Positions 1 to 64,000 of a DNA stretch of 64,000 nucleotides are shown in pieces (positions within the stretch are counted from its first letter, which is position 1; the number at the start of each line of letters is the position of its first letter). Position numbers and translations under genes: made by a program. The notes beneath the pieces are model-generated. The model had not been told where the DNA came from. It saw only the letters and a list, made by a program, of their open reading frames with translations, and did not search any database. This stretch comes from Gallionella sp. (lineage in GTDB: Bacteria > Pseudomonadota > Gammaproteobacteria > Burkholderiales > Gallionellaceae): assembly GCA_028688275.1 (NCBI GenBank), contig JAQTYN010000010.1, positions 1 to 64,000 on the forward strand, written 5' to 3'.

Positions 1-129
1 TTAACTAACAAAAAACTAACCTTGTCTAGCAAACTAAGCATACAAGGGGTATCGAACTGCCGTACCGAACCAGATAAGATTAACTAACAAAAAACTAACC
101 TTGTCTAGCAAACTAAGCATACAAGGGGT
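1..129. repeat. Direct repeat: 50-bp unit ttaactaacaaaaaactaaccttgtctagcaaactaagcatacaaggggt at 1-50 and 80-129 (79-bp period), probably continuing left of the window
   Basis: Two identical 50-bp copies read directly. Confidence 0.9.
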
Positions 130-162
130 GGGGGAGAGGGTTGTTTAAAGGAGAAAATCATC

Positions 163-534
163 ATGGCCAATCCTAAAATTTTAAACTACGCCAAAACCTT
201 ACGCTCGCATCAAACCGATGCGGAGTTGCGGCTTTGGTATCATCTGCGGGCGCATCGGTTTTTGGATTTTAAATTTAAGCGACAAAAACCCATCGGCAAT
301 TACATCGTGGATTTTGTGTGTCTTGAAAAGAAGCTGATTGTGGAATTGGATGGCGGGCAGCATGGCGGACAGATGCAATATGATCTTGCACGCGATGCGT
401 GGTTGCGCGAGCAGGGTTATACGGTGTTGCGGTTTTGGAATAATGACGTGATGCAGCAGTTGGAAAGTGTGTTGGAAGCGATATTGATTGCACTTGAAAC
501 AAAAAAGCCCTCTCCCCCTGCCCCTCTCCCGTAA
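163..534 (+). CDS. DUF559 domain protein (Vsr/endonuclease-like fold)
   Basis: LRSHQTDAELRLWYHLRAHRFLDFKFKRQKPIGNYIVDFVCLEKKLIVELDGGQH is the typical DUF559 pattern. Confidence 0.9.
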   Translation: MANPKILNYAKTLRSHQTDAELRLWYHLRAHRFLDFKFKRQKPIGNYIVDFVCLEKKLIVELDGGQHGGQMQYDLARDAWLREQGYTVLRFWNNDVMQQLESVLEAILIALETKKPSPPAPLP

Positions 535-545
535 ACGGGCGAGGG
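506..545. repeat. C-rich palindromic intergenic repeat (ccctctccccctgcccctctcccgtaaacgggcgaggggag)
   Basis: Stem cctctcccgt/acgggcgagg; same motif recurs at 2.7, 26.1, 34.2 kb. Confidence 0.6.
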
Positions 546-567
546 GAGTAATTAAAAGGAACTCATC

Positions 568-1827
568 ATGCAAAATGGCTTTTTACAAATTAATGGTATT
601 GAGGCGTTACCAAGTTTCCTCACCAGCATTGCGATTGGGCTATTGATTGGGTTGGAGCGTGAGCGCAATCCTTCTGCCAAAGCGGGCTTGCGGACGTTTG
701 CCTTGGTGGCGATGTTTGGGACGTTGACGGCTTTTTTGTCCAATAAAATTGGTTCGCCGTGGCTGTTTGTGTTTGGACTCTTAGCCGTTGCCGCCATGAT
801 TATCGCCGCTTATCACCATCATCCTGACAAAGATAATGATCCTGGCACCACCACAGTGATTGCCTTGCTGTTGTGCTACGGCTTAGGCGCGATGGTTTGG
901 TACGAGCAAGCCAAGCTAGCGGTGATGTTGGCGATAGGTGTCACAGCCCTACTCTATTTCAAACCTGAATTGAGCGGTTTCTCACAGCGCATGGCGCGGC
1001 GTGATTTGGTGGCAGCTTTGCAGTTTTGTGTGCTGACTTTCATCATACTGCCCATATTACCAAATCAAGATTACGGTCCTTATTCTGCTTTTAACCCCCA
1101 TCAGGCTTGGTTAATGGTGGTACTGATTTCGGGGATTAGTCTGGCAGGTTATGCCGCATTGCACATCATCGGCACACGCTATGGTGCGCCACTCTTGGGT
1201 GTATTAGGCGGACTGGCTTCCAGCACTGCAACCACGTTGATCTATGCCAAACATAGCAAAACCAATCCGCCGATGACCGCACTGGCCGGGATGGTGATCA
1301 TGGTCGCCAGCATGGTGGTATTGGTGAGACTGATGGTGGTCAGCGCAATCGTAGCTTATGGCGCAGTGCCCAGTTTACTGCCTGTTTTTTCGGGAGGACT
1401 GTTTTGTGGTTTGTTCGTTGTGGTTTATCGCTGGCATAAAATGGATCCATCCGCCGAATTATATGTTCCCGAAACCACTAATCCCGCCGAATTACATACC
1501 GCCGTTGGGTTTGGATTGCTCTATGTGGTGGTGCTATTGGGGTCCGCGTGGATGGTAGATTTGGCGGGTAGCCAAGGTTTGTATATCGTGGCATTTGTAT
1601 CGGGCTTGACCGATGTCGATGCGATCACTTTGTCCAGCTTACGCCTGTTTAATCTAAAACAACTCAGCGAACACCAAACCGTCGCTGCCATTGCGATTGC
1701 CTTTATCGCCAATCTAATTTTCAAATTTGGCTTGGTGTACTTTATTGCGGGTCGCGAATTGGCCAAACGCGTTGCCACGGGATTTGCTGCGATTGCGTTT
1801 GGGGTGCTGATCGCTTTGTTATTTTAA
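568..1827 (+). CDS. MgtC/SapB family membrane protein with DUF4010 domain
   Basis: N-terminal IGLLIGLERERNPSAKAGLRTFALVAMFGT (MgtC-like); C-terminal LxxGLxDVDAITLS. Confidence 0.88.
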   Translation: MQNGFLQINGIEALPSFLTSIAIGLLIGLERERNPSAKAGLRTFALVAMFGTLTAFLSNKIGSPWLFVFGLLAVAAMIIAAYHHHPDKDNDPGTTTVIALLLCYGLGAMVWYEQAKLAVMLAIGVTALLYFKPELSGFSQRMARRDLVAALQFCVLTFIILPILPNQDYGPYSAFNPHQAWLMVVLISGISLAGYAALHIIGTRYGAPLLGVLGGLASSTATTLIYAKHSKTNPPMTALAGMVIMVASMVVLVRLMVVSAIVAYGAVPSLLPVFSGGLFCGLFVVVYRWHKMDPSAELYVPETTNPAELHTAVGFGLLYVVVLLGSAWMVDLAGSQGLYIVAFVSGLTDVDAITLSSLRLFNLKQLSEHQTVAAIAIAFIANLIFKFGLVYFIAGRELAKRVATGFAAIAFGVLIALLF

Positions 1828-1885
1828 ATGGGCGGGCATCCTCCTACCGAGAGCGCATTACCCGACGACCACGTAGGCAATCCGT

Positions 1886-1891
1886 TATAAT
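1886..1891 (+). promoter_or_regulatory. Possible -10 box (TATAAT) upstream of the ZIP-family gene
   Basis: Exact TATAAT ~30 nt before the ATG; no clear -35. Confidence 0.3.
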
Positions 1892-1920
1892 CCGCACCCT
1901 TGTTTATTGAAATCATCACC

Positions 1921-2691
1921 ATGTCTGTTTTGCTATGGATCGTTGTAGCCAGTTTTATCGGCGGCGTATTAAGCGTGTTGTGTGCAGCATTATTTGCCTT
2001 GAATGCGCGCGCCCATTGGGTGAATAGTCTGGTCAGTTATGCTATCGGCGCGCTCTTAGGCGCAGTATTTTTGGATATTTTGCCCGAAGCCATCGCGCTG
2101 AGCCCCAACATTACCAAAGTCAGTGGGACGGTCTTAGTCGGCATATTGCTTTTTTTCACCTTGGAAAAGCTGCTGTTGTGGCGGCATTGCCATCACGATC
2201 ATTGCGAAGCTCACGAACCAACCCCAGCGCACAACCACGGACGCAGCGGCACGATGATTATCGTGGGCGATACTTTCCATAATTTTGTCGATGGCATCAT
2301 TATCGCCGCCGCATTTTTAACCGATATTCATCTGGGCATCGTGACGGCACTGGCGATTATCGCGCATGAAATCCCCCAAGAAGTCGGCGACTTTATGATT
2401 TTGCTGCATTCTGGCTACCGCAAATCGACTGCTTTGATGCTGAACTTGGTGTCTAGTTTGGCGACGCTAGTGGGTGGGGTATTGGCATATTTCGCGCTGC
2501 AATCCATGCAAAGCATGGTGCCAACATTGTTAGCACTTGCCGCTGCCAGTATGATTTACGTCGCCGTCGCCGATTTAATCCCAGGATTACACAAACAAAC
2601 CCAGCTACGTGATACCGTGCAGCAAGTGGTGCTGATTGCACTGGGCATTTCGTCCATTTTTATTATTAATTTATTGGTCGGAGCGGGGTAA
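1921..2691 (+). CDS. ZIP family metal transporter
   Basis: His-rich loop HCHHDHCEAHEPTPAHNHG; GDTFHNFVDGI and AHEIPQEVGDF metal-binding motifs. Confidence 0.92.
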   Translation: MSVLLWIVVASFIGGVLSVLCAALFALNARAHWVNSLVSYAIGALLGAVFLDILPEAIALSPNITKVSGTVLVGILLFFTLEKLLLWRHCHHDHCEAHEPTPAHNHGRSGTMIIVGDTFHNFVDGIIIAAAFLTDIHLGIVTALAIIAHEIPQEVGDFMILLHSGYRKSTALMLNLVSSLATLVGGVLAYFALQSMQSMVPTLLALAAASMIYVAVADLIPGLHKQTQLRDTVQQVVLIALGISSIFIINLLVGAG

Positions 2692-2698
2692 TTGTGTT

Positions 2699-2806
2699 CC
2701 CTCTCCCACTTGAGGGAGAGGGTTAGGGAGAGGGCTGGTTTACACATTCCTTGTCCCTCCATCACACCCTCTCCCCCTGCCCCTCTCCCACACGTGTGAG
2801 AGGGGA
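2699..2806. repeat. C-rich palindromic repeat block
   Basis: tccctctcccacttgagggagaggg and cctctcccacacgtgtgagagg palindromes. Confidence 0.65.
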
Positions 2807-2824
2807 GTTTACGAAAGGATTTTT

Positions 2825-4144
2825 ATGTCTCAAACCCTTCCTAAAATCGGTTTCGTTTCACTAGGCTGCCCTAAAGCCACGGCGGATTCCGAGCTAATCT
2901 TGACGCGTTTGCGCGCAGAAGGTTATTTAATTTCAACAAGTTACCAAGAGGCTGATTTAGTCGTGGTCAACACCTGTGGCTTTATTGACAGCGCGGTGGA
3001 AGAGTCATTAGACGCGATTGGCGAAGCCTTAGCGGAAAACGGCAAAGTGATTGTGACGGGCTGTTTAGGCGCGAAAGGCGAGGTGGTCAAACTGGCGCAT
3101 CCCAAAGTCTTAGCCGTCACGGGCCCGCACGCCACCGATGAAGTCATGGCTGCCGTGCATCAACATGTGCAGCCTCCAAAAATGGACAGGTTGTTGGCGG
3201 TTCCGCCTCAAGGCATACGCTTAACCCCCAAACATTATGCTTACGTTAAAATTTCTGAAGGCTGCAACCACCGCTGTACCTTCTGCATTATCCCCAGCTT
3301 GCGAGGCGATTTAGTCAGCCGCCCCGTCGGCGAAGTGCTGCAAGAAGCACAGCATCTAGTCAATGCGGGCGTAAAAGAATTACTCATCATCTCGCAAGAC
3401 ACCAGTGCTTACGGCGTGGATGTCAAATACCGCACGGGATTTTGGGGTGGCAAACCCGTCAAAGCCCGCATGACCGAACTCGCTGTGGCATTAGGCGAAT
3501 TGGGCGTGTGGGTGCGCTTGCATTATGTCTATCCCTATCCGCATGTCGATGAAGTCATTCCCTTGATGGCGGCAGGCAAAATTTTGCCTTACTTGGATAT
3601 TCCTTTCCAACACGCCAATCCGCGCATCTTGAAACTGATGAAACGCCCTGGCAACAGCGAAGGCGTGTTAGCGCGCATCCAACAATGGCGCGAAATTTGC
3701 CCTGACTTAACTTTGCGCAGCACGTTTATCGTCGGTTTCCCTGGCGAAACCGACGCAGAATTTGAAGAGTTGCTGGAATTCTTGCGCGTCGCACAATTAG
3801 ATCGCGTGGGGGCTTTTGCCTATTCACCTGTTGAAGGTGCGGTGGCGAATGACTTGCCTGACCACGTTCCACCCGAAGTTCAACAAAATCGATTGGAACG
3901 CCTGATGTTGCTACAAGCCGAGATCAGCGCGCAACGCTTGCAGCGTAAAATTGGACGCACAATCACGGCGCTGGTCGATGAAGTCGATGAAGAGGGTGCT
4001 GTGGCACGCAGTGCGGCGGATGCACCAGAAATTGATGGCTTGGTTTACATCGAAAATGGTCAAGATCTATCCGTAGGTGAACTCGTCACGGTGAAAATCA
4101 TTGATGCGGACGAGCATGATTTGTGGGCTGAGTTGATTTCTTAA
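2825..4144 (+). CDS. rimO: Ribosomal protein S12 methylthiotransferase RimO
   Basis: N-terminal [15 protein letters not shown]; radical [19 protein letters not shown]-terminal TRAM-like domain. Confidence 0.96.
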
Positions 4145-4166
4145 TCTGAACAATAAGGGGAATAAC

Positions 4167-4766
4167 ATGAAAATACGCATGCATCTTGCTTGGTATTTCA
4201 TTGCGATCGTACTGTTGGGGCTGACTGCTTGCGATAAGTTAAAACCTGAGGAAGGCTTCGCCATGAGCATATTTGTGCATGGCGAGGCAGGACGTGATGT
4301 GATTCCCCTGAAACGGGATGGCATACTTACGGTCGATTTAGGGACGGAAAAAAAGAGCTTTGCCCTCAATGAGCAAGGTGAAGCGCGCATTACGAATATT
4401 CCTCAGTCGCAACGTGACAAGCAAGTTAAAGTCAGTTTAGCCGCCGCTGGATATGAGCTACTCGACCCCAACGGCATCATTAAGTTATCACCTGAAAATG
4501 TATATTTACCCGTCAGAATGATTACTTTGCCTATTAGCGGGCAAGTACAAGATACCAAAGGCAATATCATTTCAGGGGCTAAAGTCAGTGTAGGGACATT
4601 TTCAACTCAGACAGATGAGAATGGCTGGTATATGCTGAAATTGCCCCGCAATTTATCTGAAAAAGACCAATCGTTAGAAGTATCTATAGCGGGCTACAAG
4701 CCTTACAAAATTCCTGTTTTAATGGAAGAAGCCCCGCAAACGTTGATCTTGCAACCTGAAAAATAG
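4167..4766 (+). CDS. Lipoprotein with carboxypeptidase-regulatory-like (Ig-like) domain
   Basis: Lipobox LGLTAC; ISGQVQDTKGNIISGAKVSVGTFSTQTDENGWYMLKLP. Confidence 0.7.
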   Translation: MKIRMHLAWYFIAIVLLGLTACDKLKPEEGFAMSIFVHGEAGRDVIPLKRDGILTVDLGTEKKSFALNEQGEARITNIPQSQRDKQVKVSLAAAGYELLDPNGIIKLSPENVYLPVRMITLPISGQVQDTKGNIISGAKVSVGTFSTQTDENGWYMLKLPRNLSEKDQSLEVSIAGYKPYKIPVLMEEAPQTLILQPEK

Positions 4767-4772
4767 GCGGCA

Positions 4773-4799
4773 AAAAAGCAGGCAAAACGCCTGCTTTTT
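4773..4799 (+). terminator. Rho-independent terminator
   Basis: aaaaagcaggc-aaaac-gcctgcttttt immediately after the lipoprotein stop. Confidence 0.85.
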
Positions 4800-4856
4800 G
4801 TGAAGTGAGGAGGGGGAAGAGGAAAACCAGCTTTTCTAACAAAGGTTGTTAGAGAG

Positions 4857-4982
4857 GCACTGATTAAATCTTCCGTTCTTGGTGAGCTTGTCGAACCATG
4901 AACGGAAGATTTAATAAAATCAAAGAACTAAACCCGCTCACCCTTCGACAGGCTCAGGACGAACGGATTTAACAGCGTTTTC
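4857..4982. mobile_element. MITE/REP-like element copy 1
   Basis: gattaaatcttccgttc...gagcttgtcgaaccatgaacgg...cttcgacaggctcaggacgaacggatttaacagcgttt; family recurs throughout the window. Confidence 0.8.
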
Positions 4983-5024
4983 TTAGGTTTTACCCTTCTC
5001 TCTTCTCCCTAGCCCGCTTCGCCA

Positions 5025-6254
5025 TTACACGCTGCGCTTCTCGTACTTCCTCGCCACATACTCATCCACAATTTGCGTGAACTCCGCTGCGATATTATTG
5101 CCGCGCAAGGTCATGGCTTTTTCACCGTCTATGTAAATCGGTGCAGCGGGCGTTTCGCCTGTCCCTGGCAGACTGATGCCGATATTGGCAAGTTTACTTT
5201 CACCAGGGCCATTCACCACACAGCCCATCACCGCAACTGTCATGTTTTCCACACCCGTGTACTGCTTACGCCAGACAGGCATTTGGTCTCGCAAATGGCG
5301 TTGGATGCTTTGTGCCAATTCTTGGAAAAACTGGCTGGTGGTGCGTCCGCAACCAGGGCAAGCCGTCACCATCGGGGCAAAAGCACGCAATCCCATGGTT
5401 TGTAAAATCTCTTGCGCCACCACCACTTCTTGAGTGCGTGAACCATTCGGTTCAGGGGTGAGCGAAATGCGGATAGTGTCGCCGATACCTTCTTGCAATA
5501 AGACAGACAATGCTGCGGTCGAGGCAACGATCCCTTTCGAGCCCATGCCCGCTTCGGTCAACCCCAAATGCAAGGCGTAATCACATTGCTGAGTCAGTGA
5601 ACGATAGACCGCAATCAAATCCTGCACTTCGCTGACTTTACAAGACAGCACAATGCGGTTGTGCGGCATCCCCAATTGTTCCGCACGTTCAGCACTTTGC
5701 AGCGCAGAAGCAATTAACGCGGCGCGGGTGACAGATTTTACATCCAGCGGTTGCGCCAATTTGGAATTTTCATCCATCATGCGCACCACCAGCCGCTGAT
5801 CCAAACTTCCCCAGTTCACACCGATACGCACAGGCTTATCAAAGCGAATCGCAGTCTCAATCATAATGGTGAAAGGATCTTCTTCGGTGCGATTACGACC
5901 GACATTACCAGGGTTGATGCGATACTTTGCCAATGCCTGCGCGCACTCTGGGTAGTCCGTCAACAAGCGATGCCCGTTGTAATGAAAATCCCCCACCAAC
6001 GGCACATGACAGCCTAACGCATCCAAACGGCGGCGAATATGGGCTACGGCTGCAGCGGCTTCTGGCGTGTTGACAGTGATGCGCACCAACTCAGAACCCG
6101 CTTGCGCCAGTTCAAAAACCTGTTTGGTGGTAGCGGTGATGTCCGCCGTATCGGTGTTGGTCATGGATTGAATGACAATGGGTGCGCCCCCCCCCAACAT
6201 CACTTCTCCTACCATTACCCGTTGTGACGGGCGGCGTAATATCATTGCACTCAT
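5025..6254 (-). CDS. ispG: 4-hydroxy-3-methylbut-2-en-1-yl diphosphate synthase
   Basis: [45 protein letters not shown]. Confidence 0.97.
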
Positions 6255-6256
6255 TT

Positions 6257-7069
6257 TTATTCCAGTTCTAAACGAGCAATCGCGCTATCCGAACGCGAAA
6301 TATGCTCAGATAAATCAATTTCTGCCCCTTTGTAGTACAAATGGACGCTCGGAGAGTTGCCAATCACCAATGAAAAGGGCGGACGTCCATCCAACCTTAA
6401 TTCACCACCCTTATAATTCAATTGTGAAGACAGCACTTTACCTGACTGTTCTTTCACTTCAACCCACGCATCCTCGTCAAACACCAAACGCAAGGGCGCG
6501 GCAGCAAGCACCACGCCACTCGTAGGAAGCGTCGTCAACACCGCTGAAATCGGGTTAGGCGCGCTGGCAACCGTACTTATCTCAAGCGGGATCACTGAAA
6601 AATCACCCTGCTCTAACGCTTGATCTTGGAGTTTTGACACAGAGGCATTCGGGGGGGTATTAAAGCTCCAAACGGCAAACAAACTCGCCACTAGTACCAC
6701 CCCTGCCGCAGCCGCCAACCAAATCGAATTTTGCTTACGACGTGTCGAACGTTGTGATGCCAAAGGCACCTCACTGGTCGCAGGCATGATGATTTCTGTG
6801 GATTTTGGGGCAGGCAATGCAGCCAAAAGAGACGGCACATCCAATCCCAACAACTTGCCATAACTGCGCACAAACCCGCGTACAAAGGTCATATCTGGCA
6901 GCTGAGCATAGTCTTCATCTTCCAATGCCATTAAGCGTTGGACTGGCAGTTTAATACTCTCAGCTATATCCTTAAGGCTTAAACCTTGCTGTTCACGCGC
7001 CACACGCAAGGTCTGACCTAATTTGATAGGCGATTTCGATTGGGCAGGCAAATTATCTTCGATCACCAT
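6257..7069 (-). CDS. rodZ: RodZ-like cytoskeletal protein (HTH_25 + DUF4115)
   Basis: [39 protein letters not shown] segment, C-terminal [14 protein letters not shown]...[11 protein letters not shown]. Confidence 0.9.
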
Positions 7070-7073
7070 GATG

Positions 7074-7829
7074 TTATAGCTTCAAGCTATCTAATAAATG
7101 GGCTTCAGTGGAATCAGGGAAATGCGTGCGCAACTGCTCCGCGTAGCGAATGGCTGAACTGCTGTCTCCTACTCCCCGCTCAATCCGAGCTGCTAGCAAT
7201 AAGTTGGCTGCACTTAAGTCACCACCCGCCGCACTATACTCACCGAAATAGCGTTTAGCGGTATGGAATGCACCTTGTGCAAAGCTCACCTCCGCCATCC
7301 CTAACAATGCAGCAGGCAGACCTGGACGAACGGTCAGTGATTTTTGCAGGAAATCTTGCGCCTCGCTGTAATTTCCCGCTTTTTGCGAACAAACACCCGC
7401 ATTTAAATAAGCGCGCTCTGGCGTGGTGTAGAGCGGATTTTTCAGTGCCACTAAGAAATGGGGAATAGACTCAGCAGGGCGACCGCGTTGGCACAAGAAC
7501 CAGCCGTAATTATTATGGGTTTCAGAATCATTGGGTTCTAAACGCAAGCTTTGTTTAAAGTCCTCGTCCGCTTCCTTATCCTCACGCAAGTTCATGCGAA
7601 TCAACCCCCGCATATTGTAAGCAGGCGCATAGTTCCCATCGGTCTTTATTGCGACATCCACTTCATTCAGTGCAATCCCAATTTGCGCACGTTGGTAATA
7701 CATTCCTGCCAACTCAGTATGCACTTTTGCACTTGCACGCTCCTGTGAGCGTTCTTCACCAACCGAAGCACCTCGCGTGCTCACGCAACCTGATAACACT
7801 ATGAGCAAAAACAGCATTCCGTATTTCAT
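7074..7829 (-). CDS. pilF: Type IV pilus biogenesis/stability lipoprotein PilF/PilW (TPR)
   Basis: Lipobox LSGC; TPRs; ETHNNYGWFLCQRGRPAES; located between rlmN and rodZ. Confidence 0.9.
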   Translation of the reverse strand: MKYGMLFLLIVLSGCVSTRGASVGEERSQERASAKVHTELAGMYYQRAQIGIALNEVDVAIKTDGNYAPAYNMRGLIRMNLREDKEADEDFKQSLRLEPNDSETHNNYGWFLCQRGRPAESIPHFLVALKNPLYTTPERAYLNAGVCSQKAGNYSEAQDFLQKSLTVRPGLPAALLGMAEVSFAQGAFHTAKRYFGEYSAAGGDLSAANLLLAARIERGVGDSSSAIRYAEQLRTHFPDSTEAHLLDSLKL

Positions 7830-7840
7830 GCGCATTTCTC

Positions 7841-8920
7841 CTAAATTTGCACAATGCGTTGCATCGTGCGTTTGGTTTTGTCCTGCACTTGCCCCGCTAA
7901 TTGCCCACAAGCGGCATCAATATCGTCACCGCGTGTTTTACGCAAGGTCGTGGTAATACCGCCTTGAATCAAAATATCGCGAAAACGCTGAATCGCATCA
8001 GGTTTTGCGCGCCGATAAGGAGATAGGGGGAAGGGATTAAAAGGAATCAGATTAAACTTGCAGGGTACATCGCGTACCAATTTCAACAATTCACGCGCTT
8101 GTTGTTCGCTGTCGTTAATGCCATCCAGCATCACATATTCAAAGGTAACGAAATCCCGAGGGGCTTTTTCCAGATAGCGATTACATGCAGCCAGTAACTG
8201 TTTTAAAGGATATTTTTGATTGATAGGCACAAGCACATCACGCAGTGCGTCATTAGGCGCGTGCAGCGAAATCGCCAAGGCGACAGGGCATTCCTCACGC
8301 AATCTGTCCATCGCAGGCACAATGCCAGAGGTGGAAACCGTCACACGACGGCGCGACAAGCCATATCCATGGTCATCTAACATCAAACGCAGCGCGCTCA
8401 CCGTGTTGTCAAAATTAAGCAGTGGTTCGCCCATGCCCATCATCACCACATTGCTGATCGGCCAATTTCCCTCAGCATTTTTGCCGAGCTGGTGATTCGC
8501 CCACCACAACTGACCGATGATTTCCGCCACACTCAAGTTGCGATTAAAGCCTTGTTTGCCCGTGGAGCAAAAAGAGCAATCCAGCGCACAACCCGCTTGG
8601 GTCGAGACACACAACGTGCCCCGTGTTTCTTCAGGAATATAAACCGTTTCCACGGCATTCCCCACCCCCACATCCAGCAGCCATTTGCACGTGCCATCTT
8701 CGGACACGGCTTCGCGCATTATCGTGGGGGGGCGAATTTCAGCGACTTGCAGCATTTTATTGCGCAAGCTGGCAGCAATGTCTGTCATTGCCGCAAAATC
8801 GGACTCCCCGACTTTGTAAATCCAGCGCATCAACTGGCGTGCCCGAAACGGTTTTTCGCCCATTTCGGTTAAATAAGCCGCCAATCCATGCGCATCAAAA
8901 TCGAGGAGGTTTTGTTTCAT
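7841..8920 (-). CDS. rlmN: 23S rRNA (adenine2503-C2)-methyltransferase RlmN
   Basis: [40 protein letters not shown]. Confidence 0.97.
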
Positions 8921-8965
8921 GTCATACCTATTACCCAACGCGGATCAAGCGCAGGGTTGTTTCCC

Positions 8966-9391
8966 TTAACGGGAGTAAACGTTCAATGCTGGGAAGTAAT
9001 ACGCGATTTCAACCGCTGCTGTTTCAGCTGCGTCAGAACCGTGTACTGCATTCGCGTCAATGCTGTCAGCAAAGTCAGCGCGGATAGTGCCAGGAGCTGC
9101 ATCTTTAGGATTGGTAGCACCCATCAAGTCACGATTCTTCAGAATCGCGCCTTCGCCTTCCAACACTTGAATCATTACTGGGCCAGAAATCATAAAGCTG
9201 ACCAAATCTTTGAAGAAAGGACGGGCTGCGTGAACAGCGTAGAAGCCTTCAGCTTCAGCTTGGGACAATTGGGTCATGCGGGCGGCAACCACTTTCAGGC
9301 CAGCACCTTCAAAACGGGAATAAATTTGACCGATGACATTTTTTGCAACAGCATCAGGTTTGATAATCGACAGGGTACGTTCAACAGCCAT
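8966..9391 (-). CDS. ndk: Nucleoside diphosphate kinase
   Basis: [40 protein letters not shown]. Confidence 0.98.
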
Positions 9392-9455
9392 GCTACTCTC
9401 CAAATATAAATAAAAAAACAAACTTCAAAAATGAACGGGATACTGCAACATAGTA

Positions 9456-9494
9456 ACAAAAATGCCGCGCACCACCCAAAATGAACGCGGCATT
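9456..9494 (-). terminator. Putative rho-independent terminator downstream of the fused oxidoreductase gene
   Basis: aatgccgcg ... cgcggcatt stem; T-rich tail on the minus strand. Confidence 0.6.
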
Positions 9495-9562
9495 CTATCA
9501 GAATTTGCCCTTATCAGCGAGGCACAGTTCAAGCGTCAAATCATGCCCGTTCAGAGCAAACC

Positions 9563-12064
9563 TCAAATAAACAAAGTCGTATTGGACTCAGAAGCTTCAC
9601 CCAAGAACGCCGCGACACCGCCAATTTCCACGCCATCAATCAGCTCGGTCTTGTCTATTCCCATCACATCCATGGACATCTGGCAGGCGATGAGTTGCGC
9701 GCCGCCATCGATTAAGCTTTGCAACAAATGACCTGGGGTTTCTACGCCCTTGTCGTGCATGACTTTACGGATCATCTTCGCACCCAAGCCGTGCATATCC
9801 ATCTTAGAAATTGACGTGAGGTGATCCACACCTGAGGGCAACATGCTGCTGAACATCCTATCCATCAGCGGCTTGTTGCGCGCTGGGGCATCTTCGCGGC
9901 GCAGCACGTCCAGCCCCCAGAAAGTGAAGAATAGACTCACGCCTTTGCCCATCGCCAGCGCGCCATTGGCAATAATCATGCTCGCCATGACCTTATCCAA
10001 ATCGTCTGAAAATACCACCAGCGTCAGCTTGTCTTTGATCGCTGTAGGCAATGTCGTCGCAAGCACGGGCGCATTTTTACGCAACAGCACCACCATCAAG
10101 CCTTTTTCGGCTTTAATCGACAGCACTTCGTTGCCTGTTTTCTTCGCCCAAGCCCGAACATCACGACCAAAGGCGGGATCAGAAACCGTCACTTCCAGCA
10201 ACTCACCCGCTTCTAACGCGTCCATCGCCTTATAGGTTTTCATAATCGGACCAGGACATTGCAGCCCTACCGCATTCAGGATGTGTACCTCGCCACTGGG
10301 CGCGCTCCATGCCGCACTGACCACACAACTGCCGCTACGCTCCGCTTCAATCTCCGCAGGGTCGCGTCGTTTAATATCTTCGTAATCGAAAATATCGGGA
10401 TTCGCTTGCTTATCCACCGCCCACGAATACGTTTTGTAGCCGCCTGAAAGATTCTTAACCTGCGTAAAGCCATGTTGTTTGAGGATGCGATAAGCCAAAT
10501 AGCCGCGCAAGCCAATCTGACAGAACAGCACCACAGGCGCATTTTTATCCAGCTCATCCAAGTGTTCGCGCAATTGGTTCACATTGATATTGCGCGCGGT
10601 GGCGATACTGCCGAATTCGTATTCTTCCGCCGTGCGCACGTCGATCAGTTGCGGTTTATCCGCCTGAGCGTTCAGACTTTGGTTCAGCTCACGCCAAGAA
10701 ATCAACTGGTGCGATTGATTCAGTATGTTGATGGCGACATAACCCGCGATATTGATGGGATCTTTAGCCGAACCAAAAGGCGGCGCGTAAGCCAATTCCA
10801 GTTCCGCCAAATCTTCCACGTGCAGATTGCCATGAATCGCGGTGGCGATGACATCAATGCGTTTGTCCGCACCATCTGCCCCAACCGCTTGCGCACCGAG
10901 TATTTTGCCTTCTGGGGTAAACAACAATTTCAGGCTGATTTGTTTCGCGCCAGGGTAATAGCTGGCATGAGAACCGCTATGCGTGATGCAGCTCAAGTAA
11001 GGAATGCCCGCCGCGATCAGCTGCTTCTCGTTCAATCCCGTGGTGGCAGCCGCCAAATCAAAGGCTTTTAGTATCGACGTGCCTTGCGTGCCACGATACT
11101 GCTGGGTGTTGCCAAACACGATATTGTCCGCCGCCATGCGCCCTTGACGATTGGCAGGGCCCGCCAACGGAATCAACACTTGCTGACCGCTGATGGTTTG
11201 GGTCACTTCAATCGCATCGCCCACCGCGTAAATATCCGCGTCAGAAGTCTGCAAATAATTATCGACCTTAATCCCGCCCGTTTTCCCCAACTCCAAACCA
11301 CTGGCTCGCGCCAAAGTCGTTTCAGGGCGCACGCCAATCGCCAACACCACCATATCCGCCTGCAAGCGACGACCACTACCGAGATAAACCACGGTATGCC
11401 CTTCCCTATCCTCGAAACGCTCCACCTTGTCCGACAGATACAGCTCCACATTTTTATCCTTCATGTGGGCATGCACGATTGCCGCCATTTCATAATCCAG
11501 CGGGGTCAAAATCTGGTCTGCGCCTTCTACCAACGTGGTAAAAATTCCCTTATCATGCAGATTTTCAGCCACCTCAATCCCAATAAACCCGCCACCTATC
11601 ACCACCGCACGGCGCGGTTTATGCTGTTCCAGATGCGCCATAATGCGATCCAAGTCAGGGATATTGCGCAGCCCAAAAATGCGCGGCGAGTCTATGCCTG
11701 GCAATTTCGGACGCAAAGGCTCCGCCCCTGGCGAGAGCAACAACTTATCATAAGACTCATCAAACTCATCGCCCGTGGCAAGATTACGTAAGCGCACGAC
11801 TTTTGCCGCTCGATCAATCGCAATGGCCTCGGTACGACTCCGCACCTCCACCCGATAACGCGCCTCGAAAGCAGGTTCCGACGTCACCAACAATTGTTCA
11901 CGTTGCTCAATGGTGTGAGAAATGTGATACGGCAGCCCACAGTTGGCAAAACTGATATACGGACCGCGCTCGATCATCACGATTTGCGCATTTTCGTCGT
12001 TGCGACGTATCCGCGCCGCAGCGGTTGCACCCCCTGCCACACCACCAATAATAATTACTTTCAT
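9563..12064 (-). CDS. Four-module fusion: FAD/NAD(P) disulfide (CoA-disulfide-type) reductase - rhodanese - TusA - DsrE-like
   Basis: GGVAGGATAAARIRRNDE...FANCGLPYHI; rhodanese LIDVRTAEEYEFGSI...VLFCQIGLRGYLAYRIL; TusA LNAVGLQCPGPIMKTYKAMD; C-terminal LTLVVFSDDLDKVMASMIIANGALAMGK...LIACQMSMDVMGI. Confidence 0.92.
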   Translation of the reverse strand: MKVIIIGGVAGGATAAARIRRNDENAQIVMIERGPYISFANCGLPYHISHTIEQREQLLVTSEPAFEARYRVEVRSRTEAIAIDRAAKVVRLRNLATGDEFDESYDKLLLSPGAEPLRPKLPGIDSPRIFGLRNIPDLDRIMAHLEQHKPRRAVVIGGGFIGIEVAENLHDKGIFTTLVEGADQILTPLDYEMAAIVHAHMKDKNVELYLSDKVERFEDREGHTVVYLGSGRRLQADMVVLAIGVRPETTLARASGLELGKTGGIKVDNYLQTSDADIYAVGDAIEVTQTISGQQVLIPLAGPANRQGRMAADNIVFGNTQQYRGTQGTSILKAFDLAAATTGLNEKQLIAAGIPYLSCITHSGSHASYYPGAKQISLKLLFTPEGKILGAQAVGADGADKRIDVIATAIHGNLHVEDLAELELAYAPPFGSAKDPINIAGYVAINILNQSHQLISWRELNQSLNAQADKPQLIDVRTAEEYEFGSIATARNINVNQLREHLDELDKNAPVVLFCQIGLRGYLAYRILKQHGFTQVKNLSGGYKTYSWAVDKQANPDIFDYEDIKRRDPAEIEAERSGSCVVSAAWSAPSGEVHILNAVGLQCPGPIMKTYKAMDALEAGELLEVTVSDPAFGRDVRAWAKKTGNEVLSIKAEKGLMVVLLRKNAPVLATTLPTAIKDKLTLVVFSDDLDKVMASMIIANGALAMGKGVSLFFTFWGLDVLRREDAPARNKPLMDRMFSSMLPSGVDHLTSISKMDMHGLGAKMIRKVMHDKGVETPGHLLQSLIDGGAQLIACQMSMDVMGIDKTELIDGVEIGGVAAFLGEASESNTTLFI

Positions 12065-12637
12065 AGAAACTCCTTAAATTAAAAAAATAAAATGCACCGC
12101 AAAATCAATTGCGTGCAATGGGATAGGGTTGAATTTAGCTAGAAAATCACTGAATGATTCGTCATCCTAAGCCGTGAGCTTGTCGAATGGTAGAAGGATG
12201 AACGGAGAGGGGAAAACACACCCTGCGGATACGGACAGATAACCTGAACAGCTCGATAGCTTGAAAATTTAAACATCATGGCACGCATTTTCGGCTTAAA
12301 GCGCGAGCTTTACAAGCAACGTTTTGAGCGGGTAGCAGCAGAAGCTTATCCTATCATTGCGCATAGACTTGGGCAGTCTCGCGTAGGACGGCAATATTTA
12401 AAACACGTTGCGCCGTTCTGCGCTGAATACATAATTTGTTACCCCCAAAACTATGCACAAGGATAGCGCGCTGGTTCGAGAAACGTGAAACTATACAACC
12501 AAAAGGATGAGGACTTACAATCGCCACGACCCAGTTATAACCGTTAGGGACACGATATCCAAACAGTGGCGCAAAACGTCAACTTTTTGATCGTGCTAAT
12601 AATGGGGGATTACTAATTTTTACGGAAGCCCTTAAGT

Positions 12638-14296
12638 ATGGATAATCAAGATGCAACCTCGTGTGGGATTAAAGCCAACAAGGATTCGGATGTTTACAAT
12701 CCATTTCTCCGTTCACGTGACATGCGAAAGATGCTGTTAATCCATGTGAAGATTCCCCCCTTGCTTAATTTTGATGGAAAAGGATTCATATGTGCACTCG
12801 TCACATCAAGATGCCATATAGGCTGTACACATTGCATGTTTTTTTCCAACATGACAGAAGGTAAGAATGAGTTCAACACGATGACACCAGCTCGCATAGA
12901 TAAACTGATGCAGCTAGTAAGTGACTCCAATACTGGCTACCTACTTGTATCAGGAGGAGGGGAAGGATTCATTGAACCATCGCTTATGTATCAGATTATA
13001 GAGACATCCACTGCCGACATAGCATGGATAGTCACAAGTGGGTTCTGGGCACAAAAAAAATCGCGTGCAGCCGAAATTCTTAGAAAATCTTACCAAGCCT
13101 TTTTACGCGGGAACAAGAGCAAGCCAAACAGACAAGTATGTCTTCGTATAAGTGTCGATTCCTACCATGCCAGTAAATTGGTTATAGATCCAATTTATCC
13201 TTTCAAATACATCATTAACATTATCCAAATATTTGAGTCAACCTACTCAACTCAAACAGGCTTCTTCCTTCAACTCCACTGTATTGAAGGGGAGGAGAAG
13301 CTCATTGATCAGTTACGCCAGCAAGTTAATGCTGTCGAGGTTATAAATGTATCCTCAATGCACACTAATGAAAAGCTTACTGAATCAGCAATTACACTTA
13401 GAATGCCATCAGGCTTTGAGTTTGAAATTACGTTCGCGAAATTACTTCTTTCAGATATTGCAGCTGACTTGCGCGATGAAAAGATGCTTGATAGACGAAT
13501 TGAGCTATGGGAAAAAGATGCCTTTGTCAATGAGCGAGGCATGGCAGCGTACCAGCTCAACTCCAATGGCTCCATTGGTACTGATATGCTGGTTGTCTAC
13601 GACGGAAGAGTTGCTGGCGGCTGGCAAAGTGAGATGCCTGACATCTCAATCAATATTGACGTAGATTCATACGAAACCATATTAAATAAAACACTCTCCG
13701 ACCCAGGGGTTCTAGCCACAATAGAGCATGGCATCGCCTATCGATTCGAAATCATCAATGAAGTCTGCCCTAAGGCTAGTCTCCGTGCAAAAGCAGTAAA
13801 TATTCGAGACTACACCAGCCTTGTACTTCTTGAAGAAGATGCCGTAAAGCTCTATTACACGCTTCGTGCGATTCAGGATTTCATTACTGAAGGTCGCATT
13901 GAACAGCAAAATATGAACACTTGGCCTCCCGCACTTAAAACCATTATTAACCTCTCCAAGGAGGAGCTGCGACGACTATACCAGTCGTCAGACTATGACA
14001 TAGTAAAGCAGTTTGAGGAAACCGAGCCTGAATTTACTGATCTTATCCAAGAAATACGGGTTTACACCAGAACAGGAAACTTTGAAAGCATCATCCAATT
14101 TTTGTCCCAGCAAGCAGAAAAAAACCTTCGCCGCCTCGATAAATGGCGTTTATTGATGGAAAGGATTTCACACGATTGGTACGATATCCAATCACTGGAT
14201 GCTAAAGAACTCCTCGCGTTGATGCAGGTGGAACAATTTATTGATTCTCGACTACTGCAAGGACGAAGAGTCTATGAGGGACTATCAAGGTTATAG
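12638..14296 (+). CDS. Radical SAM domain protein, unassigned subfamily
   Basis: ALVTSRCHIGCTHCMFFSN (CxxxCxxC) and LVSGGGEGFIEPSL (GGE-type motif); WIVTSGFWA. Confidence 0.8.
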   Translation: MDNQDATSCGIKANKDSDVYNPFLRSRDMRKMLLIHVKIPPLLNFDGKGFICALVTSRCHIGCTHCMFFSNMTEGKNEFNTMTPARIDKLMQLVSDSNTGYLLVSGGGEGFIEPSLMYQIIETSTADIAWIVTSGFWAQKKSRAAEILRKSYQAFLRGNKSKPNRQVCLRISVDSYHASKLVIDPIYPFKYIINIIQIFESTYSTQTGFFLQLHCIEGEEKLIDQLRQQVNAVEVINVSSMHTNEKLTESAITLRMPSGFEFEITFAKLLLSDIAADLRDEKMLDRRIELWEKDAFVNERGMAAYQLNSNGSIGTDMLVVYDGRVAGGWQSEMPDISINIDVDSYETILNKTLSDPGVLATIEHGIAYRFEIINEVCPKASLRAKAVNIRDYTSLVLLEEDAVKLYYTLRAIQDFITEGRIEQQNMNTWPPALKTIINLSKEELRRLYQSSDYDIVKQFEETEPEFTDLIQEIRVYTRTGNFESIIQFLSQQAEKNLRRLDKWRLLMERISHDWYDIQSLDAKELLALMQVEQFIDSRLLQGRRVYEGLSRL

Positions 14297-14330
14297 TTAA
14301 AATATTTACACTTCTATCAGACGACATGAC

Positions 14331-15173
14331 ATGAAGATATTAATAACTGGTGCGCAAGGATATTTAGGAGCGTTACTTTTCGCTGAACTTCGGAATGAGT
14401 ATGACATTGTGGGTACTGCGCGCAGCAGGTTCCTTTCCAAGGATGTCATACCGCTTGATATTAGGGACATCGACTTAATGTATAAATGCTTCGCTTCAGT
14501 GATGCCTGACGTAGTTATCCATACAGCAGCAATTTCTAATGTCGCCTCATGTGAAGAGAATCCAGCTGAAGCGTTCAGGACGAATGCAGGAGGGACATTA
14601 AACATCGCGCAAGCAGCAAATGAAATCGGAGCCAAAGTCATTCTGATTTCCTCTTTGGCTGCCCAGAATCCGTTGACAGTGTACGGAAATAGCAAGCAAG
14701 CAGCCGAGAACCATATTCGAATGGTAAAAGCAGGGTATGAAATTCTTCAGCTCTCTATGACTTTTGGCCTCAGCCCAAATACCACAAATAATAGACCGTT
14801 CAATAAAATTTTACGCTCAATGAAATCGGGATTGCCGCAACTTTATGACAACAAATGGAAATTTCAACCAACCCACACTGAGCATTTTCTCTCGGTCATT
14901 AGCTGCATACTGCAACGACCATTCGGTGGAAATAATCTGACTATTACCATCGAAGAAAGTAGCACAATGCATCAGATTGCATCGGATGTTCTAAATCCTG
15001 ACCTCGTTATAGGGGCTCCCCTTTATCAAAGGCGCGCAGAGCAATTGGTGGATACATCACACTTGTCACGATTAGGTTTTCCAACCACAACATATTGCAC
15101 CATGATAAAGCGATTAAGGGAGCAGCTAAAAATAGCCAATACAAATTTTGTATCTTTCAGCAATGAAATTTAG
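14331..15173 (+). CDS. NAD-dependent epimerase/dehydratase, RmlD-like extended SDR
   Basis: MKILITGAQGYLGALL Rossmann motif; DVVIHTAAISNVASCEENPAEAFRTNAGGTLNIA; YGNSKQAAE (YxxxK). Confidence 0.9.
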   Translation: MKILITGAQGYLGALLFAELRNEYDIVGTARSRFLSKDVIPLDIRDIDLMYKCFASVMPDVVIHTAAISNVASCEENPAEAFRTNAGGTLNIAQAANEIGAKVILISSLAAQNPLTVYGNSKQAAENHIRMVKAGYEILQLSMTFGLSPNTTNNRPFNKILRSMKSGLPQLYDNKWKFQPTHTEHFLSVISCILQRPFGGNNLTITIEESSTMHQIASDVLNPDLVIGAPLYQRRAEQLVDTSHLSRLGFPTTTYCTMIKRLREQLKIANTNFVSFSNEI

Positions 15174-15371
15174 GAGACCGTGCCAGCTATTGCGACCCAT
15201 TTAACATTTACTGCAAGAACACTACATTACCTATTTTGCGACCTAACTCGTATCCTACAAAGCTGGAGCTTTGTTGGCGGTATTGCCCTCCATGACTTTC
15301 CGCAGCACACCCGCCCCACGCCTTCGCGGGGGCAAGCTCTTCGCGAGGATGACAACTAAATCAGCATTTCC

Positions 15372-15641
15372 TTAAAACTTCGCATTCGGAATGGGGTAGT
15401 GTTCAATCACGAAATCAATGTCTTTATCCCCTCTGCCGCTGAGATTCACCAAAATCGTTTTATCGCTCCCCAATGTCTTGGCGAGTTTCATGGCGTAGGC
15501 GACCGCATGGGCGGATTCCAACGCAGGAATGATGCCTTCGAGTTGTGACAGTTTATAAAACGCATCGACGGCTTCTTCATCGTTGCACAGACCAATTTTG
15601 GTTCTGCCGATTTCGTTCAGGTAAGCATGTTCTGACCCCAC
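15372..15641 (-). pseudogene. trpB: C-terminal remnant of tryptophan synthase beta chain
   Basis: [16 protein letters not shown]...[35 protein letters not shown]...[14 protein letters not shown] matches the TrpB C-terminus; N-terminal ~2/3 absent. Confidence 0.85.
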
Positions 15642-16034
15642 TTATTCGCAAAAAGACCGCATAAAATGTACATAGCAATGCACATGAACTTCAAAATTCA
15701 CTTAGGGAGCCGCTGACTTATTCAGTTTTCGTCATCCACGCGGAAGAACAAACATAGTTAAATCAAATAGATATACCCAAGAATTCGTGAGGATGACGAA
15801 TAAATCTAAAAACCGTCGTTGAGATTGATGATAAAAATGGCTGCGATCCAATGCTGGCGCATGTTTGCGGCAAACGATGCACGACCCCAAATTGGGGAGA
15901 AGCTTGCGCCATCCCATACGATGAAAGCGATCAGGTAGATCCAGTTATAACGGATTGGCAATTGCGACTAGAATGCTGTTGCTTGGTAAATAGCGTGGTT
16001 TCGCAATCACTTTGTGAAATACAGATGACGCATT

Positions 16035-16424
16035 TTATCTCACGCCCGCTGTCACCCTCTGTGCATTAATCTCGGCGATGGCTGCTTCAACACTGTCGGC
16101 GACCTCGTTTGAAGCATTATGCTTAATGGCACTGGCTTTGACGATAATGTTGACTAGGCTTTTTGAATGCACCCGATACGAAAATCGCGTATAGGTTTTC
16201 ACCACTTTCGCGCGGTATTCTCCCCATTCTGAGATGATGGCACTGGTCACAACAAAATCGTCCAATACAAGAATCGTATCCATAGGACGGTAAAATCGAC
16301 CAAAATAATCCGCATATTGGCGCGCCCATGCCTCACAGTCGTCCTTGGTTTCTATTTTCCAATTTGGCGTCGCGATCACAATATCGTTTTCCACATCATG
16401 CCTAAAATCTATGGTTCCTATCAC
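16035..16424 (-). CDS. Tandem ~130-aa family, copy A
   Basis: MIGTIDFRHDVENDIVIATPNWKIETKDDCEAWARQY...VWGEYR-type; aligns with copies B-H. Confidence 0.85.
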   Translation of the reverse strand: MIGTIDFRHDVENDIVIATPNWKIETKDDCEAWARQYADYFGRFYRPMDTILVLDDFVVTSAIISEWGEYRAKVVKTYTRFSYRVHSKSLVNIIVKASAIKHNASNEVADSVEAAIAEINAQRVTAGVR

Positions 16425-16475
16425 GGTATTTCCTATCGCCTTTCAATGGTATTCACATCACTAAACCTGAATCGG

Positions 16476-16865
16476 CTATTTAATGCCCGCTTTCGCTCTC
16501 TCGGCTTTAATGGCAGCAATCGCCTCTTCGATACTCTTGGCTTCTCTATTCGGGGTTTGGTATTTAGCATTACTGGTCATACTGGCAATACTGACCAGCA
16601 TTTTCGGATTCACCCGATAAGAAATCCGAATATAGTTTTCGATCATCTTCGCGCGGTATTCGCCCCACAGTGTCATGATATTGCCGCTCATCGTAAAATA
16701 GTCAAATACAAAAATCACATCAATTTTGCGATGAAATTGACGGAAGTAATCATCACATTGTCCGAATCCCACCCTACAATCTTCCTCGGTTTCCATGTGC
16801 CAGCGTGGGGTCGCGATCACAACATCATTGCGCACGTCATGCCTAAAATCGACTGTTCCTCTCAC
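16476..16865 (-). CDS. Tandem ~130-aa family, copy B
   Basis: MRGTVDFRHDVRNDVVIATPRWHMETEEDCRVGFGQCDDYF. Confidence 0.85.
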   Translation of the reverse strand: MRGTVDFRHDVRNDVVIATPRWHMETEEDCRVGFGQCDDYFRQFHRKIDVIFVFDYFTMSGNIMTLWGEYRAKMIENYIRISYRVNPKMLVSIASMTSNAKYQTPNREAKSIEEAIAAIKAERAKAGIK

Positions 16866-16905
16866 AACATTACCTCAACTATTAGTGTTCATTTATCTTG
16901 AATAA

Positions 16906-17319
16906 TCACTGAAAACAGGGACGAATCGTTGCTTGATGCCCGTTGATCCTATCCGCTTGAATCGCGGTGATAGCATGCGCTATGCTTTCCGCTTCACTGC
17001 TAGGATTTTTGTATTTAATTGCACTGATCGAACTGGCAATGTTGACGACGGGTTTGGGATGAACCAGATAGTAGAATCTAGTATAGCGTGTAATCAGCTT
17101 GATTCTGTACTCTCCCCACACCGTCATGATTTGACTGTTAATCGTAAAATCATGCAACACAAAAATCATATCCATAGGGCGATCAAAATGATGACTAAAA
17201 TACGCCTCATACTGATTAAGCCATAGCTCACAATCCTCTTGCGTTTCTATTCTCCAGTGTGGGATGGCGATGACAATATCATTTTCCGTGTCATACTGAA
17301 AGTCTATTGTTCCTATCAC
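16906..17319 (-). CDS. Tandem ~130-aa family, copy C
   Basis: MIGTIDFQYDTENDIVIAIPHWRIETQEDCELWLNQYEAYF. Confidence 0.85.
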   Translation of the reverse strand: MIGTIDFQYDTENDIVIAIPHWRIETQEDCELWLNQYEAYFSHHFDRPMDMIFVLHDFTINSQIMTVWGEYRIKLITRYTRFYYLVHPKPVVNIASSISAIKYKNPSSEAESIAHAITAIQADRINGHQATIRPCFQ

Positions 17320-17341
17320 ACAGTCCTCAACTATTTATTTT

Positions 17342-17495
17342 AAGGAGGTACTGATTAAATCCGTTCCCCTTGAGCCGTGAGTTTATCGAATGGTCGAAGG
17401 GTGAACGAATTTAATCTATTGATTTAATTACATCTTCCATTCATGGCTCGACAAGCTCACCACGAACGTAAGATTTAATCAGCGTTTCCTTAGTT
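17342..17495. mobile_element. MITE/REP-like element copy 2, inserted inside the tandem gene array
   Basis: actgattaaatccgttcccc...gacaagctcaccacgaacgtaagatttaatcagcgtttcctta. Confidence 0.8.
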
Positions 17496-17526
17496 TTATG
17501 AAGCTCCCCACAATTTAGCGAAATCG

Positions 17527-17919
17527 CTATTTAATGCCCGCTTTTGCCCTATCTGCTTTAATGGCAGCAATCGCCTCTCCAATACTACTTTTTTCTGGGT
17601 TAGGTGTTTTGGTTCTTAGAATACTGACCGTTGTGGCGATACTGACCAGAGCTTGGGGACTCACTCGATAAGAAAACCTAACGTGGTTTTCGTGAAACAG
17701 CTTGACTCGGTATTCCCCCCACACCGTCATAATCTGACCGTCGATACTCAAGTCACCCAATAAAAAAATTACATCAACTTGCCGACCAACTCGTTGAAAA
17801 TAATTAGAATATTGATCGAACCATGCTTGACAATCCGCTTCGGTTTCAATTTTGCCGTGCGGCGTAGCGAACACAATGTTGTGACGCACGTCATGCTTAA
17901 AATCTACCGTGACGCTCAT
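17527..17919 (-). CDS. Tandem ~130-aa family, copy D
   Basis: MSVTVDFKHDVRHNIVFATPHGKIETEADCQAWFDQYSNYF. Confidence 0.85.
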   Translation of the reverse strand: MSVTVDFKHDVRHNIVFATPHGKIETEADCQAWFDQYSNYFQRVGRQVDVIFLLGDLSIDGQIMTVWGEYRVKLFHENHVRFSYRVSPQALVSIATTVSILRTKTPNPEKSSIGEAIAAIKADRAKAGIK

Positions 17920-17935
17920 TGTTTTCTCCTGTGCG

Positions 17936-18328
17936 TTAGGCAGATGCCGCCACGCCCAACCTTTCGGCTTTAATCCCTTCAATCGCCCCTTCGACACTGT
18001 CCGCATCTTGGCTGATGGCGTTATATCTAAACGAACTAGATTTCACCATAATATTGACTAAGCTGTTGGAATTCACCCGATAAGAAAAGCGAATAAAGCT
18101 CTTCATCAGCCTAACCCGATATTCACTCCAGACCGTCACAATTTGACTGGCAACCACAAAGTCATCCAGCACGAAAACGGCATCCACTTTTCGGTGAAAT
18201 ACGCCAAAATAATCAACGTATTGTTTAAACCAAGCCTCACAATCTTCCTTGGTTTCAATTTTCCAGTGTGGTGTGACAATCACCACGTCATTTTCTTCGT
18301 CATATTGAAACTGTATTGTTCCAGTCAT
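17936..18328 (-). CDS. Tandem ~130-aa family, copy E
   Basis: MTGTIQFQYDEENDVVIVTPHWKIETKEDCEAWFKQYVDYF. Confidence 0.85.
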   Translation of the reverse strand: MTGTIQFQYDEENDVVIVTPHWKIETKEDCEAWFKQYVDYFGVFHRKVDAVFVLDDFVVASQIVTVWSEYRVRLMKSFIRFSYRVNSNSLVNIMVKSSSFRYNAISQDADSVEGAIEGIKAERLGVAASA

Positions 18329-18354
18329 TGCGGATTGACTCCTAAGTGGTTGCG

Positions 18355-18515
18355 TACAAATAATTGGGTATTGAGTTGCTAGTCGTTAGTCGCTAGTTTT
18401 TAGTTGCTGGCGTGCAAATTTTTTTTCATCTAATTGAATAGATTGTAAAAGATAGGGTGGCGGGCAGTTTCTCTGCATTAACTAACGATTAGCGACTAAT
18501 AGCTTAAAATCCCCG
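18355..18515. repeat. CTAGTCGTTAGTCGCTAG-type dispersed inverted repeat, copy 1
   Basis: gggtattgagttgctagtcgttagtcgctagt ... actaacgattagcgactaatag. Confidence 0.6.
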
Positions 18516-18544
18516 AAAATTTAGGTACGGATACTTACTCGTTG

Positions 18545-18934
18545 TTACTGAATACCCGCTTCAGCTCTTGCCGCTTTAATGCCTGCAATCGCGCCTTCGA
18601 TACTGTCTGCATCTTGACTCGCGGCGTTGTATTTCAATGAGTCGTTTTTAATAATAATTTTGACCAGCGAGTTAAAATGTACCCGATAGGAAAAACGATA
18701 ATAGTTTTTGACCAAGTTCGTTCGATATTCTCCCCACACACTGATAATTTTGCTGCTCACCACCAAATCATCCAGCACAGAAATAGAATCCATTTTGCGG
18801 CCAAAGGGCGCGAGGTAATCCGTATATTGCTTGAACCATAGCTCGCAATCTTCTTGCGTTTCTATTCTCCAATGGGAGATGTTAATGACCACATCATTTT
18901 CCGCATCGTAGTGAAATTCTGCCGTTCCAGCCAT
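18545..18934 (-). CDS. Tandem ~130-aa family, copy F
   Basis: MAGTAEFHYDAENDVVINISHWRIETQEDCELWFKQYTDYL. Confidence 0.85.
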   Translation of the reverse strand: MAGTAEFHYDAENDVVINISHWRIETQEDCELWFKQYTDYLAPFGRKMDSISVLDDLVVSSKIISVWGEYRTNLVKNYYRFSYRVHFNSLVKIIIKNDSLKYNAASQDADSIEGAIAGIKAARAEAGIQ

Positions 18935-18963
18935 GGCGTGTTTACTCCTAAAATTAAGCTGAT

Positions 18964-19758
18964 TTATCGAATGCCAGCTTCAAGCCTCGCGGCTTTAATC
19001 CCTGCAATCGCGCCTTCGATACTGTCCGCATCTTGACTTGCGGCGTTGTATTTGAATGCACCGCTTTTAATAATAATTTTAATCAATGAGTTCACATGTA
19101 CTCGATAGGAAAATCGAATATGCTCTTTCACCAAGGTCATTCGGTATTCCCCCCACACATTGATAATTTGACTGGTCACGGCAAAATCATCCAGCACCAT
19201 AACCAGATCCATTTTGCGACCAAAGGGCGTGAGATAATCCGTATATTGCTTGAGCCACACCTCACAATCTGCTGGGGTTTCTATCTTCCAATTGGGTATC
19301 GCAATCACCACATCATTTTCTGCATCGTATTGAAACTGTATCGTTCCCACTTCGGCATTTGTCCCGACAGATTGCAAGCCCTTTTCAAGCCGTGAAGCCG
19401 TAATGCCCGCAATCGCTTCCTCAACACTGTCAGCATCTTGGCTAATGACATTCGATTCGCGCGAACTGTTGGCAAGCAGCAGATTGAGGAGGCGATTTGA
19501 ATGCACCCGATAGGGTAAGCGAACATAGTTTCTCAACAAGTTAATGCGGTATTCTGCCCAGACATTGATGATATTGCTAGCAACGACAAAATTATCCAGC
19601 ACAAAAATCACATCGACTTTTCGACAAAATGGCGTGAGAAAATCCATGTACTGCTTGAACCACACATCACAATCTTCTCTGGATTCTATTTTCCAATTGG
19701 GCGTGGCAATCACGACATCTTGTTTCCAATCATATTGAAACTGCATTGTGCCTATCAC
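18964..19758 (-). CDS. Tandem ~130-aa family, copies G+H fused in one ORF (GTG start assumed)
   Basis: Two full domains in one frame: IGTMQFQYDWKQDVVIATPNWKIESREDC... and VGTIQFQYDAENDVVIAIPNWKIETPADC... Confidence 0.8.
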   Translation of the reverse strand: MIGTMQFQYDWKQDVVIATPNWKIESREDCDVWFKQYMDFLTPFCRKVDVIFVLDNFVVASNIINVWAEYRINLLRNYVRLPYRVHSNRLLNLLLANSSRESNVISQDADSVEEAIAGITASRLEKGLQSVGTNAEVGTIQFQYDAENDVVIAIPNWKIETPADCEVWLKQYTDYLTPFGRKMDLVMVLDDFAVTSQIINVWGEYRMTLVKEHIRFSYRVHVNSLIKIIIKSGAFKYNAASQDADSIEGAIAGIKAARLEAGIR

Positions 19759-19911
19759 AATAATATCCTTTATCAAAAAACATCCCCTCTCAACCAGAAG
19801 GGGAATACTTAAAATAAGCAACTATATACAATGTGGATATTACACAAACTCATGATTTTAGGCAATAACCCTGTAGAGTAAGTGGCTAGGGTGTCAGTGG
19901 ATTTAGCCTAG

Positions 19912-20046
19912 GGTAGTACTGATTAAATCTGTTCGCCCTAAGCTTGTCGATGAGGAATGATTTTAATCTACTGATTTAATTTAGTATTCCACTCATGGTT
20001 CAACTGGCTTACCACGAGCGGAAAATCAAATCAGCGTTTCCCTAGA
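19912..20046. mobile_element. MITE/REP-like element copy 3
   Basis: gtactgattaaatctgttcgccctaagcttgtcgatg...gaaaatcaaatcagcgtttcccta. Confidence 0.7.
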
Positions 20047-20088
20047 TAAAATGGCATAGGCCATGTTGATTCAACTCGCATCCTCTGT

Positions 20089-20586
20089 TTACACCGTTAG
20101 GCTTTCCACAGTGATATTCAAGTTTTGTGCGGCTGTGTCAATAGCTTGCATCACCACGGCGGCAGCGTCATTGTTGGTATTAGCAGGCTGCCCTACCAAA
20201 ACAGCGGCTGAAAAAGTGCGCATCGCATCTAGATGACTGTCCTTATCCCGCAGCAAAGGGGGCGGGGCAATCACTTGAAAATACAATAATCCGTTGCGCA
20301 ACGAGACCGCGAGCAAATAAAACTTATCCTTATCACCAAAAAGTTGGAAATCTTTTACACTGAAAAATTGTGTATCGCACTCCCCTGACACGGGTTGATA
20401 GGTGGCAAACTGCTTAGCGATATGTTCCATAAAGGTCTGCGCGCCATTAAGTTGCGGTGCTAGGGTGATGTGATATTGCCCCACCCGTTGTATCACCAGC
20501 GGATGCTCCAACACAGGCGGCTTCACATGGCGTAAGGTCAACACGACCAAAATGGTGAGTATGGTGAGTACAGTCAGTTCGATCAT
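20089..20586 (-). CDS. Uncharacterised membrane-anchored protein at the end of the T2SS cluster
   Basis: N-terminal TM MIELTVLTILTILVVLTL; ORF directly downstream of gspN. Confidence 0.65.
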   Translation of the reverse strand: MIELTVLTILTILVVLTLRHVKPPVLEHPLVIQRVGQYHITLAPQLNGAQTFMEHIAKQFATYQPVSGECDTQFFSVKDFQLFGDKDKFYLLAVSLRNGLLYFQVIAPPPLLRDKDSHLDAMRTFSAAVLVGQPANTNNDAAAVVMQAIDTAAQNLNITVESLTV

Positions 20587-20602
20587 ATAGCTTCCTTGCT
20601 GT

Positions 20603-21334
20603 TTAAAAACCGACCCGATATTGCCCCAACGCATTGGGCTGATTGCCCGTCAAATTCAACAAAGCGGAAAATTCGCTTTGGCGCGCGGGATCAGGCTTCA
20701 CACTACCTGAAAAACGAAAGTGGTCATGCGCTGCCCAACGTCCCGTGCCATTCACTTCCAACACGCCGCGCAAGGTGCTCAGATGCAATACGATGCCTTG
20801 CTCAGTCCCCGTGATGTCCACCAAATAATCCCCCAGTGGTTGCACGGGTAGTTTAATCGTACTCGCATCACGCCATTCGACGCGGGCTTTACCCTGCAAT
20901 CCGCCCTCAAATTGCCACGTCAACGCGGAAGTTTGTATCCTCACCTCGCCACCCCACCCATACGGCTCGGCCGTCGGGAAAGCCGTCGCCAACCATGCAA
21001 CGGGCAAAGTAAGCTGCGCATCTTGTATCTGCAAAGCTTGTCTGGTTAAACGTACTTTGGCATGGGAATCGCCAGCCCATGTCACGTCCACGCATGCAGT
21101 TGCCCAGAGCGCACACCCCGCATTGAGCGTCCACGCAAAATCTGTTAGGCGATACGTATCCACTTGCAACGCGCTGCTTTTACCCTGCCATAGCGTGCCG
21201 ACAGGGTCGATCAGTTGTATGCGTTGATGACTGAACTTCGCCAATGCCACCGCCGCCCAGTGGGCAGGTACGCTTATCAGCAAGAATATGCCGTACAGCC
21301 CCGCTGCGATCCACAGCTTACGACGCAGACTCAT
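20603..21334 (-). CDS. gspN: Type II secretion system protein N
   Basis: N-terminal TM then VPAHWAAVAL...LIDPVGTLWQGKSSALQV; position in gsp operon. Confidence 0.85.
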   Translation of the reverse strand: MSLRRKLWIAAGLYGIFLLISVPAHWAAVALAKFSHQRIQLIDPVGTLWQGKSSALQVDTYRLTDFAWTLNAGCALWATACVDVTWAGDSHAKVRLTRQALQIQDAQLTLPVAWLATAFPTAEPYGWGGEVRIQTSALTWQFEGGLQGKARVEWRDASTIKLPVQPLGDYLVDITGTEQGIVLHLSTLRGVLEVNGTGRWAAHDHFRFSGSVKPDPARQSEFSALLNLTGNQPNALGQYRVGF

Positions 21335-21828
21335 TCTTGAGAAACCGTCACTTGGATAGTCACCCGCCCGACTTGCGCGCTGCGGGTTATATCGCCTGCC
21401 ACCAAGTGCAGCCCTTGCTGGGTTTGCAGTAAATGCAGCCAGCGCAACCAGTCATCAAAAGCCACATTATCTAGAACCAGCATCGCGCTATGCTCCCCCG
21501 TAACATCGACTTTGAGCAAGGTCAGCCCCTGCGCCGTCGCACTGGTCGTGAGTACCTGCTGCAAGGGCAAAGTGGATCTTGCACCCGCCCCGACTTGGGC
21601 TTTCAGTCGTAACACTTCATCACGAGCCGTCTGCAACTGTGTCGCTTGTAGCCGCATACGCGGCAAGACTTCTTGTAACTTTTGCCGTTGCTGATGCAGC
21701 GGTAACCAAAGATAGGCATACAACAGTGCTATGACCAACACCCCACCGCCGCCCGCGATGATCCAGCGTTCGCGCGGCAACAAATTTTGCCAATAACGAG
21801 ACCAATCGAATTTCATCGACACTCCCAC
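21331..21828 (-). CDS. gspM: Type II secretion system protein M
   Basis: Small bitopic protein between gspL and gspN; coiled coil then ferredoxin-like C-terminus. Confidence 0.82.
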   Translation of the reverse strand: MGVSMKFDWSRYWQNLLPRERWIIAGGGGVLVIALLYAYLWLPLHQQRQKLQEVLPRMRLQATQLQTARDEVLRLKAQVGAGARSTLPLQQVLTTSATAQGLTLLKVDVTGEHSAMLVLDNVAFDDWLRWLHLLQTQQGLHLVAGDITRSAQVGRVTIQVTVSQE

Positions 21829-22970
21829 ACTTTAAGCCTCACATTCATGCCTTCAGCTAACCACTCGGTTTGACAAGCAAGCTGACTCACTTGAGTATGC
21901 AACGATGCTAATACCGTTGCCGTCGGCAAGCTCAGCTCCAACTTTAGCACTTGATTTTCATAATTTATTTTTTGCAGTTGCGTGCCTTCTGCCATCTTCA
22001 ACAACGACGTGATTTTACCGAGCATAGGTAAAAAGTCCTGCGCATCGGCAATGCCTGCCGTCCGCCGCAAGGTCGCGAGTTGCCGTTCCATTTGCAAAGC
22101 AGGATCGACCACCACCGTGGCTTCAGGAAACGCCAGACGAAAGCTGGCTTCCATCTCTTGACGCAATTGACGTTGTTCGCGGCTGAGTCGCCAATAGTCT
22201 ATGCCCGTGCCGAGCAACTGCAACAAGATCATCGCCGCAGCCAACCACAACACGGGTTTGAGTTTAGGTAGCCAAGTCCAGTTAAACTGCTGCCGCGCAA
22301 AATCTCCTTGTAACAGGTCTAATGCCGATAACTCGCTGGGCGCGGATTGTGTACTTTTCACCACAGGGATGCCTAATTGCGCCGACCACACCGCAGTATC
22401 CAACGCCGAGTGGGTGTAAATCAGCAACTGTTTGGGCGGATGCGCGGCGACGGACTGACACAAGCATTGCAACGCAAAAGGAATCCCCTCGCCTTCCACC
22501 GCGCAACCTGCATATTCGCCTGTACGCACCAAGCCGCGCTGCCCATCCCACGTCATGACCCAACCTGCTTCAGGCAAAGCCAACAACAAGGTTTCAGGAA
22601 AAAAGTGTTGCACACGCAGACCTTCTGCCGTCAAGAAAGCCAGACTTTGCTGCATCCAGTGCTTATTCACCACCGCGACGGATCGCCGTCCGTCAGGCAA
22701 ATCTACACCCAAGGCAAAATGCACCGTATCCACCTCTACCGCCAGTTGATCTTCCACCACAAATGGTAATAGGCGACGGGCTTTTTCGCCCTTACTGGCA
22801 GGGAGCTTCACCGAAGTTAGCAGTACCACGGCCGCAGGGGCAACCGCCTGACACTGTTCCGCAACAGGCATATCCGCCAAGGGATCAAAGCCAGATTGCA
22901 CGGTATTACCCTTTGCATCCAACCGCTCCCATGCTAAACACGCCCCCAATTCAGGGAGAGATTCAGGCAT
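21813..22970 (-). CDS. gspL: Type II secretion system protein L
   Basis: ARRLLPFVVEDQLAVEVDTVHFALG; position in gsp operon. Confidence 0.88.
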   Translation of the reverse strand: MPESLPELGACLAWERLDAKGNTVQSGFDPLADMPVAEQCQAVAPAAVVLLTSVKLPASKGEKARRLLPFVVEDQLAVEVDTVHFALGVDLPDGRRSVAVVNKHWMQQSLAFLTAEGLRVQHFFPETLLLALPEAGWVMTWDGQRGLVRTGEYAGCAVEGEGIPFALQCLCQSVAAHPPKQLLIYTHSALDTAVWSAQLGIPVVKSTQSAPSELSALDLLQGDFARQQFNWTWLPKLKPVLWLAAAMILLQLLGTGIDYWRLSREQRQLRQEMEASFRLAFPEATVVVDPALQMERQLATLRRTAGIADAQDFLPMLGKITSLLKMAEGTQLQKINYENQVLKLELSLPTATVLASLHTQVSQLACQTEWLAEGMNVRLKVWECR

Positions 22971-23057
22971 CAAAATTCGCAAAATTGCCACTATGTACTC
23001 CAACAAAATCCATCGGGTGAACATCACCCAAACTGCTCGCAGCCCTTAAAGAAGCTC

Positions 23058-23184
23058 GAAATAAATCATCCGTTCGCCCTGAGCTTGTCGAAGGGCTCGT
23101 AAAACACAGAGATTTATCATTATTGAATCCGATCATGGTTCGACAAGCTCACCACGAGCGGATTAAATCTGCGTTTCCTTAGCT
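23058..23184. mobile_element. MITE/REP-like element copy 4
   Basis: aaatcatccgttcgccctgagcttgtcgaaggg...ttcgacaagctcaccacgagcggattaaatctgcgtttcctta. Confidence 0.75.
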
Positions 23185-24095
23185 TACATCTGCTTAATCC
23201 ATAACAACTTCGGCCAGCCCATGCCATTACGTTGCAATAAAGCCTGTTCTCGTACCACTGCCGTGCCATATTGTGCCTGACTTGAGACCAAAAAATATCG
23301 ACTACCGTAGTCCAGCGAGGCATCCGTTGTTTGCATCGGCAAGTTTGGGAAACGCTTCCATAAATCTTGTTTATCCTGTATCGGTCGAGACTGACGCGCC
23401 AACACAATCGCATTGGCATCGCTCCAACTACCATTATCCAAGATTGCTGCCAACACCGTTGCCGAAGCAGTATTGACATTCACCGCCGTGCGATCGGGTA
23501 AAGCGGTCACAAAGGGACGCAATTGCGCGATGATTTTGGCATTAAAGCCTTTAACGTGATACAGCTCATCGACATCAACCAACCAGCGATTACCCGCACG
23601 ATACGGCGGCTCTTGCTGCAAATACTCGCCATCTTCCGCGCCGCCAGGATAGGTGACGACGCTATCGGTATCCATCCAATCTACCAACCCATTCGCCAAT
23701 TCGGTGGGCAATTGCAAGGTGGTCAACAACCGCTGAAAACGCGCCACATCAACAGGATAAGCAGCCCCCCCCCACATCAAATTATTTAAATTAAACAAGG
23801 CTTGCTGGTCATCAATTCGCCCACCAACTTGCCCCCCATCGGTTTGCTGCGGCACCACCACCGTTGCCCACAGTTCGGAAGTGTCATCGACTACACCACG
23901 CATCGCATCATCTGCCAATATCGCTCGTCCCCAATCCACCGCCGCCCGCGCCAACAATTCCGCTTGCGCGCGTCCCTTGAGATTTTCCATTTGCTGAATA
24001 CGCACTTGATTTTGCGCCGCCAGATAAGTCGCCACACTCGCCACCAGTGCCACGATCAGGATAGCAGTTATCAATGCCACGCCACGTTGGCGCAT
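23184..24095 (-). CDS. gspK: Type II secretion system minor pseudopilin K
   Basis: MRQRGVALITAILIVALVASVATYLAAQNQVRIQQ; DDQQALFNLNNL; VDWMDTDS. Confidence 0.93.
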   Translation of the reverse strand: MRQRGVALITAILIVALVASVATYLAAQNQVRIQQMENLKGRAQAELLARAAVDWGRAILADDAMRGVVDDTSELWATVVVPQQTDGGQVGGRIDDQQALFNLNNLMWGGAAYPVDVARFQRLLTTLQLPTELANGLVDWMDTDSVVTYPGGAEDGEYLQQEPPYRAGNRWLVDVDELYHVKGFNAKIIAQLRPFVTALPDRTAVNVNTASATVLAAILDNGSWSDANAIVLARQSRPIQDKQDLWKRFPNLPMQTTDASLDYGSRYFLVSSQAQYGTAVVREQALLQRNGMGWPKLLWIKQM

Positions 24096-24127
24096 CACAA
24101 TGTGCGAGCAAGGGGGACAGTATGCCT

Positions 24128-24730
24128 TCATTGGACGACAAATAGCCATTCGATATGCTCACCCGTCAGCAACACCAAATTCAACTTAACCGCCACAGGG
24201 GGAATAGGCTGTTGATTAGTCATCGGCCAACGATCATGCCAAGTCCCTGCAATGTCCAAATAGTTTGCTTTCAAACTGGCTGCCCCACTCAACACTTCAT
24301 CCACCATAGGACGGACACGCGGGGCTTGATCCAAACTGGTCCAACTAAGCATTTCGACTTTGTTACCGCGCAAACGATAGCCAAACCGCTGCAAACCTTG
24401 CAACCGTCCTGTTTGCCCCGCTAAGCCCATGCGGGTAAAGGACAACAGCGCATCATCTTCCCCGACAGGATTGGGTTCCCCCACCAAAGCCGCCACTTCC
24501 GTTCCCCAACTATTGCGTATCGGTCGATTAACCACGCGGCTTAAATCCTGCTGCAAGCGCACATACAAACGCGATAAGTCCTGCCATTTTTGCCCTTGTT
24601 GTGTAACTCGCTCACGGGTATCTAACATCATGGTCAAGCCCCGAAAAGCCATGACCGACACCAACGCGAAAATCGCCAGTGCCACCAGCACTTCTAACAA
24701 GGTAAAACCGCGAATAGGGTGTTTGAACAT
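24128..24730 (-). CDS. gspJ: Type II secretion system minor pseudopilin J
   Basis: RGFTLLEVLVALAIFALVSVMAFRGL. Confidence 0.92.
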   Translation of the reverse strand: MFKHPIRGFTLLEVLVALAIFALVSVMAFRGLTMMLDTRERVTQQGQKWQDLSRLYVRLQQDLSRVVNRPIRNSWGTEVAALVGEPNPVGEDDALLSFTRMGLAGQTGRLQGLQRFGYRLRGNKVEMLSWTSLDQAPRVRPMVDEVLSGAASLKANYLDIAGTWHDRWPMTNQQPIPPVAVKLNLVLLTGEHIEWLFVVQ

Positions 24731-25104
24731 TATTTTTGGGCGGGCAAATAGGCGACCAAATCGGCGTAAGCGTAGTTGGGAGAACCAGGCGCAAACACCC
24801 GAATTTCGACACGACGAAAGTTAGGATTGGGCGTGCCGCTAATCACTTCTTCCCAGCCCAAGGTAAAACCAGCCTGTTCCACTTCACCATTACTGGTTCC
24901 GATAGGCGCGAAGAGGGGAGAAGCGCGCAAGACCACAATACGATTTTCTGCGACCCAGTGCGCGACGATACGCTGACGTACTTGCATTGCGGTGTCCACT
25001 GAAATACCCGCAATCCGCCCCGCTGCCGTCAAGGCAATTGCCAGTATCGCCAAAGCAATCAACACCTCCAGCAAGGTAAAGCCGCGTGATTTACAGACGA
25101 ACAT
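24730..25104 (-). CDS. gspI: Type II secretion system minor pseudopilin I
   Basis: RGFTLLEVLIALAILAIALTAAGR. Confidence 0.92.
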   Translation of the reverse strand: MFVCKSRGFTLLEVLIALAILAIALTAAGRIAGISVDTAMQVRQRIVAHWVAENRIVVLRASPLFAPIGTSNGEVEQAGFTLGWEEVISGTPNPNFRRVEIRVFAPGSPNYAYADLVAYLPAQK

Positions 25105-25588
25105 CTTTTTCCACCCAGACCCGCCCAGCCAAATTCCCCACGATGCGCCGTTGCTGCTGTTTGAGTACTAATACAATCTCAAACGCCGTCCCCACTCCCG
25201 ATGAGGTGAACAACAACTTTTCGTTTAACGGCACGGGTTGATGCTGAATAGACACACTCATCACGCGCATTTCTGCGGGCAGGTCACGCGCGCGCAGTGT
25301 TTCTATCGCCCGCTGCTCCACCCAATCACCTTTCTCATTTTGCTGACTAAAGAGATAGCCCTGTGGCGAGACCGACCAAGCCAAAGACAAACTGCGTGTG
25401 GCGGCAGTGTCATGAGCGAGTTCCAGCAACAACGCCAAACGTGCCGCCTCATCGTCGACCATTTGTCGGTCATCAGGCATTAAATTGACGCGGGCGATGG
25501 CGAGTATGATGCCAATCACCACCACCACCACCATGATTTCAATCAGGGTAAACCCTTGCGATGCGGCGCGCGAACGGGAAGCAATCAC
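25091..25588 (-). CDS. gspH: Type II secretion system minor pseudopilin H
   Basis: [25 protein letters not shown]. Confidence 0.9.
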   Translation of the reverse strand: MIASRSRAASQGFTLIEIMVVVVVIGIILAIARVNLMPDDRQMVDDEAARLALLLELAHDTAATRSLSLAWSVSPQGYLFSQQNEKGDWVEQRAIETLRARDLPAEMRVMSVSIQHQPVPLNEKLLFTSSGVGTAFEIVLVLKQQQRRIVGNLAGRVWVEKDVRL

Positions 25589-25597
25589 GCGCTTTTC

Positions 25598-26035
25598 CTA
25601 CAAACTCCAAGAACCAATATCTGCATCCCCACCTTCGCCGCCAGACACCCCATCTGCGCCATAGCTGAAAATATCAATTTCGCCATGCAACCCTGGGCTG
25701 AGATACAAATAGGTGTGACCCCACGGGTCTTTCGGTAATCTCTCCACATAGCCGCCCGTTTTCCAATTCGATGGAATCGGTGCCGTCGTCGGCTTTTGCT
25801 GCAAGGCTTGCAAGCCCTGTTCAGTCGTTGGATAGCGTTGATTATCCAAACGATAAAGTTTCAAGGCTTGACTCAACGCTTGAATATCCTGCTTGGCTGC
25901 TACGATGCGCGCTTCATCAGGTTTTCCCATCACTTTAGGCACTACCAATGCCGCCAATACGCCCAAAATGACGACAACAACCATAATCTCAATCAGCGTA
26001 AAACCTCGCTGACGCATGTTATTCAGTTGATTCAT
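25598..26035 (-). CDS. gspG: Type II secretion system major pseudopilin G
   Basis: [35 protein letters not shown]-terminal [32 protein letters not shown]. Confidence 0.97.
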
Positions 26036-26065
26036 TGACTTTCTCCACATTAAGCTAGCTCACGA

Positions 26066-26266
26066 TAGGATTCCCTCGCCCGTTTACGGGAGAGGGTAAT
26101 TTCGGGTGCATTCCCTCTCCCCCTACCCCAGGAATTTAAGTCGCCCTTCTCGTTCGTCCTTTCTCCCGTTTGCGGGAGAGAGTTAGAGAGAGGGGGCTAG
26201 GGGGAGAGGGCTAGGATAAATTTGCCCTCTCCCCCAGCCCCTCTCCCACGCGTGGGAGAGGGGAGC
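26066..26266. repeat. Block of C-rich palindromic repeats
   Basis: Several ccctctccc/gggagaggg arms incl. cccctctcccacgcgtgggagagggg. Confidence 0.65.
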
Positions 26267-26269
26267 ATG

Positions 26270-27508
26270 TTACATCTTCGCCACAACCGCTTCGCCAAAG
26301 GCCGAGCAAGATATTTGTTCCGCACCTTCCATCAATCGTGCAAAGTCATAGGTCACGGTTTTAGCACCAATCGCGCCTTCAATGCCTTTCACCACCAAGT
26401 CGGCCGCGTCTCCCCAACCCATGTGACGCAACATCATTTCGGCAGACAAAATCAATGAACCTGGATTCACGTAATCTTTGCCTGCATATTTCGGTGCCGT
26501 GCCGTGGGTGGCTTCAAACATCGCCACGGTATCGGACAAATTCGCGCCTGGGGCAATACCAATACCGCCCACTTCTGCTGCCAATGCGTCGGAAATATAG
26601 TCACCATTCAAATTCAGGGTCGCAATCACGTCGTATTCGGCTGGGCGCAACAAAATTTGTTGCAAGAATGCGTCCGCGATCACGTCTTTGATGATGATGC
26701 CATTGGGCAATTTCAACCATGGACCACCGTCAATTTCCACGCCGCCGAATTCACGTTTAGCGATGTCGTAACCCCAATTTTTGAAGCCACCTTCGGTGAA
26801 CTTCATGATGTTGCCTTTGTGTACCAACGTTACGGACGCACGGTTGTGGTCAATCGCATACTGAATCGCACGGCGTACCAAGCGTTCTGTCCCTTCGGTC
26901 GAAACAGGTTTAATACCAATCGCAGATGTTTCTGGGAAACGAATTTTGGTCACACCCATTTCATTTTGCAAAAATGCGATCACTTTTTTAGCTTCGGGTG
27001 AACCCGCCGCCCATTCGATGCCCGCGTAAATATCTTCGGTATTCTCACGGAAAATCACCATATCGACTTTGTGCGGTTCTTTGACAGGGGTCGGTACACC
27101 CGTAAACCAGCGCACAGGGCGCAGGCAAACGTACAAATCCAACATTTGACGTAGTGCGACGTTCAATGAGCGAATCCCGCCAGAAATCGGCGTGGTTAAT
27201 GGCCCTTTGATCGACACCACATATTCGCGCACGGCTTGCACGGTTTCTTCGGGCAACCACGTATCGTTGCCATATACCTTCACGGCTTTTTCACCCGCAT
27301 AGACTTCCATCCACTCGATTTTCTTTGCGCCGCCGTAAGCTTTAGCCACTGCCGCATCCACCACACGGCGCATCGGAGGGGTAATATCCACGCCCGTACC
27401 ATCGCCTTCGATGAAGGGAATAATGGGATGGTCAGGCACATTCAAGGTGTGATCTGCATTAACGGTAATTTTGCTGCCTTGAGCGGGGACTGTGATGTGC
27501 TGGTACAT
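26270..27508 (-). CDS. icd: NADP-dependent isocitrate dehydrogenase
   Basis: [67 protein letters not shown]. Confidence 0.97.
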
Positions 27509-27578
27509 AGTTCAACTTCTCCGAAGAAATAGAAAGGATTACGGTAATATCGCCGCTGAAAAATCACTGAGGACTGTA

Positions 27579-28115
27579 ATGAAACGCGTCTTGCTATTTA
27601 ACAAACCATTTGGGGTGATCTGCCAATTTAGTCGCGACGGGCTACATCCAACGCTGGCGGATTATATCGCGCTTCCTGACTTTTATGCCGCTGGCAGACT
27701 AGATACTGACAGCGAAGGTTTATTGGTATTGACCGATGATGGCAAATTACAACATCAATTGACCGATCCCAAGTTTAAACAAGAAAAAACCTATTGGGTG
27801 CAAGTCGAAGGCATACCCGACGAAACCGCGCTGCAAGCCTTACGCAACGGGGTAAAACTGTCCGACTTCACCACCCTGCCCGCGCAAGCACGCTTAATCG
27901 ACGAACCTGCTGGATTATGGGCACGCAATCCGCCGATACGTCAACGGCTGCACATCCCCACCAGTTGGGTCGAAATCACCCTGCGCGAAGGCAAAAACCG
28001 CCAAATCCGCCGCATGACCGCCGCCGTGGGCTACCCCACTTTACGCTTGATACGTTATCAAATTGGCGATTGGACGTTGGACAATCTTGCGGTGGGGGAA
28101 TGGCGATACGGCTAA
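27579..28115 (+). CDS. rluE: 23S rRNA pseudouridine synthase, RluE-type (RsuA family)
   Basis: [64 protein letters not shown]. Confidence 0.92.
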
Positions 28116-28252
28116 GGAGGAGCTGATTAAATCCGTTCGCCCTGAGCTTGTCGAAGGGCGAACGAATTTAATGTATTGATTTCATTAGATCTTCCATTCA
28201 TGGTTCGACAAGCTCACCACGAACGGAAGATTTAATCAGCGTTTCCCTAAGA
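28116..28252. mobile_element. MITE/REP-like element copy 5
   Basis: gagctgattaaatccgttcgccctgagcttgtcgaagg...ttcgacaagctcaccacgaacggaagatttaatcagcgtttccctaag. Confidence 0.85.
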
Positions 28253-28360
28253 CGGAAAATCATACATACAATTGACATCTTTTATTGATAATGAAATTCT
28301 GTAAAATACCCTCCGTATTTTAAAGTATTCCCCATACAGTTAATCTCAATCAGTTAAATC

Positions 28361-28915
28361 ATGGCTCAATTTATTGCTTTTGACAAAAATGCAGAAGTCG
28401 CAGGACACAGTATTCTGTCGACGCTAAGTACATTTCCTGAATATTATCGTGCAGAAATTGAACAATTTTTTAAGGATAATAATGTCACAAATGTGACGCC
28501 CGATAGCTGGCATAGCCAGCAGAGCTATTTGAATGTTTGCAAAGATATTTCAACTCGTTATGGCCCAAGTACGCTCTTTAATGCGGGTGTAGCGGTAGGT
28601 GAGAGCGTCCCTTTTCCGCCTGGAACCACATTGCAAGCAGCATTCGCAGGTTGGAATGACGCATATCTCTCGCATCACCGCAATGGTTATCTGATGGGCT
28701 ACATCAAGCTGCTCTCCTTTGACCCTCAAGCTAAAAAAGCCGTGGTCGAATGCAAAAACCCCTATCCTTCTCATTTTGAACGCGGCATCGCGACCACCTT
28801 TGCCCGTAAATGTAAGCCAAAAGATGCGGCGTTTATTGATGTTCAACTTGATAATACGATGAAATCACGCCTAGACGGTGCAGATTCATGCTTTTATGTC
28901 ATCACTTGGATTTAA
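28361..28915 (+). CDS. Tandem ~184-aa paralog family, copy 1
   Basis: MAQFIAFDKNAEVAGHSIL...NPYPSHFERGIATTFARK...SRLDGADSCFYVITW. Confidence 0.88.
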   Translation: MAQFIAFDKNAEVAGHSILSTLSTFPEYYRAEIEQFFKDNNVTNVTPDSWHSQQSYLNVCKDISTRYGPSTLFNAGVAVGESVPFPPGTTLQAAFAGWNDAYLSHHRNGYLMGYIKLLSFDPQAKKAVVECKNPYPSHFERGIATTFARKCKPKDAAFIDVQLDNTMKSRLDGADSCFYVITWI

Positions 28916-28985
28916 GGTCACCCGCTACGATATCCATATAACAGCTATTTAATCAACACGTTGCGAAACGTATACTTTTAAGATC

Positions 28986-29540
28986 ATGGCTCAGTTTATT
29001 GCTTTTGACAAAAATACAGAAGTCGCAGGACACTCTCTCCAGACCGCTTTAACTTTTTTTCCTGAATATTATCGTGCGGATATTGAACGACTCCTCAACG
29101 AAAACAATATCGTGAATATCACACCCGATAGCTGGCATCACCAGCAGGGCTGGTTGAGTACACTCAAAGAGGTTTCGGTTCGCTATGGTTCAAATACGCT
29201 TTTCAATGTAGGTTTCTCGATAGGAAATGATGTTCCATTTCCGCCTGAATTCACCTTGGAAGCAGCCTATTCTGCTTGGGAGGGGGCATATCGCTCGCAT
29301 CACCGCAATGGTTATCTGATGGGCTACATCAAGTTACTCTCCTTTGACGACAAAGCAAAAAAAGCAGTGGTCGAATGCAGAAATCCCTACCCCTGTCATT
29401 TTGAACGCGGTATCGCAACGGCATTTGCCCGTAAGTTTAAACCCCAAGACGCGGGCTTCATTGATGTCCAGCTTGATAAGGATAAGAAGTCGCGCCTAAA
29501 CGGTGCAGATTCAAGTTTTTATGTTATCACTTGGTTTTAA
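28986..29540 (+). CDS. Tandem ~184-aa paralog family, copy 2
   Basis: MAQFIAFDKNTEVAGHSLQ...NPYPCHFERGIATAFARKF...GADSSFYVITWF. Confidence 0.88.
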   Translation: MAQFIAFDKNTEVAGHSLQTALTFFPEYYRADIERLLNENNIVNITPDSWHHQQGWLSTLKEVSVRYGSNTLFNVGFSIGNDVPFPPEFTLEAAYSAWEGAYRSHHRNGYLMGYIKLLSFDDKAKKAVVECRNPYPCHFERGIATAFARKFKPQDAGFIDVQLDKDKKSRLNGADSSFYVITWF

Positions 29541-29547
29541 CGTTGGC

Positions 29548-29577
29548 CTCTACTCAGTTCAAGTAGGGGCTTTTTAT
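29548..29577 (+). terminator. Intercistronic stem-loop/T-run in paralog array
   Basis: cctctactcagttcaagtaggggctttttat. Confidence 0.65.
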
Positions 29578-29608
29578 CAACATTATTGCAGATCACGACA
29601 CCTAAATC

Positions 29609-30163
29609 ATGGCACAATTTATCGCTTTTGAAAAAGATGTGGAAGTACTCGGCATAGGCATACTGACGATCATTCCCGCTTTTCCTGAGTATGCTCGTCC
29701 CCTCGTTGAAGGGTTGATGGCAGAAAATAATCTCCTGAACGTCACGCCCGAAAAGTGGTTCAAGGTACAGCCCCTACTAAATGTTTTCAAAGCATTTTCA
29801 ACCAGTTATGGCCCTAGCACCCTTTTTCACGTCGGCGTAACCGTGTTTGAAGGCTTTGATCTTCCGCCGCAACTAACCGATTTAGAATCTGCTTTAAAGT
29901 TGATCGGTGAAGTATATCTTATGCGCCATCGCAATGGAGAGCTTGGATATGTGGAACTCAGATCTTTTGATGTCCAAGCAAAAAGAGCTGTCATAGAGTA
30001 TTGCAATCCTTACCCTTGTCATTTTGAACGCGGCATCGTGACCGCTTGTGCGCGTAAATTTAAACCCCAAGGTGCGCATTTCATTGAAGTTGAGCTTGAG
30101 AAAAATAAGCCCTCACGACTAGACGGAGCGGATTCCAGTTTTTATGTCATTACTTGGTTTTAA
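29609..30163 (+). CDS. Tandem ~184-aa paralog family, copy 3
   Basis: MAQFIAFEKDVEVLGIGIL...NPYPCHFERGIVTACARKF...GADSSFYVITWF. Confidence 0.88.
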   Translation: MAQFIAFEKDVEVLGIGILTIIPAFPEYARPLVEGLMAENNLLNVTPEKWFKVQPLLNVFKAFSTSYGPSTLFHVGVTVFEGFDLPPQLTDLESALKLIGEVYLMRHRNGELGYVELRSFDVQAKRAVIEYCNPYPCHFERGIVTACARKFKPQGAHFIEVELEKNKPSRLDGADSSFYVITWF

Positions 30164-30232
30164 CGTCGGTCTCTACCCAGTCAGTGTAGCGGCTATTTAA
30201 TCAACATTTTTCAGATCTATAATACTAAAATC

Positions 30233-30793
30233 ATGGCTCAATTTATCGCTTTTGACAGAAATATGGAAATACTGGGTCTCCCTATCCTAGCGACTTTAGA
30301 GAGTTTTCCTCCGTATTATCGTGCCGATATTGAACGATTATTGAAAGAGAATAATCTCGTCAATTTGCTACCCAATAATTGGTACAAGCTACAGAACTAT
30401 TTAAATGTACTTAAAGCAATTTCAACGCAGTATGGTGAAAATACGCTGTTTAATGTCGGCGTGGAGGTCTTTGGCAAGCTACCATTCCCACCTAATATGA
30501 CATTGAAATCATCATTGGCCTCCTTAGATGCAGCCTATAAAGCACATCACCGCAATTGTCCTACTGGATATAATAGCCCTAGTATTAAGCTCGTCTACGA
30601 TGAGCAAGCTCAAAAAGCCGTGGTGGAGAGTAAAACCCCAACACCTTGCCACTTTGAGCGCGGTCTCATTACCGCAGCTACCCGTCGATTTACTCCCCCA
30701 GGAGCTAAGTTTATTGACGTTCAGTTGGATAAAACCAAAAAATCTCGCTTAGATGGTGCAGATACCAGTTTTTATATCATCACTTGGTTTTAA
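30233..30793 (+). CDS. Tandem ~184-aa paralog family, copy 4
   Basis: MAQFIAFDRNMEILGLPIL...PTPCHFERGLITAATRRF...GADTSFYIITWF. Confidence 0.88.
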   Translation: MAQFIAFDRNMEILGLPILATLESFPPYYRADIERLLKENNLVNLLPNNWYKLQNYLNVLKAISTQYGENTLFNVGVEVFGKLPFPPNMTLKSSLASLDAAYKAHHRNCPTGYNSPSIKLVYDEQAQKAVVESKTPTPCHFERGLITAATRRFTPPGAKFIDVQLDKTKKSRLDGADTSFYIITWF

Positions 30794-30799
30794 CGTTAG

Positions 30800-30831
30800 C
30801 CTCTACTCAGTTCAAGTAGAGGCTTTTTATC
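30800..30831 (+). terminator. Intercistronic rho-independent terminator in paralog array
   Basis: gcctctactcagttcaagtagaggcttttta. Confidence 0.75.
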
Positions 30832-30861
30832 AATATTATTGCGGATCACAACACTTAAACC

Positions 30862-31413
30862 ATGGCACAATTTATCGCTTTTGACAAAAATGTGGAGATA
30901 CTTGGACTCCCTATATTGACATGTTTAGAGAGTTTTCCTGGGTATTATCGTAAGGATATTGAACACTTGCTGCAAGAAAACAATCTCGTCAATCTAGCGC
31001 CCAATAAGTGGTACAAGCTGCAGAACTATCTGAATGTGCTTAAGGCAATTTCAACGCAATATGGTGCAAATACGCTGTTTAATGTGGGAGTAGCGGTCTT
31101 TGGCAAACTACCTTTCCCCCCAGACACCACTTTGAAAACAGCATTGGCGGCCATGGAAGCCGCCTATAACTCACATCATCGCAACGGCCCTACTGGCTAC
31201 ATTAAAATCCTCTCTTTTGATGAACAAGCTCAAAAAGCGGTGATGGAGTTTAAAACCCCTTCACCATGCCACTTTGAACGCGGCATCATTACGGCGGCGG
31301 CTCGTCGTTTTATCCCCCCAAACGCCAAATTTATTGATGTTCAACTTGAAAAAAACAAACCCTCACGATTGGACGGGGCGGATACAAGTGTTTATGAAAT
31401 CATTTGGTTTTAA
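30862..31413 (+). CDS. Tandem ~184-aa paralog family, copy 5
   Basis: MAQFIAFDKNVEILGLPIL...PSPCHFERGIITAAARRF...GADTSVYEIIWF. Confidence 0.88.
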   Translation: MAQFIAFDKNVEILGLPILTCLESFPGYYRKDIEHLLQENNLVNLAPNKWYKLQNYLNVLKAISTQYGANTLFNVGVAVFGKLPFPPDTTLKTALAAMEAAYNSHHRNGPTGYIKILSFDEQAQKAVMEFKTPSPCHFERGIITAAARRFIPPNAKFIDVQLEKNKPSRLDGADTSVYEIIWF

Positions 31414-31516
31414 AGTTGGCCGCTAATTCGATCACTGGTCGGGTTAGCGGTTGCATCGCGTAACTCGACGTACATGATGCTGTCGGGTTACGGTGCAAAC
31501 TGCCAACCAGACCGAC

Positions 31517-33889
31517 TCAACCACTTGCTTTTTCAGACAATTTACGCCACGTTTCCAACAGGGTATCGGGATTTAGCGATATGGTTTGGATACCTGCCTC
31601 CACCAGCCATAACGCAAAATCAAAGTGATCCGACGGGCCTTGACCACAAATACCGACGTATTTATCCAGTCGATTGCAGGTCGTAATCGCCATGGTCAGC
31701 AAAGCTTTGACGGCATCATCGCGTTCGTCGAAGCGGTTTGCGACCAAGCTGGAATCTCTATCCACCCCCAGTGTTAATTGAGTTAAGTCATTGGAACCAA
31801 TGGAAAAACCATCGAAGTATTGCAAAAACTGTTCTGCAGATAGCGCGTTAGAGGGAATTTCGCACATCATAATCAAGCGCAAACCGTGTTCACCGCGTGT
31901 CAGTCCATTTTTTGCAAGCTCTTTCACCACTTCTCGTGCTTCGGTGACCGTGCGCACAAACGGGATCATCACTTCTACATTGGTGTAACCCAGCGTTTCG
32001 CGTACCCGTTTCATGGCTTGGCATTCCAGCGCGAAGCAATCGGTAAAGCTGGGCGCAACATATCGTCCTGCGCCACGGAAACCGATCATGGGGTTTTCTT
32101 CCGCGGGTTCATACCCCTCACCGCCCATCAATAAGCGATATTCGTTAGATTTAAAGTCGGATAGCCGCACGATCACGGGTTTTGGCCAGAATGCGGCTGC
32201 CAAGGTTGCTATCCCCTCCGTGAGTTTATCCACGTAGAACGACACAGGATCGGCATAGCCACGGGATTGGTGTAACAGTTGCGCTTGTAAATCGGCTGAC
32301 AAGGTGTCAAATTGCAATGCCGCTTTAGGGTGTATGCCGATCAGGTTGTTGATGATAAATTCCAGCCTCGCCAAACCCACTCCTGCCGAGGGTAGGCTAG
32401 CAAATTCAAAGGCTAAAGTGGGATTCCCGACGTTGAGCATCAACTTCACGGGAATGTCTCCCAATGCCGCCTCATTTTGCCGTGTCACCTCAAAGCGTAA
32501 CTGACCGCGATAGACTTTACCTGTATCGCCTTCAGCGCAAGAAACCGTCACCACTTCACCATCTTTTAAAACCTCGGTAGCATTGCCGCAACCGACAATG
32601 GCTGGGATGCCCATTTCACGCGCAATAATGGCTGCATGACAGGTGCGACCACCACGATTGGTCACAATCGCCGAGGCGATTTTCATCACGGGTTCCCAGT
32701 TCGGGTCGGTCATGTCGGTGACCAGAACATCGCCCGCTTTAACTTTGTACATTTCCGCGCTACTGACCACTAAACGCACGCAACCTGTGCCTATCTTTTG
32801 CCCGATGGCGCGTCCTTCAATCAGCACTTCACCAGTTTGTTGCAACTGAAATTGCTCACTCACGCTACCCATCGCAGACTGAGATTGCACGGTTTCAGGT
32901 CGCGCCTGCAAGATGTAGAGCTTGCCGTCTATGCCATCTTTACCCCATTCAATGTCCATCGGACGACCATAATGCGCTTCAATCGCCAAGGCATGACGCG
33001 CCAATTCCAGCACTTCCGCATCGGTCAGCGAAAAGCGATCTCGCAGTGCAAGAGGCACGTCTTCAATGCGCGTGGAATGCCCAGTCGCCTGACTATCGGT
33101 AAATACCATGCGCTCCAATTTTGAACCGATGCTACGGCGCACGATGGCGGGGAATCCTTGTGCCAAATGCGGTTTGTGGACATAAAATTCATCAGGATTC
33201 ACCGAACCTTGCACCACCATCTCGCCCAAGCCGTAAGCGGAAGTGATAAACACCGCATCGCGGAATCCTGATTCTGTATCCAAGGTAAACATCACCCCCG
33301 ATGCGCCCAAATCTGACCGCACCATGCGTTGCACGCCAGCCGATAGGGCAACATTCATGCCCGTATAACCTGTATGCACGCGATAGGAAATCGCTCTATC
33401 GTTATACAAAGAGGCGAAAACTTCGCGTATCGCCTGCAAAATGTGGTCAATTCCGCGTATATTCAAGAAAGTTTCCTGTTGCCCTGCGAATGACGCATCA
33501 GGCAAATCTTCCGCCGTGGCAGAAGAACGTACCGCAAAACTGGCCTGACCATCTTCACTCAACACAGCATAATGCTCTCGAATTTCGGCCTCTAAACGCG
33601 CAGGTAAAGGTGCGGTGACGATCCAACTACGAATTTCTGCGCCTGCCGTAGCCAACGCCACCACATCACTTACATCCAACGTTGCCAATGTCGCCTCAAT
33701 GCGGACATCTAGTCCATTATCGTGTAAGAAATCACGATAAGCCTGCGCCGTGGTGGCAAAGCCCCCAGGCACAATCACCCCAGATGCGCCAAGATGACAG
33801 ATCATCTCACCCAAAGAGGCATTTTTACCGCCAACTGAAGCAATATCGGCAATTCCCAGTGATTCAAAAGGCATGACATAGCGTTGCAT
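31517..33889 (-). CDS. ppsA: Phosphoenolpyruvate synthase
   Basis: [56 protein letters not shown]. Confidence 0.97.
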
Positions 33890-33939
33890 AGTTGTACTCC
33901 TTGTAAAAGTAAACGATAACGTGTGGCAGGATGGCTGCT

Positions 33940-34090
33940 GAGGTGTTGATTAAATTCGTTCGCACAGAGCAGTGAGCCCGTCGAATGGTCGAAGGGTGAA
34001 CGAATTTAATCTATTGATTTTATTAAATCTTCCATTCATGGTTCGACAAGCTCACCACGAACGGAAGATTTAATCAGCGTTTCCCTAATT
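33940..34090. mobile_element. MITE/REP-like element copy 6
   Basis: ggtgttgattaaattcgttcgcac...ttcgacaagctcaccacgaacggaagatttaatcagcgtttcccta. Confidence 0.8.
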
Positions 34091-34275
34091 CACATTTGGC
34101 ACATCCAACATCAGGGAAGATTATCCGCCAATTTGTGCGCGCGTGTCAGACATGAAAAATCAAATTGATAAGAGAGCGATAGAAATCATGCTGTTTGCTT
34201 GATGACGTATGCGGTCGCCCTTGTATGCTTAGCTTGCTCTCCCCAGCTCCTCTCCCGTAGACGGGCGAGGGGAAT

Positions 34276-35079
34276 TTACTTAAGTGCTTGCTTCAGTTTG
34301 ACGGCAATTTCTTCGATAGAACGGGCGGTGGTATCCAGATAGGGGATTTGCGCGCGGCGCATCATGCGCTCTGCGGCAGCGACTTCATAACGGCAATTTT
34401 CCAGCGAGGCGTAACGGCTATTGGGTTTACGTTGTTGGCGAATGAGATGCAGATAGTCGGGGTCGATGGTCAGTCCGAACAGTTTTTTTGCATGCGGGAG
34501 CAAGCAAGGCGGAAGTTGATCGCGCTCGAAATCTTCGGGGATTAGTGGGTAATTGGCGGCTTTTATCGAGAATTGCAGGGATAAGTACAAGCTGGTGGGG
34601 GTTTTTCCACTGCGCGACACCCCAACCAAAATCACATCCGCAGCCGCAAAATCAGCATCCGTCACACCGTCGTCATGTGCCAAGGCAAAATGTATGGCCG
34701 CAATGCGGCTGGCGGCTTCATGTCGCGCTTGTCCATGCGTGCGCCCGACCACATGCGTGGAATGTTGCCCCAATTCCAGCTCTAGCGGGGCAATAAAGGT
34801 TTCAAAGACATCCAGAAATAGCGCGTCGGCTTGTCGCAATAGCGCGCTGATTTGATTATCCATGAGCGTCATCACCACAACAGGGCGTGCGCCATCCTGC
34901 ACCTTCGCCGCATGAATATGCGCGAGACAATCTTGGGCTTTTTCTAGGGAGTCAATAAAAGGAAAATGTTGAGGATGAAACGTCACGCCATCAAATTGCG
35001 ATAGCAAACCTTGCCCCAGTGTTTCGGCGGTAATGCCTGTGCCATCGGAAACAAAAAACAGACTACGCGTAGATGTCAT
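34276..35079 (-). CDS. ppsR: PEP synthase regulatory protein (pyruvate,phosphate dikinase regulatory family)
   Basis: RSLFFVSDGTGITAETLGQGLLSQF; LVGVSRSGKTPTSLYLSLQFSIKAANYPLIPEDF. Confidence 0.96.
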   Translation of the reverse strand: MTSTRSLFFVSDGTGITAETLGQGLLSQFDGVTFHPQHFPFIDSLEKAQDCLAHIHAAKVQDGARPVVVMTLMDNQISALLRQADALFLDVFETFIAPLELELGQHSTHVVGRTHGQARHEAASRIAAIHFALAHDDGVTDADFAAADVILVGVSRSGKTPTSLYLSLQFSIKAANYPLIPEDFERDQLPPCLLPHAKKLFGLTIDPDYLHLIRQQRKPNSRYASLENCRYEVAAAERMMRRAQIPYLDTTARSIEEIAVKLKQALK

Positions 35080-35157
35080 GTTACGTCCCTTCAAACCGCC
35101 CGCCGCCAAACTGCAAAGGCGAGGCGACTGCCAGTCTATATGTCAATAGCAGCCTGC

Positions 35158-35335
35158 TGGGAGACGCTGATTAAATCCGTTCGCCCTGAGCCGTGAGCTT
35201 GTCGAATGGCCGAAGGGTGAGCGGATTTAATGCTCTGATTTCTTAAATCTTCCGTTCATGGTTCGACCAGCTCACCACGAACGAAAAATCAAGCTCACCA
35301 AGAACGGAAGATTTAATCAATGCCTCTCTAGTACA
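35158..35335. mobile_element. MITE/REP-like element copy 7 (with partial right-end duplication)
   Basis: acgctgattaaatccgttcgccctgagccgtgagcttgtcgaatgg...caccacgaacgaaaaatcaagctcaccaagaacggaagatttaatcaatg. Confidence 0.75.
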
Positions 35336-35795
35336 GCTTATGCTTGATGTAGGTTTCAATACTGGCGCGTGTAATCTCACCAGGCTGCATCATCACGGGT
35401 TTACCATTAGGTGCGTACAAATAGCTGGTAGGTAATATATCCACCTCACCGATGGCGGCATACACCTTGTCATTCCCTAGCACCACGGGATAACCCAGTG
35501 GGCGGGTTTTGAGGAAAGCCTCCACCACGCCACGATTGGCATAGTTGGTAACAACACCGATCACCACCAAATCTCTGTCTTTATGCGCTTGATGCAGGCT
35601 ATTTAGCTCTGGAATCTCATGTAAACAAGGTGGGCACCATGTCGCCCAATAATTCACCAGCACCCATTTGCCGCGATAATCCGCTAATTTCAGGGTATTA
35701 CCTTGCATATCCTGCATCACAAAGTCGCCCGCTTGTGCGGACAACATGTTTAGCAGGAGCAATGCCCCCGCGAAGAACTTAGTGGCCTTTATCAT
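35328..35795 (-). CDS. TlpA-like thiol:disulfide interchange protein
   Basis: Signal peptide; YRGKWVLVNYWATWCPPCLHEIPELNSLHQ. Confidence 0.9.
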   Translation of the reverse strand: MIKATKFFAGALLLLNMLSAQAGDFVMQDMQGNTLKLADYRGKWVLVNYWATWCPPCLHEIPELNSLHQAHKDRDLVVIGVVTNYANRGVVEAFLKTRPLGYPVVLGNDKVYAAIGEVDILPTSYLYAPNGKPVMMQPGEITRASIETYIKHKLY

Positions 35796-36342
35796 CTGCA
35801 CTATCATCTTGTGGCGTGCCATGTTCGGCGGCGTGGCTCAGATACAAAGCTAACGCAATCAATGCGATACTCAACCCGATATACACCAAATCCAGCGCAT
35901 TGGTGATATGCATGGTCAAAGTATGTTCAAACAAGGTGACGATCATAATCATCAAGATCACTTTAGCAAGACGTGATTTCAAATCGTCCAAGCTGTTAAT
36001 CACCAAAATTTTGCTAGAAGCCTTGCTGCCATGCGCTTGGTTAATGTCGCTGATAAACAACTCATACAGCCCCAACGAGAAAATCAACATCACCGTCGCC
36101 AACAAATAGCCATCCACCACTTCCACGATATGCGACACCGTGCCGTCATGCAAGGCTTTACGTGCTTCAGCGGTCATATCGCTATCCGCATAATGCAGTG
36201 CGTGTTGCAACAGAATAAACACATCCACCGTTGCCATATAAAAAATCACAAAACCCGCGATTAAGCTCCCAATCACCGCCACCAGAATCACGAAACGGCT
36301 ATTCCACAACGCACCCTCAAACAAATCTTCTAAAAATTTCAT
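35779..36342 (-). CDS. YqhA family (UPF0114) membrane protein
   Basis: LEDLFEGALWNSRFVILVAVIGSLIAGFVIFYMATVDV; LGLYELFISDINQA. Confidence 0.88.
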   Translation of the reverse strand: MKFLEDLFEGALWNSRFVILVAVIGSLIAGFVIFYMATVDVFILLQHALHYADSDMTAEARKALHDGTVSHIVEVVDGYLLATVMLIFSLGLYELFISDINQAHGSKASSKILVINSLDDLKSRLAKVILMIMIVTLFEHTLTMHITNALDLVYIGLSIALIALALYLSHAAEHGTPQDDSADDKGH

Positions 36343-36371
36343 GTTGCACTCCTTCAAATAAAGCTATCGAA

Positions 36372-36398
36372 ACAAAAAAGGTCGGAAATGCCGACCTT
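36372..36398 (-). terminator. Rho-independent terminator downstream of the hsd operon
   Basis: Minus strand: aaggtcgg-catttccgacctttttt; 8-bp stem and T-run. Confidence 0.8.
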
Positions 36399-36546
36399 CG
36401 GCGACGCATTCTATCCAAAATCGCTGCACTGCACCAGCTGCCCGCCAATATCCTTGCAAGTAGGTCGGGTAAGGCATCGCCGTAACCCGACATTTTGGGT
36501 GTGTATGTTGGGTTACGCCCGATGGGCTAACCACGACCTACGGGTT

Positions 36547-37866
36547 TCACGTCACCGTCACTTGTCCGTTCATTAGCATGGGCAATAACCAATCGCGGAG
36601 GGCTTCAAGCTCGTCGTTTTCCCGTAATAGTTTCTGCTTTTTTATTTGCAATGGAATAACAAATTCAAAGAACTTTTGAGCTAGGTTTAGGGGCGGTTTG
36701 CACACGATATACTTGCTGACAAAAGCATCAAACAATAGATTTTTTATTCCGCTTGTTTTTCCTTCCCAGCCAAACAGAATTTTGTTGTCGTAAGCACTCT
36801 GCCATTCGTAAACAAAGTTAAAGAAATATGTTTTGTCCTTTAGAGACATGGCTTTACAAAAGTTTGAACAGATGAGTGGGTTCGCAAACCTATTGATCGT
36901 TTCAGGCAGAATAAATGCCATTCGTCCTGTTGACTGAGTAGGACTCCCCCCAGATATTTCAATGACAAAATCAAAGGGTAAAAGTATCTTGCTACTATTT
37001 TTTTCGAGTATAAAGCGAGTGGGGGCTTCTATGCCTCCAGTACCAATTAACCCATTTATGTCCGTACCGCGTATGCAATCAACTTGTAACGTGTAATTTC
37101 CTTCGCAGGATTCTTTGCCCCAGTCGCCCGTTTTATCCCGTGCAATCCATTCTGAAAGTGCCCCGAACTCCCACCCTTCAGGAATTTCTCGTTTTAGGGT
37201 GGGGTTGTAAACCATTTTGCCGCCAGCGGTGCGGTAGGGTTTGCCGTTGGGAGCGGGTCTGCCCTGAGCGAAGTCGTAGGGAAAGTCGAATTGCACGAAC
37301 CAGTAGTCGTACAGGGTTTTTGCCATCGCTTCCAGCTCGGCATTGATGCGGTTGTTGCAGTCGATTTTGGCATCGAGGACTGAAAGGACGGCGGCGATTT
37401 TTTGCTGCTCTAAATCGAGAGGCGTTGGAATTTGAAGATTCCTTATCGAATCAAGAGATAGATTCTTGATTGTTGAGCCCGTAGCAACATTCCACATCTG
37501 CTGCTGAACACCTTCTAACTGCAAATAATAGTAGAGAAAATCAATATTTATATTTGAGCACTTAATATAAGCAGCACTTTTACCGAGAATGACAGACTCG
37601 CCCCTGTATTTTGCCAAACTACCAAGAGTGCCATTTATTGATAAAAACAAGGTGTTTTCATCGAATTTGATGAAATATTTTTCAAACTCAGTGCGTGAAA
37701 CTTTCTTTGTCTCCAGAGATGTCAGGATAGAACCTTGCTTCAAATTATTGCCGTTTATGAAGAAGTATTCTGAATTTTCAACATATTGCGGTGTTCCATG
37801 AATACCATCGCCAATTCGTGAACAAAGCGAATTCAAGCTAGCTTTAGACCAGCGAGGGTTACTCAT
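36547..37866 (-). CDS. hsdS: Type I restriction-modification specificity subunit
   Basis: Two TRD halves with central LDLEQQKIAAVLSVLDAKIDCNNRINAELEAMAKTLYDYWFVQFDFP; LKREIPEGWEFG. Confidence 0.95.
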   Translation of the reverse strand: MSNPRWSKASLNSLCSRIGDGIHGTPQYVENSEYFFINGNNLKQGSILTSLETKKVSRTEFEKYFIKFDENTLFLSINGTLGSLAKYRGESVILGKSAAYIKCSNINIDFLYYYLQLEGVQQQMWNVATGSTIKNLSLDSIRNLQIPTPLDLEQQKIAAVLSVLDAKIDCNNRINAELEAMAKTLYDYWFVQFDFPYDFAQGRPAPNGKPYRTAGGKMVYNPTLKREIPEGWEFGALSEWIARDKTGDWGKESCEGNYTLQVDCIRGTDINGLIGTGGIEAPTRFILEKNSSKILLPFDFVIEISGGSPTQSTGRMAFILPETINRFANPLICSNFCKAMSLKDKTYFFNFVYEWQSAYDNKILFGWEGKTSGIKNLLFDAFVSKYIVCKPPLNLAQKFFEFVIPLQIKKQKLLRENDELEALRDWLLPMLMNGQVTVT

Positions 37867-39493
37867 ACTTCAACCCCGCCAACTGCTTTTTAATCTCCTG
37901 CTCCAACCCCGCCGATTCGGTAAATAGCCCATCTAGCGTGTCGCTAAAGCCTTGCATCTTGTCGATAAATTGCTGCGGGGTAAGTGCGCTGTACTCAATT
38001 TTGACCTCGAAATACTGCCCTGCGCTGAGGCTGTAATTTTTGGCAGCGATGTCGGCGTAGCTGACCACCACCGAGAAATCTTCCACCGCCTGTTTTGCGT
38101 TGAAGGTGGCGATGATGCGGTCTTCTTCGGCGGCGGACAGCAGGGTTTTTTGATTTTTGCCGTCTTTGACTTTGGTGCCGAGATTAGATGCGTCGATTAG
38201 CACCACCCCCTCTTGATTGGCGCGGTCGATAAACAAAATGGACACGTTCGTGCCTGTAGTGGCAAAAATATTGCTGGGCATGGATACCACGCCCGCCAAC
38301 ATTTTGTTGTCTACCAGATGTTCACGAATTTTGCGGTCGATGCCGCTTTGCGCCGTGATAAAGCCCGTGGGTACGACCACCGCTGCTTTGCCGCCAGGCT
38401 TGAGCGAATAGATGATGTGCTGCAAGAACAGCAGGTAAATCGCCATTTTGTCTTTGGCTTGTTTGGGGATATTGGGGATGCCCGCGAAAAAGCGAGCGTG
38501 ATGTTCGTTCGAGTCCAACGCCTTGTGAAAATCGCTGAAATCCATTTTGAACGGCGGATTAGACACGATGTAGTCAAAGCGTTTTAGCTGCTGAGCGTCT
38601 TTGTGATACGGATGCAGCAAGGTGTTGCCCTGAATGACATTAGGGATGGAATGCACCAGATTGTTCAAAATCAAGTTCAGGCGCAACAAGCTGGAGGATT
38701 TTTGCGAAATGTCTTGCGAATAAATACTGCAACGCTGTTCCCCAATGGCGTGGGCGATGTTCATTAGCAATGTGCCCGACCCCGCCGACGGGTCGTAACA
38801 ACTGACATTGCTGACTTTGCCGCGCACCGCTTCTGGCACCAGAATCGCCGCCATGATTTTGGCGACGGCGTGCGGGGTGTAATACTCGGCATATTTGCCG
38901 CCGCTGTCTTTGTTGTAATCCTTAATCAGATATTCAAACAGTGCGGCGAAAAAATCGTATTTTTGGGTGAAAAGGTGCTCGAAGCTAACCGCCACCAGTT
39001 TGTTGATCAGGGCTTTGCAAAATTCATCGCGTTTGGCGGGGTCGGAGATGTATGCGCTGACGCGGTCAAACAGGGTGATTTTCGCGCCACCGTCGGTTTT
39101 AACTGCGAAAATATCGTTGTTGCTGATGGCGATGTCGAGCAAGGTGTCGTCAAAAAGCTTGGCAAAATCGGGCGCATTTTGGCGGTCAAACAGGTGGGCG
39201 AGCAAGTGCGTGGATTTTAAACGGGCCGTGTCCGCGCCCATCTGCATGTGCAACATGTCCAGCTCCTCCGCACTGAGGGCGGCGAGCGCGGCTTCCCAAC
39301 TTTTCCCCTTGCTGAGTTCAGGACGAATGCGCTTGGCTTCGTAAGCAAATTTGTCATTTAAAAATTTGTAGAGAAAAACTTGAGTGATAATTTTGAATTC
39401 GTTGCCGTCATTGCCCAGTCCGTAATTGGCGCAAATGGCTTTTAAGCTGTCGATCAGATCGCGGGTTTTTTGTTCAAAGTCTAGTGCTACCAA
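37859..39493 (-). CDS. hsdM: Type I restriction-modification methyltransferase subunit
   Basis: GKYAEYYTPHAVAKIMAAIL; DPSAGSGTLLMNIAH; DYIVSNPPFKMDF. Confidence 0.97.
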   Translation of the reverse strand: MVALDFEQKTRDLIDSLKAICANYGLGNDGNEFKIITQVFLYKFLNDKFAYEAKRIRPELSKGKSWEAALAALSAEELDMLHMQMGADTARLKSTHLLAHLFDRQNAPDFAKLFDDTLLDIAISNNDIFAVKTDGGAKITLFDRVSAYISDPAKRDEFCKALINKLVAVSFEHLFTQKYDFFAALFEYLIKDYNKDSGGKYAEYYTPHAVAKIMAAILVPEAVRGKVSNVSCYDPSAGSGTLLMNIAHAIGEQRCSIYSQDISQKSSSLLRLNLILNNLVHSIPNVIQGNTLLHPYHKDAQQLKRFDYIVSNPPFKMDFSDFHKALDSNEHHARFFAGIPNIPKQAKDKMAIYLLFLQHIIYSLKPGGKAAVVVPTGFITAQSGIDRKIREHLVDNKMLAGVVSMPSNIFATTGTNVSILFIDRANQEGVVLIDASNLGTKVKDGKNQKTLLSAAEEDRIIATFNAKQAVEDFSVVVSYADIAAKNYSLSAGQYFEVKIEYSALTPQQFIDKMQGFSDTLDGLFTESAGLEQEIKKQLAGLKYE

Positions 39494-42400
39494 GGTGATG
39501 CTCCTGTGCGGTTGCCCGAAGAAAATTCATGTAGATATTCCGCCACCAGCAGTTGGTTGATGGTTTTGGCGGTTGCTGCGTTAAAAGTGAGTTTGGGACG
39601 GGTGTTGAATTCGCCAATCACGAAGGGCATGGTGGTCTTTTCAAAGTAGCTTTCGTGCGTCAGCAACGAGGTGTTTTGCAACACCAGACCATCGGTTTTT
39701 GCCTTGATGCCCGTCAACGCGTCAATCAGCCCGCGCTCGCTTTGGGCAAATGTGCCGCCTTCCCATAGCCGTTTGTGGATGCGGGCGTATTTGGCATCGC
39801 CTTGATATTTGGCGCACAGTTGGTTGTTTTGCCGATTCAGTTCACGGGCTTGTTCTTGTATGGCATTCAACGCGCCGATGTTGGCGTTCATTTCGTCTTG
39901 CGTGACTTCGTTGAGTTTTTTGTTTTTGAACAAGCGTTCCAGCTCGGCTTTGAGCGTGATGAACTTGGGATCTTGCGGGTCGAAATTATCCAACAAGGTT
40001 TCACGGGTCTTGCGCAGCGTGTCTTTCAGCTTGCCTGCCAGCACCAGCTCGCTTTCCTTGAGCTTGGTGAAGGTGAAAAGCACCTCTTCCAACGCGAGGT
40101 TGAGCAAATTGCGATTGTCCGCACCCGATTCAAGGCTGGCTTGCAAATTGAGCTTGTCGAGCTGATTGCTGGTTTCCCGATAAAGCTGGTTCAGCTTCTG
40201 AAAGTCCAGTTGTTCAAGGAAAGTGTATTCGCCTTGTAAGCGAATCAGGTTGTACAGCGTGCGGGCGTCGGACAAGGCTTTTTTAAGAGCGAGCACCGTG
40301 GCGCGATCGTGTATCTCCCTGATTTGCTGGGAGAAGATTTCGCTATTGTCTGTATCGAAGCGGCACAGTGTTTCTTTGATGAACTCGATTTCTTGGCTGA
40401 TTTCTGCGTTAGATTTGAATAGCTTGGAATAATACTCAAACTCATCGCCCAACTCATCTTGCAGCTCTTTGAGATAGGCGGCGTTGGTTTTATCGAACTC
40501 CGTGCTGATGTCGGCAAAATCCACCACATAGCCATAGCGAAAGCTCTGATAGGGACGATTGACGCGGGTGAGGGCTTGCAGCAGATTGTGATCGCGAATG
40601 ACGCGACCCAGATAGAGCTTTTTCAATCGCTTGGCATCGAAACCCGTGAGTAGCATATTGTTGACGAACAGCAAATCAATTTTTCCCGCCTTGAAATCCT
40701 TGACCCATTGCTCGCGCTCGGTTTTGCTGCCGACATCGTGCAGAATCAGCGCGCCCGTTTTGACCCGATTATTGCGCTGAGTGCGGGCGGCGTAACTCTC
40801 CACTTCACGCATGGAAAGCATGGCTTGCGACCCATCTTGGAGGGCGTAGGGAGATTCCGCATAGACGGCATTAAAAATCTCGAACATCTGCTTGGCTTGC
40901 TCATTACTGTCGCAAATCACCATGCCACCGATGCTGGGATCGCTCCATGTGCTGCGGCTTTTTTCAAAATCTTTGATGATGTAATCGAGCATAGGCTCGA
41001 CAAACTGCGGGTGGGCGTAGAGTTGCTTGCGGTCAAAATCACCTTGTTTCAGCTCAATTGCCGCCAAGGCTTCTTGCAGGGAAAGTTTGTAGTGGGTAGC
41101 GATTGATTCACGGATTAGGCGCAAGGTGTAGCTGTCGGCAATCGAGGCGTTGTAATAATACTTGTGGATGTAGTCGCCAAACAGCTCGCGGGAATTGTAG
41201 TCATCGCCCAAGAGTGGCGTACCCGTGAGTCCAATTTTGATGGCGTGCTGGTCAGATTCTTTCAAATTGGCGAGGAAGCTGCCATTGGGATTGTAGCTGC
41301 GATGCACTTCATCCAAAAAATAGACGCGCTGAATGCTGAGGTCGTAATCCTCCGTGCGCTCCACCGTTGGGTCATCCTTGAACTTTTGGATATTCACCAC
41401 GGTAATTTCAGCTTTGCCCGCATGATTATGCGTCGCTTGATTGGCTTTGATGTCGCGGGCGAAAGCTTCACGGCTGTCGATGGTGTGCACGGTCAGCCCA
41501 CGCGCTTCAAACTCACGACTGGCTTGCGTGAGCAGATCAATGCGATCCACGATAAAGTAAAACTTGGGCACGATGCCGCGCCGCTGGAAATAGTCAGTCA
41601 AAAAGCGGGTGTTGTAATACGCCAGCGCGGTTTTGCCGCTGCCTTGGGTATGCCAAATGATGCCCTTGCGCATCCCCGCGTTGAGTTTGCACTCAATGGC
41701 CTTAGTGGCAAAAATCTGCGGATAACGCATGACGTGCTTGTGCAGCCCGTTGGTTTCAGTCACATAAACCAATGCGTATTGAAGGATGAACGACAGTCGA
41801 GCTTTGCTGAATAGCGAGGTACAAATTCGGTTGGTGGGGGCGTCGGGCGATTTATTGGTTTGAAATTCCGCGCTGTGTTTGATGCTGTTGAGATTATTGT
41901 CGCGCAGCACGGCATTTTCCAGCGTGTCGTCTTCGTCAGCCAACAACTCGGACAGATTCAGGGTTTCTTCTTCACGGAAAAAATTGAACACGGGTGCGGT
42001 ATATGAAGCACTGGCGTAAAACGCGCCTTCAATCGGCTGCGGCGAGCCGTCGTCATATTCCATGTTGTTGGAGAAAACCATCAACTGGGTGATATTGATA
42101 AAGCGACGGAAGCGCGGGTTGCGACTGCGCTCGATGATGCGGGTGCGTTCTGCCAGTATACCGTCGCGGTTGTTGGGTTTTTTGACTTCGATAAACGCCA
42201 GCGGCAAACCGTTGATGAGCAATGTGATGTCGGGGCGAAATTCGTCATCTCCATTTTTGCAGGTCAATTCAGTGACGACGTGGAAGCTGTTGCGGTCGAA
42301 GTTTTCAAAATCAATCAGCCGTTTACCTGATCGGGCAGTGAGCATTTCGTAGAAAGCACGGCCGAGGTCTTCGTTTTGCAGCGCGAGCTTCACGTCGGTC

Positions 42401-42588
42401 AAAAGTCGAGCGATGTCAGCAGCATCAAGTTCGGGATTGATGCGGGCGATGGCGGTGCGGAATAAGTCAGGGAAGATGTTGTTTTCTTCATCCCAGGTTG
42501 CGCCCTTGAGTGGCAGATAGGTGTAGCCCAAGCGCACCAGATGCAAAATGCAGGGGATTTTCACCCTTGAGTCTTCATTAAAAATCAT
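39487..42588 (-). CDS. hsdR: Type I restriction endonuclease subunit R
   Basis: GIIWHTQGSGKTALAYYNTRFL; YFLDEVHRSY; IGLTGTPLLG; endonuclease motif FRPDITLLINGLPLAFIEVKKPN. Confidence 0.97.
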   Translation of the reverse strand: MIFNEDSRVKIPCILHLVRLGYTYLPLKGATWDEENNIFPDLFRTAIARINPELDAADIARLLTDVKLALQNEDLGRAFYEMLTARSGKRLIDFENFDRNSFHVVTELTCKNGDDEFRPDITLLINGLPLAFIEVKKPNNRDGILAERTRIIERSRNPRFRRFINITQLMVFSNNMEYDDGSPQPIEGAFYASASYTAPVFNFFREEETLNLSELLADEDDTLENAVLRDNNLNSIKHSAEFQTNKSPDAPTNRICTSLFSKARLSFILQYALVYVTETNGLHKHVMRYPQIFATKAIECKLNAGMRKGIIWHTQGSGKTALAYYNTRFLTDYFQRRGIVPKFYFIVDRIDLLTQASREFEARGLTVHTIDSREAFARDIKANQATHNHAGKAEITVVNIQKFKDDPTVERTEDYDLSIQRVYFLDEVHRSYNPNGSFLANLKESDQHAIKIGLTGTPLLGDDYNSRELFGDYIHKYYYNASIADSYTLRLIRESIATHYKLSLQEALAAIELKQGDFDRKQLYAHPQFVEPMLDYIIKDFEKSRSTWSDPSIGGMVICDSNEQAKQMFEIFNAVYAESPYALQDGSQAMLSMREVESYAARTQRNNRVKTGALILHDVGSKTEREQWVKDFKAGKIDLLFVNNMLLTGFDAKRLKKLYLGRVIRDHNLLQALTRVNRPYQSFRYGYVVDFADISTEFDKTNAAYLKELQDELGDEFEYYSKLFKSNAEISQEIEFIKETLCRFDTDNSEIFSQQIREIHDRATVLALKKALSDARTLYNLIRLQGEYTFLEQLDFQKLNQLYRETSNQLDKLNLQASLESGADNRNLLNLALEEVLFTFTKLKESELVLAGKLKDTLRKTRETLLDNFDPQDPKFITLKAELERLFKNKKLNEVTQDEMNANIGALNAIQEQARELNRQNNQLCAKYQGDAKYARIHKRLWEGGTFAQSERGLIDALTGIKAKTDGLVLQNTSLLTHESYFEKTTMPFVIGEFNTRPKLTFNAATAKTINQLLVAEYLHEFSSGNRTGASPW

Positions 42589-42675
42589 CCGTATGCCCTT
42601 ATGCGGTGAATCAAAAGACAAGCTACCAATCCACGCGCCGCCCATTCAAGGCGATGCCGCGTGAATAACAAGCTG

Positions 42676-43494
42676 TTAGCCTTGAGCAAAGCGCACCAGT
42701 TCTTGCACTTGTGAGGCGCGAATGATTTGCACATCCAAATGCGCTAAATCTGCACAAATTTCTTGGTATGCCAAGTAGCGATTGCCCTCATCTTCATTCG
42801 GTGCATCCATGGCAAACAAAGTGGCTGCGGGTAGCAGTTTGCGTTTTCTCAGCCGCTGGACTTTATCGACCCATGCCCCGCCGTGCGTAATAATTTTACT
42901 GGGTGAGCTTTGCGCAAGGAAAAAAGGCTTGATGACTTTTAGCGGGGTTTGCTCATCCATTTGTACCAGCGGAAAACTTGCCTGAGTCAGTTCGTCGCCA
43001 ATGATTTTTTGTTTGAATGGATGGTTAAGATGCAGCCCTTGCACCACATTGCGCACACGCTGAATCAGTTGGTACTCTTGGTATTCTGGCGTGACGAAGT
43101 TCCGCTCAACATAAAACTGGAATAGGCTTTCAGGCAGTTGTGCGGGGTCGGCTGCCAGTCGAACGCTGGAGTCGCTAAAGCGCACAATGGCTTCTCTGGG
43201 GTGAATCAAGGCAAAAAAGAGCGCGCGCAATTCGTCAGGCTGATGCTGGCGCGCATTGACCGCTGTGCGGATGCGCGCCAGTTCTTTGTCAAACAATGCC
43301 AATGCATCACGACAAACGCGATTGTCTATCTCATCAAAAAACTGAGTGATGCGCGCAAATTTGCGGCTCAGGAGTTTGTAGTCAAAAAACCCTGTTTCTG
43401 GACACGCCACCACCACGCCCACATTGGCGAACTCGCCTGTTTCTGGGTAGGGCAAAAAACGGATGATGGCATAATGACAGGCAATTTTTTTCAT
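42676..43494 (-). CDS. DUF3037 family protein
   Basis: MKKIACHYAIIRFLPYPETGEFANVGVVVACPETGFFDYKL. Confidence 0.85.
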   Translation of the reverse strand: MKKIACHYAIIRFLPYPETGEFANVGVVVACPETGFFDYKLLSRKFARITQFFDEIDNRVCRDALALFDKELARIRTAVNARQHQPDELRALFFALIHPREAIVRFSDSSVRLAADPAQLPESLFQFYVERNFVTPEYQEYQLIQRVRNVVQGLHLNHPFKQKIIGDELTQASFPLVQMDEQTPLKVIKPFFLAQSSPSKIITHGGAWVDKVQRLRKRKLLPAATLFAMDAPNEDEGNRYLAYQEICADLAHLDVQIIRASQVQELVRFAQG

Positions 43495-44213
43495 TCCATC
43501 CTCCATATTTCTGTGGTTGAACATCGGTTTAATACGGCCAGTGCGGCGGCTGGGCGAAACAAATCATGCTGGGATCCTGTCGCGTCTATCCAATCTGGTG
43601 GCGCATTATCGCAAGCCGTTTGCCAAATTGCCAATGCCGCTTGCATGCGGCTGGCGTACTCGGCTTGCTGCACCCAATCACCCAGCACGTCTGCCCAGTC
43701 TTGTTGAAAAATGTGGTAATTGCGAAATATCGTCGGAAAAAAGTCTGGGCTAAATGCTGCATCGTGGTCGATGACGTGCAAATTTTGCGCGCTCGCATTC
43801 CAAAGTAGATTGGGATTGCTCTCTAGGCGATCATCGTTTTGCACCCACCAGTCAAACACCAAAACATCTTTGCGCAACGATTTCGGGACTTCTTGCACAT
43901 AACTGGGTTCAAACCATTGGCTACGCTGTTGTGCCTCAGAAGCAAAGGCAACCCCCGCCCCCAATAATTGAAATTCTGGTCTCGCTTCTGCCAGCAAATC
44001 GGCAGGGATATTGACGAGGTGAAAAGTTGGAATCGGCAAGCCAAAGGCTTTTGCCAAATGTCCAACCACCCATTCGCAGCATTGCCTACGCCGCCCCGCA
44101 GATTTTCCTTTGACGTAATAAAGCAAATCGTCTTCGCCACGACAGACAAATGCTTTATTCACGCCTTGTGTTGCGGGTCCAATAATTTCAACAATCTCAA
44201 GCATCTGCATCAT
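43491..44213 (-). CDS. HipA-like kinase domain protein
   Basis: IGPATQGVNKAFVCRGEDDLLYYVKGKSAGRR; catalytic-type VFDWWVQNDDR and HVIDHDAAF. Confidence 0.82.
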   Translation of the reverse strand: MMQMLEIVEIIGPATQGVNKAFVCRGEDDLLYYVKGKSAGRRRQCCEWVVGHLAKAFGLPIPTFHLVNIPADLLAEARPEFQLLGAGVAFASEAQQRSQWFEPSYVQEVPKSLRKDVLVFDWWVQNDDRLESNPNLLWNASAQNLHVIDHDAAFSPDFFPTIFRNYHIFQQDWADVLGDWVQQAEYASRMQAALAIWQTACDNAPPDWIDATGSQHDLFRPAAALAVLNRCSTTEIWRME

Positions 44214-44296
44214 GGGTTCATTTCTGCGCACACAACATGATTGAAAAACGTTCATGGTTCGACCCGCTCACCACGAACAACAGATTGGGTATTGCC

Positions 44297-45388
44297 TTAT
44301 ACGTTAAATCGGAAGTGCATCACGTCGCCATCATGCACGACGTATTCTTTGCCTTCGACACGCATTTTGCCTGCGTCTTTCGCGCCTTGTTCGCCTTTGC
44401 ATTTCACAAAGTCGTCAAAGGCAATGACTTCGGCGCGGATGAAGCCGCGTTCAAAGTCATTGTGGATGACGGCAGCGGCTTTGGGGGCGGTATCACCTTT
44501 GTGGATCGTCCACGCACGCACTTCTTTTACGCCTGCGGTGAAGTAGGTTTGTAAGCCTAACAATTGATAGCCTGTGCGGATCAGGCGATTCAAACCTGGT
44601 TCGTCTTGGCCGATGCTTTCCAAAAATTCTTTTTTGTCTTCGTCGGACAGTTCGGAGATTTCGGCTTCTAACGCGGCACAAATCGCCACGACAGGCGCGC
44701 CTTCAATCGCGGCAAATTCTTGCAAACGGGTCAACAAGGGATTGTTTTCAAAACCGTCTTCTGCCACATTAGCGACGTACATCGCGGGCTTGATGGTCAA
44801 TAAACACAAGGGTTGCAAGGCGAAACGCTGTTCCGCGTCCAGCTTCATCATGCGGGCGGGTTTGCCTTCGTTCAAATGGGCAGCGACTTGTTCCAACAAC
44901 GCCATCAATTTGATCGCGTCTTTGTCGCCTGTGCGCGCCAGTTTTCCATTGCGCAATTGGGCTTTTTCCACGGTGGTCAAATCTGCCAATGCCAATTCGG
45001 TGGTGATGGTTTCGATGTCGGAAATCGGATCCACTTTGCCCGCGACGTGAATCACGTTGTCATCTTCAAAACAGCGCACCACATTCACAATGCCGTCGGT
45101 TTCGCGGATGTTGGCTAAAAATTGGTTGCCCAAACCTTCGCCTTTAGACGCGCCCGCCACTAAGCCTGCGATATCCACAAATTCGGTAATCGCGTATTGC
45201 ATCCGTTGTGGTTTGACGATGGCCGCCAACGCGTCCATGCGCGCATCGGGCACTTCCACAATGCCGACGTTAGGCTCAATGGTACAAAACGGGTAGTTTT
45301 CCGCCGCGATGCCCGCCTTGGTCAGTGCATTAAATAACGTGGATTTGCCTACATTCGGTAAGCCAACAATGCCGCATTTCAAACTCAT
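44297..45388 (-). CDS. ychF: Redox-regulated ATPase YchF (Obg-like)
   Basis: [48 protein letters not shown]. Confidence 0.98.
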
Positions 45389-45589
45389 GGTGTGTGTCCT
45401 TGATATTAGGTGATCGCATCCGTCCACGCGCAACGTTGCGAGGGCAGGTTAAACAAGATGCGAATATGAAAAATGGCGACCGCAGTGCGTCGCCAAACAA
45501 ATTCAAGCGCGATTGTACCACTCAAGCCCATCACGCCCCAAATGACACGACGTTTTGAGAAACTTGTGAATAAACGCTGCCTTCCACTA

Positions 45590-45672
45590 TTTTCGCAATA
45601 TATTCAGCTAGTCGCGCTGATATTCCCACTCGACGAACTAATCGCTAACGACTAGCGACTAATTACTCAATA
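45590..45672. repeat. CTAGTCGTTAGTCGCTAG-type dispersed repeat, copy 2
   Basis: gaactaatcgctaacgactagcgactaattactcaata. Confidence 0.55.
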
Positions 45673-46527
45673 AAACTTAGCTTCCCCTTCTGGGCGAGTC
45701 TTGAAGCGTTTGTGCAACCAAAAGTATTGTTCTGGCATGTCGCGCACGCGATCTTCGATAAATTCATTGACGCGACGTGTATCGGCGAATAAATCTTCGG
45801 TGGGGTAATTTTCCCATGCGGGATAAAACTGCACTTCGTAGCCGTTAGGCAATAATTTGGTCGTCACAGGAATGACCTTCGCACCTGTCATGCTTGCCAA
45901 GCGAGAAACGGTGTTGAGCGTGGCGGCAGGCACACCAAAAAATGGCACGAATAAGCCATCTTTAGTGGCTAAATCTTGGTCGGGTAAATAGTAAAACGGC
46001 AGTCCTGCTTTCACCGCCTTGACGATGGGGCGCAAGCCTTGTTGGCGTGAATAAAGCTGCGGATTGCCGAAACGACTGCGTCCGCGCAGCAGCAAGTCGT
46101 GGAACAGCGGATTTTTTTGGTTGGCATACACGCTGACCAAATTGACGTTTTGGGTCAACCAACTCCCCGCGACATCCAAGCCTACAAAATGTGGTGCCAG
46201 CAAAATAATCGGCTGGGGCGTAATCGCTTGAATATGCTCAAACCCAATGATTTTGGTGAGTGACTGAATGCGGGAGGCGGGTGACCACCACAAAATGCCG
46301 CGTTCCAACAAGCTACGCCCAAAGGCTTGGAAGTTTTGTTTGACCAATTTGCGCCGTGCGGCATCAGAGAGTTCAGGAAAACACAGCCGCAAATTGGTAT
46401 CGGCAACGTGACGACGTTCACCCGCTAACCAAAACAATAAAGTGCCGACGGCTTTGCCAATTTGAGCCAATAAAGGGAGCGGAAGGAAGTGGAGTAGCCA
46501 GAGTATAAAAATGCCGAATCGAGTCAT
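45667..46527 (-). CDS. Lysophospholipid/lipid A acyltransferase (LpxL/HtrB family)
   Basis: ILLAPHFVGLDVAGSWL; YYLPDQDLATKDGLFVPFFGVPAATLNTVSRLA. Confidence 0.9.
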   Translation of the reverse strand: MTRFGIFILWLLHFLPLPLLAQIGKAVGTLLFWLAGERRHVADTNLRLCFPELSDAARRKLVKQNFQAFGRSLLERGILWWSPASRIQSLTKIIGFEHIQAITPQPIILLAPHFVGLDVAGSWLTQNVNLVSVYANQKNPLFHDLLLRGRSRFGNPQLYSRQQGLRPIVKAVKAGLPFYYLPDQDLATKDGLFVPFFGVPAATLNTVSRLASMTGAKVIPVTTKLLPNGYEVQFYPAWENYPTEDLFADTRRVNEFIEDRVRDMPEQYFWLHKRFKTRPEGEAKFY

Positions 46528-46733
46528 GGTGAGTATGGTTTAAGAATAAGGAAGCGCGCATCCAACGCCCTAGACAAAAATTCTGCCTTTCTGGCGCGCG
46601 TTTTACGTCTAAGCATACCTTGTCAGAGGTTTTATATCCAAGGACTTTTCACAAGCTACTCATGCCTCATCACGCATGAATATGCGATTTGTAGCCTGTT
46701 AGAAAACTCGACAAAAGCAAAATAATCGTGACC

Positions 46734-47177
46734 TCAATCGCCATCAGGCGTGACCATCCGTATCGGACGCGTCCCAATCTTTGCCCCCGTGACTTCATCC
46801 ACGGCGATGGGTTGAATTTCGATGCCTGTTTCAGCATCTAAGAAGCGCACCAACTTACCTTCGCCACGGTATTTTCGCCCCCACGCACCAATCATAAAAA
46901 GCATAGGTAGAAAATCCCGTCCCGCAGCCGTCAGTAAATACTCCTCACGCGGGGGGTGTTCGGAATAGAGCCGTTTCTCCAGCAAGCCCTCCTCCGTCAA
47001 CGTCGTCAACCTTCGCGTCAGGATCGTGGGCGCAATACCAAGGCTTTTCCGAAACTGGTCAAAGCGCGTGAGTCCAATATGCGCATCTCGGAGGATCAAT
47101 ATGCTCCACGTATCCCCCATGAAAGCCAGACTGCGCGCAATCGGACAGGGATTTTCGTAACGATTTTCGTTGTTCAT
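46734..47177 (-). CDS. HxlR family transcriptional regulator
   Basis: CPIARSLAFMGDTWSILILRDAHIGLTRFDQFRKSLGIAPTILTRRLTTLTEEGLLEKR. Confidence 0.95.
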   Translation of the reverse strand: MNNENRYENPCPIARSLAFMGDTWSILILRDAHIGLTRFDQFRKSLGIAPTILTRRLTTLTEEGLLEKRLYSEHPPREEYLLTAAGRDFLPMLFMIGAWGRKYRGEGKLVRFLDAETGIEIQPIAVDEVTGAKIGTRPIRMVTPDGD

Positions 47178-47262
47178 ACTATTTTAATAGTGACATGTTT
47201 TTAAATTGGGTGTAATATGACTATCGAATTGATAGCGACATTACTTTCAAAAAGATAGTATC
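47178..47262. promoter_or_regulatory. Candidate HxlR operator region
   Basis: actattttaatagt, ctatcgaattgatag and gatagtatc palindromes between divergent hxlR-type and SDR genes. Confidence 0.45.
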
Positions 47263-47416
47263 ACTTTAACGACAGACAATCCACCCTATAAGGAGATTTA
47301 ACATGAACAAGAACGATATGCGTATCGCCCTGATGATAGGGGTCGCTTCGCAGGTATTACCACCAATTAAGTCGCTAGACGACATTTTTCAATCCTAATT
47401 TTAGAAAGGAACTAGC

Positions 47417-48223
47417 ATGTCAGCATCCAGAGTCGTTATCGTTACAGGCGTGTCATCAGGAATTGGTCGTGCAACCGCCGAAAAATTCGCCAAGCAAGGT
47501 TGTCAGGTATTCGGTACGGTACGCAACCTTTCCAAAGCCACCCCGTTGTCAGGGGTGCAACTCGTCGAGATGGATGTTTGCGACGACGACTCCGTCAAGC
47601 GCGGCATCCAATTTGTGATGAACAGTGCCAAACGCATCGACGTGCTGGTGAATAATGCGGGGGTCGGCATGTTCGGTGCGGCGGAAGAAACGTCGATGGA
47701 CGAGGCAAAATGGATGTTCGAGACCAATGTGTTCGGCATCCTGCGCACCAGCCAAGCGGTACTGCCACATATGCGCGCACAACGCGGCGGTAGAATTATC
47801 AATGTCAGTTCGGTGCTGGGTTTCCTGCCCGCCCCCTACATGGGACTCTATTCCGCCGCCAAACATGCCGTCGAGGGAATGTCCGAGACGCTAGATCATG
47901 AAGTACGCCAATTCGGCATCCGCGTATCGCTCGTCGAACCAGCCTTCACAAAGAGCAACCTCGACGCGAATTCTCCCCACGCAAACCACAAAATCCCTGT
48001 ATATGACGCTGATCGCAAAAGCGTATCGAACGCGGTTGCCAAGAACGTCGGTACCGCACCCGAACCAGACGGCGTTGCCAACACGATTGTTTGCGCAGCT
48101 TTCGGTTGTTGGCGTATGCGCCATACTCCGAAAGGTCAGGCAACGCTATTAAGTAAGCTGCGCCGCTTTATGCCTGCGAGACCTGTCGATCAGAGCCTCA
48201 GAAAATCTTTCGGTCTCAAATAA
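47417..48223 (+). CDS. Short-chain dehydrogenase/reductase
   Basis: [41 protein letters not shown]. Confidence 0.95.
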
Positions 48224-48250
48224 TTTTTTTACCAACCAAGGAGCATCACT

Positions 48251-48910
48251 ATGCAAATCAAAAATGCCGTCGTTCTCGTTAACTAGGGCTAACCGTGGCC
48301 TGGGTCAGACCTTTGTCAACGCACTGCTGCAAGCAAGTGCAGCCAAAATTTACGCTGCCGCGCGCTGCACAGACCTGACGCTGCTGATTAAAAACGCAGG
48401 CATTTACCGCAACACCGCATTCCTCACGGCAGACAGTGCTGATGTCGCCCGAGCCGAACTGGAGACCAACTTCTTCGACCCGCTGATGATGAGCAAGACT
48501 TTTGCCCCAATTTTGAAAGCCAACGGCGGCACCATCGTCAACGTGCTGTCTGTGTTGAGCTGCTCAACATCCCCACTGCGGTCACCTACAGCGCATCCAA
48601 GTCCGCCACATGGTCACTCACCAATGGTCTGCAGATTGATTACACCTCGACCCCCAATCATTACCTGTCAGTCGAGGGTAGCAAATATGCTTACCGCACA
48701 CTGGATGAATCAAATGGCAAACCAGCACTTGTGCTGTTTCAACATTTCATCAGGACAATGGACGACTGGGCCTCTGCGCTGTTCAATCGTCTTGCAAACA
48801 AACGTCAGCTTTACATTTTTGACAATGCAGGCGTGGGGACTACAGAAGGCACTGCCCCAGATATCCCTCGCCCTGCGGATCGTTTAGTTCGTCTCTGGCA
48901 AGAGGCGTGA
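48251..48910 (+). pseudogene. Decayed SDR fused to an alpha/beta-hydrolase remnant
   Basis: MQIKNAVVLVN* then frameshifted ANRGLGQTFV..LLIKNAGI..; YSASKSATWSLTNGL in another frame; then YLSVEGSKYAYRTLDESNGKPALVLFQHF..YIFDNAGVGTTEG hydrolase start. Confidence 0.8.
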
Positions 48911-49229
48911 AAATGATACTGGGATTAATCGTATTAACACGCGCGCCGCGCTTAGGGCTTTTTCCGCCGTTTCAATATTGTCCTGACGCAAATCAGCCAT
49001 TAGGACATGTGCCAGCACTGACCCGCCGCACAATGGCTTGACTGATCGAGCCAGCACCGATTAAGGCGTATTCAATTCCTCTTGATCACGCCATCTAAAC
49101 CGAGCCAGACGCTTGGCAATGAGCCACTGACCATTGCGCCTAACATATTCGGCAAGCTGCCACTACGTGACATTGCGAATTTAAAACAGGCTTATCGGCA
49201 TGTGACTGGCTAGCCGAAGAGTTTTGGGC

Positions 49230-49850
49230 TTAGACGCGAAATGCTCGGACGAAAAGTGCCACGTTTGATCGCACAAGATTCGCATCCTCAATTGCAGAGG
49301 GCTTCCCCAAGCCAAACATCACCCGAATGTGCGCACTACCAAGGAATAAAGCCAGGAACTGGTCTGCGGCCTCGTCGGGCGAGGCTATCGATAGGCTACC
49401 GGCAGCATTGACGGCTCGTAGATATTGCGCCACCTGCTGAAATAGTTTTTCTGGCCCCTGCTTGTAGAACGCCTGGCAGGCAGCGGTATGCTCACCAGCG
49501 GTAGCAGACATCATGCGATATGCACCCACCACTTCATCTGATCGCTTTAGCCTCAGGAACGATGTCCCGATCATCGTGAGCGCAACCTCGGGATTGTTGG
49601 GATCCAGTGCTCCCGGAGGTAATGAAGCAAATACCGTATCGGTAATGCGGCCAACAGCGGCCGCGAACAGGGCTTCCTTGGTCGGAAAGTAGCTGTAAAT
49701 CGTCACCTTGGAGACACCAGATAGCTTTGCGATCGCATCCACACTCGCTTGTGCGAAGCCATACGCAATAAACTGCTCCGATGCCGCCTCTAAAACCCGC
49801 TTCATCCGTTCAGGATCGCGCGGACGCCCTCGCTTAATATTAATCGTCAT
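49230..49850 (-). CDS. TetR/AcrR family transcriptional regulator
   Basis: AASEQFIAYGFAQASVDAIAKLSGVSKVTIYSYFPTKEALFAAAV. Confidence 0.95.
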   Translation of the reverse strand: MTINIKRGRPRDPERMKRVLEAASEQFIAYGFAQASVDAIAKLSGVSKVTIYSYFPTKEALFAAAVGRITDTVFASLPPGALDPNNPEVALTMIGTSFLRLKRSDEVVGAYRMMSATAGEHTAACQAFYKQGPEKLFQQVAQYLRAVNAAGSLSIASPDEAADQFLALFLGSAHIRVMFGLGKPSAIEDANLVRSNVALFVRAFRV

Positions 49851-49855
49851 TTTAT

Positions 49856-49894
49856 TTACTTGACAGTTAAGTAAACAAATATTAAATTGTTTAC
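49856..49894. promoter_or_regulatory. Overlapping palindromic TetR-type operators
   Basis: TTACTTgacagttAAGTAA (49856-49874) overlapping GTAAACAAatattaaaTTGTTTAC (49871-49894). Confidence 0.65.
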
Positions 49895-49924
49895 CAGTTC
49901 GTACAGTATATCAAATTATTGCCC

Positions 49925-51415
49925 ATGAATATCTCTATCCGTACTACCAAAGCTTCATATCGGCCAAGCTCGGTTCTCCTGCTCATTGCTTTTGCATTGA
50001 GTGGCTGCAGCAGCAATCCCGATATCCCGACATCGAGCATTTCACTTAAGCCAAACTATCTTCATGGAGGGGGACTTCAAAATTCCGCACCCGATGGAGA
50101 TCAAAAATGGTGGCAACAATTTGGAGATAAACAGCTGGCACTCCTCGTAGAAAGAGCTGCTATAGCGAACCACGATGTCCGAATTGCCGTAGAGCGGGCA
50201 AAACAGGCTCGTGCTGGGACAGGCGCGGTTGACTCGCGCTTATTTCCGAGCGTGAATTTGGTGGCATCTCAGTCCGACACTCGAACCAGCTTACCCGCAA
50301 TGGTAAAGCAATCGATGCTGGACACCAGGGCCTCGCGCGTCGGCGTAGATGTCGCCTGGGAAATTGATCTATTCGGTGGAGCCAGAGCGGCAGCAAGTGC
50401 TGCAGAAAAAGATGCGGCAGCGGCAAAGCTTGGCATAGCGGGCGCACAATTGATTGTTGCAAGCGAAGTCGCGCGACAATACTTCATTTGGCACGGAGCC
50501 CGGCAGCGGCTGAATATTCTTCAGTCTTTGCTGCAAACGCAGCGCGACACAGAGTGCCTGACTCGCAGTCGCAATCGGGAAGGAATGGCAAGCGAGTTCG
50601 ATGTTGCCCGAGCCGCTGGCGAAACATTGAGCATGGAAGCATCACTGCCGCAATTGCACACGCTGATGTCCGTCACAGAAAGTCGCATTGCCGTGCTGAC
50701 CGGTGCCAGTGCTTCAACCCTGGTTCCCGAGCTTCATGTTAAAGAGGAATTTCACTGGATTTCCACACAAGCACCATTCAGTGGGCAGCCTGCAGACTTG
50801 CTGAGACGCCGACCAGACATACTTGCCGCAGAACAACAGCTGTCTGCCGAATCGTCCCGTCTTGTTGAAGCGAAGGCAAACCGTTTCCCCAAGTTATTCT
50901 TGAGTGCACTATTCGGTCAACAGGCTCTGACACTCAACAATACGTTGAGCCTGTCGGCATCGCGCTACTCCAATGTGGCAGGTGCTTTCGTACTGCCTAT
51001 ATTCAACGCTGGACACATCAAGGCTGGAATCGAGGCGCAAACCGCACGGGAACAGCAAGTATTGCTGTCCTACGAGCAAACTATTCTGAATGCAGTTGAA
51101 GATGTTGAGAACAGCCTTGCTGTCTTAACAGGGGAACAACAGCGGATCGACGCACTAACTGCAGCAGAAAAAGAAAGAGAAATCGCTCTCGAACATGCCC
51201 GCTCGCTATTTCGGGAAGGCCAGATCGATCTCCTGCAATTACTTGATGTGCAGCGGGCATTATTGGCCACTGAGCTGACGCTGACTGAGAGTCACGCTCA
51301 GCGCGCAGTCAGCTACGTCCAACTTTACAAAGCGCTGGGTGGAGGCTGGCAGGCACTACCCCTCCCTGCCAATGCGCAAATAGCGACCAATTCTTTATCA
51401 GGAGTTAAGCAATGA
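49925..51415 (+). CDS. RND efflux outer membrane lipoprotein (NodT/OprM family)
   Basis: Lipobox FALSGC; WWQQFGDKQLALLVERAAIANHDVRIAVERAKQAR; DLLRRRPDILAAEQQL. Confidence 0.95.
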   Translation: MNISIRTTKASYRPSSVLLLIAFALSGCSSNPDIPTSSISLKPNYLHGGGLQNSAPDGDQKWWQQFGDKQLALLVERAAIANHDVRIAVERAKQARAGTGAVDSRLFPSVNLVASQSDTRTSLPAMVKQSMLDTRASRVGVDVAWEIDLFGGARAAASAAEKDAAAAKLGIAGAQLIVASEVARQYFIWHGARQRLNILQSLLQTQRDTECLTRSRNREGMASEFDVARAAGETLSMEASLPQLHTLMSVTESRIAVLTGASASTLVPELHVKEEFHWISTQAPFSGQPADLLRRRPDILAAEQQLSAESSRLVEAKANRFPKLFLSALFGQQALTLNNTLSLSASRYSNVAGAFVLPIFNAGHIKAGIEAQTAREQQVLLSYEQTILNAVEDVENSLAVLTGEQQRIDALTAAEKEREIALEHARSLFREGQIDLLQLLDVQRALLATELTLTESHAQRAVSYVQLYKALGGGWQALPLPANAQIATNSLSGVKQ

Positions 51416-52596
51416 TCTCGACATTAAAACAGCCTAACCTCTCTCTCGGAATGGTGGGACATACGGCCATTTCGCTTGTCATCGCAGCGAGTCTTGCAGC
51501 TTGCGGGGAAAAACCGCTAGCGCAATCTAAGCCTCACCCAGTTCTCGTGACCACCGTTCACAACGAGTACGATTCCTCTGAGAGAACATTCACCAGCATC
51601 GTGAGTGCACGGCATGAATCCGCTCAGGGTTTCAGGACAGGCGGCAAGGTAGTAGCCAGAATGGTTGAAGTCGGGCAAAACGTCGTTGCCGGACAAACGC
51701 TCGCCCGCCTTGATCCCGCCGATTACGAACTGGGGCTTCGCGCGGCAGAAGAGCAACTGTCAGCGGCTCGGGTGGATGCTGAACAGGCGGCATTGGACGA
51801 AGCCCGCTTCCGGCGCTTGCTCGCCGATCATTCGGTTTCCGTGGCCGACCATGAGCGGCAGAAAGCCCGTGCAGACGCAGCAGCGGCACGACAGGCACAG
51901 GCTGCACGACAACTTGATTTGGCACGCAACCGAACCAAGTACACTACCCTCGTCGCGGAATTTAATGGCGTGATTACCTCGCTAAAATTCGAGACGGGCC
52001 AGATTATCGCCGAGGGACAACCCGTCGTGACGATTGCTAACCAGTCCGAACTGGAGGTGGTCGCCGACCTGCCCGAGGAAATGGCGGGTAGCGTAAATAC
52101 CTATAGTGCCTCGGCAACTTTTTTGGATACGCAAGCACTTAACCTTGCGCTGAAATTGAGAGAAATATCACCCGCTGCTGCCGCTCAGACCAGAACGTAT
52201 CGGGTACGATTCAGCATCGCAGACAAGTCGCCCGCTATTCAACAGACACTGCACCTTGGTATGACGGCTAACCTGCATCTGTCCCAAAAGGAGGGGGAGC
52301 TAACAGCTGTTCTACCGGCGACAGCCGTCTGGAAAACCGACGGCCACACCATGATCTGGCAGGTGGACAACTCAGGGAGCAAGCTCGTCGCGAAACCTGT
52401 TGAGGTTCTCCGCTACACGAACGAGGCAGTGCAAGTGCGGGGGATAGCAGATGGCGCGAAGGTGGTATCGGCTGGCATTCAGAAACTGGCTCCCGGCATT
52501 GACATCGTTCCCGTTGAGCGTAGTGCCAGCGGAATGAATCTGAGTACATCAGCCGCACATGCGGCAACGACAAGCACAGCGGGGAGTCAACTGTGA
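51412..52596 (+). CDS. RND efflux periplasmic adaptor subunit (MFP)
   Basis: GGKVVARMVEVGQNVVAGQTLARLDPADYEL; lipoprotein signal SLAAC. Confidence 0.94.
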   Translation: MISTLKQPNLSLGMVGHTAISLVIAASLAACGEKPLAQSKPHPVLVTTVHNEYDSSERTFTSIVSARHESAQGFRTGGKVVARMVEVGQNVVAGQTLARLDPADYELGLRAAEEQLSAARVDAEQAALDEARFRRLLADHSVSVADHERQKARADAAAARQAQAARQLDLARNRTKYTTLVAEFNGVITSLKFETGQIIAEGQPVVTIANQSELEVVADLPEEMAGSVNTYSASATFLDTQALNLALKLREISPAAAAQTRTYRVRFSIADKSPAIQQTLHLGMTANLHLSQKEGELTAVLPATAVWKTDGHTMIWQVDNSGSKLVAKPVEVLRYTNEAVQVRGIADGAKVVSAGIQKLAPGIDIVPVERSASGMNLSTSAAHAATTSTAGSQL

Positions 52597-55500
52597 AGAC
52601 GGGATTTAATCTCTCGGCCTGGGCGGTCAAGCATCAGGCCATGGTGTTATTTATGATCCTGACTACACTGGTAGCCGGGGTGTTTTCATACATGAAACTC
52701 GGTCGCCTAGAGGATCCAAACTTCAATGTTCCGCTGATGACTGCGGTCGTCATCTGGCCCGGCGCGACGGCGCAGGAAGTTCAGGATCAGGTGATGAACA
52801 AAATTGAGAGCAGACTGCGTGAGCTTAACGGTTTAGACTACGTGAAGACATTCTCCCGCCAAGGCTATGGTGCTGTCTCATTGCGGATGAAGGGCGGCCT
52901 GCCCCAGCAACAACTCACCGATGCCTGGTACCAGGCGCGCAAGAAAATCGGCGATATCCAGCAGGAGTTCCCTGCTGGTGTGCGCGGCCCTTATTTTAAC
53001 GACGAGTACAACGACCTCTACATGTCGCTTTATGCAATTCAGGGCGATGGATTGTCAATGGCAGAACTCCTTGAATATGCGGAAAAAATCAAACGAGACC
53101 TGCAGAGCGTACCCACCCTGAGTAAGGTAGACATTCTGGGCAAACAAAAAGAAAAGGTCTTTATTGAATTCTCCAGCAAGCGGCTTGCCGCATTGGGCAT
53201 GTCCCCGCAAGAAGTAATTGACTCACTGGTACGGCAAAACCTGATGAGTCCATCGGGTTCGGTGGACACACGCTCCGACCGTGTGTTTGCCCGTGTCGAT
53301 GGTGCGCTGCACAGCGCAGCGGATGTAGCGAAGGTCAGTATCGAGGCAAGTGGACGGCTGGTAAGGCTGTCAGATATTGCGACCGTCCGCGCCAGTTACG
53401 AAGATCCGCCCGCATACACTGTCCGCCACAACGGTCATCCGGTGCTGGTGATCGCTACCACCATGACGCCAAATGCGAATATCCTCAAAGTCGGCAAAGC
53501 GGTTGACGAACGGATGGCTGCGATTCAGGCGAACCTGCCGTCGAGCATTTCAGTAGAAAAGTATGAAGATCAGCCGAAGGTGGTCGAGGAATCAGTCTGG
53601 GAGTTTGAAAGGTCGTTTCTCGAAGCACTTGCCATTGTGCTAGCGGTCTCTTTTCTGTCGTTGGGGCGACAGGCGGGGGTGGTGGTCGCAGCTTCGGTGC
53701 CGCTGGTGCTGGGTATCGTCCTGGTCGTCATGTATCTGGCTGGTTGGAATCTGGACCGAATTTCGCTAGGATCTCTCATCATCGCGCTCGGTCTTCTGGT
53801 CGATGATGCGATCATTGCCGTGGAGATGATGGTGCTGAAGCTGGAGGAAGGATGGGATCGGGCCAAGGCGGCGACTTTTGCCTATACCTCGACCGCCTTC
53901 CCGATGCTGACGGGCACCATGGTTACTGTAGCGGGGTTCATGCCAGTGGGTTTTGCCAAGTCCACCGCTGGCGAATACGCGGGCGGGATCTTCTGGGTCG
54001 TCGGTGTGGCACTGATAGCCTCCTGGTTCGTCGCGGTCATCTTCACCCCCTATCTCGGAATGAAGCTGCTGCCGTCCTCCATGGCGGGCGGAACACATGC
54101 CGACCCCTACGACAAGCCAATCTATCACCGGCTGCGTAAGTGGGTTGACTGGTGTGTCGGCCAGCGCTGGAAGGTATTGGCTGCAACTGGCATCCTCTTC
54201 GTTGTTGCTGGTCTGGGAATGACGCTGGTGCAGCAACAGTTTTTCCCAACCACTGATCGTCTTGAACTGATGGTTGAACTACGTATGAAGGAAGGAGCCT
54301 CTTTCACAGCGACCGAGGAGCAGGTCAAGCTATTCGAGAAGGTGCTGGCAAAAGATCCAGATGCCAAGAATTTCACTGTCTATACGGGTGCTGGGGCTCC
54401 GCGTTTCTACTTGTCCCTAGAGCCAGAACTGCCCAATCCCGGTTATGCCCAGTTCGTCATCATGACCTCTGGGGCAAAGGGACGTGAGGCCTTGCGCGCC
54501 CGTCTGCTCGACTATTTCGCCAAGGATGAGGCGCAGCCCTTAGTACGCGGTCGGGTGTTGCGCATGGAGTTCGGCCCACCAGTTGGATTCCCTGTCCAAT
54601 TTCGCGTCATCGGCCCCGATCCAGATACCGTGCGCGGCATTGCCTACCGGGTGCGAGACATCGTGCGGGAAAGCGCCTTGGTGCGCGATACGCAACTGAA
54701 CTGGAACGAGCGCGTCCGTACCCTAAGCGTTCACGTGGATCAGGACAAGGTTCGTTTGCTCGGTTTATCGTCAGCCGAGGTATCTCAGAGCTTGCAGATC
54801 CTCTCCGGTGCGCCCGTGACGCAAATCCGCCGTGGCGAAGATCTGATCGATGTCGTGGTGCGTGCCGATACCAGCGAAAGAAAAAAACTGGAGAGCCTTG
54901 GCGACATTGTGTTGTTTTCGCGCAGCGGTGCCGTGGTTCCGCTTTCGCAGGTCGCACGCATCGAACCGACCTTTGAGGAACCCGTGCTCTGGCGGTGGAA
55001 CCGCAACATGGCGATTACGGTGCGCAGTGATTTGGCGGACGGTGTTCAGGGACCTTATGCCACCGAGAAAATTTGGCCGTCACTGAAACCGGTGCTAGAC
55101 AGCCTGCCGAGCGGATACCAGATCGAGAAAGGCGGAGCCATCGAAGAATCGGACAAGTCAAACTTGGCGCTATTGGCGATATTCCCGGGGATGTTTCTGG
55201 TCATGCTGGCGTTCCTGATGATGCAGCTACAGAGTTTTTCCAGAATGACCATGGTCTTCATGACCGCTCCTCTGGGACTGATCGGCGTCGTGCCCGCGTT
55301 ACTGATCTTCAATGCGCCGTTCGGCTTCGTGGCACTGCTGGGCGTGATCGCATTGAGTGGCATGATCATGCGCAATTCAGTCATCCTCGTCGACCAGATC
55401 GAGCAGGACATTAGCTCCGGCAGTCAACCTTGGCAAGCCATCGTAGATGCAACGGTTCGCCGCACCCGCCCAGTCGTCCTGACGGCGGCAGCGGCGGTTC

Positions 55501-55646
55501 TCGCCATGATTCCCCTGACACACAGCATCTTCTGGGGGCCAATGGCGATCTCAATCATGGGCGGACTCATCGTGGCCACTACCCTCACCCTCGGATTTGT
55601 TCCAGCACTTTATGCGGCATGGTTCAAAGTGGGGCGAACACAATGA
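52593..55646 (+). CDS. RND efflux transporter permease
   Basis: GRLEDPNFNVPLMTAVVIWPGATAQEVQDQV; LIIALGLLVDDAIIAVEMM; GVIALSGMIMRNSVILVDQI. Confidence 0.97.
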   Translation: MKTGFNLSAWAVKHQAMVLFMILTTLVAGVFSYMKLGRLEDPNFNVPLMTAVVIWPGATAQEVQDQVMNKIESRLRELNGLDYVKTFSRQGYGAVSLRMKGGLPQQQLTDAWYQARKKIGDIQQEFPAGVRGPYFNDEYNDLYMSLYAIQGDGLSMAELLEYAEKIKRDLQSVPTLSKVDILGKQKEKVFIEFSSKRLAALGMSPQEVIDSLVRQNLMSPSGSVDTRSDRVFARVDGALHSAADVAKVSIEASGRLVRLSDIATVRASYEDPPAYTVRHNGHPVLVIATTMTPNANILKVGKAVDERMAAIQANLPSSISVEKYEDQPKVVEESVWEFERSFLEALAIVLAVSFLSLGRQAGVVVAASVPLVLGIVLVVMYLAGWNLDRISLGSLIIALGLLVDDAIIAVEMMVLKLEEGWDRAKAATFAYTSTAFPMLTGTMVTVAGFMPVGFAKSTAGEYAGGIFWVVGVALIASWFVAVIFTPYLGMKLLPSSMAGGTHADPYDKPIYHRLRKWVDWCVGQRWKVLAATGILFVVAGLGMTLVQQQFFPTTDRLELMVELRMKEGASFTATEEQVKLFEKVLAKDPDAKNFTVYTGAGAPRFYLSLEPELPNPGYAQFVIMTSGAKGREALRARLLDYFAKDEAQPLVRGRVLRMEFGPPVGFPVQFRVIGPDPDTVRGIAYRVRDIVRESALVRDTQLNWNERVRTLSVHVDQDKVRLLGLSSAEVSQSLQILSGAPVTQIRRGEDLIDVVVRADTSERKKLESLGDIVLFSRSGAVVPLSQVARIEPTFEEPVLWRWNRNMAITVRSDLADGVQGPYATEKIWPSLKPVLDSLPSGYQIEKGGAIEESDKSNLALLAIFPGMFLVMLAFLMMQLQSFSRMTMVFMTAPLGLIGVVPALLIFNAPFGFVALLGVIALSGMIMRNSVILVDQIEQDISSGSQPWQAIVDATVRRTRPVVLTAAAAVLAMIPLTHSIFWGPMAISIMGGLIVATTLTLGFVPALYAAWFKVGRTQ

Positions 55647-55810
55647 GTAGGCACACCAGGCAAATCCTGCAACTGATAAGGCTCTTTAAAGTGAAAGGTA
55701 ACAATTCGCATTTGCGGTCATATATTCGAGGCAAGTTGGTAGGGGCTATGCGGCACTCACAGACCACTGACTCTATAAACAAATTCCACTAACACTTAAG
55801 GATAATCATC

Positions 55811-56968
55811 ATGCAAAATTTCGATTTCTATAACCCGACCCGTATCGTATTCGGAGAAAAAAGTATTGCCCGCCTTGATGATCTGGTACCGACCGACGCG
55901 CGTGTGCTTGTGCTGTATGGCGGCAACAGTGCCGAACGGTCAGGCACACTGGCGGAAGTGCGGGCGGCACTTGGTGCGCGCAAGCTGTGGGAATTTGGTG
56001 GCATCGAACCGAATCCCGCTTATGAAATCCTGATGCGCGCAGTCGAACTGGTTCGCACGGAAAAGCTGGACTTTCTGCTGGCGGTCGGCGGTGGTTCGGT
56101 AATTGACGGCACGAAGTTTGTCGCCGCTGCGGTGTCCTTTGCGGGCGACCCTTGGGCAATTCTGGAAACCTTTGGTAGCACTGTGACGGATGCACTGCCG
56201 TTCGGCACGGTACTGACCTTGCCTGCAACGGGTTCCGAGATGAATTGCGCCTCGGTTATTACCAAACAAGAAACATTGGCGAAGCTTCCCTTTATGACAC
56301 CTTTTGTCTATCCGAAATTTTCGATCCTTGATCCAGTTAAAACCTATACCCTGCCGCCGCACCAATTAGCCAATGGCGTGGTGGATGCGTTTACGCACGT
56401 TATCGAGCAATACCTAACTTATCCAACCGAAGGTCGAGTGCAAGATCGTTTTGCAGAAGGTCTGCTGCAAACCCTGATTGAAATCGGTTCGAAAGTGGTG
56501 AATGAACCCGCAGACTTCGACTCGCGTGCCAACCTGATGTGGTCGGCCACCATGGCGGTGAATGGACTGATTGCGGCTGGCGTACCTCAAGATTGGTCAA
56601 CACATATGCTGGGGCATGAACTCACCGCACTGTATGGCATTGATCACGCCCGCACGCTTGCGATTATTCTCCCCGCCATGCTCCATCTGCGCCGCGAAAA
56701 CAAACGAGCCAAGCTGTTGCAGTATGCCGAACGCGTCTGGCAAATCACCGAAGGTGACGAGGATGAACGGATTGATCAAGCCATCGAGAAAACACGCGCA
56801 TTCTTTGAAAGTCTCGGTCTCAAGACCCACCTGTCCGACTACAACATTTCAGCGGATGAAATCGACAGATTGATCCAACAGTTGCAAGCGCATGGCATGA
56901 CGCAATTGGGTGAGCATCAGGATGTCACGCTGGAAGTCAGTCGCAAGGTTCTTGAAGCGAGTCTTTAA
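55811..56968 (+). CDS. yqhD: Iron-containing alcohol dehydrogenase, YqhD-like
   Basis: FYNPTRIVFGEKSI; VGGGSVIDGTKFVAAAV; TGSEMN; DAFTHVIEQYLTYPT; HMLGHELTALYGIDHARTLAIILP. Confidence 0.92.
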   Translation: MQNFDFYNPTRIVFGEKSIARLDDLVPTDARVLVLYGGNSAERSGTLAEVRAALGARKLWEFGGIEPNPAYEILMRAVELVRTEKLDFLLAVGGGSVIDGTKFVAAAVSFAGDPWAILETFGSTVTDALPFGTVLTLPATGSEMNCASVITKQETLAKLPFMTPFVYPKFSILDPVKTYTLPPHQLANGVVDAFTHVIEQYLTYPTEGRVQDRFAEGLLQTLIEIGSKVVNEPADFDSRANLMWSATMAVNGLIAAGVPQDWSTHMLGHELTALYGIDHARTLAIILPAMLHLRRENKRAKLLQYAERVWQITEGDEDERIDQAIEKTRAFFESLGLKTHLSDYNISADEIDRLIQQLQAHGMTQLGEHQDVTLEVSRKVLEASL

Positions 56969-57017
56969 ATCCTGTGAGAAAGAGAGGCTCTGACTTTACT
57001 CGCCTTTGAATCTGGGG

Positions 57018-57168
57018 AAACGGTGATTCAATCTTCCATTCGTGGTGAGCTGGTCGAACCATGAACGGAAGATTAAATAAAATCAATGTATTAAATCCAT
57101 TCATCCTTCGACCGTTCGACACGCTCACGGCTCAGGACGAACAGATTCAATCTGCGGCTCTCTAGTCC
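57018..57168. mobile_element. MITE/REP-like element copy 8
   Basis: acggtgattcaatcttccattcgtggtgagctggtcgaaccatgaacggaagattaaataaaatcaatg...acggctcaggacgaacagattcaatctgcggc. Confidence 0.75.
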
Positions 57169-58031
57169 TCTTCCTTACCGTTTCCCACCACCCCCTTAGG
57201 CACTTTATAGCGGTTATAGCTCCACAAATACTGAGCAGGGGCACGGGCGATGACTTTTTCGAGAGCTTGGTTAATTTGTAGTGGCACGGGTTGGGTGAAG
57301 TCCAGCTCCAATGGCTCAATCCGCAACACATAACCTTGCCCTTTGGGTAAGCGTTCAGCACACGCCAGCACCACGGTTGCACCGCTATTTTGAGCTAAAC
57401 GCCCACTGAGGGTCATGGTATAAGCAGGTTTGCCGAAGAAATCCACCCATTCGCCTTCGCCTGAGCTGGGGACTTGGTCGGGCAAAATACCAATGGCTTC
57501 GCCGCGTTTGAGGGCTTTGAGGAGTACGCGAACGCCGCTGACATCGGCGGTGGCGAGTTTTGCCAAGCCGCGTTCGCGCCCGTTACGCATGATAGTTTCC
57601 AGCCAAGGTTGTTTGGGTGAACGATATAAGCACGTCAACGGCAAGCGTTGCCCGACATACAAGCCCACCACTTCAAAGCAGCCCCAGTGCGGGGTGAGCA
57701 GAATAATGCCTTTGCCGCGAGTTTGTGCAGCTTCCAGATGTTCCCACCCTTCACAGCGTTGCACGGTATCGCATACTTCGGCTTGCGTACGTTTCCAGAC
57801 CCAAGGCAATTCGATGCTACTTTTACCTGCTTCATTGACACTTTGCTTCAGCAGCGCGTCAAAATTTGCCTGAGCTAAACCACTTTGCCGCAGATTTTCA
57901 GCCGTGCGTTGGGCATAGGTCGGCGAGAGGGCAAAGGTCAATCGCCCCAGTAACGCGCCGATAGCATGCACTACCCTGAGGGGTAAGTTGGCGATGAGTG
58001 AAAAAATAGTGTTAAACAAGAAAGCTGTCAT
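57162..58031 (-). CDS. Lipid A biosynthesis acyltransferase (LpxL/HtrB family)
   Basis: GIILLTPHWGCFEVVGLYVGQRLPLTCLYRSPKQPWLE; GILPDQVPSSGEGEWVDFFGKPAYTMTLSGRLA. Confidence 0.92.
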   Translation of the reverse strand: MTAFLFNTIFSLIANLPLRVVHAIGALLGRLTFALSPTYAQRTAENLRQSGLAQANFDALLKQSVNEAGKSSIELPWVWKRTQAEVCDTVQRCEGWEHLEAAQTRGKGIILLTPHWGCFEVVGLYVGQRLPLTCLYRSPKQPWLETIMRNGRERGLAKLATADVSGVRVLLKALKRGEAIGILPDQVPSSGEGEWVDFFGKPAYTMTLSGRLAQNSGATVVLACAERLPKGQGYVLRIEPLELDFTQPVPLQINQALEKVIARAPAQYLWSYNRYKVPKGVVGNGKEED

Positions 58032-58098
58032 TCGGTGAGAAGGCGAACTATTTGCTACAATGCGCGCCTTAAATTTTTTAGTTGATAGGATAAATGCT

Positions 58099-59262
58099 AT
58101 GAGCGACTTTTTGTTTACGTCTGAATCTGTATCTGAAGGGCATCCTGATAAAGTAGCCGATCAAGTATCTGATGCCATTCTGGATGCTATTCTAGCGCAA
58201 GACCCCTATGCGCGGGTAGCGGCGGAAACATTGACCAATACAGGGTTGGTCGTGCTGGCGGGTGAAATCACCACCACAGCCAATGTCGATTACATCCAAG
58301 TCGCTCGCAACACTATCAAACGCATCGGCTACGACAACACCGAATACGGCATTGATTACAAAGGTTGTGCTGTATTGGTCGCCTACGACAAGCAAAGTCC
58401 AGACATCGCTCAAGGCGTGGATCGTGCTTCCGATGACTTTTTAAATCAAGGTGCGGGCGATCAAGGCTTGATGTTCGGTTATGCCTGTGACGAAACCCCC
58501 ACTTTGATGCCACTGGCGATTTATCTGGCACATCAAGTGGTGCAACGCCAATCCCAATTGCGTCACGATGGTCGCTTGTCTTGGCTACGTCCTGATGCGA
58601 AATCTCAAGTAACGATTCGTTATGTCGATGGCAAGCCCTACTCTATTGATACTGTGGTGCTTTCTACCCAACACGCGCCTGAGATGACCTTGGAAGCCAT
58701 CCGCGAAGCCGCGATTGAAGAAATCATCAAGCCACTCTTGCCTGCGGAATTGATCAAAGGCAACATCAATTTCTTGGTGAATCCGACAGGACGTTTCGTC
58801 ATCGGCGGTCCACAAGGCGATTGCGGATTGACAGGTCGTAAAATTATTGTCGATACCTACGGCGGTGCAGCTCCACACGGTGGTGGCGCGTTTTCGGGTA
58901 AAGATCCTTCTAAAGTGGACCGTTCCGCTGCTTACGCAGGTCGTTATGTGGCGAAAAATATCGTTGCCGCAGGCTTGGCAAGCAAATGTTTGGTGCAAGT
59001 TTCCTATGCGATTGGCGTGGCAAAACCCACCAGCGTGATGGTAGACACGTATGGCACAGGCAAAATTTCCGATGAAAAATTGACCGAATTGGTGTTGCGT
59101 CATTTCGATTTGCGTCCAAAGGGCATCGTGCAAATGTTGGATTTGTTGCGCCCGATCTACGAAAAGACAGCTGCTTATGGTCACTTTGGACGTGAAGAAC
59201 CAGGTTTTACTTGGGAAAATACCGACAAAGCCGCTGCGTTGCGCGCTGACGCAGGACTGTAA
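58099..59262 (+). CDS. metK: S-adenosylmethionine synthetase
   Basis: [67 protein letters not shown]. Confidence 0.98.
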
Positions 59263-59268
59263 TTCGCT

Positions 59269-60522
59269 ATGCAGCTCTATGCTTTTGGTCTAAATCATCA
59301 AACCGCACCGCTTGCGGTGCGTGAACAGGTCGCGTTTCGCCCAGAAAATACGGAGAATGCCTTGCGCGATTTGGTGGATAACGGCGCAGCAAAAGAAGCT
59401 GCGATTTTATCCACCTGCAATCGCATGGAGCTGTATTGCAATGCTGCACATCCCAACCATGCGATTGACTGGTTGGCGCAATATCATCATCTCTCCCGTC
59501 AAGAACTCGAACCCTATCTTTACACCTTGCCGCGAGAACAAGCGATTAAGCATTCGTTCCGCGTGGCCAGTGGCTTGGATTCGATGGTGTTGGGCGAGCC
59601 CCAAATTTTAGGACAAATGAAACAAGCAGTGCGCATGGCGGAAGAGGCTGGCACACTGGGTTTTCTATTGCACAAACTGTTCCAACGCACATTTTCGGTT
59701 GCCAAAGATGTGCGGACGCAAACTGAAATTGGCGCGAATTTGGTGTCAATGGCTGCCGCTGCGGTTAAGTTGGCGGAACGAATTTTCCCCAGCATCGCTG
59801 AACAAAATGTGTTGTTTATTGGCGCGGGCGAAATGATCGAGTTGAATGCGGTGCATTTTGCCGCCCGCAATCCTAAGCGCATCACCGTGGCAAACCGCAC
59901 CTTGGAGCGTGCCCAAACGCTGGCGCGGCGCGTTGATGGTCATGCCATCACCTTGGCCGAGTTGCCCGAACATTTGGCGCAGCATGACATTATTGTCACG
60001 TGCACTGGCAGTCCACTGCCAATCTTAGGTAAAGGTATGGTCGAGCGTGCCCTCAAAGCGCGTAAACATCGTCCGTTGTTTATTGTTGATTTAGCCGTGC
60101 CGCGTGATGTGGAAGCGGAAGTCTCGCAATTAAGCGATGTCTTTTTGTATAGCGTCGATGACATTGCCGAAGTGGTTAAAGAAGGCTTGGGCGCACGTCA
60201 AAATGCGGTCAAAGAAGCCGAGGTGATTATCAATTCAGGCGTGTCAGATTTTGTACACTGGATGCACTCGCGGGAAGTTGTCCCAACGATTCGTGCTTTG
60301 CGCGATCACGCAGATCGCAATCGCCGCCACGAATTGGAAAAAGCTCTGCGTCTATTGGCAAAAGGCGAGCATCCCGAAAAAGTATTGGAAAGCATGAGCA
60401 GCGCGCTGACCAATAAATTTTTGCACGCCCCTACCCACGCGCTGAACCAAGTGCAAATGGAAGAGCGCACTAACTTCTTAGAGGTGGTGCATCGGCTGTA
60501 TCACCTGCATCCTGACGAATAG
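59269..60522 (+). CDS. hemA: Glutamyl-tRNA reductase
   Basis: [47 protein letters not shown]. Confidence 0.98.
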
Positions 60523-60529
60523 CAACTTC

Positions 60530-60640
60530 ATTCCCTCCCCTTAGCAGGGGGAGGGTTAGGGTGGGGGTTGAAATCTTCGCACGGATGTAAACTGTCAACC
60601 CCCATCCCACCCTTCCCCCTGCTAGGGGGAAGGAGTCTCC
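60530..60640. repeat. C/G-rich palindromic repeat
   Basis: ccctccccttagcagggggaggg ... ccttccccctgctagggggaagg. Confidence 0.6.
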
Positions 60641-60681
60641 TCCCTAATTAAAATTGTCTAACCAACTGAATAACCAAAAGA

Positions 60682-61770
60682 ATGAACCCTAGCATCGCCC
60701 ATAAATTAGCCCAGTTGAGTGACCGTTTGATCGAAGTCGATCAACTCCTGAGCACTGAAGAAGCCACCAAAAATATGGAGACGTTCCGCAAGTTAAGTCG
60801 CGAACGTGCCGAATTAGATCCCGTGGTCACGCTATATCACACCTACCAAGCTTGCCTTGCTGATTTGGCGACTGCGCAAGAAATGGCGGAAGACCCTGAG
60901 ATGCGTGAATTCGCGGATGCAGAAATCCAAGACTGCAACGAGCGTTTGGCGGAATTAGATAAAGACTTGCAAGTGCAATTGCTGCCGAAAGACCCCAATG
61001 ACGAACGTGGCGTATTTTTAGAAATTCGCGCAGGCACGGGTGGGGACGAAGCTGCATTATTTTCAGGCGATTTATTCCGCATGTACTCACGCTTTGCCGA
61101 ACGTCGCCGCTGGCAAGTGGAAGTCATTTCCGAAAGCCCTGGCGAAATGGGCGGTTATAAAGAAATCATCGCTAAAATTTCAGGACAGGGTGCGTATTCG
61201 GTGTTGAAATTTGAATCTGGCGCGCATCGCGTACAACGTGTTCCCGCCACTGAAACCCAAGGTCGGGTGCATACTTCCGCCTGTACCGTGGCAATCATGC
61301 CTGAAGTCGATGAAGTCAGCGAGGTGGTGCTCAATTCTGCCGATTTGCGCATCGACACCTTCCGCGCATCAGGGGCGGGTGGGCAGCACATCAACAAAAC
61401 CGACTCAGCGGTGCGCATCACCCACTTGCCCACAGGCGTGGTGGTGGAGTGCCAAGACGGACGGTCGCAACATCAAAACAAAGCCCAAGCCATGCGCGTA
61501 TTGGCGGCGCGCATCATGGATGCCAAAGTGCGTGAGCAACAATCCAGCATCGCCGCCACGCGTAAAAGCCTAGTCGGCAGCGGCGATCGTTCCGAACGCA
61601 TCCGCACTTACAACTATCCACAAGGTCGGGTCACCGACCACCGCATCAACCTGACACTGTACAAAATGGATGCCATGATGGACGGCGACATTGGAGAAAT
61701 GACCAGCGCGCTGATGGCGGAACACCAAGCTGAACAATTGGCGGCGATGTCTGAAGATGTGATGTTTTAA
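60682..61770 (+). CDS. prfA: Peptide chain release factor 1
   Basis: [63 protein letters not shown]. Confidence 0.98.
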
Positions 61771-61802
61771 CGAATGAGTATCTGATTATCATTTATCGTG
61801 AA

Positions 61803-61950
61803 CAAGTCGTTAGTTGTTAGCTTTTAGTTAGTAGCGACATAGCCGCAGCGCATACACAATTATTTGCTATATATTCATGTTGTTATACTTGTGTTTTTAT
61901 TTGGCCAACTAGCGACGAACGACCAACAACTCAATACCCGATTACTTGTA
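61803..61950. repeat. CTAGTCGTTAGTCGCTAG-type dispersed repeat, copy 3
   Basis: gtcgttagttgttagcttttagttagtagcgac ... gccaactagcgacgaacgaccaacaactcaatacccgatta. Confidence 0.6.
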
Positions 61951-61961
61951 CACAACACCTT

Positions 61962-62717
61962 ATGTCTTGGTTTTTCACTAATCTCATCGCAGCGGCATTG
62001 CTGCCACCGTTAAATTTGCTGTTGTTGCTGATCGTCGGATTGGTCGTATTAAAACGCCGACCCAAACTGGGACGCGGATTATTAGTGAGTGGCATCGCCT
62101 TACTTTGGCTCAGTACCACGCCTTATTTCGCCGATGGCGCGATGCACTGGCTTGAAAAAGACTTGAAACCCGTAGGCAATGTTCCCGCTGATGCGATTGT
62201 GATACTGGGTTGCGGTAGCTATATGCAAGCCCCCGAATATGGTGGTCAGGACACCGTCAGCGACAACACCTTGCTGCGTGTTCGATACGGCGCGATGTTA
62301 CATCGTCAAACAGGCAAACCGATTTTGGTGACGGGCGGTGCGCCACTGGGCAATGCGGGGTCAGAAGGCCAGCAAATGAAAGCGGTGTTGGAACACGAAT
62401 TTCAAGTTCCTGTGCGCTGGACCGAAGACCTTTCCAACAATACTTTAGAAAATGCCCAGTTTTCTGCCAAAATACTACAAGCCGCAGGCATCAAACGCGT
62501 CTACCTCGTTTCTCACGCATGGCATTTACCCCGCGCCATCATGGTATTTCGTCAGGCGGGTTTTGAAGTCATCCCTGCCCCCACTGCATACACAACCCGC
62601 TACGAAACCAACTTGCTCACGTTCTTACCCAATACGGACGCGCTAAACAAAAGCAAGATATTTACCCATGAAATCATTGGGTTAATTTGGTATCGTCTAA
62701 AGGCTTGGGCTACCTAA
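61962..62717 (+). CDS. YdcF/ElyC family (DUF218) membrane protein
   Basis: DAIVILGCGSYMQAPEYGG; LVTGGAPLG; SNNTLENAQFSAKIL; VSHAWHLPRAIMVF. Confidence 0.93.
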   Translation: MSWFFTNLIAAALLPPLNLLLLLIVGLVVLKRRPKLGRGLLVSGIALLWLSTTPYFADGAMHWLEKDLKPVGNVPADAIVILGCGSYMQAPEYGGQDTVSDNTLLRVRYGAMLHRQTGKPILVTGGAPLGNAGSEGQQMKAVLEHEFQVPVRWTEDLSNNTLENAQFSAKILQAAGIKRVYLVSHAWHLPRAIMVFRQAGFEVIPAPTAYTTRYETNLLTFLPNTDALNKSKIFTHEIIGLIWYRLKAWAT

Positions 62718-62737
62718 ACCCGTTATATCCCACCGCT

Positions 62738-63817
62738 TCACCCACCATGCACCAATTCCCAATAGGAAGACGTTTGCATTTCAACCAATCGGCTGGCAGT
62801 GCGCCTAAACTCACCCGACATCTCGCTGTAGAGCTGATCGGGATTGCACGCAGCGGTGGCGATAAGTTTGACATGACGATCATAAAACACATCTACCATC
62901 CACGTGAAACGACGCGCTTCGGCGGCGTGTTCGGCAGTCATTTGAGGAATATGCGACAGGAAGACAATGGAGAATTGCTGAGCAATGGCGAGATAATCAT
63001 TTTGCCCATGGGCGCGACCACATAGCTCATGGAAATCAAACCACGCGACCTGTTCAGTTTGCTTAATCACAGGAATAGTGCGATCCAATACCGTGCCAGA
63101 CTGCGTGGGCGCATCATGGGTCAGCTCAGCAAATAAGGCATCCATACGCTGCGCACTGGCTGCATCGTCGGGCACCATAAACAGCGGCGCGTGCAACCCG
63201 CCGCGCAGCCGATAATCATTGCCATTATCGACATTCAGCACCGTGAGTTCGCGGCTCAATAAATCTATCGTGGGCAAAAAATGTTGCCGCTGCAAGCCAT
63301 TGGGATACAGTCCATCGGGCGGGTAATTAGAGGTCGTCATCAACACCACGCCTTGTTCAAACAACGCCGCAATCAACCGTCCAAGAATCATCGCGTCGGC
63401 AATGTTATCGACATGCAGCTCGTCCAAACACAGCAAGCGCGTGGCGTGGGCAATCTTTTTAGCCAGAGCCAACAACGGATCTTTCTCGTGCGAAAGGTGC
63501 TGCATTTCGTGATGCACTTCCGCCATAAAGTGATGAAAATGCACCCGCCGCTTACGCCGATACGGCACACAGGCATAAAACGCATCCATCAAAAAAGTCT
63601 TGCCCCGCCCTACCCCGCCCCAAATATACATGCCTTGCGGCACGTCGGGACTCAACAAGCTGCGCCCCAAAAAGTGATTGCGTTTGGATTTAAACACCAC
63701 CAATTCAGACCACAGCGCGTCTAACTCTTCAATGGCGGCAGCTTGTGCGGCATCAAAAACAAAATCGTCGCGCTGACTCATGGCGTGATACCACGTTTTG
63801 GGGCGCAACTCGCCCAT
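62738..63817 (-). CDS. zapE: Cell division protein ZapE / AFG1-like ATPase (start reassigned to the internal MGELRPK)
   Basis: GMYIWGGVGRGKTFLMDAFYACVPYRRKRRVHFHHFMAEVHHEM; LCLDELHVDNIADAMILGRL; TTSNYPPDGLYPNGLQR. Confidence 0.93.
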   Translation of the reverse strand: MGELRPKTWYHAMSQRDDFVFDAAQAAAIEELDALWSELVVFKSKRNHFLGRSLLSPDVPQGMYIWGGVGRGKTFLMDAFYACVPYRRKRRVHFHHFMAEVHHEMQHLSHEKDPLLALAKKIAHATRLLCLDELHVDNIADAMILGRLIAALFEQGVVLMTTSNYPPDGLYPNGLQRQHFLPTIDLLSRELTVLNVDNGNDYRLRGGLHAPLFMVPDDAASAQRMDALFAELTHDAPTQSGTVLDRTIPVIKQTEQVAWFDFHELCGRAHGQNDYLAIAQQFSIVFLSHIPQMTAEHAAEARRFTWMVDVFYDRHVKLIATAACNPDQLYSEMSGEFRRTASRLVEMQTSSYWELVHGG

Positions 63818-64000
63818 ATCGGCAGGGAAAGCGTGAGACATCATCAGTAAGCAACACCCGAAAGCAATGCCGCGCATAGTGCAAGCAGATGCGACTGGGG
63901 TCAATGCGATTTTCAATGAAGCACACGCAAAGCCCACTATAATCACGCCTTTCCCAGCCCCCTTGACCAACATGATCCGTTTATTGCCTGATTTGCTGAT

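Follow-up and report, generated by a model that had tools for sequence, protein, structure and literature searches.

A tandem set of diverged proteins with a predicted STAS-like fold in Gallionella, related in sequence to the C-terminal domains of YdiF-type CoA transferases

Co-assembling sets of STAS-fold proteins, namely stressosomes, are central signalling hubs. The closest working analogy for the locus described here is the stressosome formed by RsbS and RsbR paralogues, in which one core is built from the STAS domains of a paralogous set, and in which it is the nonconserved residues of the conserved STAS fold that govern assembly (PMC6760441); RsbR proteins, however, carry N-terminal sensor domains, which the array proteins lack. 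Single-domain STAS proteins of the SpoIIAA/RsbV/RsbS type (PF01740) resemble the array in predicted fold and in their single-domain size (~115-130 aa). Most array copies have a Ser or Thr close to where helix 2 is predicted to begin, but the array shows no PF01740 match, no DSxG motif, and no kinase or phosphatase partner at its locus. SpoIIAA-like DUF3478 proteins (PF11964), for which a role in carrying nonpolar molecules has been suggested from their resemblance to CRAL-TRIO (PMC2954209), also share the predicted fold (2q3l_A, TM 0.63) yet stand apart in profile-profile comparison (hhalign probability 1.7%). Lastly, long YdiF-type acyl-CoA:CoA transferases (616-700 aa) end in a domain of homologous sequence and the same predicted topology; the array copies differ from these enzymes in being stand-alone, amplified and devoid of a CoA_trans domain, at 14-20% identity.

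The window, a stretch of 64,000 nucleotides from Gallionella sp. (assembly GCA_028688275.1, contig JAQTYN010000010.1), has seven minus-strand ORFs that together encode eight copies of a domain of ~129 aa (16035-19758 (-)). ORF calls, alignment and HMM search reproduced this layout, coordinates included, as the first-pass annotation had given it; the common sequence template that it proposed is likewise real, except that the leading Met is a GTG start in copies A, B, C and H. The features are listed below, each copy with its orthologue from Gallionella sp. STB_49.

16035..16424 (-): copy A, 129 aa, GTG start; STB_49 orthologue L013:6001-6390, 93% identity, dN/dS 0.09
16476..16865 (-): copy B, 129 aa, GTG start; STB_49 orthologue L013:5559-5948, 91% identity, dN/dS 0.15
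16906..17319 (-): copy C, 137 aa, GTG start, changed C-terminus; STB_49 orthologue L013:5105-5515, 92% identity, dN/dS 0.21
17345..17488 (no strand): dispersed genomic repeat between copies C and D, outside the array family
17527..17919 (-): copy D, 130 aa, ATG at 17919; STB_49 orthologue L013:4428-4820, 79% identity, dN/dS 0.20
17936..18328 (-): copy E, 130 aa, ATG start; STB_49 orthologue L013:4016-4408, 89% identity, dN/dS 0.08
18346..18544 (no strand): gap between E and F, site of the extra copy X in STB_49 (L013:3522-3911)
18545..18934 (-): copy F, 129 aa, ATG start, the copy modelled with AlphaFold2; STB_49 orthologue L013:3095-3484, 88% identity, dN/dS 0.21
18964..19350 (-): domain G, C-terminal half of a fused ORF; STB_49 orthologue L013:2679-3065, 84% identity, dN/dS 0.20
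19351..19758 (-): domain H, N-terminal half of the fused ORF, GTG at 19758; STB_49 orthologue L013:2271-2660, 96% identity, dN/dS 0.06

Domains H and G constitute one 264-aa ORF (18964-19758, GTG start), and this fusion is kept in STB_49. For copy D, the longest mechanical ORF begins at 18006 and overlaps E; the start shared with the family is the ATG at 17919, which has an AGGAG-like site upstream, and a purine-rich stretch precedes every start inspected. The eight copies are 36-73% identical pairwise, with 24 invariant alignment columns. Because an HMM of the eight copies recovers each of them from the whole genome at E<1e-58 and a ninth, solo copy on contig C76 at E=7e-46, and because one-to-one members occur in a second species at dN/dS 0.06-0.21, the family is not a chance grouping. 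Its ORFs in this genome are stand-alone (129-159 aa) or a pure domain pair, with no CoA_trans region attached. The neighbours of the array comprise type II secretion genes, a radical SAM gene and a sugar-nucleotide-type reductase, among which no accompanying partner gene was seen; nor was an RsbT seen at the locus. Promoter-like sites are no commoner than in shuffled sequence, and terminator-like sites (12 versus 4.4 +/- 2.1 in shuffles) fall mostly within genes or on the opposite strand.

Stand-alone copies of this domain are very rare. They are absent from every other genome among 100 relatives, including 60 genomes of the same genus by listed kinship (G001-G060), and this genome alone matches the stand-alone-family profile among 399 genomes of the phylum. 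Three further loci emerged when 85,488 species genomes were scanned by pattern, a search that relies on conserved peptides and may therefore let remote members escape. One is in Gallionella sp. STB_49, which carries a syntenic nine-domain array (copy X being inserted between E and F) plus a solo copy; the other two are single copies on 2.5-kb Zodletone MAG contigs that are binned as Bacteroidales and Atribacteria, a taxonomy that is insecure for contigs so short. Searches of phage, plasmid and viral contigs yielded no family match. Sixteen residues are invariant in all 21 stand-alone members.

The array is old and has been retained copy by copy. In a maximum-likelihood tree, all nine copies group one by one with their respective STB_49 orthologues (support 96-100/93-100); most of the duplications therefore predate the species split. 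The family tree has no reliable root, since the branch leading to the CoA-transferase domains is long. For the nine orthologous pairs, Nei-Gojobori estimates give dS of 0.09-0.61, and flanking genes compared between the same two genomes give 0.26-0.56; since the two ranges are similar, the array matches its surroundings in age in both species and has been passed down together with them. The remaining copy, X, was either lost from the window or gained in STB_49, and no remnant of it was found in the window gap (18346..18544). Every copy is coding and under purifying selection: dN/dS lies at 0.06-0.21 in the orthologous pairs rather than near 1, and at 0.13-0.54 between paralogues where computable, with dS partly saturated in the latter comparisons. 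The first-pass view that these are not recent neutral duplicates is thus upheld by one-to-one orthologues for all copies, whereas its suggestion of selection for diversification is not borne out, all pairwise ratios being well below 1; the ratios instead reveal long-term purifying selection acting on copies that had already diverged, which fits retained, specialised paralogues. The differences between paralogues are largely kept within orthologue pairs.

No library searched supplies a name for this family. PF01740 (STAS) gave no match to A-H at E<=10 and matched in the whole genome on contigs C6 and C69 only, whereas PF11964 (SpoIIAA-like) did not match A-H and reached 17 bits on the ninth copy against a cut-off of 25. 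True PF11964 proteins are encoded elsewhere in the same genome, and membership in that family was dropped because PF11964 proteins from the same genus could not be matched to the array in a profile-profile comparison (hhalign probability 1.7%). Scans of the copies with Pfam, NCBIfam, PHROGs and PADLOC returned chance-level matches only, and a PDB sequence search with the family profile returned nothing. Structure prediction was more informative. The AlphaFold2 model of copy F, built from an alignment of 30 sequences, is fairly confident (mean pLDDT 86, pTM 0.79) and has the element order b-b-a-b-a-b-a-b-a, with predicted strands at residues 5-10, 15-20, 48-53, 79-85 and 107-109 and helices at 27-44, 61-78, 89-102 and 112-126. 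STAS/SpoIIAA-fold proteins, or transporters that bear a STAS domain, account for 29 of its 30 top Foldseek hits in the PDB. The best E is 3.4e-4, and most STAS hits have TM-scores of 0.53-0.66; among them are SpoIIAA (1tid_D, TM 0.66), RsbS (6jhk_A, 0.62) and the DUF3478 protein 2q3l_A (0.63/0.64, probability 1.00). The model thus supports a STAS/SpoIIAA-like fold for the array proteins, and TM-scores of this size indicate a shared predicted fold rather than a close family. Accordingly, the resemblance to STAS/SpoIIAA folds that had been guessed from the predicted secondary structure holds at the level of fold and is not supported at the level of sequence family. The results support a STAS-fold clade without a family name in the libraries searched; the fold is known, but the clade is new and its tandem arrangement unusual. 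Literature searches for such tandem arrays found nothing.

The absence of a named family, as first noted, proved right for Pfam, NCBIfam and PHROGs, to which a new link can now be added. A profile of the eight window copies alone (A1) matches the C-terminal ~130 residues of one CoA transferase (E=4.4e-5), a protein that is YdiF-like to residue 317 (E=5e-88 to 2ahu) and bears the domain after that point. Within the class there are eight more matches, each at the end of a frame of about 656-734 aa. As the class search used an alignment (A2) that already contained one CoA-transferase tail, the tails were re-scored with A1 alone, and four of the nine remained below E=0.01, while a fifth scored 0.011. 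Likewise, hhalign of the array family against the CoA-transferase tails, with no sequence in common, gave a probability of 95.8 (E 8e-9, 115 columns). A model for which only the tails were used (pLDDT 88.9) matches copy F in the order of its elements. STAS-fold proteins take the first four places among its PDB hits, though at weaker E-values (0.006 and worse) and with many ClpP chains behind them. A PDB search with a CoA-transferase tail also returned aristolochene synthases (E=0.0018 over about 90 residues), which were set aside as a chance match, being all-helical and unlike the model. Apart from the stand-alone family itself, sequence comparison detected no relatives other than these C-terminal domains. 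Both the stand-alone family and the CoA-transferase tail are absent from the Pfam, NCBIfam and PHROGs copies searched; there is no Pfam model for the tail, no study of that domain was found, and a literature search on STAS domains in CoA transferases likewise found nothing.

Several functions might be served by such a set. Small-molecule binding is the alternative with the most support, because the sequence relatives of the array lie in CoA transferases and because DUF3478 proteins have been proposed as carriers. The copies would then be carriers or sensors, each binding a different hydrophobic or thioester ligand (e.g., an acyl-CoA or a lipid), and the array would constitute a ligand-binding repertoire. 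That the sole sequence relatives are domains of acyl-CoA:CoA transferases, that DUF3478 2q3l, from the family of the carrier proposal (PMC2954209), is a fold match, and that variability peaks in helix 3 and the adjoining loops all agree with this role. Nevertheless, model confidence is lowest in helix 3 (pLDDT about 59-76 over residues 81-110) and no CoA transferase bearing this domain is detectable in the organism's own genome with the eight-copy profile; we consider the carrier role possible, if rather unlikely. Classical partner switching, wherein the copies would be anti-anti-sigma-type STAS proteins phosphorylated on Ser/Thr at the start of helix 2, is less likely because no kinase or phosphatase was found near the array and because the DSxG motif is absent from its copies. 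The predicted fold would suit such a switch, as would the two SpoIIE-type phosphatase domains on contig C9 of the genome, and Ser or Thr does occupy column 60 and/or 61 (the start of predicted helix 2) in all copies except D (Asp-Gly), and column 61 carries the same residue, S or G, in both members of 9/9 orthologue pairs. Column 60 is, however, Ala in E and H and column 61 is Gly in B, D and the solo copy, and neither the Zodletone copies nor the CoA-transferase domains keep the site; moreover, the HATPase_c_2 matches of the genome are weak and fall in frames of 421-748 aa rather than in short RsbW-like ORFs. A phosphorylation-driven anti-anti-sigma switch is not claimed here and seems quite improbable.

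Dosage with drift, i.e., an old local amplification kept mainly for the amount of product while its copies diverged passively, would account for the adjacency of the copies, for the additional copy in STB_49 and for the tendency of related copies to neighbour one another in the tree. Dosage arrays usually remain near-identical, however, whereas these copies share 36-73% identity, each is held at dN/dS 0.06-0.21, and their differences are fixed within orthologue pairs, all of which renders this account improbable. Least probable of all is that the array is cargo of a mobile element, phage or defence system. In its favour, the distribution of stand-alone members is patchy, a dispersed repeat abounds in the genome (42 matches, about 40 near full length) and has one copy inside the array (17345..17488), and in STB_49 an ABC-3C/Lamassu-like defence system comes after the array; this system was rejected as a part of the array, as it is absent from the window. 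Against a cargo origin, there is no plasmid, phage or viral-contig match, PADLOC hits are weak only (E about 0.01), and array and flanks are vertically shared at similar divergence.

The reading that we favour, tentatively and as plausible rather than probable, is that of a set of STAS-fold (SpoIIAA/RsbS-like) adaptors or scaffolds with a shared core and diverged surfaces, whose paralogues co-assemble. The array proteins are small, would probably be cytosolic, and appear to combine one core with differing surfaces. Variation in helix 1 is confined to one face (permutation p=0.002; helices 2-4 not significant among the four tested), which is probably the exposed face. The paralogues may co-assemble as homo- and hetero-oligomers, the fused H-G protein representing a covalent pair, and the surface of each copy could contact a different partner or position, by analogy with RsbS and the RsbR paralogues, which do so via their STAS domains. 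The copies would accordingly share a fold, and probably a general mode of contact, while differing in specificity. A more ambitious version of this adaptor or scaffold reading, which we regard as clearly unlikely at present, is that an undescribed STAS-fold family, which either arose from a CoA-transferase accessory domain or has a common ancestor with it, expanded within a single small Gallionella lineage to give 9-10 subunits that form hetero-oligomers, serving as a sensor-less stressosome-like scaffold or a combinatorial adaptor system.

The link to the CoA transferases gives a predicted fold to a widespread C-terminal domain of common YdiF-type enzymes. If the adaptor or scaffold reading is true, eight to ten diverged, sensor-less subunits, long kept in an iron-oxidiser lineage, would provide a natural experiment on how the choice of assembly partners is governed by the surfaces of paralogues.

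Adjoining the array of eight predicted STAS-fold domain copies is a stand-alone trpB fragment (window 15372-15641, minus strand), which covers the last 89 residues of tryptophan synthase beta, at the C-terminus. The genome also has a complete trpB, on contig C89, with which the fragment shares 94.8% DNA identity. The syntenic array of a second species, Gallionella sp. STB_49, is likewise adjoined by a trpB fragment (95%); the fragment is a duplicated trpB tail that has been kept in two species. Immediately past the array and this fragment, STB_49 carries a defence system, in place of which the window has a radical SAM gene followed by a reductase gene; the position is a variable insertion site between the two genomes. 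The STB_49 system (L013:7239-11458) is of the ABC-three-component or Lamassu-like type (LmuA, LmuB, PF20276, and PF20289). The radical SAM and reductase genes of the window possibly constitute a small biosynthetic pair.

Features of the window
12638-14296, plus strand: radical SAM protein (552 aa), weakly similar to the peptide epimerase YydG
14331-15173, plus strand: RmlD-like NAD-dependent reductase, directly after the radical SAM gene
20089-20634, minus strand: 181-aa protein, after the gspM/N genes
17345-17488, 28117-28245, 33940-34083, 35167-35289, and 57017-57152: copies of a dispersed repeat

The 181-aa protein has no match in Pfam or NCBIfam; of the 61 genomes searched within the genus, 40 have homologues, at 33-63% identity. 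The dispersed repeat (~144 bp), which is REP/MITE-like by appearance, gave 42 matches genome-wide, about 40 of them near full length, at 78-100% identity.

A ninth, solo copy of the family resides on contig C76 of the same genome, within the region L011:1322-2957, where its gene lies 28 bp downstream of a gene for a 207-aa membrane protein that has no match in Pfam; past the latter lies a divergent MarR/HxlR-type regulator gene, the RrpA-like match of which falls below the cut-off. This region is 95% identical to that of STB_49. The ninth copy is the only member of the family with an apparent operon partner.

Follow-up and report, generated by a model that had tools for sequence, protein, structure and literature searches.

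Tandem paralogs with a predicted H-NOX fold and no canonical heme-anchoring motif in Gallionella sp.

A stretch of 64,000 bp from Gallionella sp. (the window; assembly GCA_028688275.1, contig JAQTYN010000010.1, positions 1 to 64,000) carries an array of five paralogous genes that we read, with a probability of roughly 0.55, as a lineage-specific tandem expansion of single-domain sensors of the H-NOX superfamily. On this reading the proteins are probably not canonical heme/NO sensors, and the array members probably sense something else. The genes with their paralogy, synteny and selection are shown, as are the predicted fold, the profile homology to H-NOX, the replacement of the heme motif and a GGDEF fusion in a relative; what the proteins bind, what they act on and their role in signaling are inferred.

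The array and its relatives

The array occupies positions 28361-31413 of the plus strand as five consecutive complete ORFs separated by gaps of 68–70 bp: W1 (28361..28915, 184 aa), W2 (28986..29540, 184 aa), W3 (29609..30163, 184 aa), W4 (30233..30793, 186 aa) and W5 (30862..31413, 183 aa). An initial annotation had described five tandem paralogs of 183–186 aa, which the ORFs, their alignment and pairwise protein identities of 54–79% bear out, and the motifs it quoted are essentially correct when checked against the ORF translations and alignment. All five proteins begin with MAQFIAF[DE][KR], and the motifs YGxxTLF, HRN, PCHFERG (with S in gene 1) and SRLxGAD[ST] are common to the array. With more than 60 invariant columns in the alignment, identities of this order amount to a likeness beyond chance. 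The paralogs differ least in the C-terminal core; the regions where they differ most include the PFPP loop, helix F and helices A-B. The G+C content of the array is ~44%, against ~51–52% on either side, and the flanking genes, named from their translations, are a pseudouridine-synthase-like gene (27492-28115) and, on the opposite strand, a PEP-synthase-like gene (31517-33889).

A plus-strand block at 28258..28360 aligns with the corresponding region of Gallionella sp. STB_49 and is probably the promoter and leader of the array; a search for consensus promoters in the array gave none above chance. A terminator-like hairpin with a T run lies 3' of gene 2 (29545..29571, plus strand), a near-identical hairpin lies 3' of gene 4 (30798..30824, plus strand), and degenerate stems resembling them occur in several other gaps, including those of STB_49. 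Terminator-like hairpin sites in the array region are no more numerous than expected by chance, and an Rfam search of the array and its gaps gave no match. Separately, the REP-like repeat GAGCTTGTCGAAGGG was matched 11 times in the window, where 0.18 matches would be expected, in places as inverted pairs; sites include 28144-28215, 23081-23150, 4884-4955, 34039 and 35195, and one of the pairs is found a short distance upstream of the array.

The window is part of contig C107 in a 3.16 Mb genome with eight family members, of which three lie outside the array on contigs C6, C76 and C89, the C89 copy being divergent. The nearest named record, STB_49, has a syntenic array of eight tandem members and one further copy elsewhere. 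The tree pairs W1 with S1, W2 with S4, W3 with S2 and C6 with S9 and shows most duplications to be older than the split between the window species and STB_49. The genes are maintained, given that ortholog dN/dS values of ~0.06–0.3 indicate purifying selection (~0.2–0.3 for W1, ~0.06–0.08 for W2 and ~0.07–0.09 for W3, which is 98% identical to S2). In the tree, the gene that ends the STB_49 array (S8) is nearest to the Bacteroidota outgroups. Two further features were seen near these copies: type I restriction-modification-like genes (M and S subunits, from translations) downstream of the STB_49 array (L021:13473-16386), and a short tandem repeat stretch, recognized from an ORF translation, between a trpD-like gene and the C6 member (L003:752-1186).

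Outside these two arrays the family is rare. Only three of 159 genomes from the family to which Gallionella belongs gave a match, and among 399 Pseudomonadota genomes the sole match was the window's own genome. Homologs were found in Bacteroidota, as a pair on a Leptolinea plasmid, in Chondrinema, on plasmids of Haloarcula and Halobellus, and on one IMG/VR contig. Occurrence counts are lower bounds, with at least 9 of 72,556 plasmid records and at least 4 of 300 Bacteroidota genomes (seed genome counted) carrying a member. A pattern scan of genome contigs likewise gave at least seven family loci, a lower bound because the patterns were narrow and drawn from array members. The best reading is of a sparsely distributed family, absent from the searched profile libraries and amplified in Gallionella.

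Several of the distant loci have features of their own. On the 112 kb IMG/VR contig (L061:1319-6909) the family member sits amid nicotinamidase-like, nicotinate phosphoribosyltransferase and MazG-cytidylyltransferase fusion genes, an NAD-salvage set to which it may or may not be linked. In both haloarchaeal genera (Haloarcula L030:5001-6064 and Halobellus L031:5001-6070) the member is convergent with a MarR-family regulator gene, and the Halobellus copy was matched as two pieces, which may reflect a frameshift. The gene neighborhood in a MAG labelled Thalassovita (L024) is apparently the same as that on a Chondrinema litorale plasmid (L028); hence, the Thalassovita-labelled contig is probably mis-binned or mislabelled.

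Predicted fold and remote homology

Standard sequence searches did not name the family. No Pfam, NCBIfam or PHROGs model matched the family proteins above cut-off, Pfam HNOB matched none of W1–W5 and seven other members even at an E cut-off of 1, and neither HNOB nor V4R was found in the genome G000 (V4R also gave no match among the family proteins tested). A sequence search of the PDB returned RNase 1 at E 1.4 only, which is chance. The myxobacterial DUF2378/TIGR02265 model matched the Haloarcula member alone, over a short stretch and below cut-off (E 0.075–0.085), and a search of the open-access literature gave nothing relevant on either DUF2378 or H-NOX in Gallionella.

The initial annotation had likened the C-terminal pattern to V4R or heme-NO-binding sensor domains, and the structure prediction it proposed did find a related fold, that of H-NOX. 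AlphaFold2 models of W2 (pLDDT 94.1, pTM 0.90) and of a phage homolog (pLDDT 92.4, pTM 0.89) were compared with the PDB using Foldseek; their input alignments overlap heavily, so the two models are only partly independent. For W2, ranks 1–37 were all H-NOX or sGC (best E 8e-6), and for the phage homolog ranks 1–18 were (best E 5e-6), with a probability of 1.00 and TM ~0.6–0.67 for the H-NOX matches. For both models the next matches were TRAPP3/Bet3 and CesD/BcsD, and a search of the BFVD viral structures gave no significant match. The likeness to H-NOX (PF07700; S. oneidensis, PDB 4U99 and 4U9B) extends over the full-length predicted fold, the order of secondary structures and the size of ~184 aa, and includes the GI helix G and the C-terminal strand. 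Unlike H-NOX, the family has no Pfam HNOB match and its identity in the structural alignment is ~9–14%.

Profile comparison with hhalign (a profile of 35 family members aligned to one of 16 H-NOX proteins, with 60 column shuffles and a reversed profile as controls) gave E 1.9e-5 and a score of 28.9 in global mode, compared with a shuffle maximum of 8.0 and 6.0 for the reversed profile, and E 2e-4 and a score of 33.3 in local mode, compared with a shuffle maximum of 17.5. Together, the Foldseek ranking and hhalign scores above the shuffles make both the predicted H-NOX fold and remote homology of the family to H-NOX well supported. The heme-NO-binding half of the earlier suggestion is thus upheld by two models and a significant profile alignment despite the silence of Pfam, and for its V4R half the profile match is weaker, above its own shuffles but behind H-NOX.

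Heme and zinc sites, and other readings

The proximal His of H-NOX sits on helix F, and the heme propionates are held by a YxSxR motif (PMC8196705); the proximal His is conserved in all ~600 H-NOX sequences surveyed (PMC7108781). The motif Hx(27,29)YxSxR, taken from PMC6696476, occurs in none of 35 family members and in 16 of 18 H-NOX controls. The YxSxR columns fall on C131, N133 and Y135 of the family (59, 59 and 60 of 60 resamplings), which belong to the family motif E-C-x-N-P-Y-P-C; in W3 the Cys has moved to position 132 (EYCNPYPC). With the YxSxR anchor replaced by C-x-N-P-Y-P-C, canonical heme binding is unlikely and the family members are probably not canonical heme/NO sensors. A comparable case is the H-NOX domain of the sGC alpha subunit, which has the fold without the heme-site residues and binds no heme (PMC8196705), although it is part of a eukaryotic cyclase and the array family consists mostly of stand-alone proteins.

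A second site of interest is the zinc site of S. oneidensis H-NOX, formed by Cys139, Cys164 and Cys172, at which the heme-free V. cholerae protein responds to oxidation (PMC7108781). In all 60 resamplings these cysteines aligned with family positions 137, 169 and 177; the complete triad with its exact C-x7-C spacing is found in only six deep members, namely C89, both Leptolinea copies (L029a and L029b), Haloarcula L030, L054 and L055. Among the window proteins, four of five have C137, all five have Ser169, and position 177 is Cys in W1 and otherwise Ser. A simple reading of these residues is that the array may have lost an ancestral zinc site, and the triad-bearing relatives, including C89, may sense redox state or metal. 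V. cholerae H-NOX resembles the deep members in its Cys triad and provides a precedent for heme-free Cys-Zn signaling (PMC7108781). However, it retains a proximal His and is capable of heme binding, whereas in the array two of the three zinc-Cys positions are Ser (one in W1).

Three other readings of the array were weighed. If His106 were the proximal ligand of a non-canonically bound heme, with NPYPC standing in for YxSxR, the proteins could be NO, O2 or CO sensors of a microaerophilic iron oxidizer. The closest fold is indeed that of a heme sensor, and His106, present in 34 of 35 members directly after the helix that bears the heme ligand in H-NOX, could serve as one. Yet YxSxR is missing at the aligned place in every member, helix F (91–104) has no conserved His, the column aligned to the proximal His is ambiguous (R103 in 23, H105 in 22 and E99 in 10 of 60 resamplings), and C89 has Ile at position 106, all of which leaves heme sensing unlikely.

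A V4R-like sensor of small organics or lipids, of the XylR/DmpR or TRAPP/Bet3 type and not a relative of H-NOX, would account for the C-x7-C of the deep members, which is also a V4R feature, for an hhalign score of 23.5 (shuffle maximum 16.5), and for the TRAPP3/Bet3 structures below H-NOX in Foldseek. We consider this decidedly unlikely, given that H-NOX is the stronger match in both profile (E 2e-5 versus 0.011) and fold, that bacterial V4R structures are absent from the Foldseek top 50, and that no Pfam V4R (PF02830) match was obtained. The two fold superfamilies are themselves related (hhalign E 8.5e-5), and the choice between them is therefore a question of branch. Finally, the paralogs might be structural or scaffold proteins that reuse the fold as the cellulose-synthase D subunits CesD and BcsD do (Foldseek E ~1e-3), with co-linear copies forming hetero-oligomers, but the H-NOX fold match is much better, other genomes have single copies, and a GGDEF fusion and signaling neighbors of relatives point to a sensor, making a scaffold role improbable. 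We favor H-NOX-superfamily sensors that are probably not canonical heme/NO sensors.

Signaling context and proposed role

Known bacterial H-NOX proteins are usually accompanied by a kinase or cyclase partner gene. The window array, in contrast, has no adjacent kinase or cyclase gene, and no signaling gene was found next to the array or next to the copies on C6, C76 and C89. Links to signaling come from relatives. In a congener (G039) the family domain is fused to GGDEF (family profile E 2.3e-11, from a profile built without it; Pfam GGDEF 6e-43), a pair of deep members adjoins an MCP gene and a REC-GAF-PAS-GGDEF gene, and elsewhere a deep member neighbors a protein with two receiver domains. 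Taken with the H-NOX analogy, these contexts lead us to infer a stand-alone sensor module acting in trans. The suggestion in the initial annotation of stand-alone sensor-like modules is thus plausible. Among relatives, no gene neighbors were common outside close synteny groups, and hence no operon partner can be named.

Each array protein would probably be a soluble, cytosolic sensor module in which a signal is bound, or undergoes a reaction, in or close to the cleft that separates the helical N-terminal subdomain from the alpha/beta C-terminal one. A resulting change of shape could be passed to partner enzymes such as diguanylate cyclases or kinases through helix F together with the N-terminal helices, in the manner of H-NOX, which contacts its kinase via helices A-C and F (PMC7108781). 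The variability of helices A-B and F, which in H-NOX belong to that kinase-contact surface, is what would be expected if the paralogs differ in partner or signal, and the copies would then have diverged in helices likely to face their partners. The array members would have lost two of the zinc cysteines and probably sense something other than the redox state or metal that their deep relatives may sense.

More tentatively, and at somewhat less than even odds, the family as a whole could be an unnamed cross-domain branch of the H-NOX superfamily (bacteria, haloarchaea, phage) without a canonical heme site, in which ancestral members relied on a Cys-Zn redox or metal switch and a Cys-depleted form was amplified in Gallionella to an array of up to eight parallel sensors with differing signals or partners.

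H-NOX is the founding model of NO sensing, across a range from bacterial proteins to the guanylate cyclase of humans. A predicted H-NOX fold without the heme-anchoring motif suggests a little-known branch of this sensor superfamily with another signal or another mode of detection, and a family of this kind, nameless in the searched profile libraries, joined to a diguanylate cyclase in one species and expanded in iron oxidizers, would show the fold adapting to other signals. Arrays of five to eight paralogs would be a natural variant set for dissecting the choice of ligand and partner.
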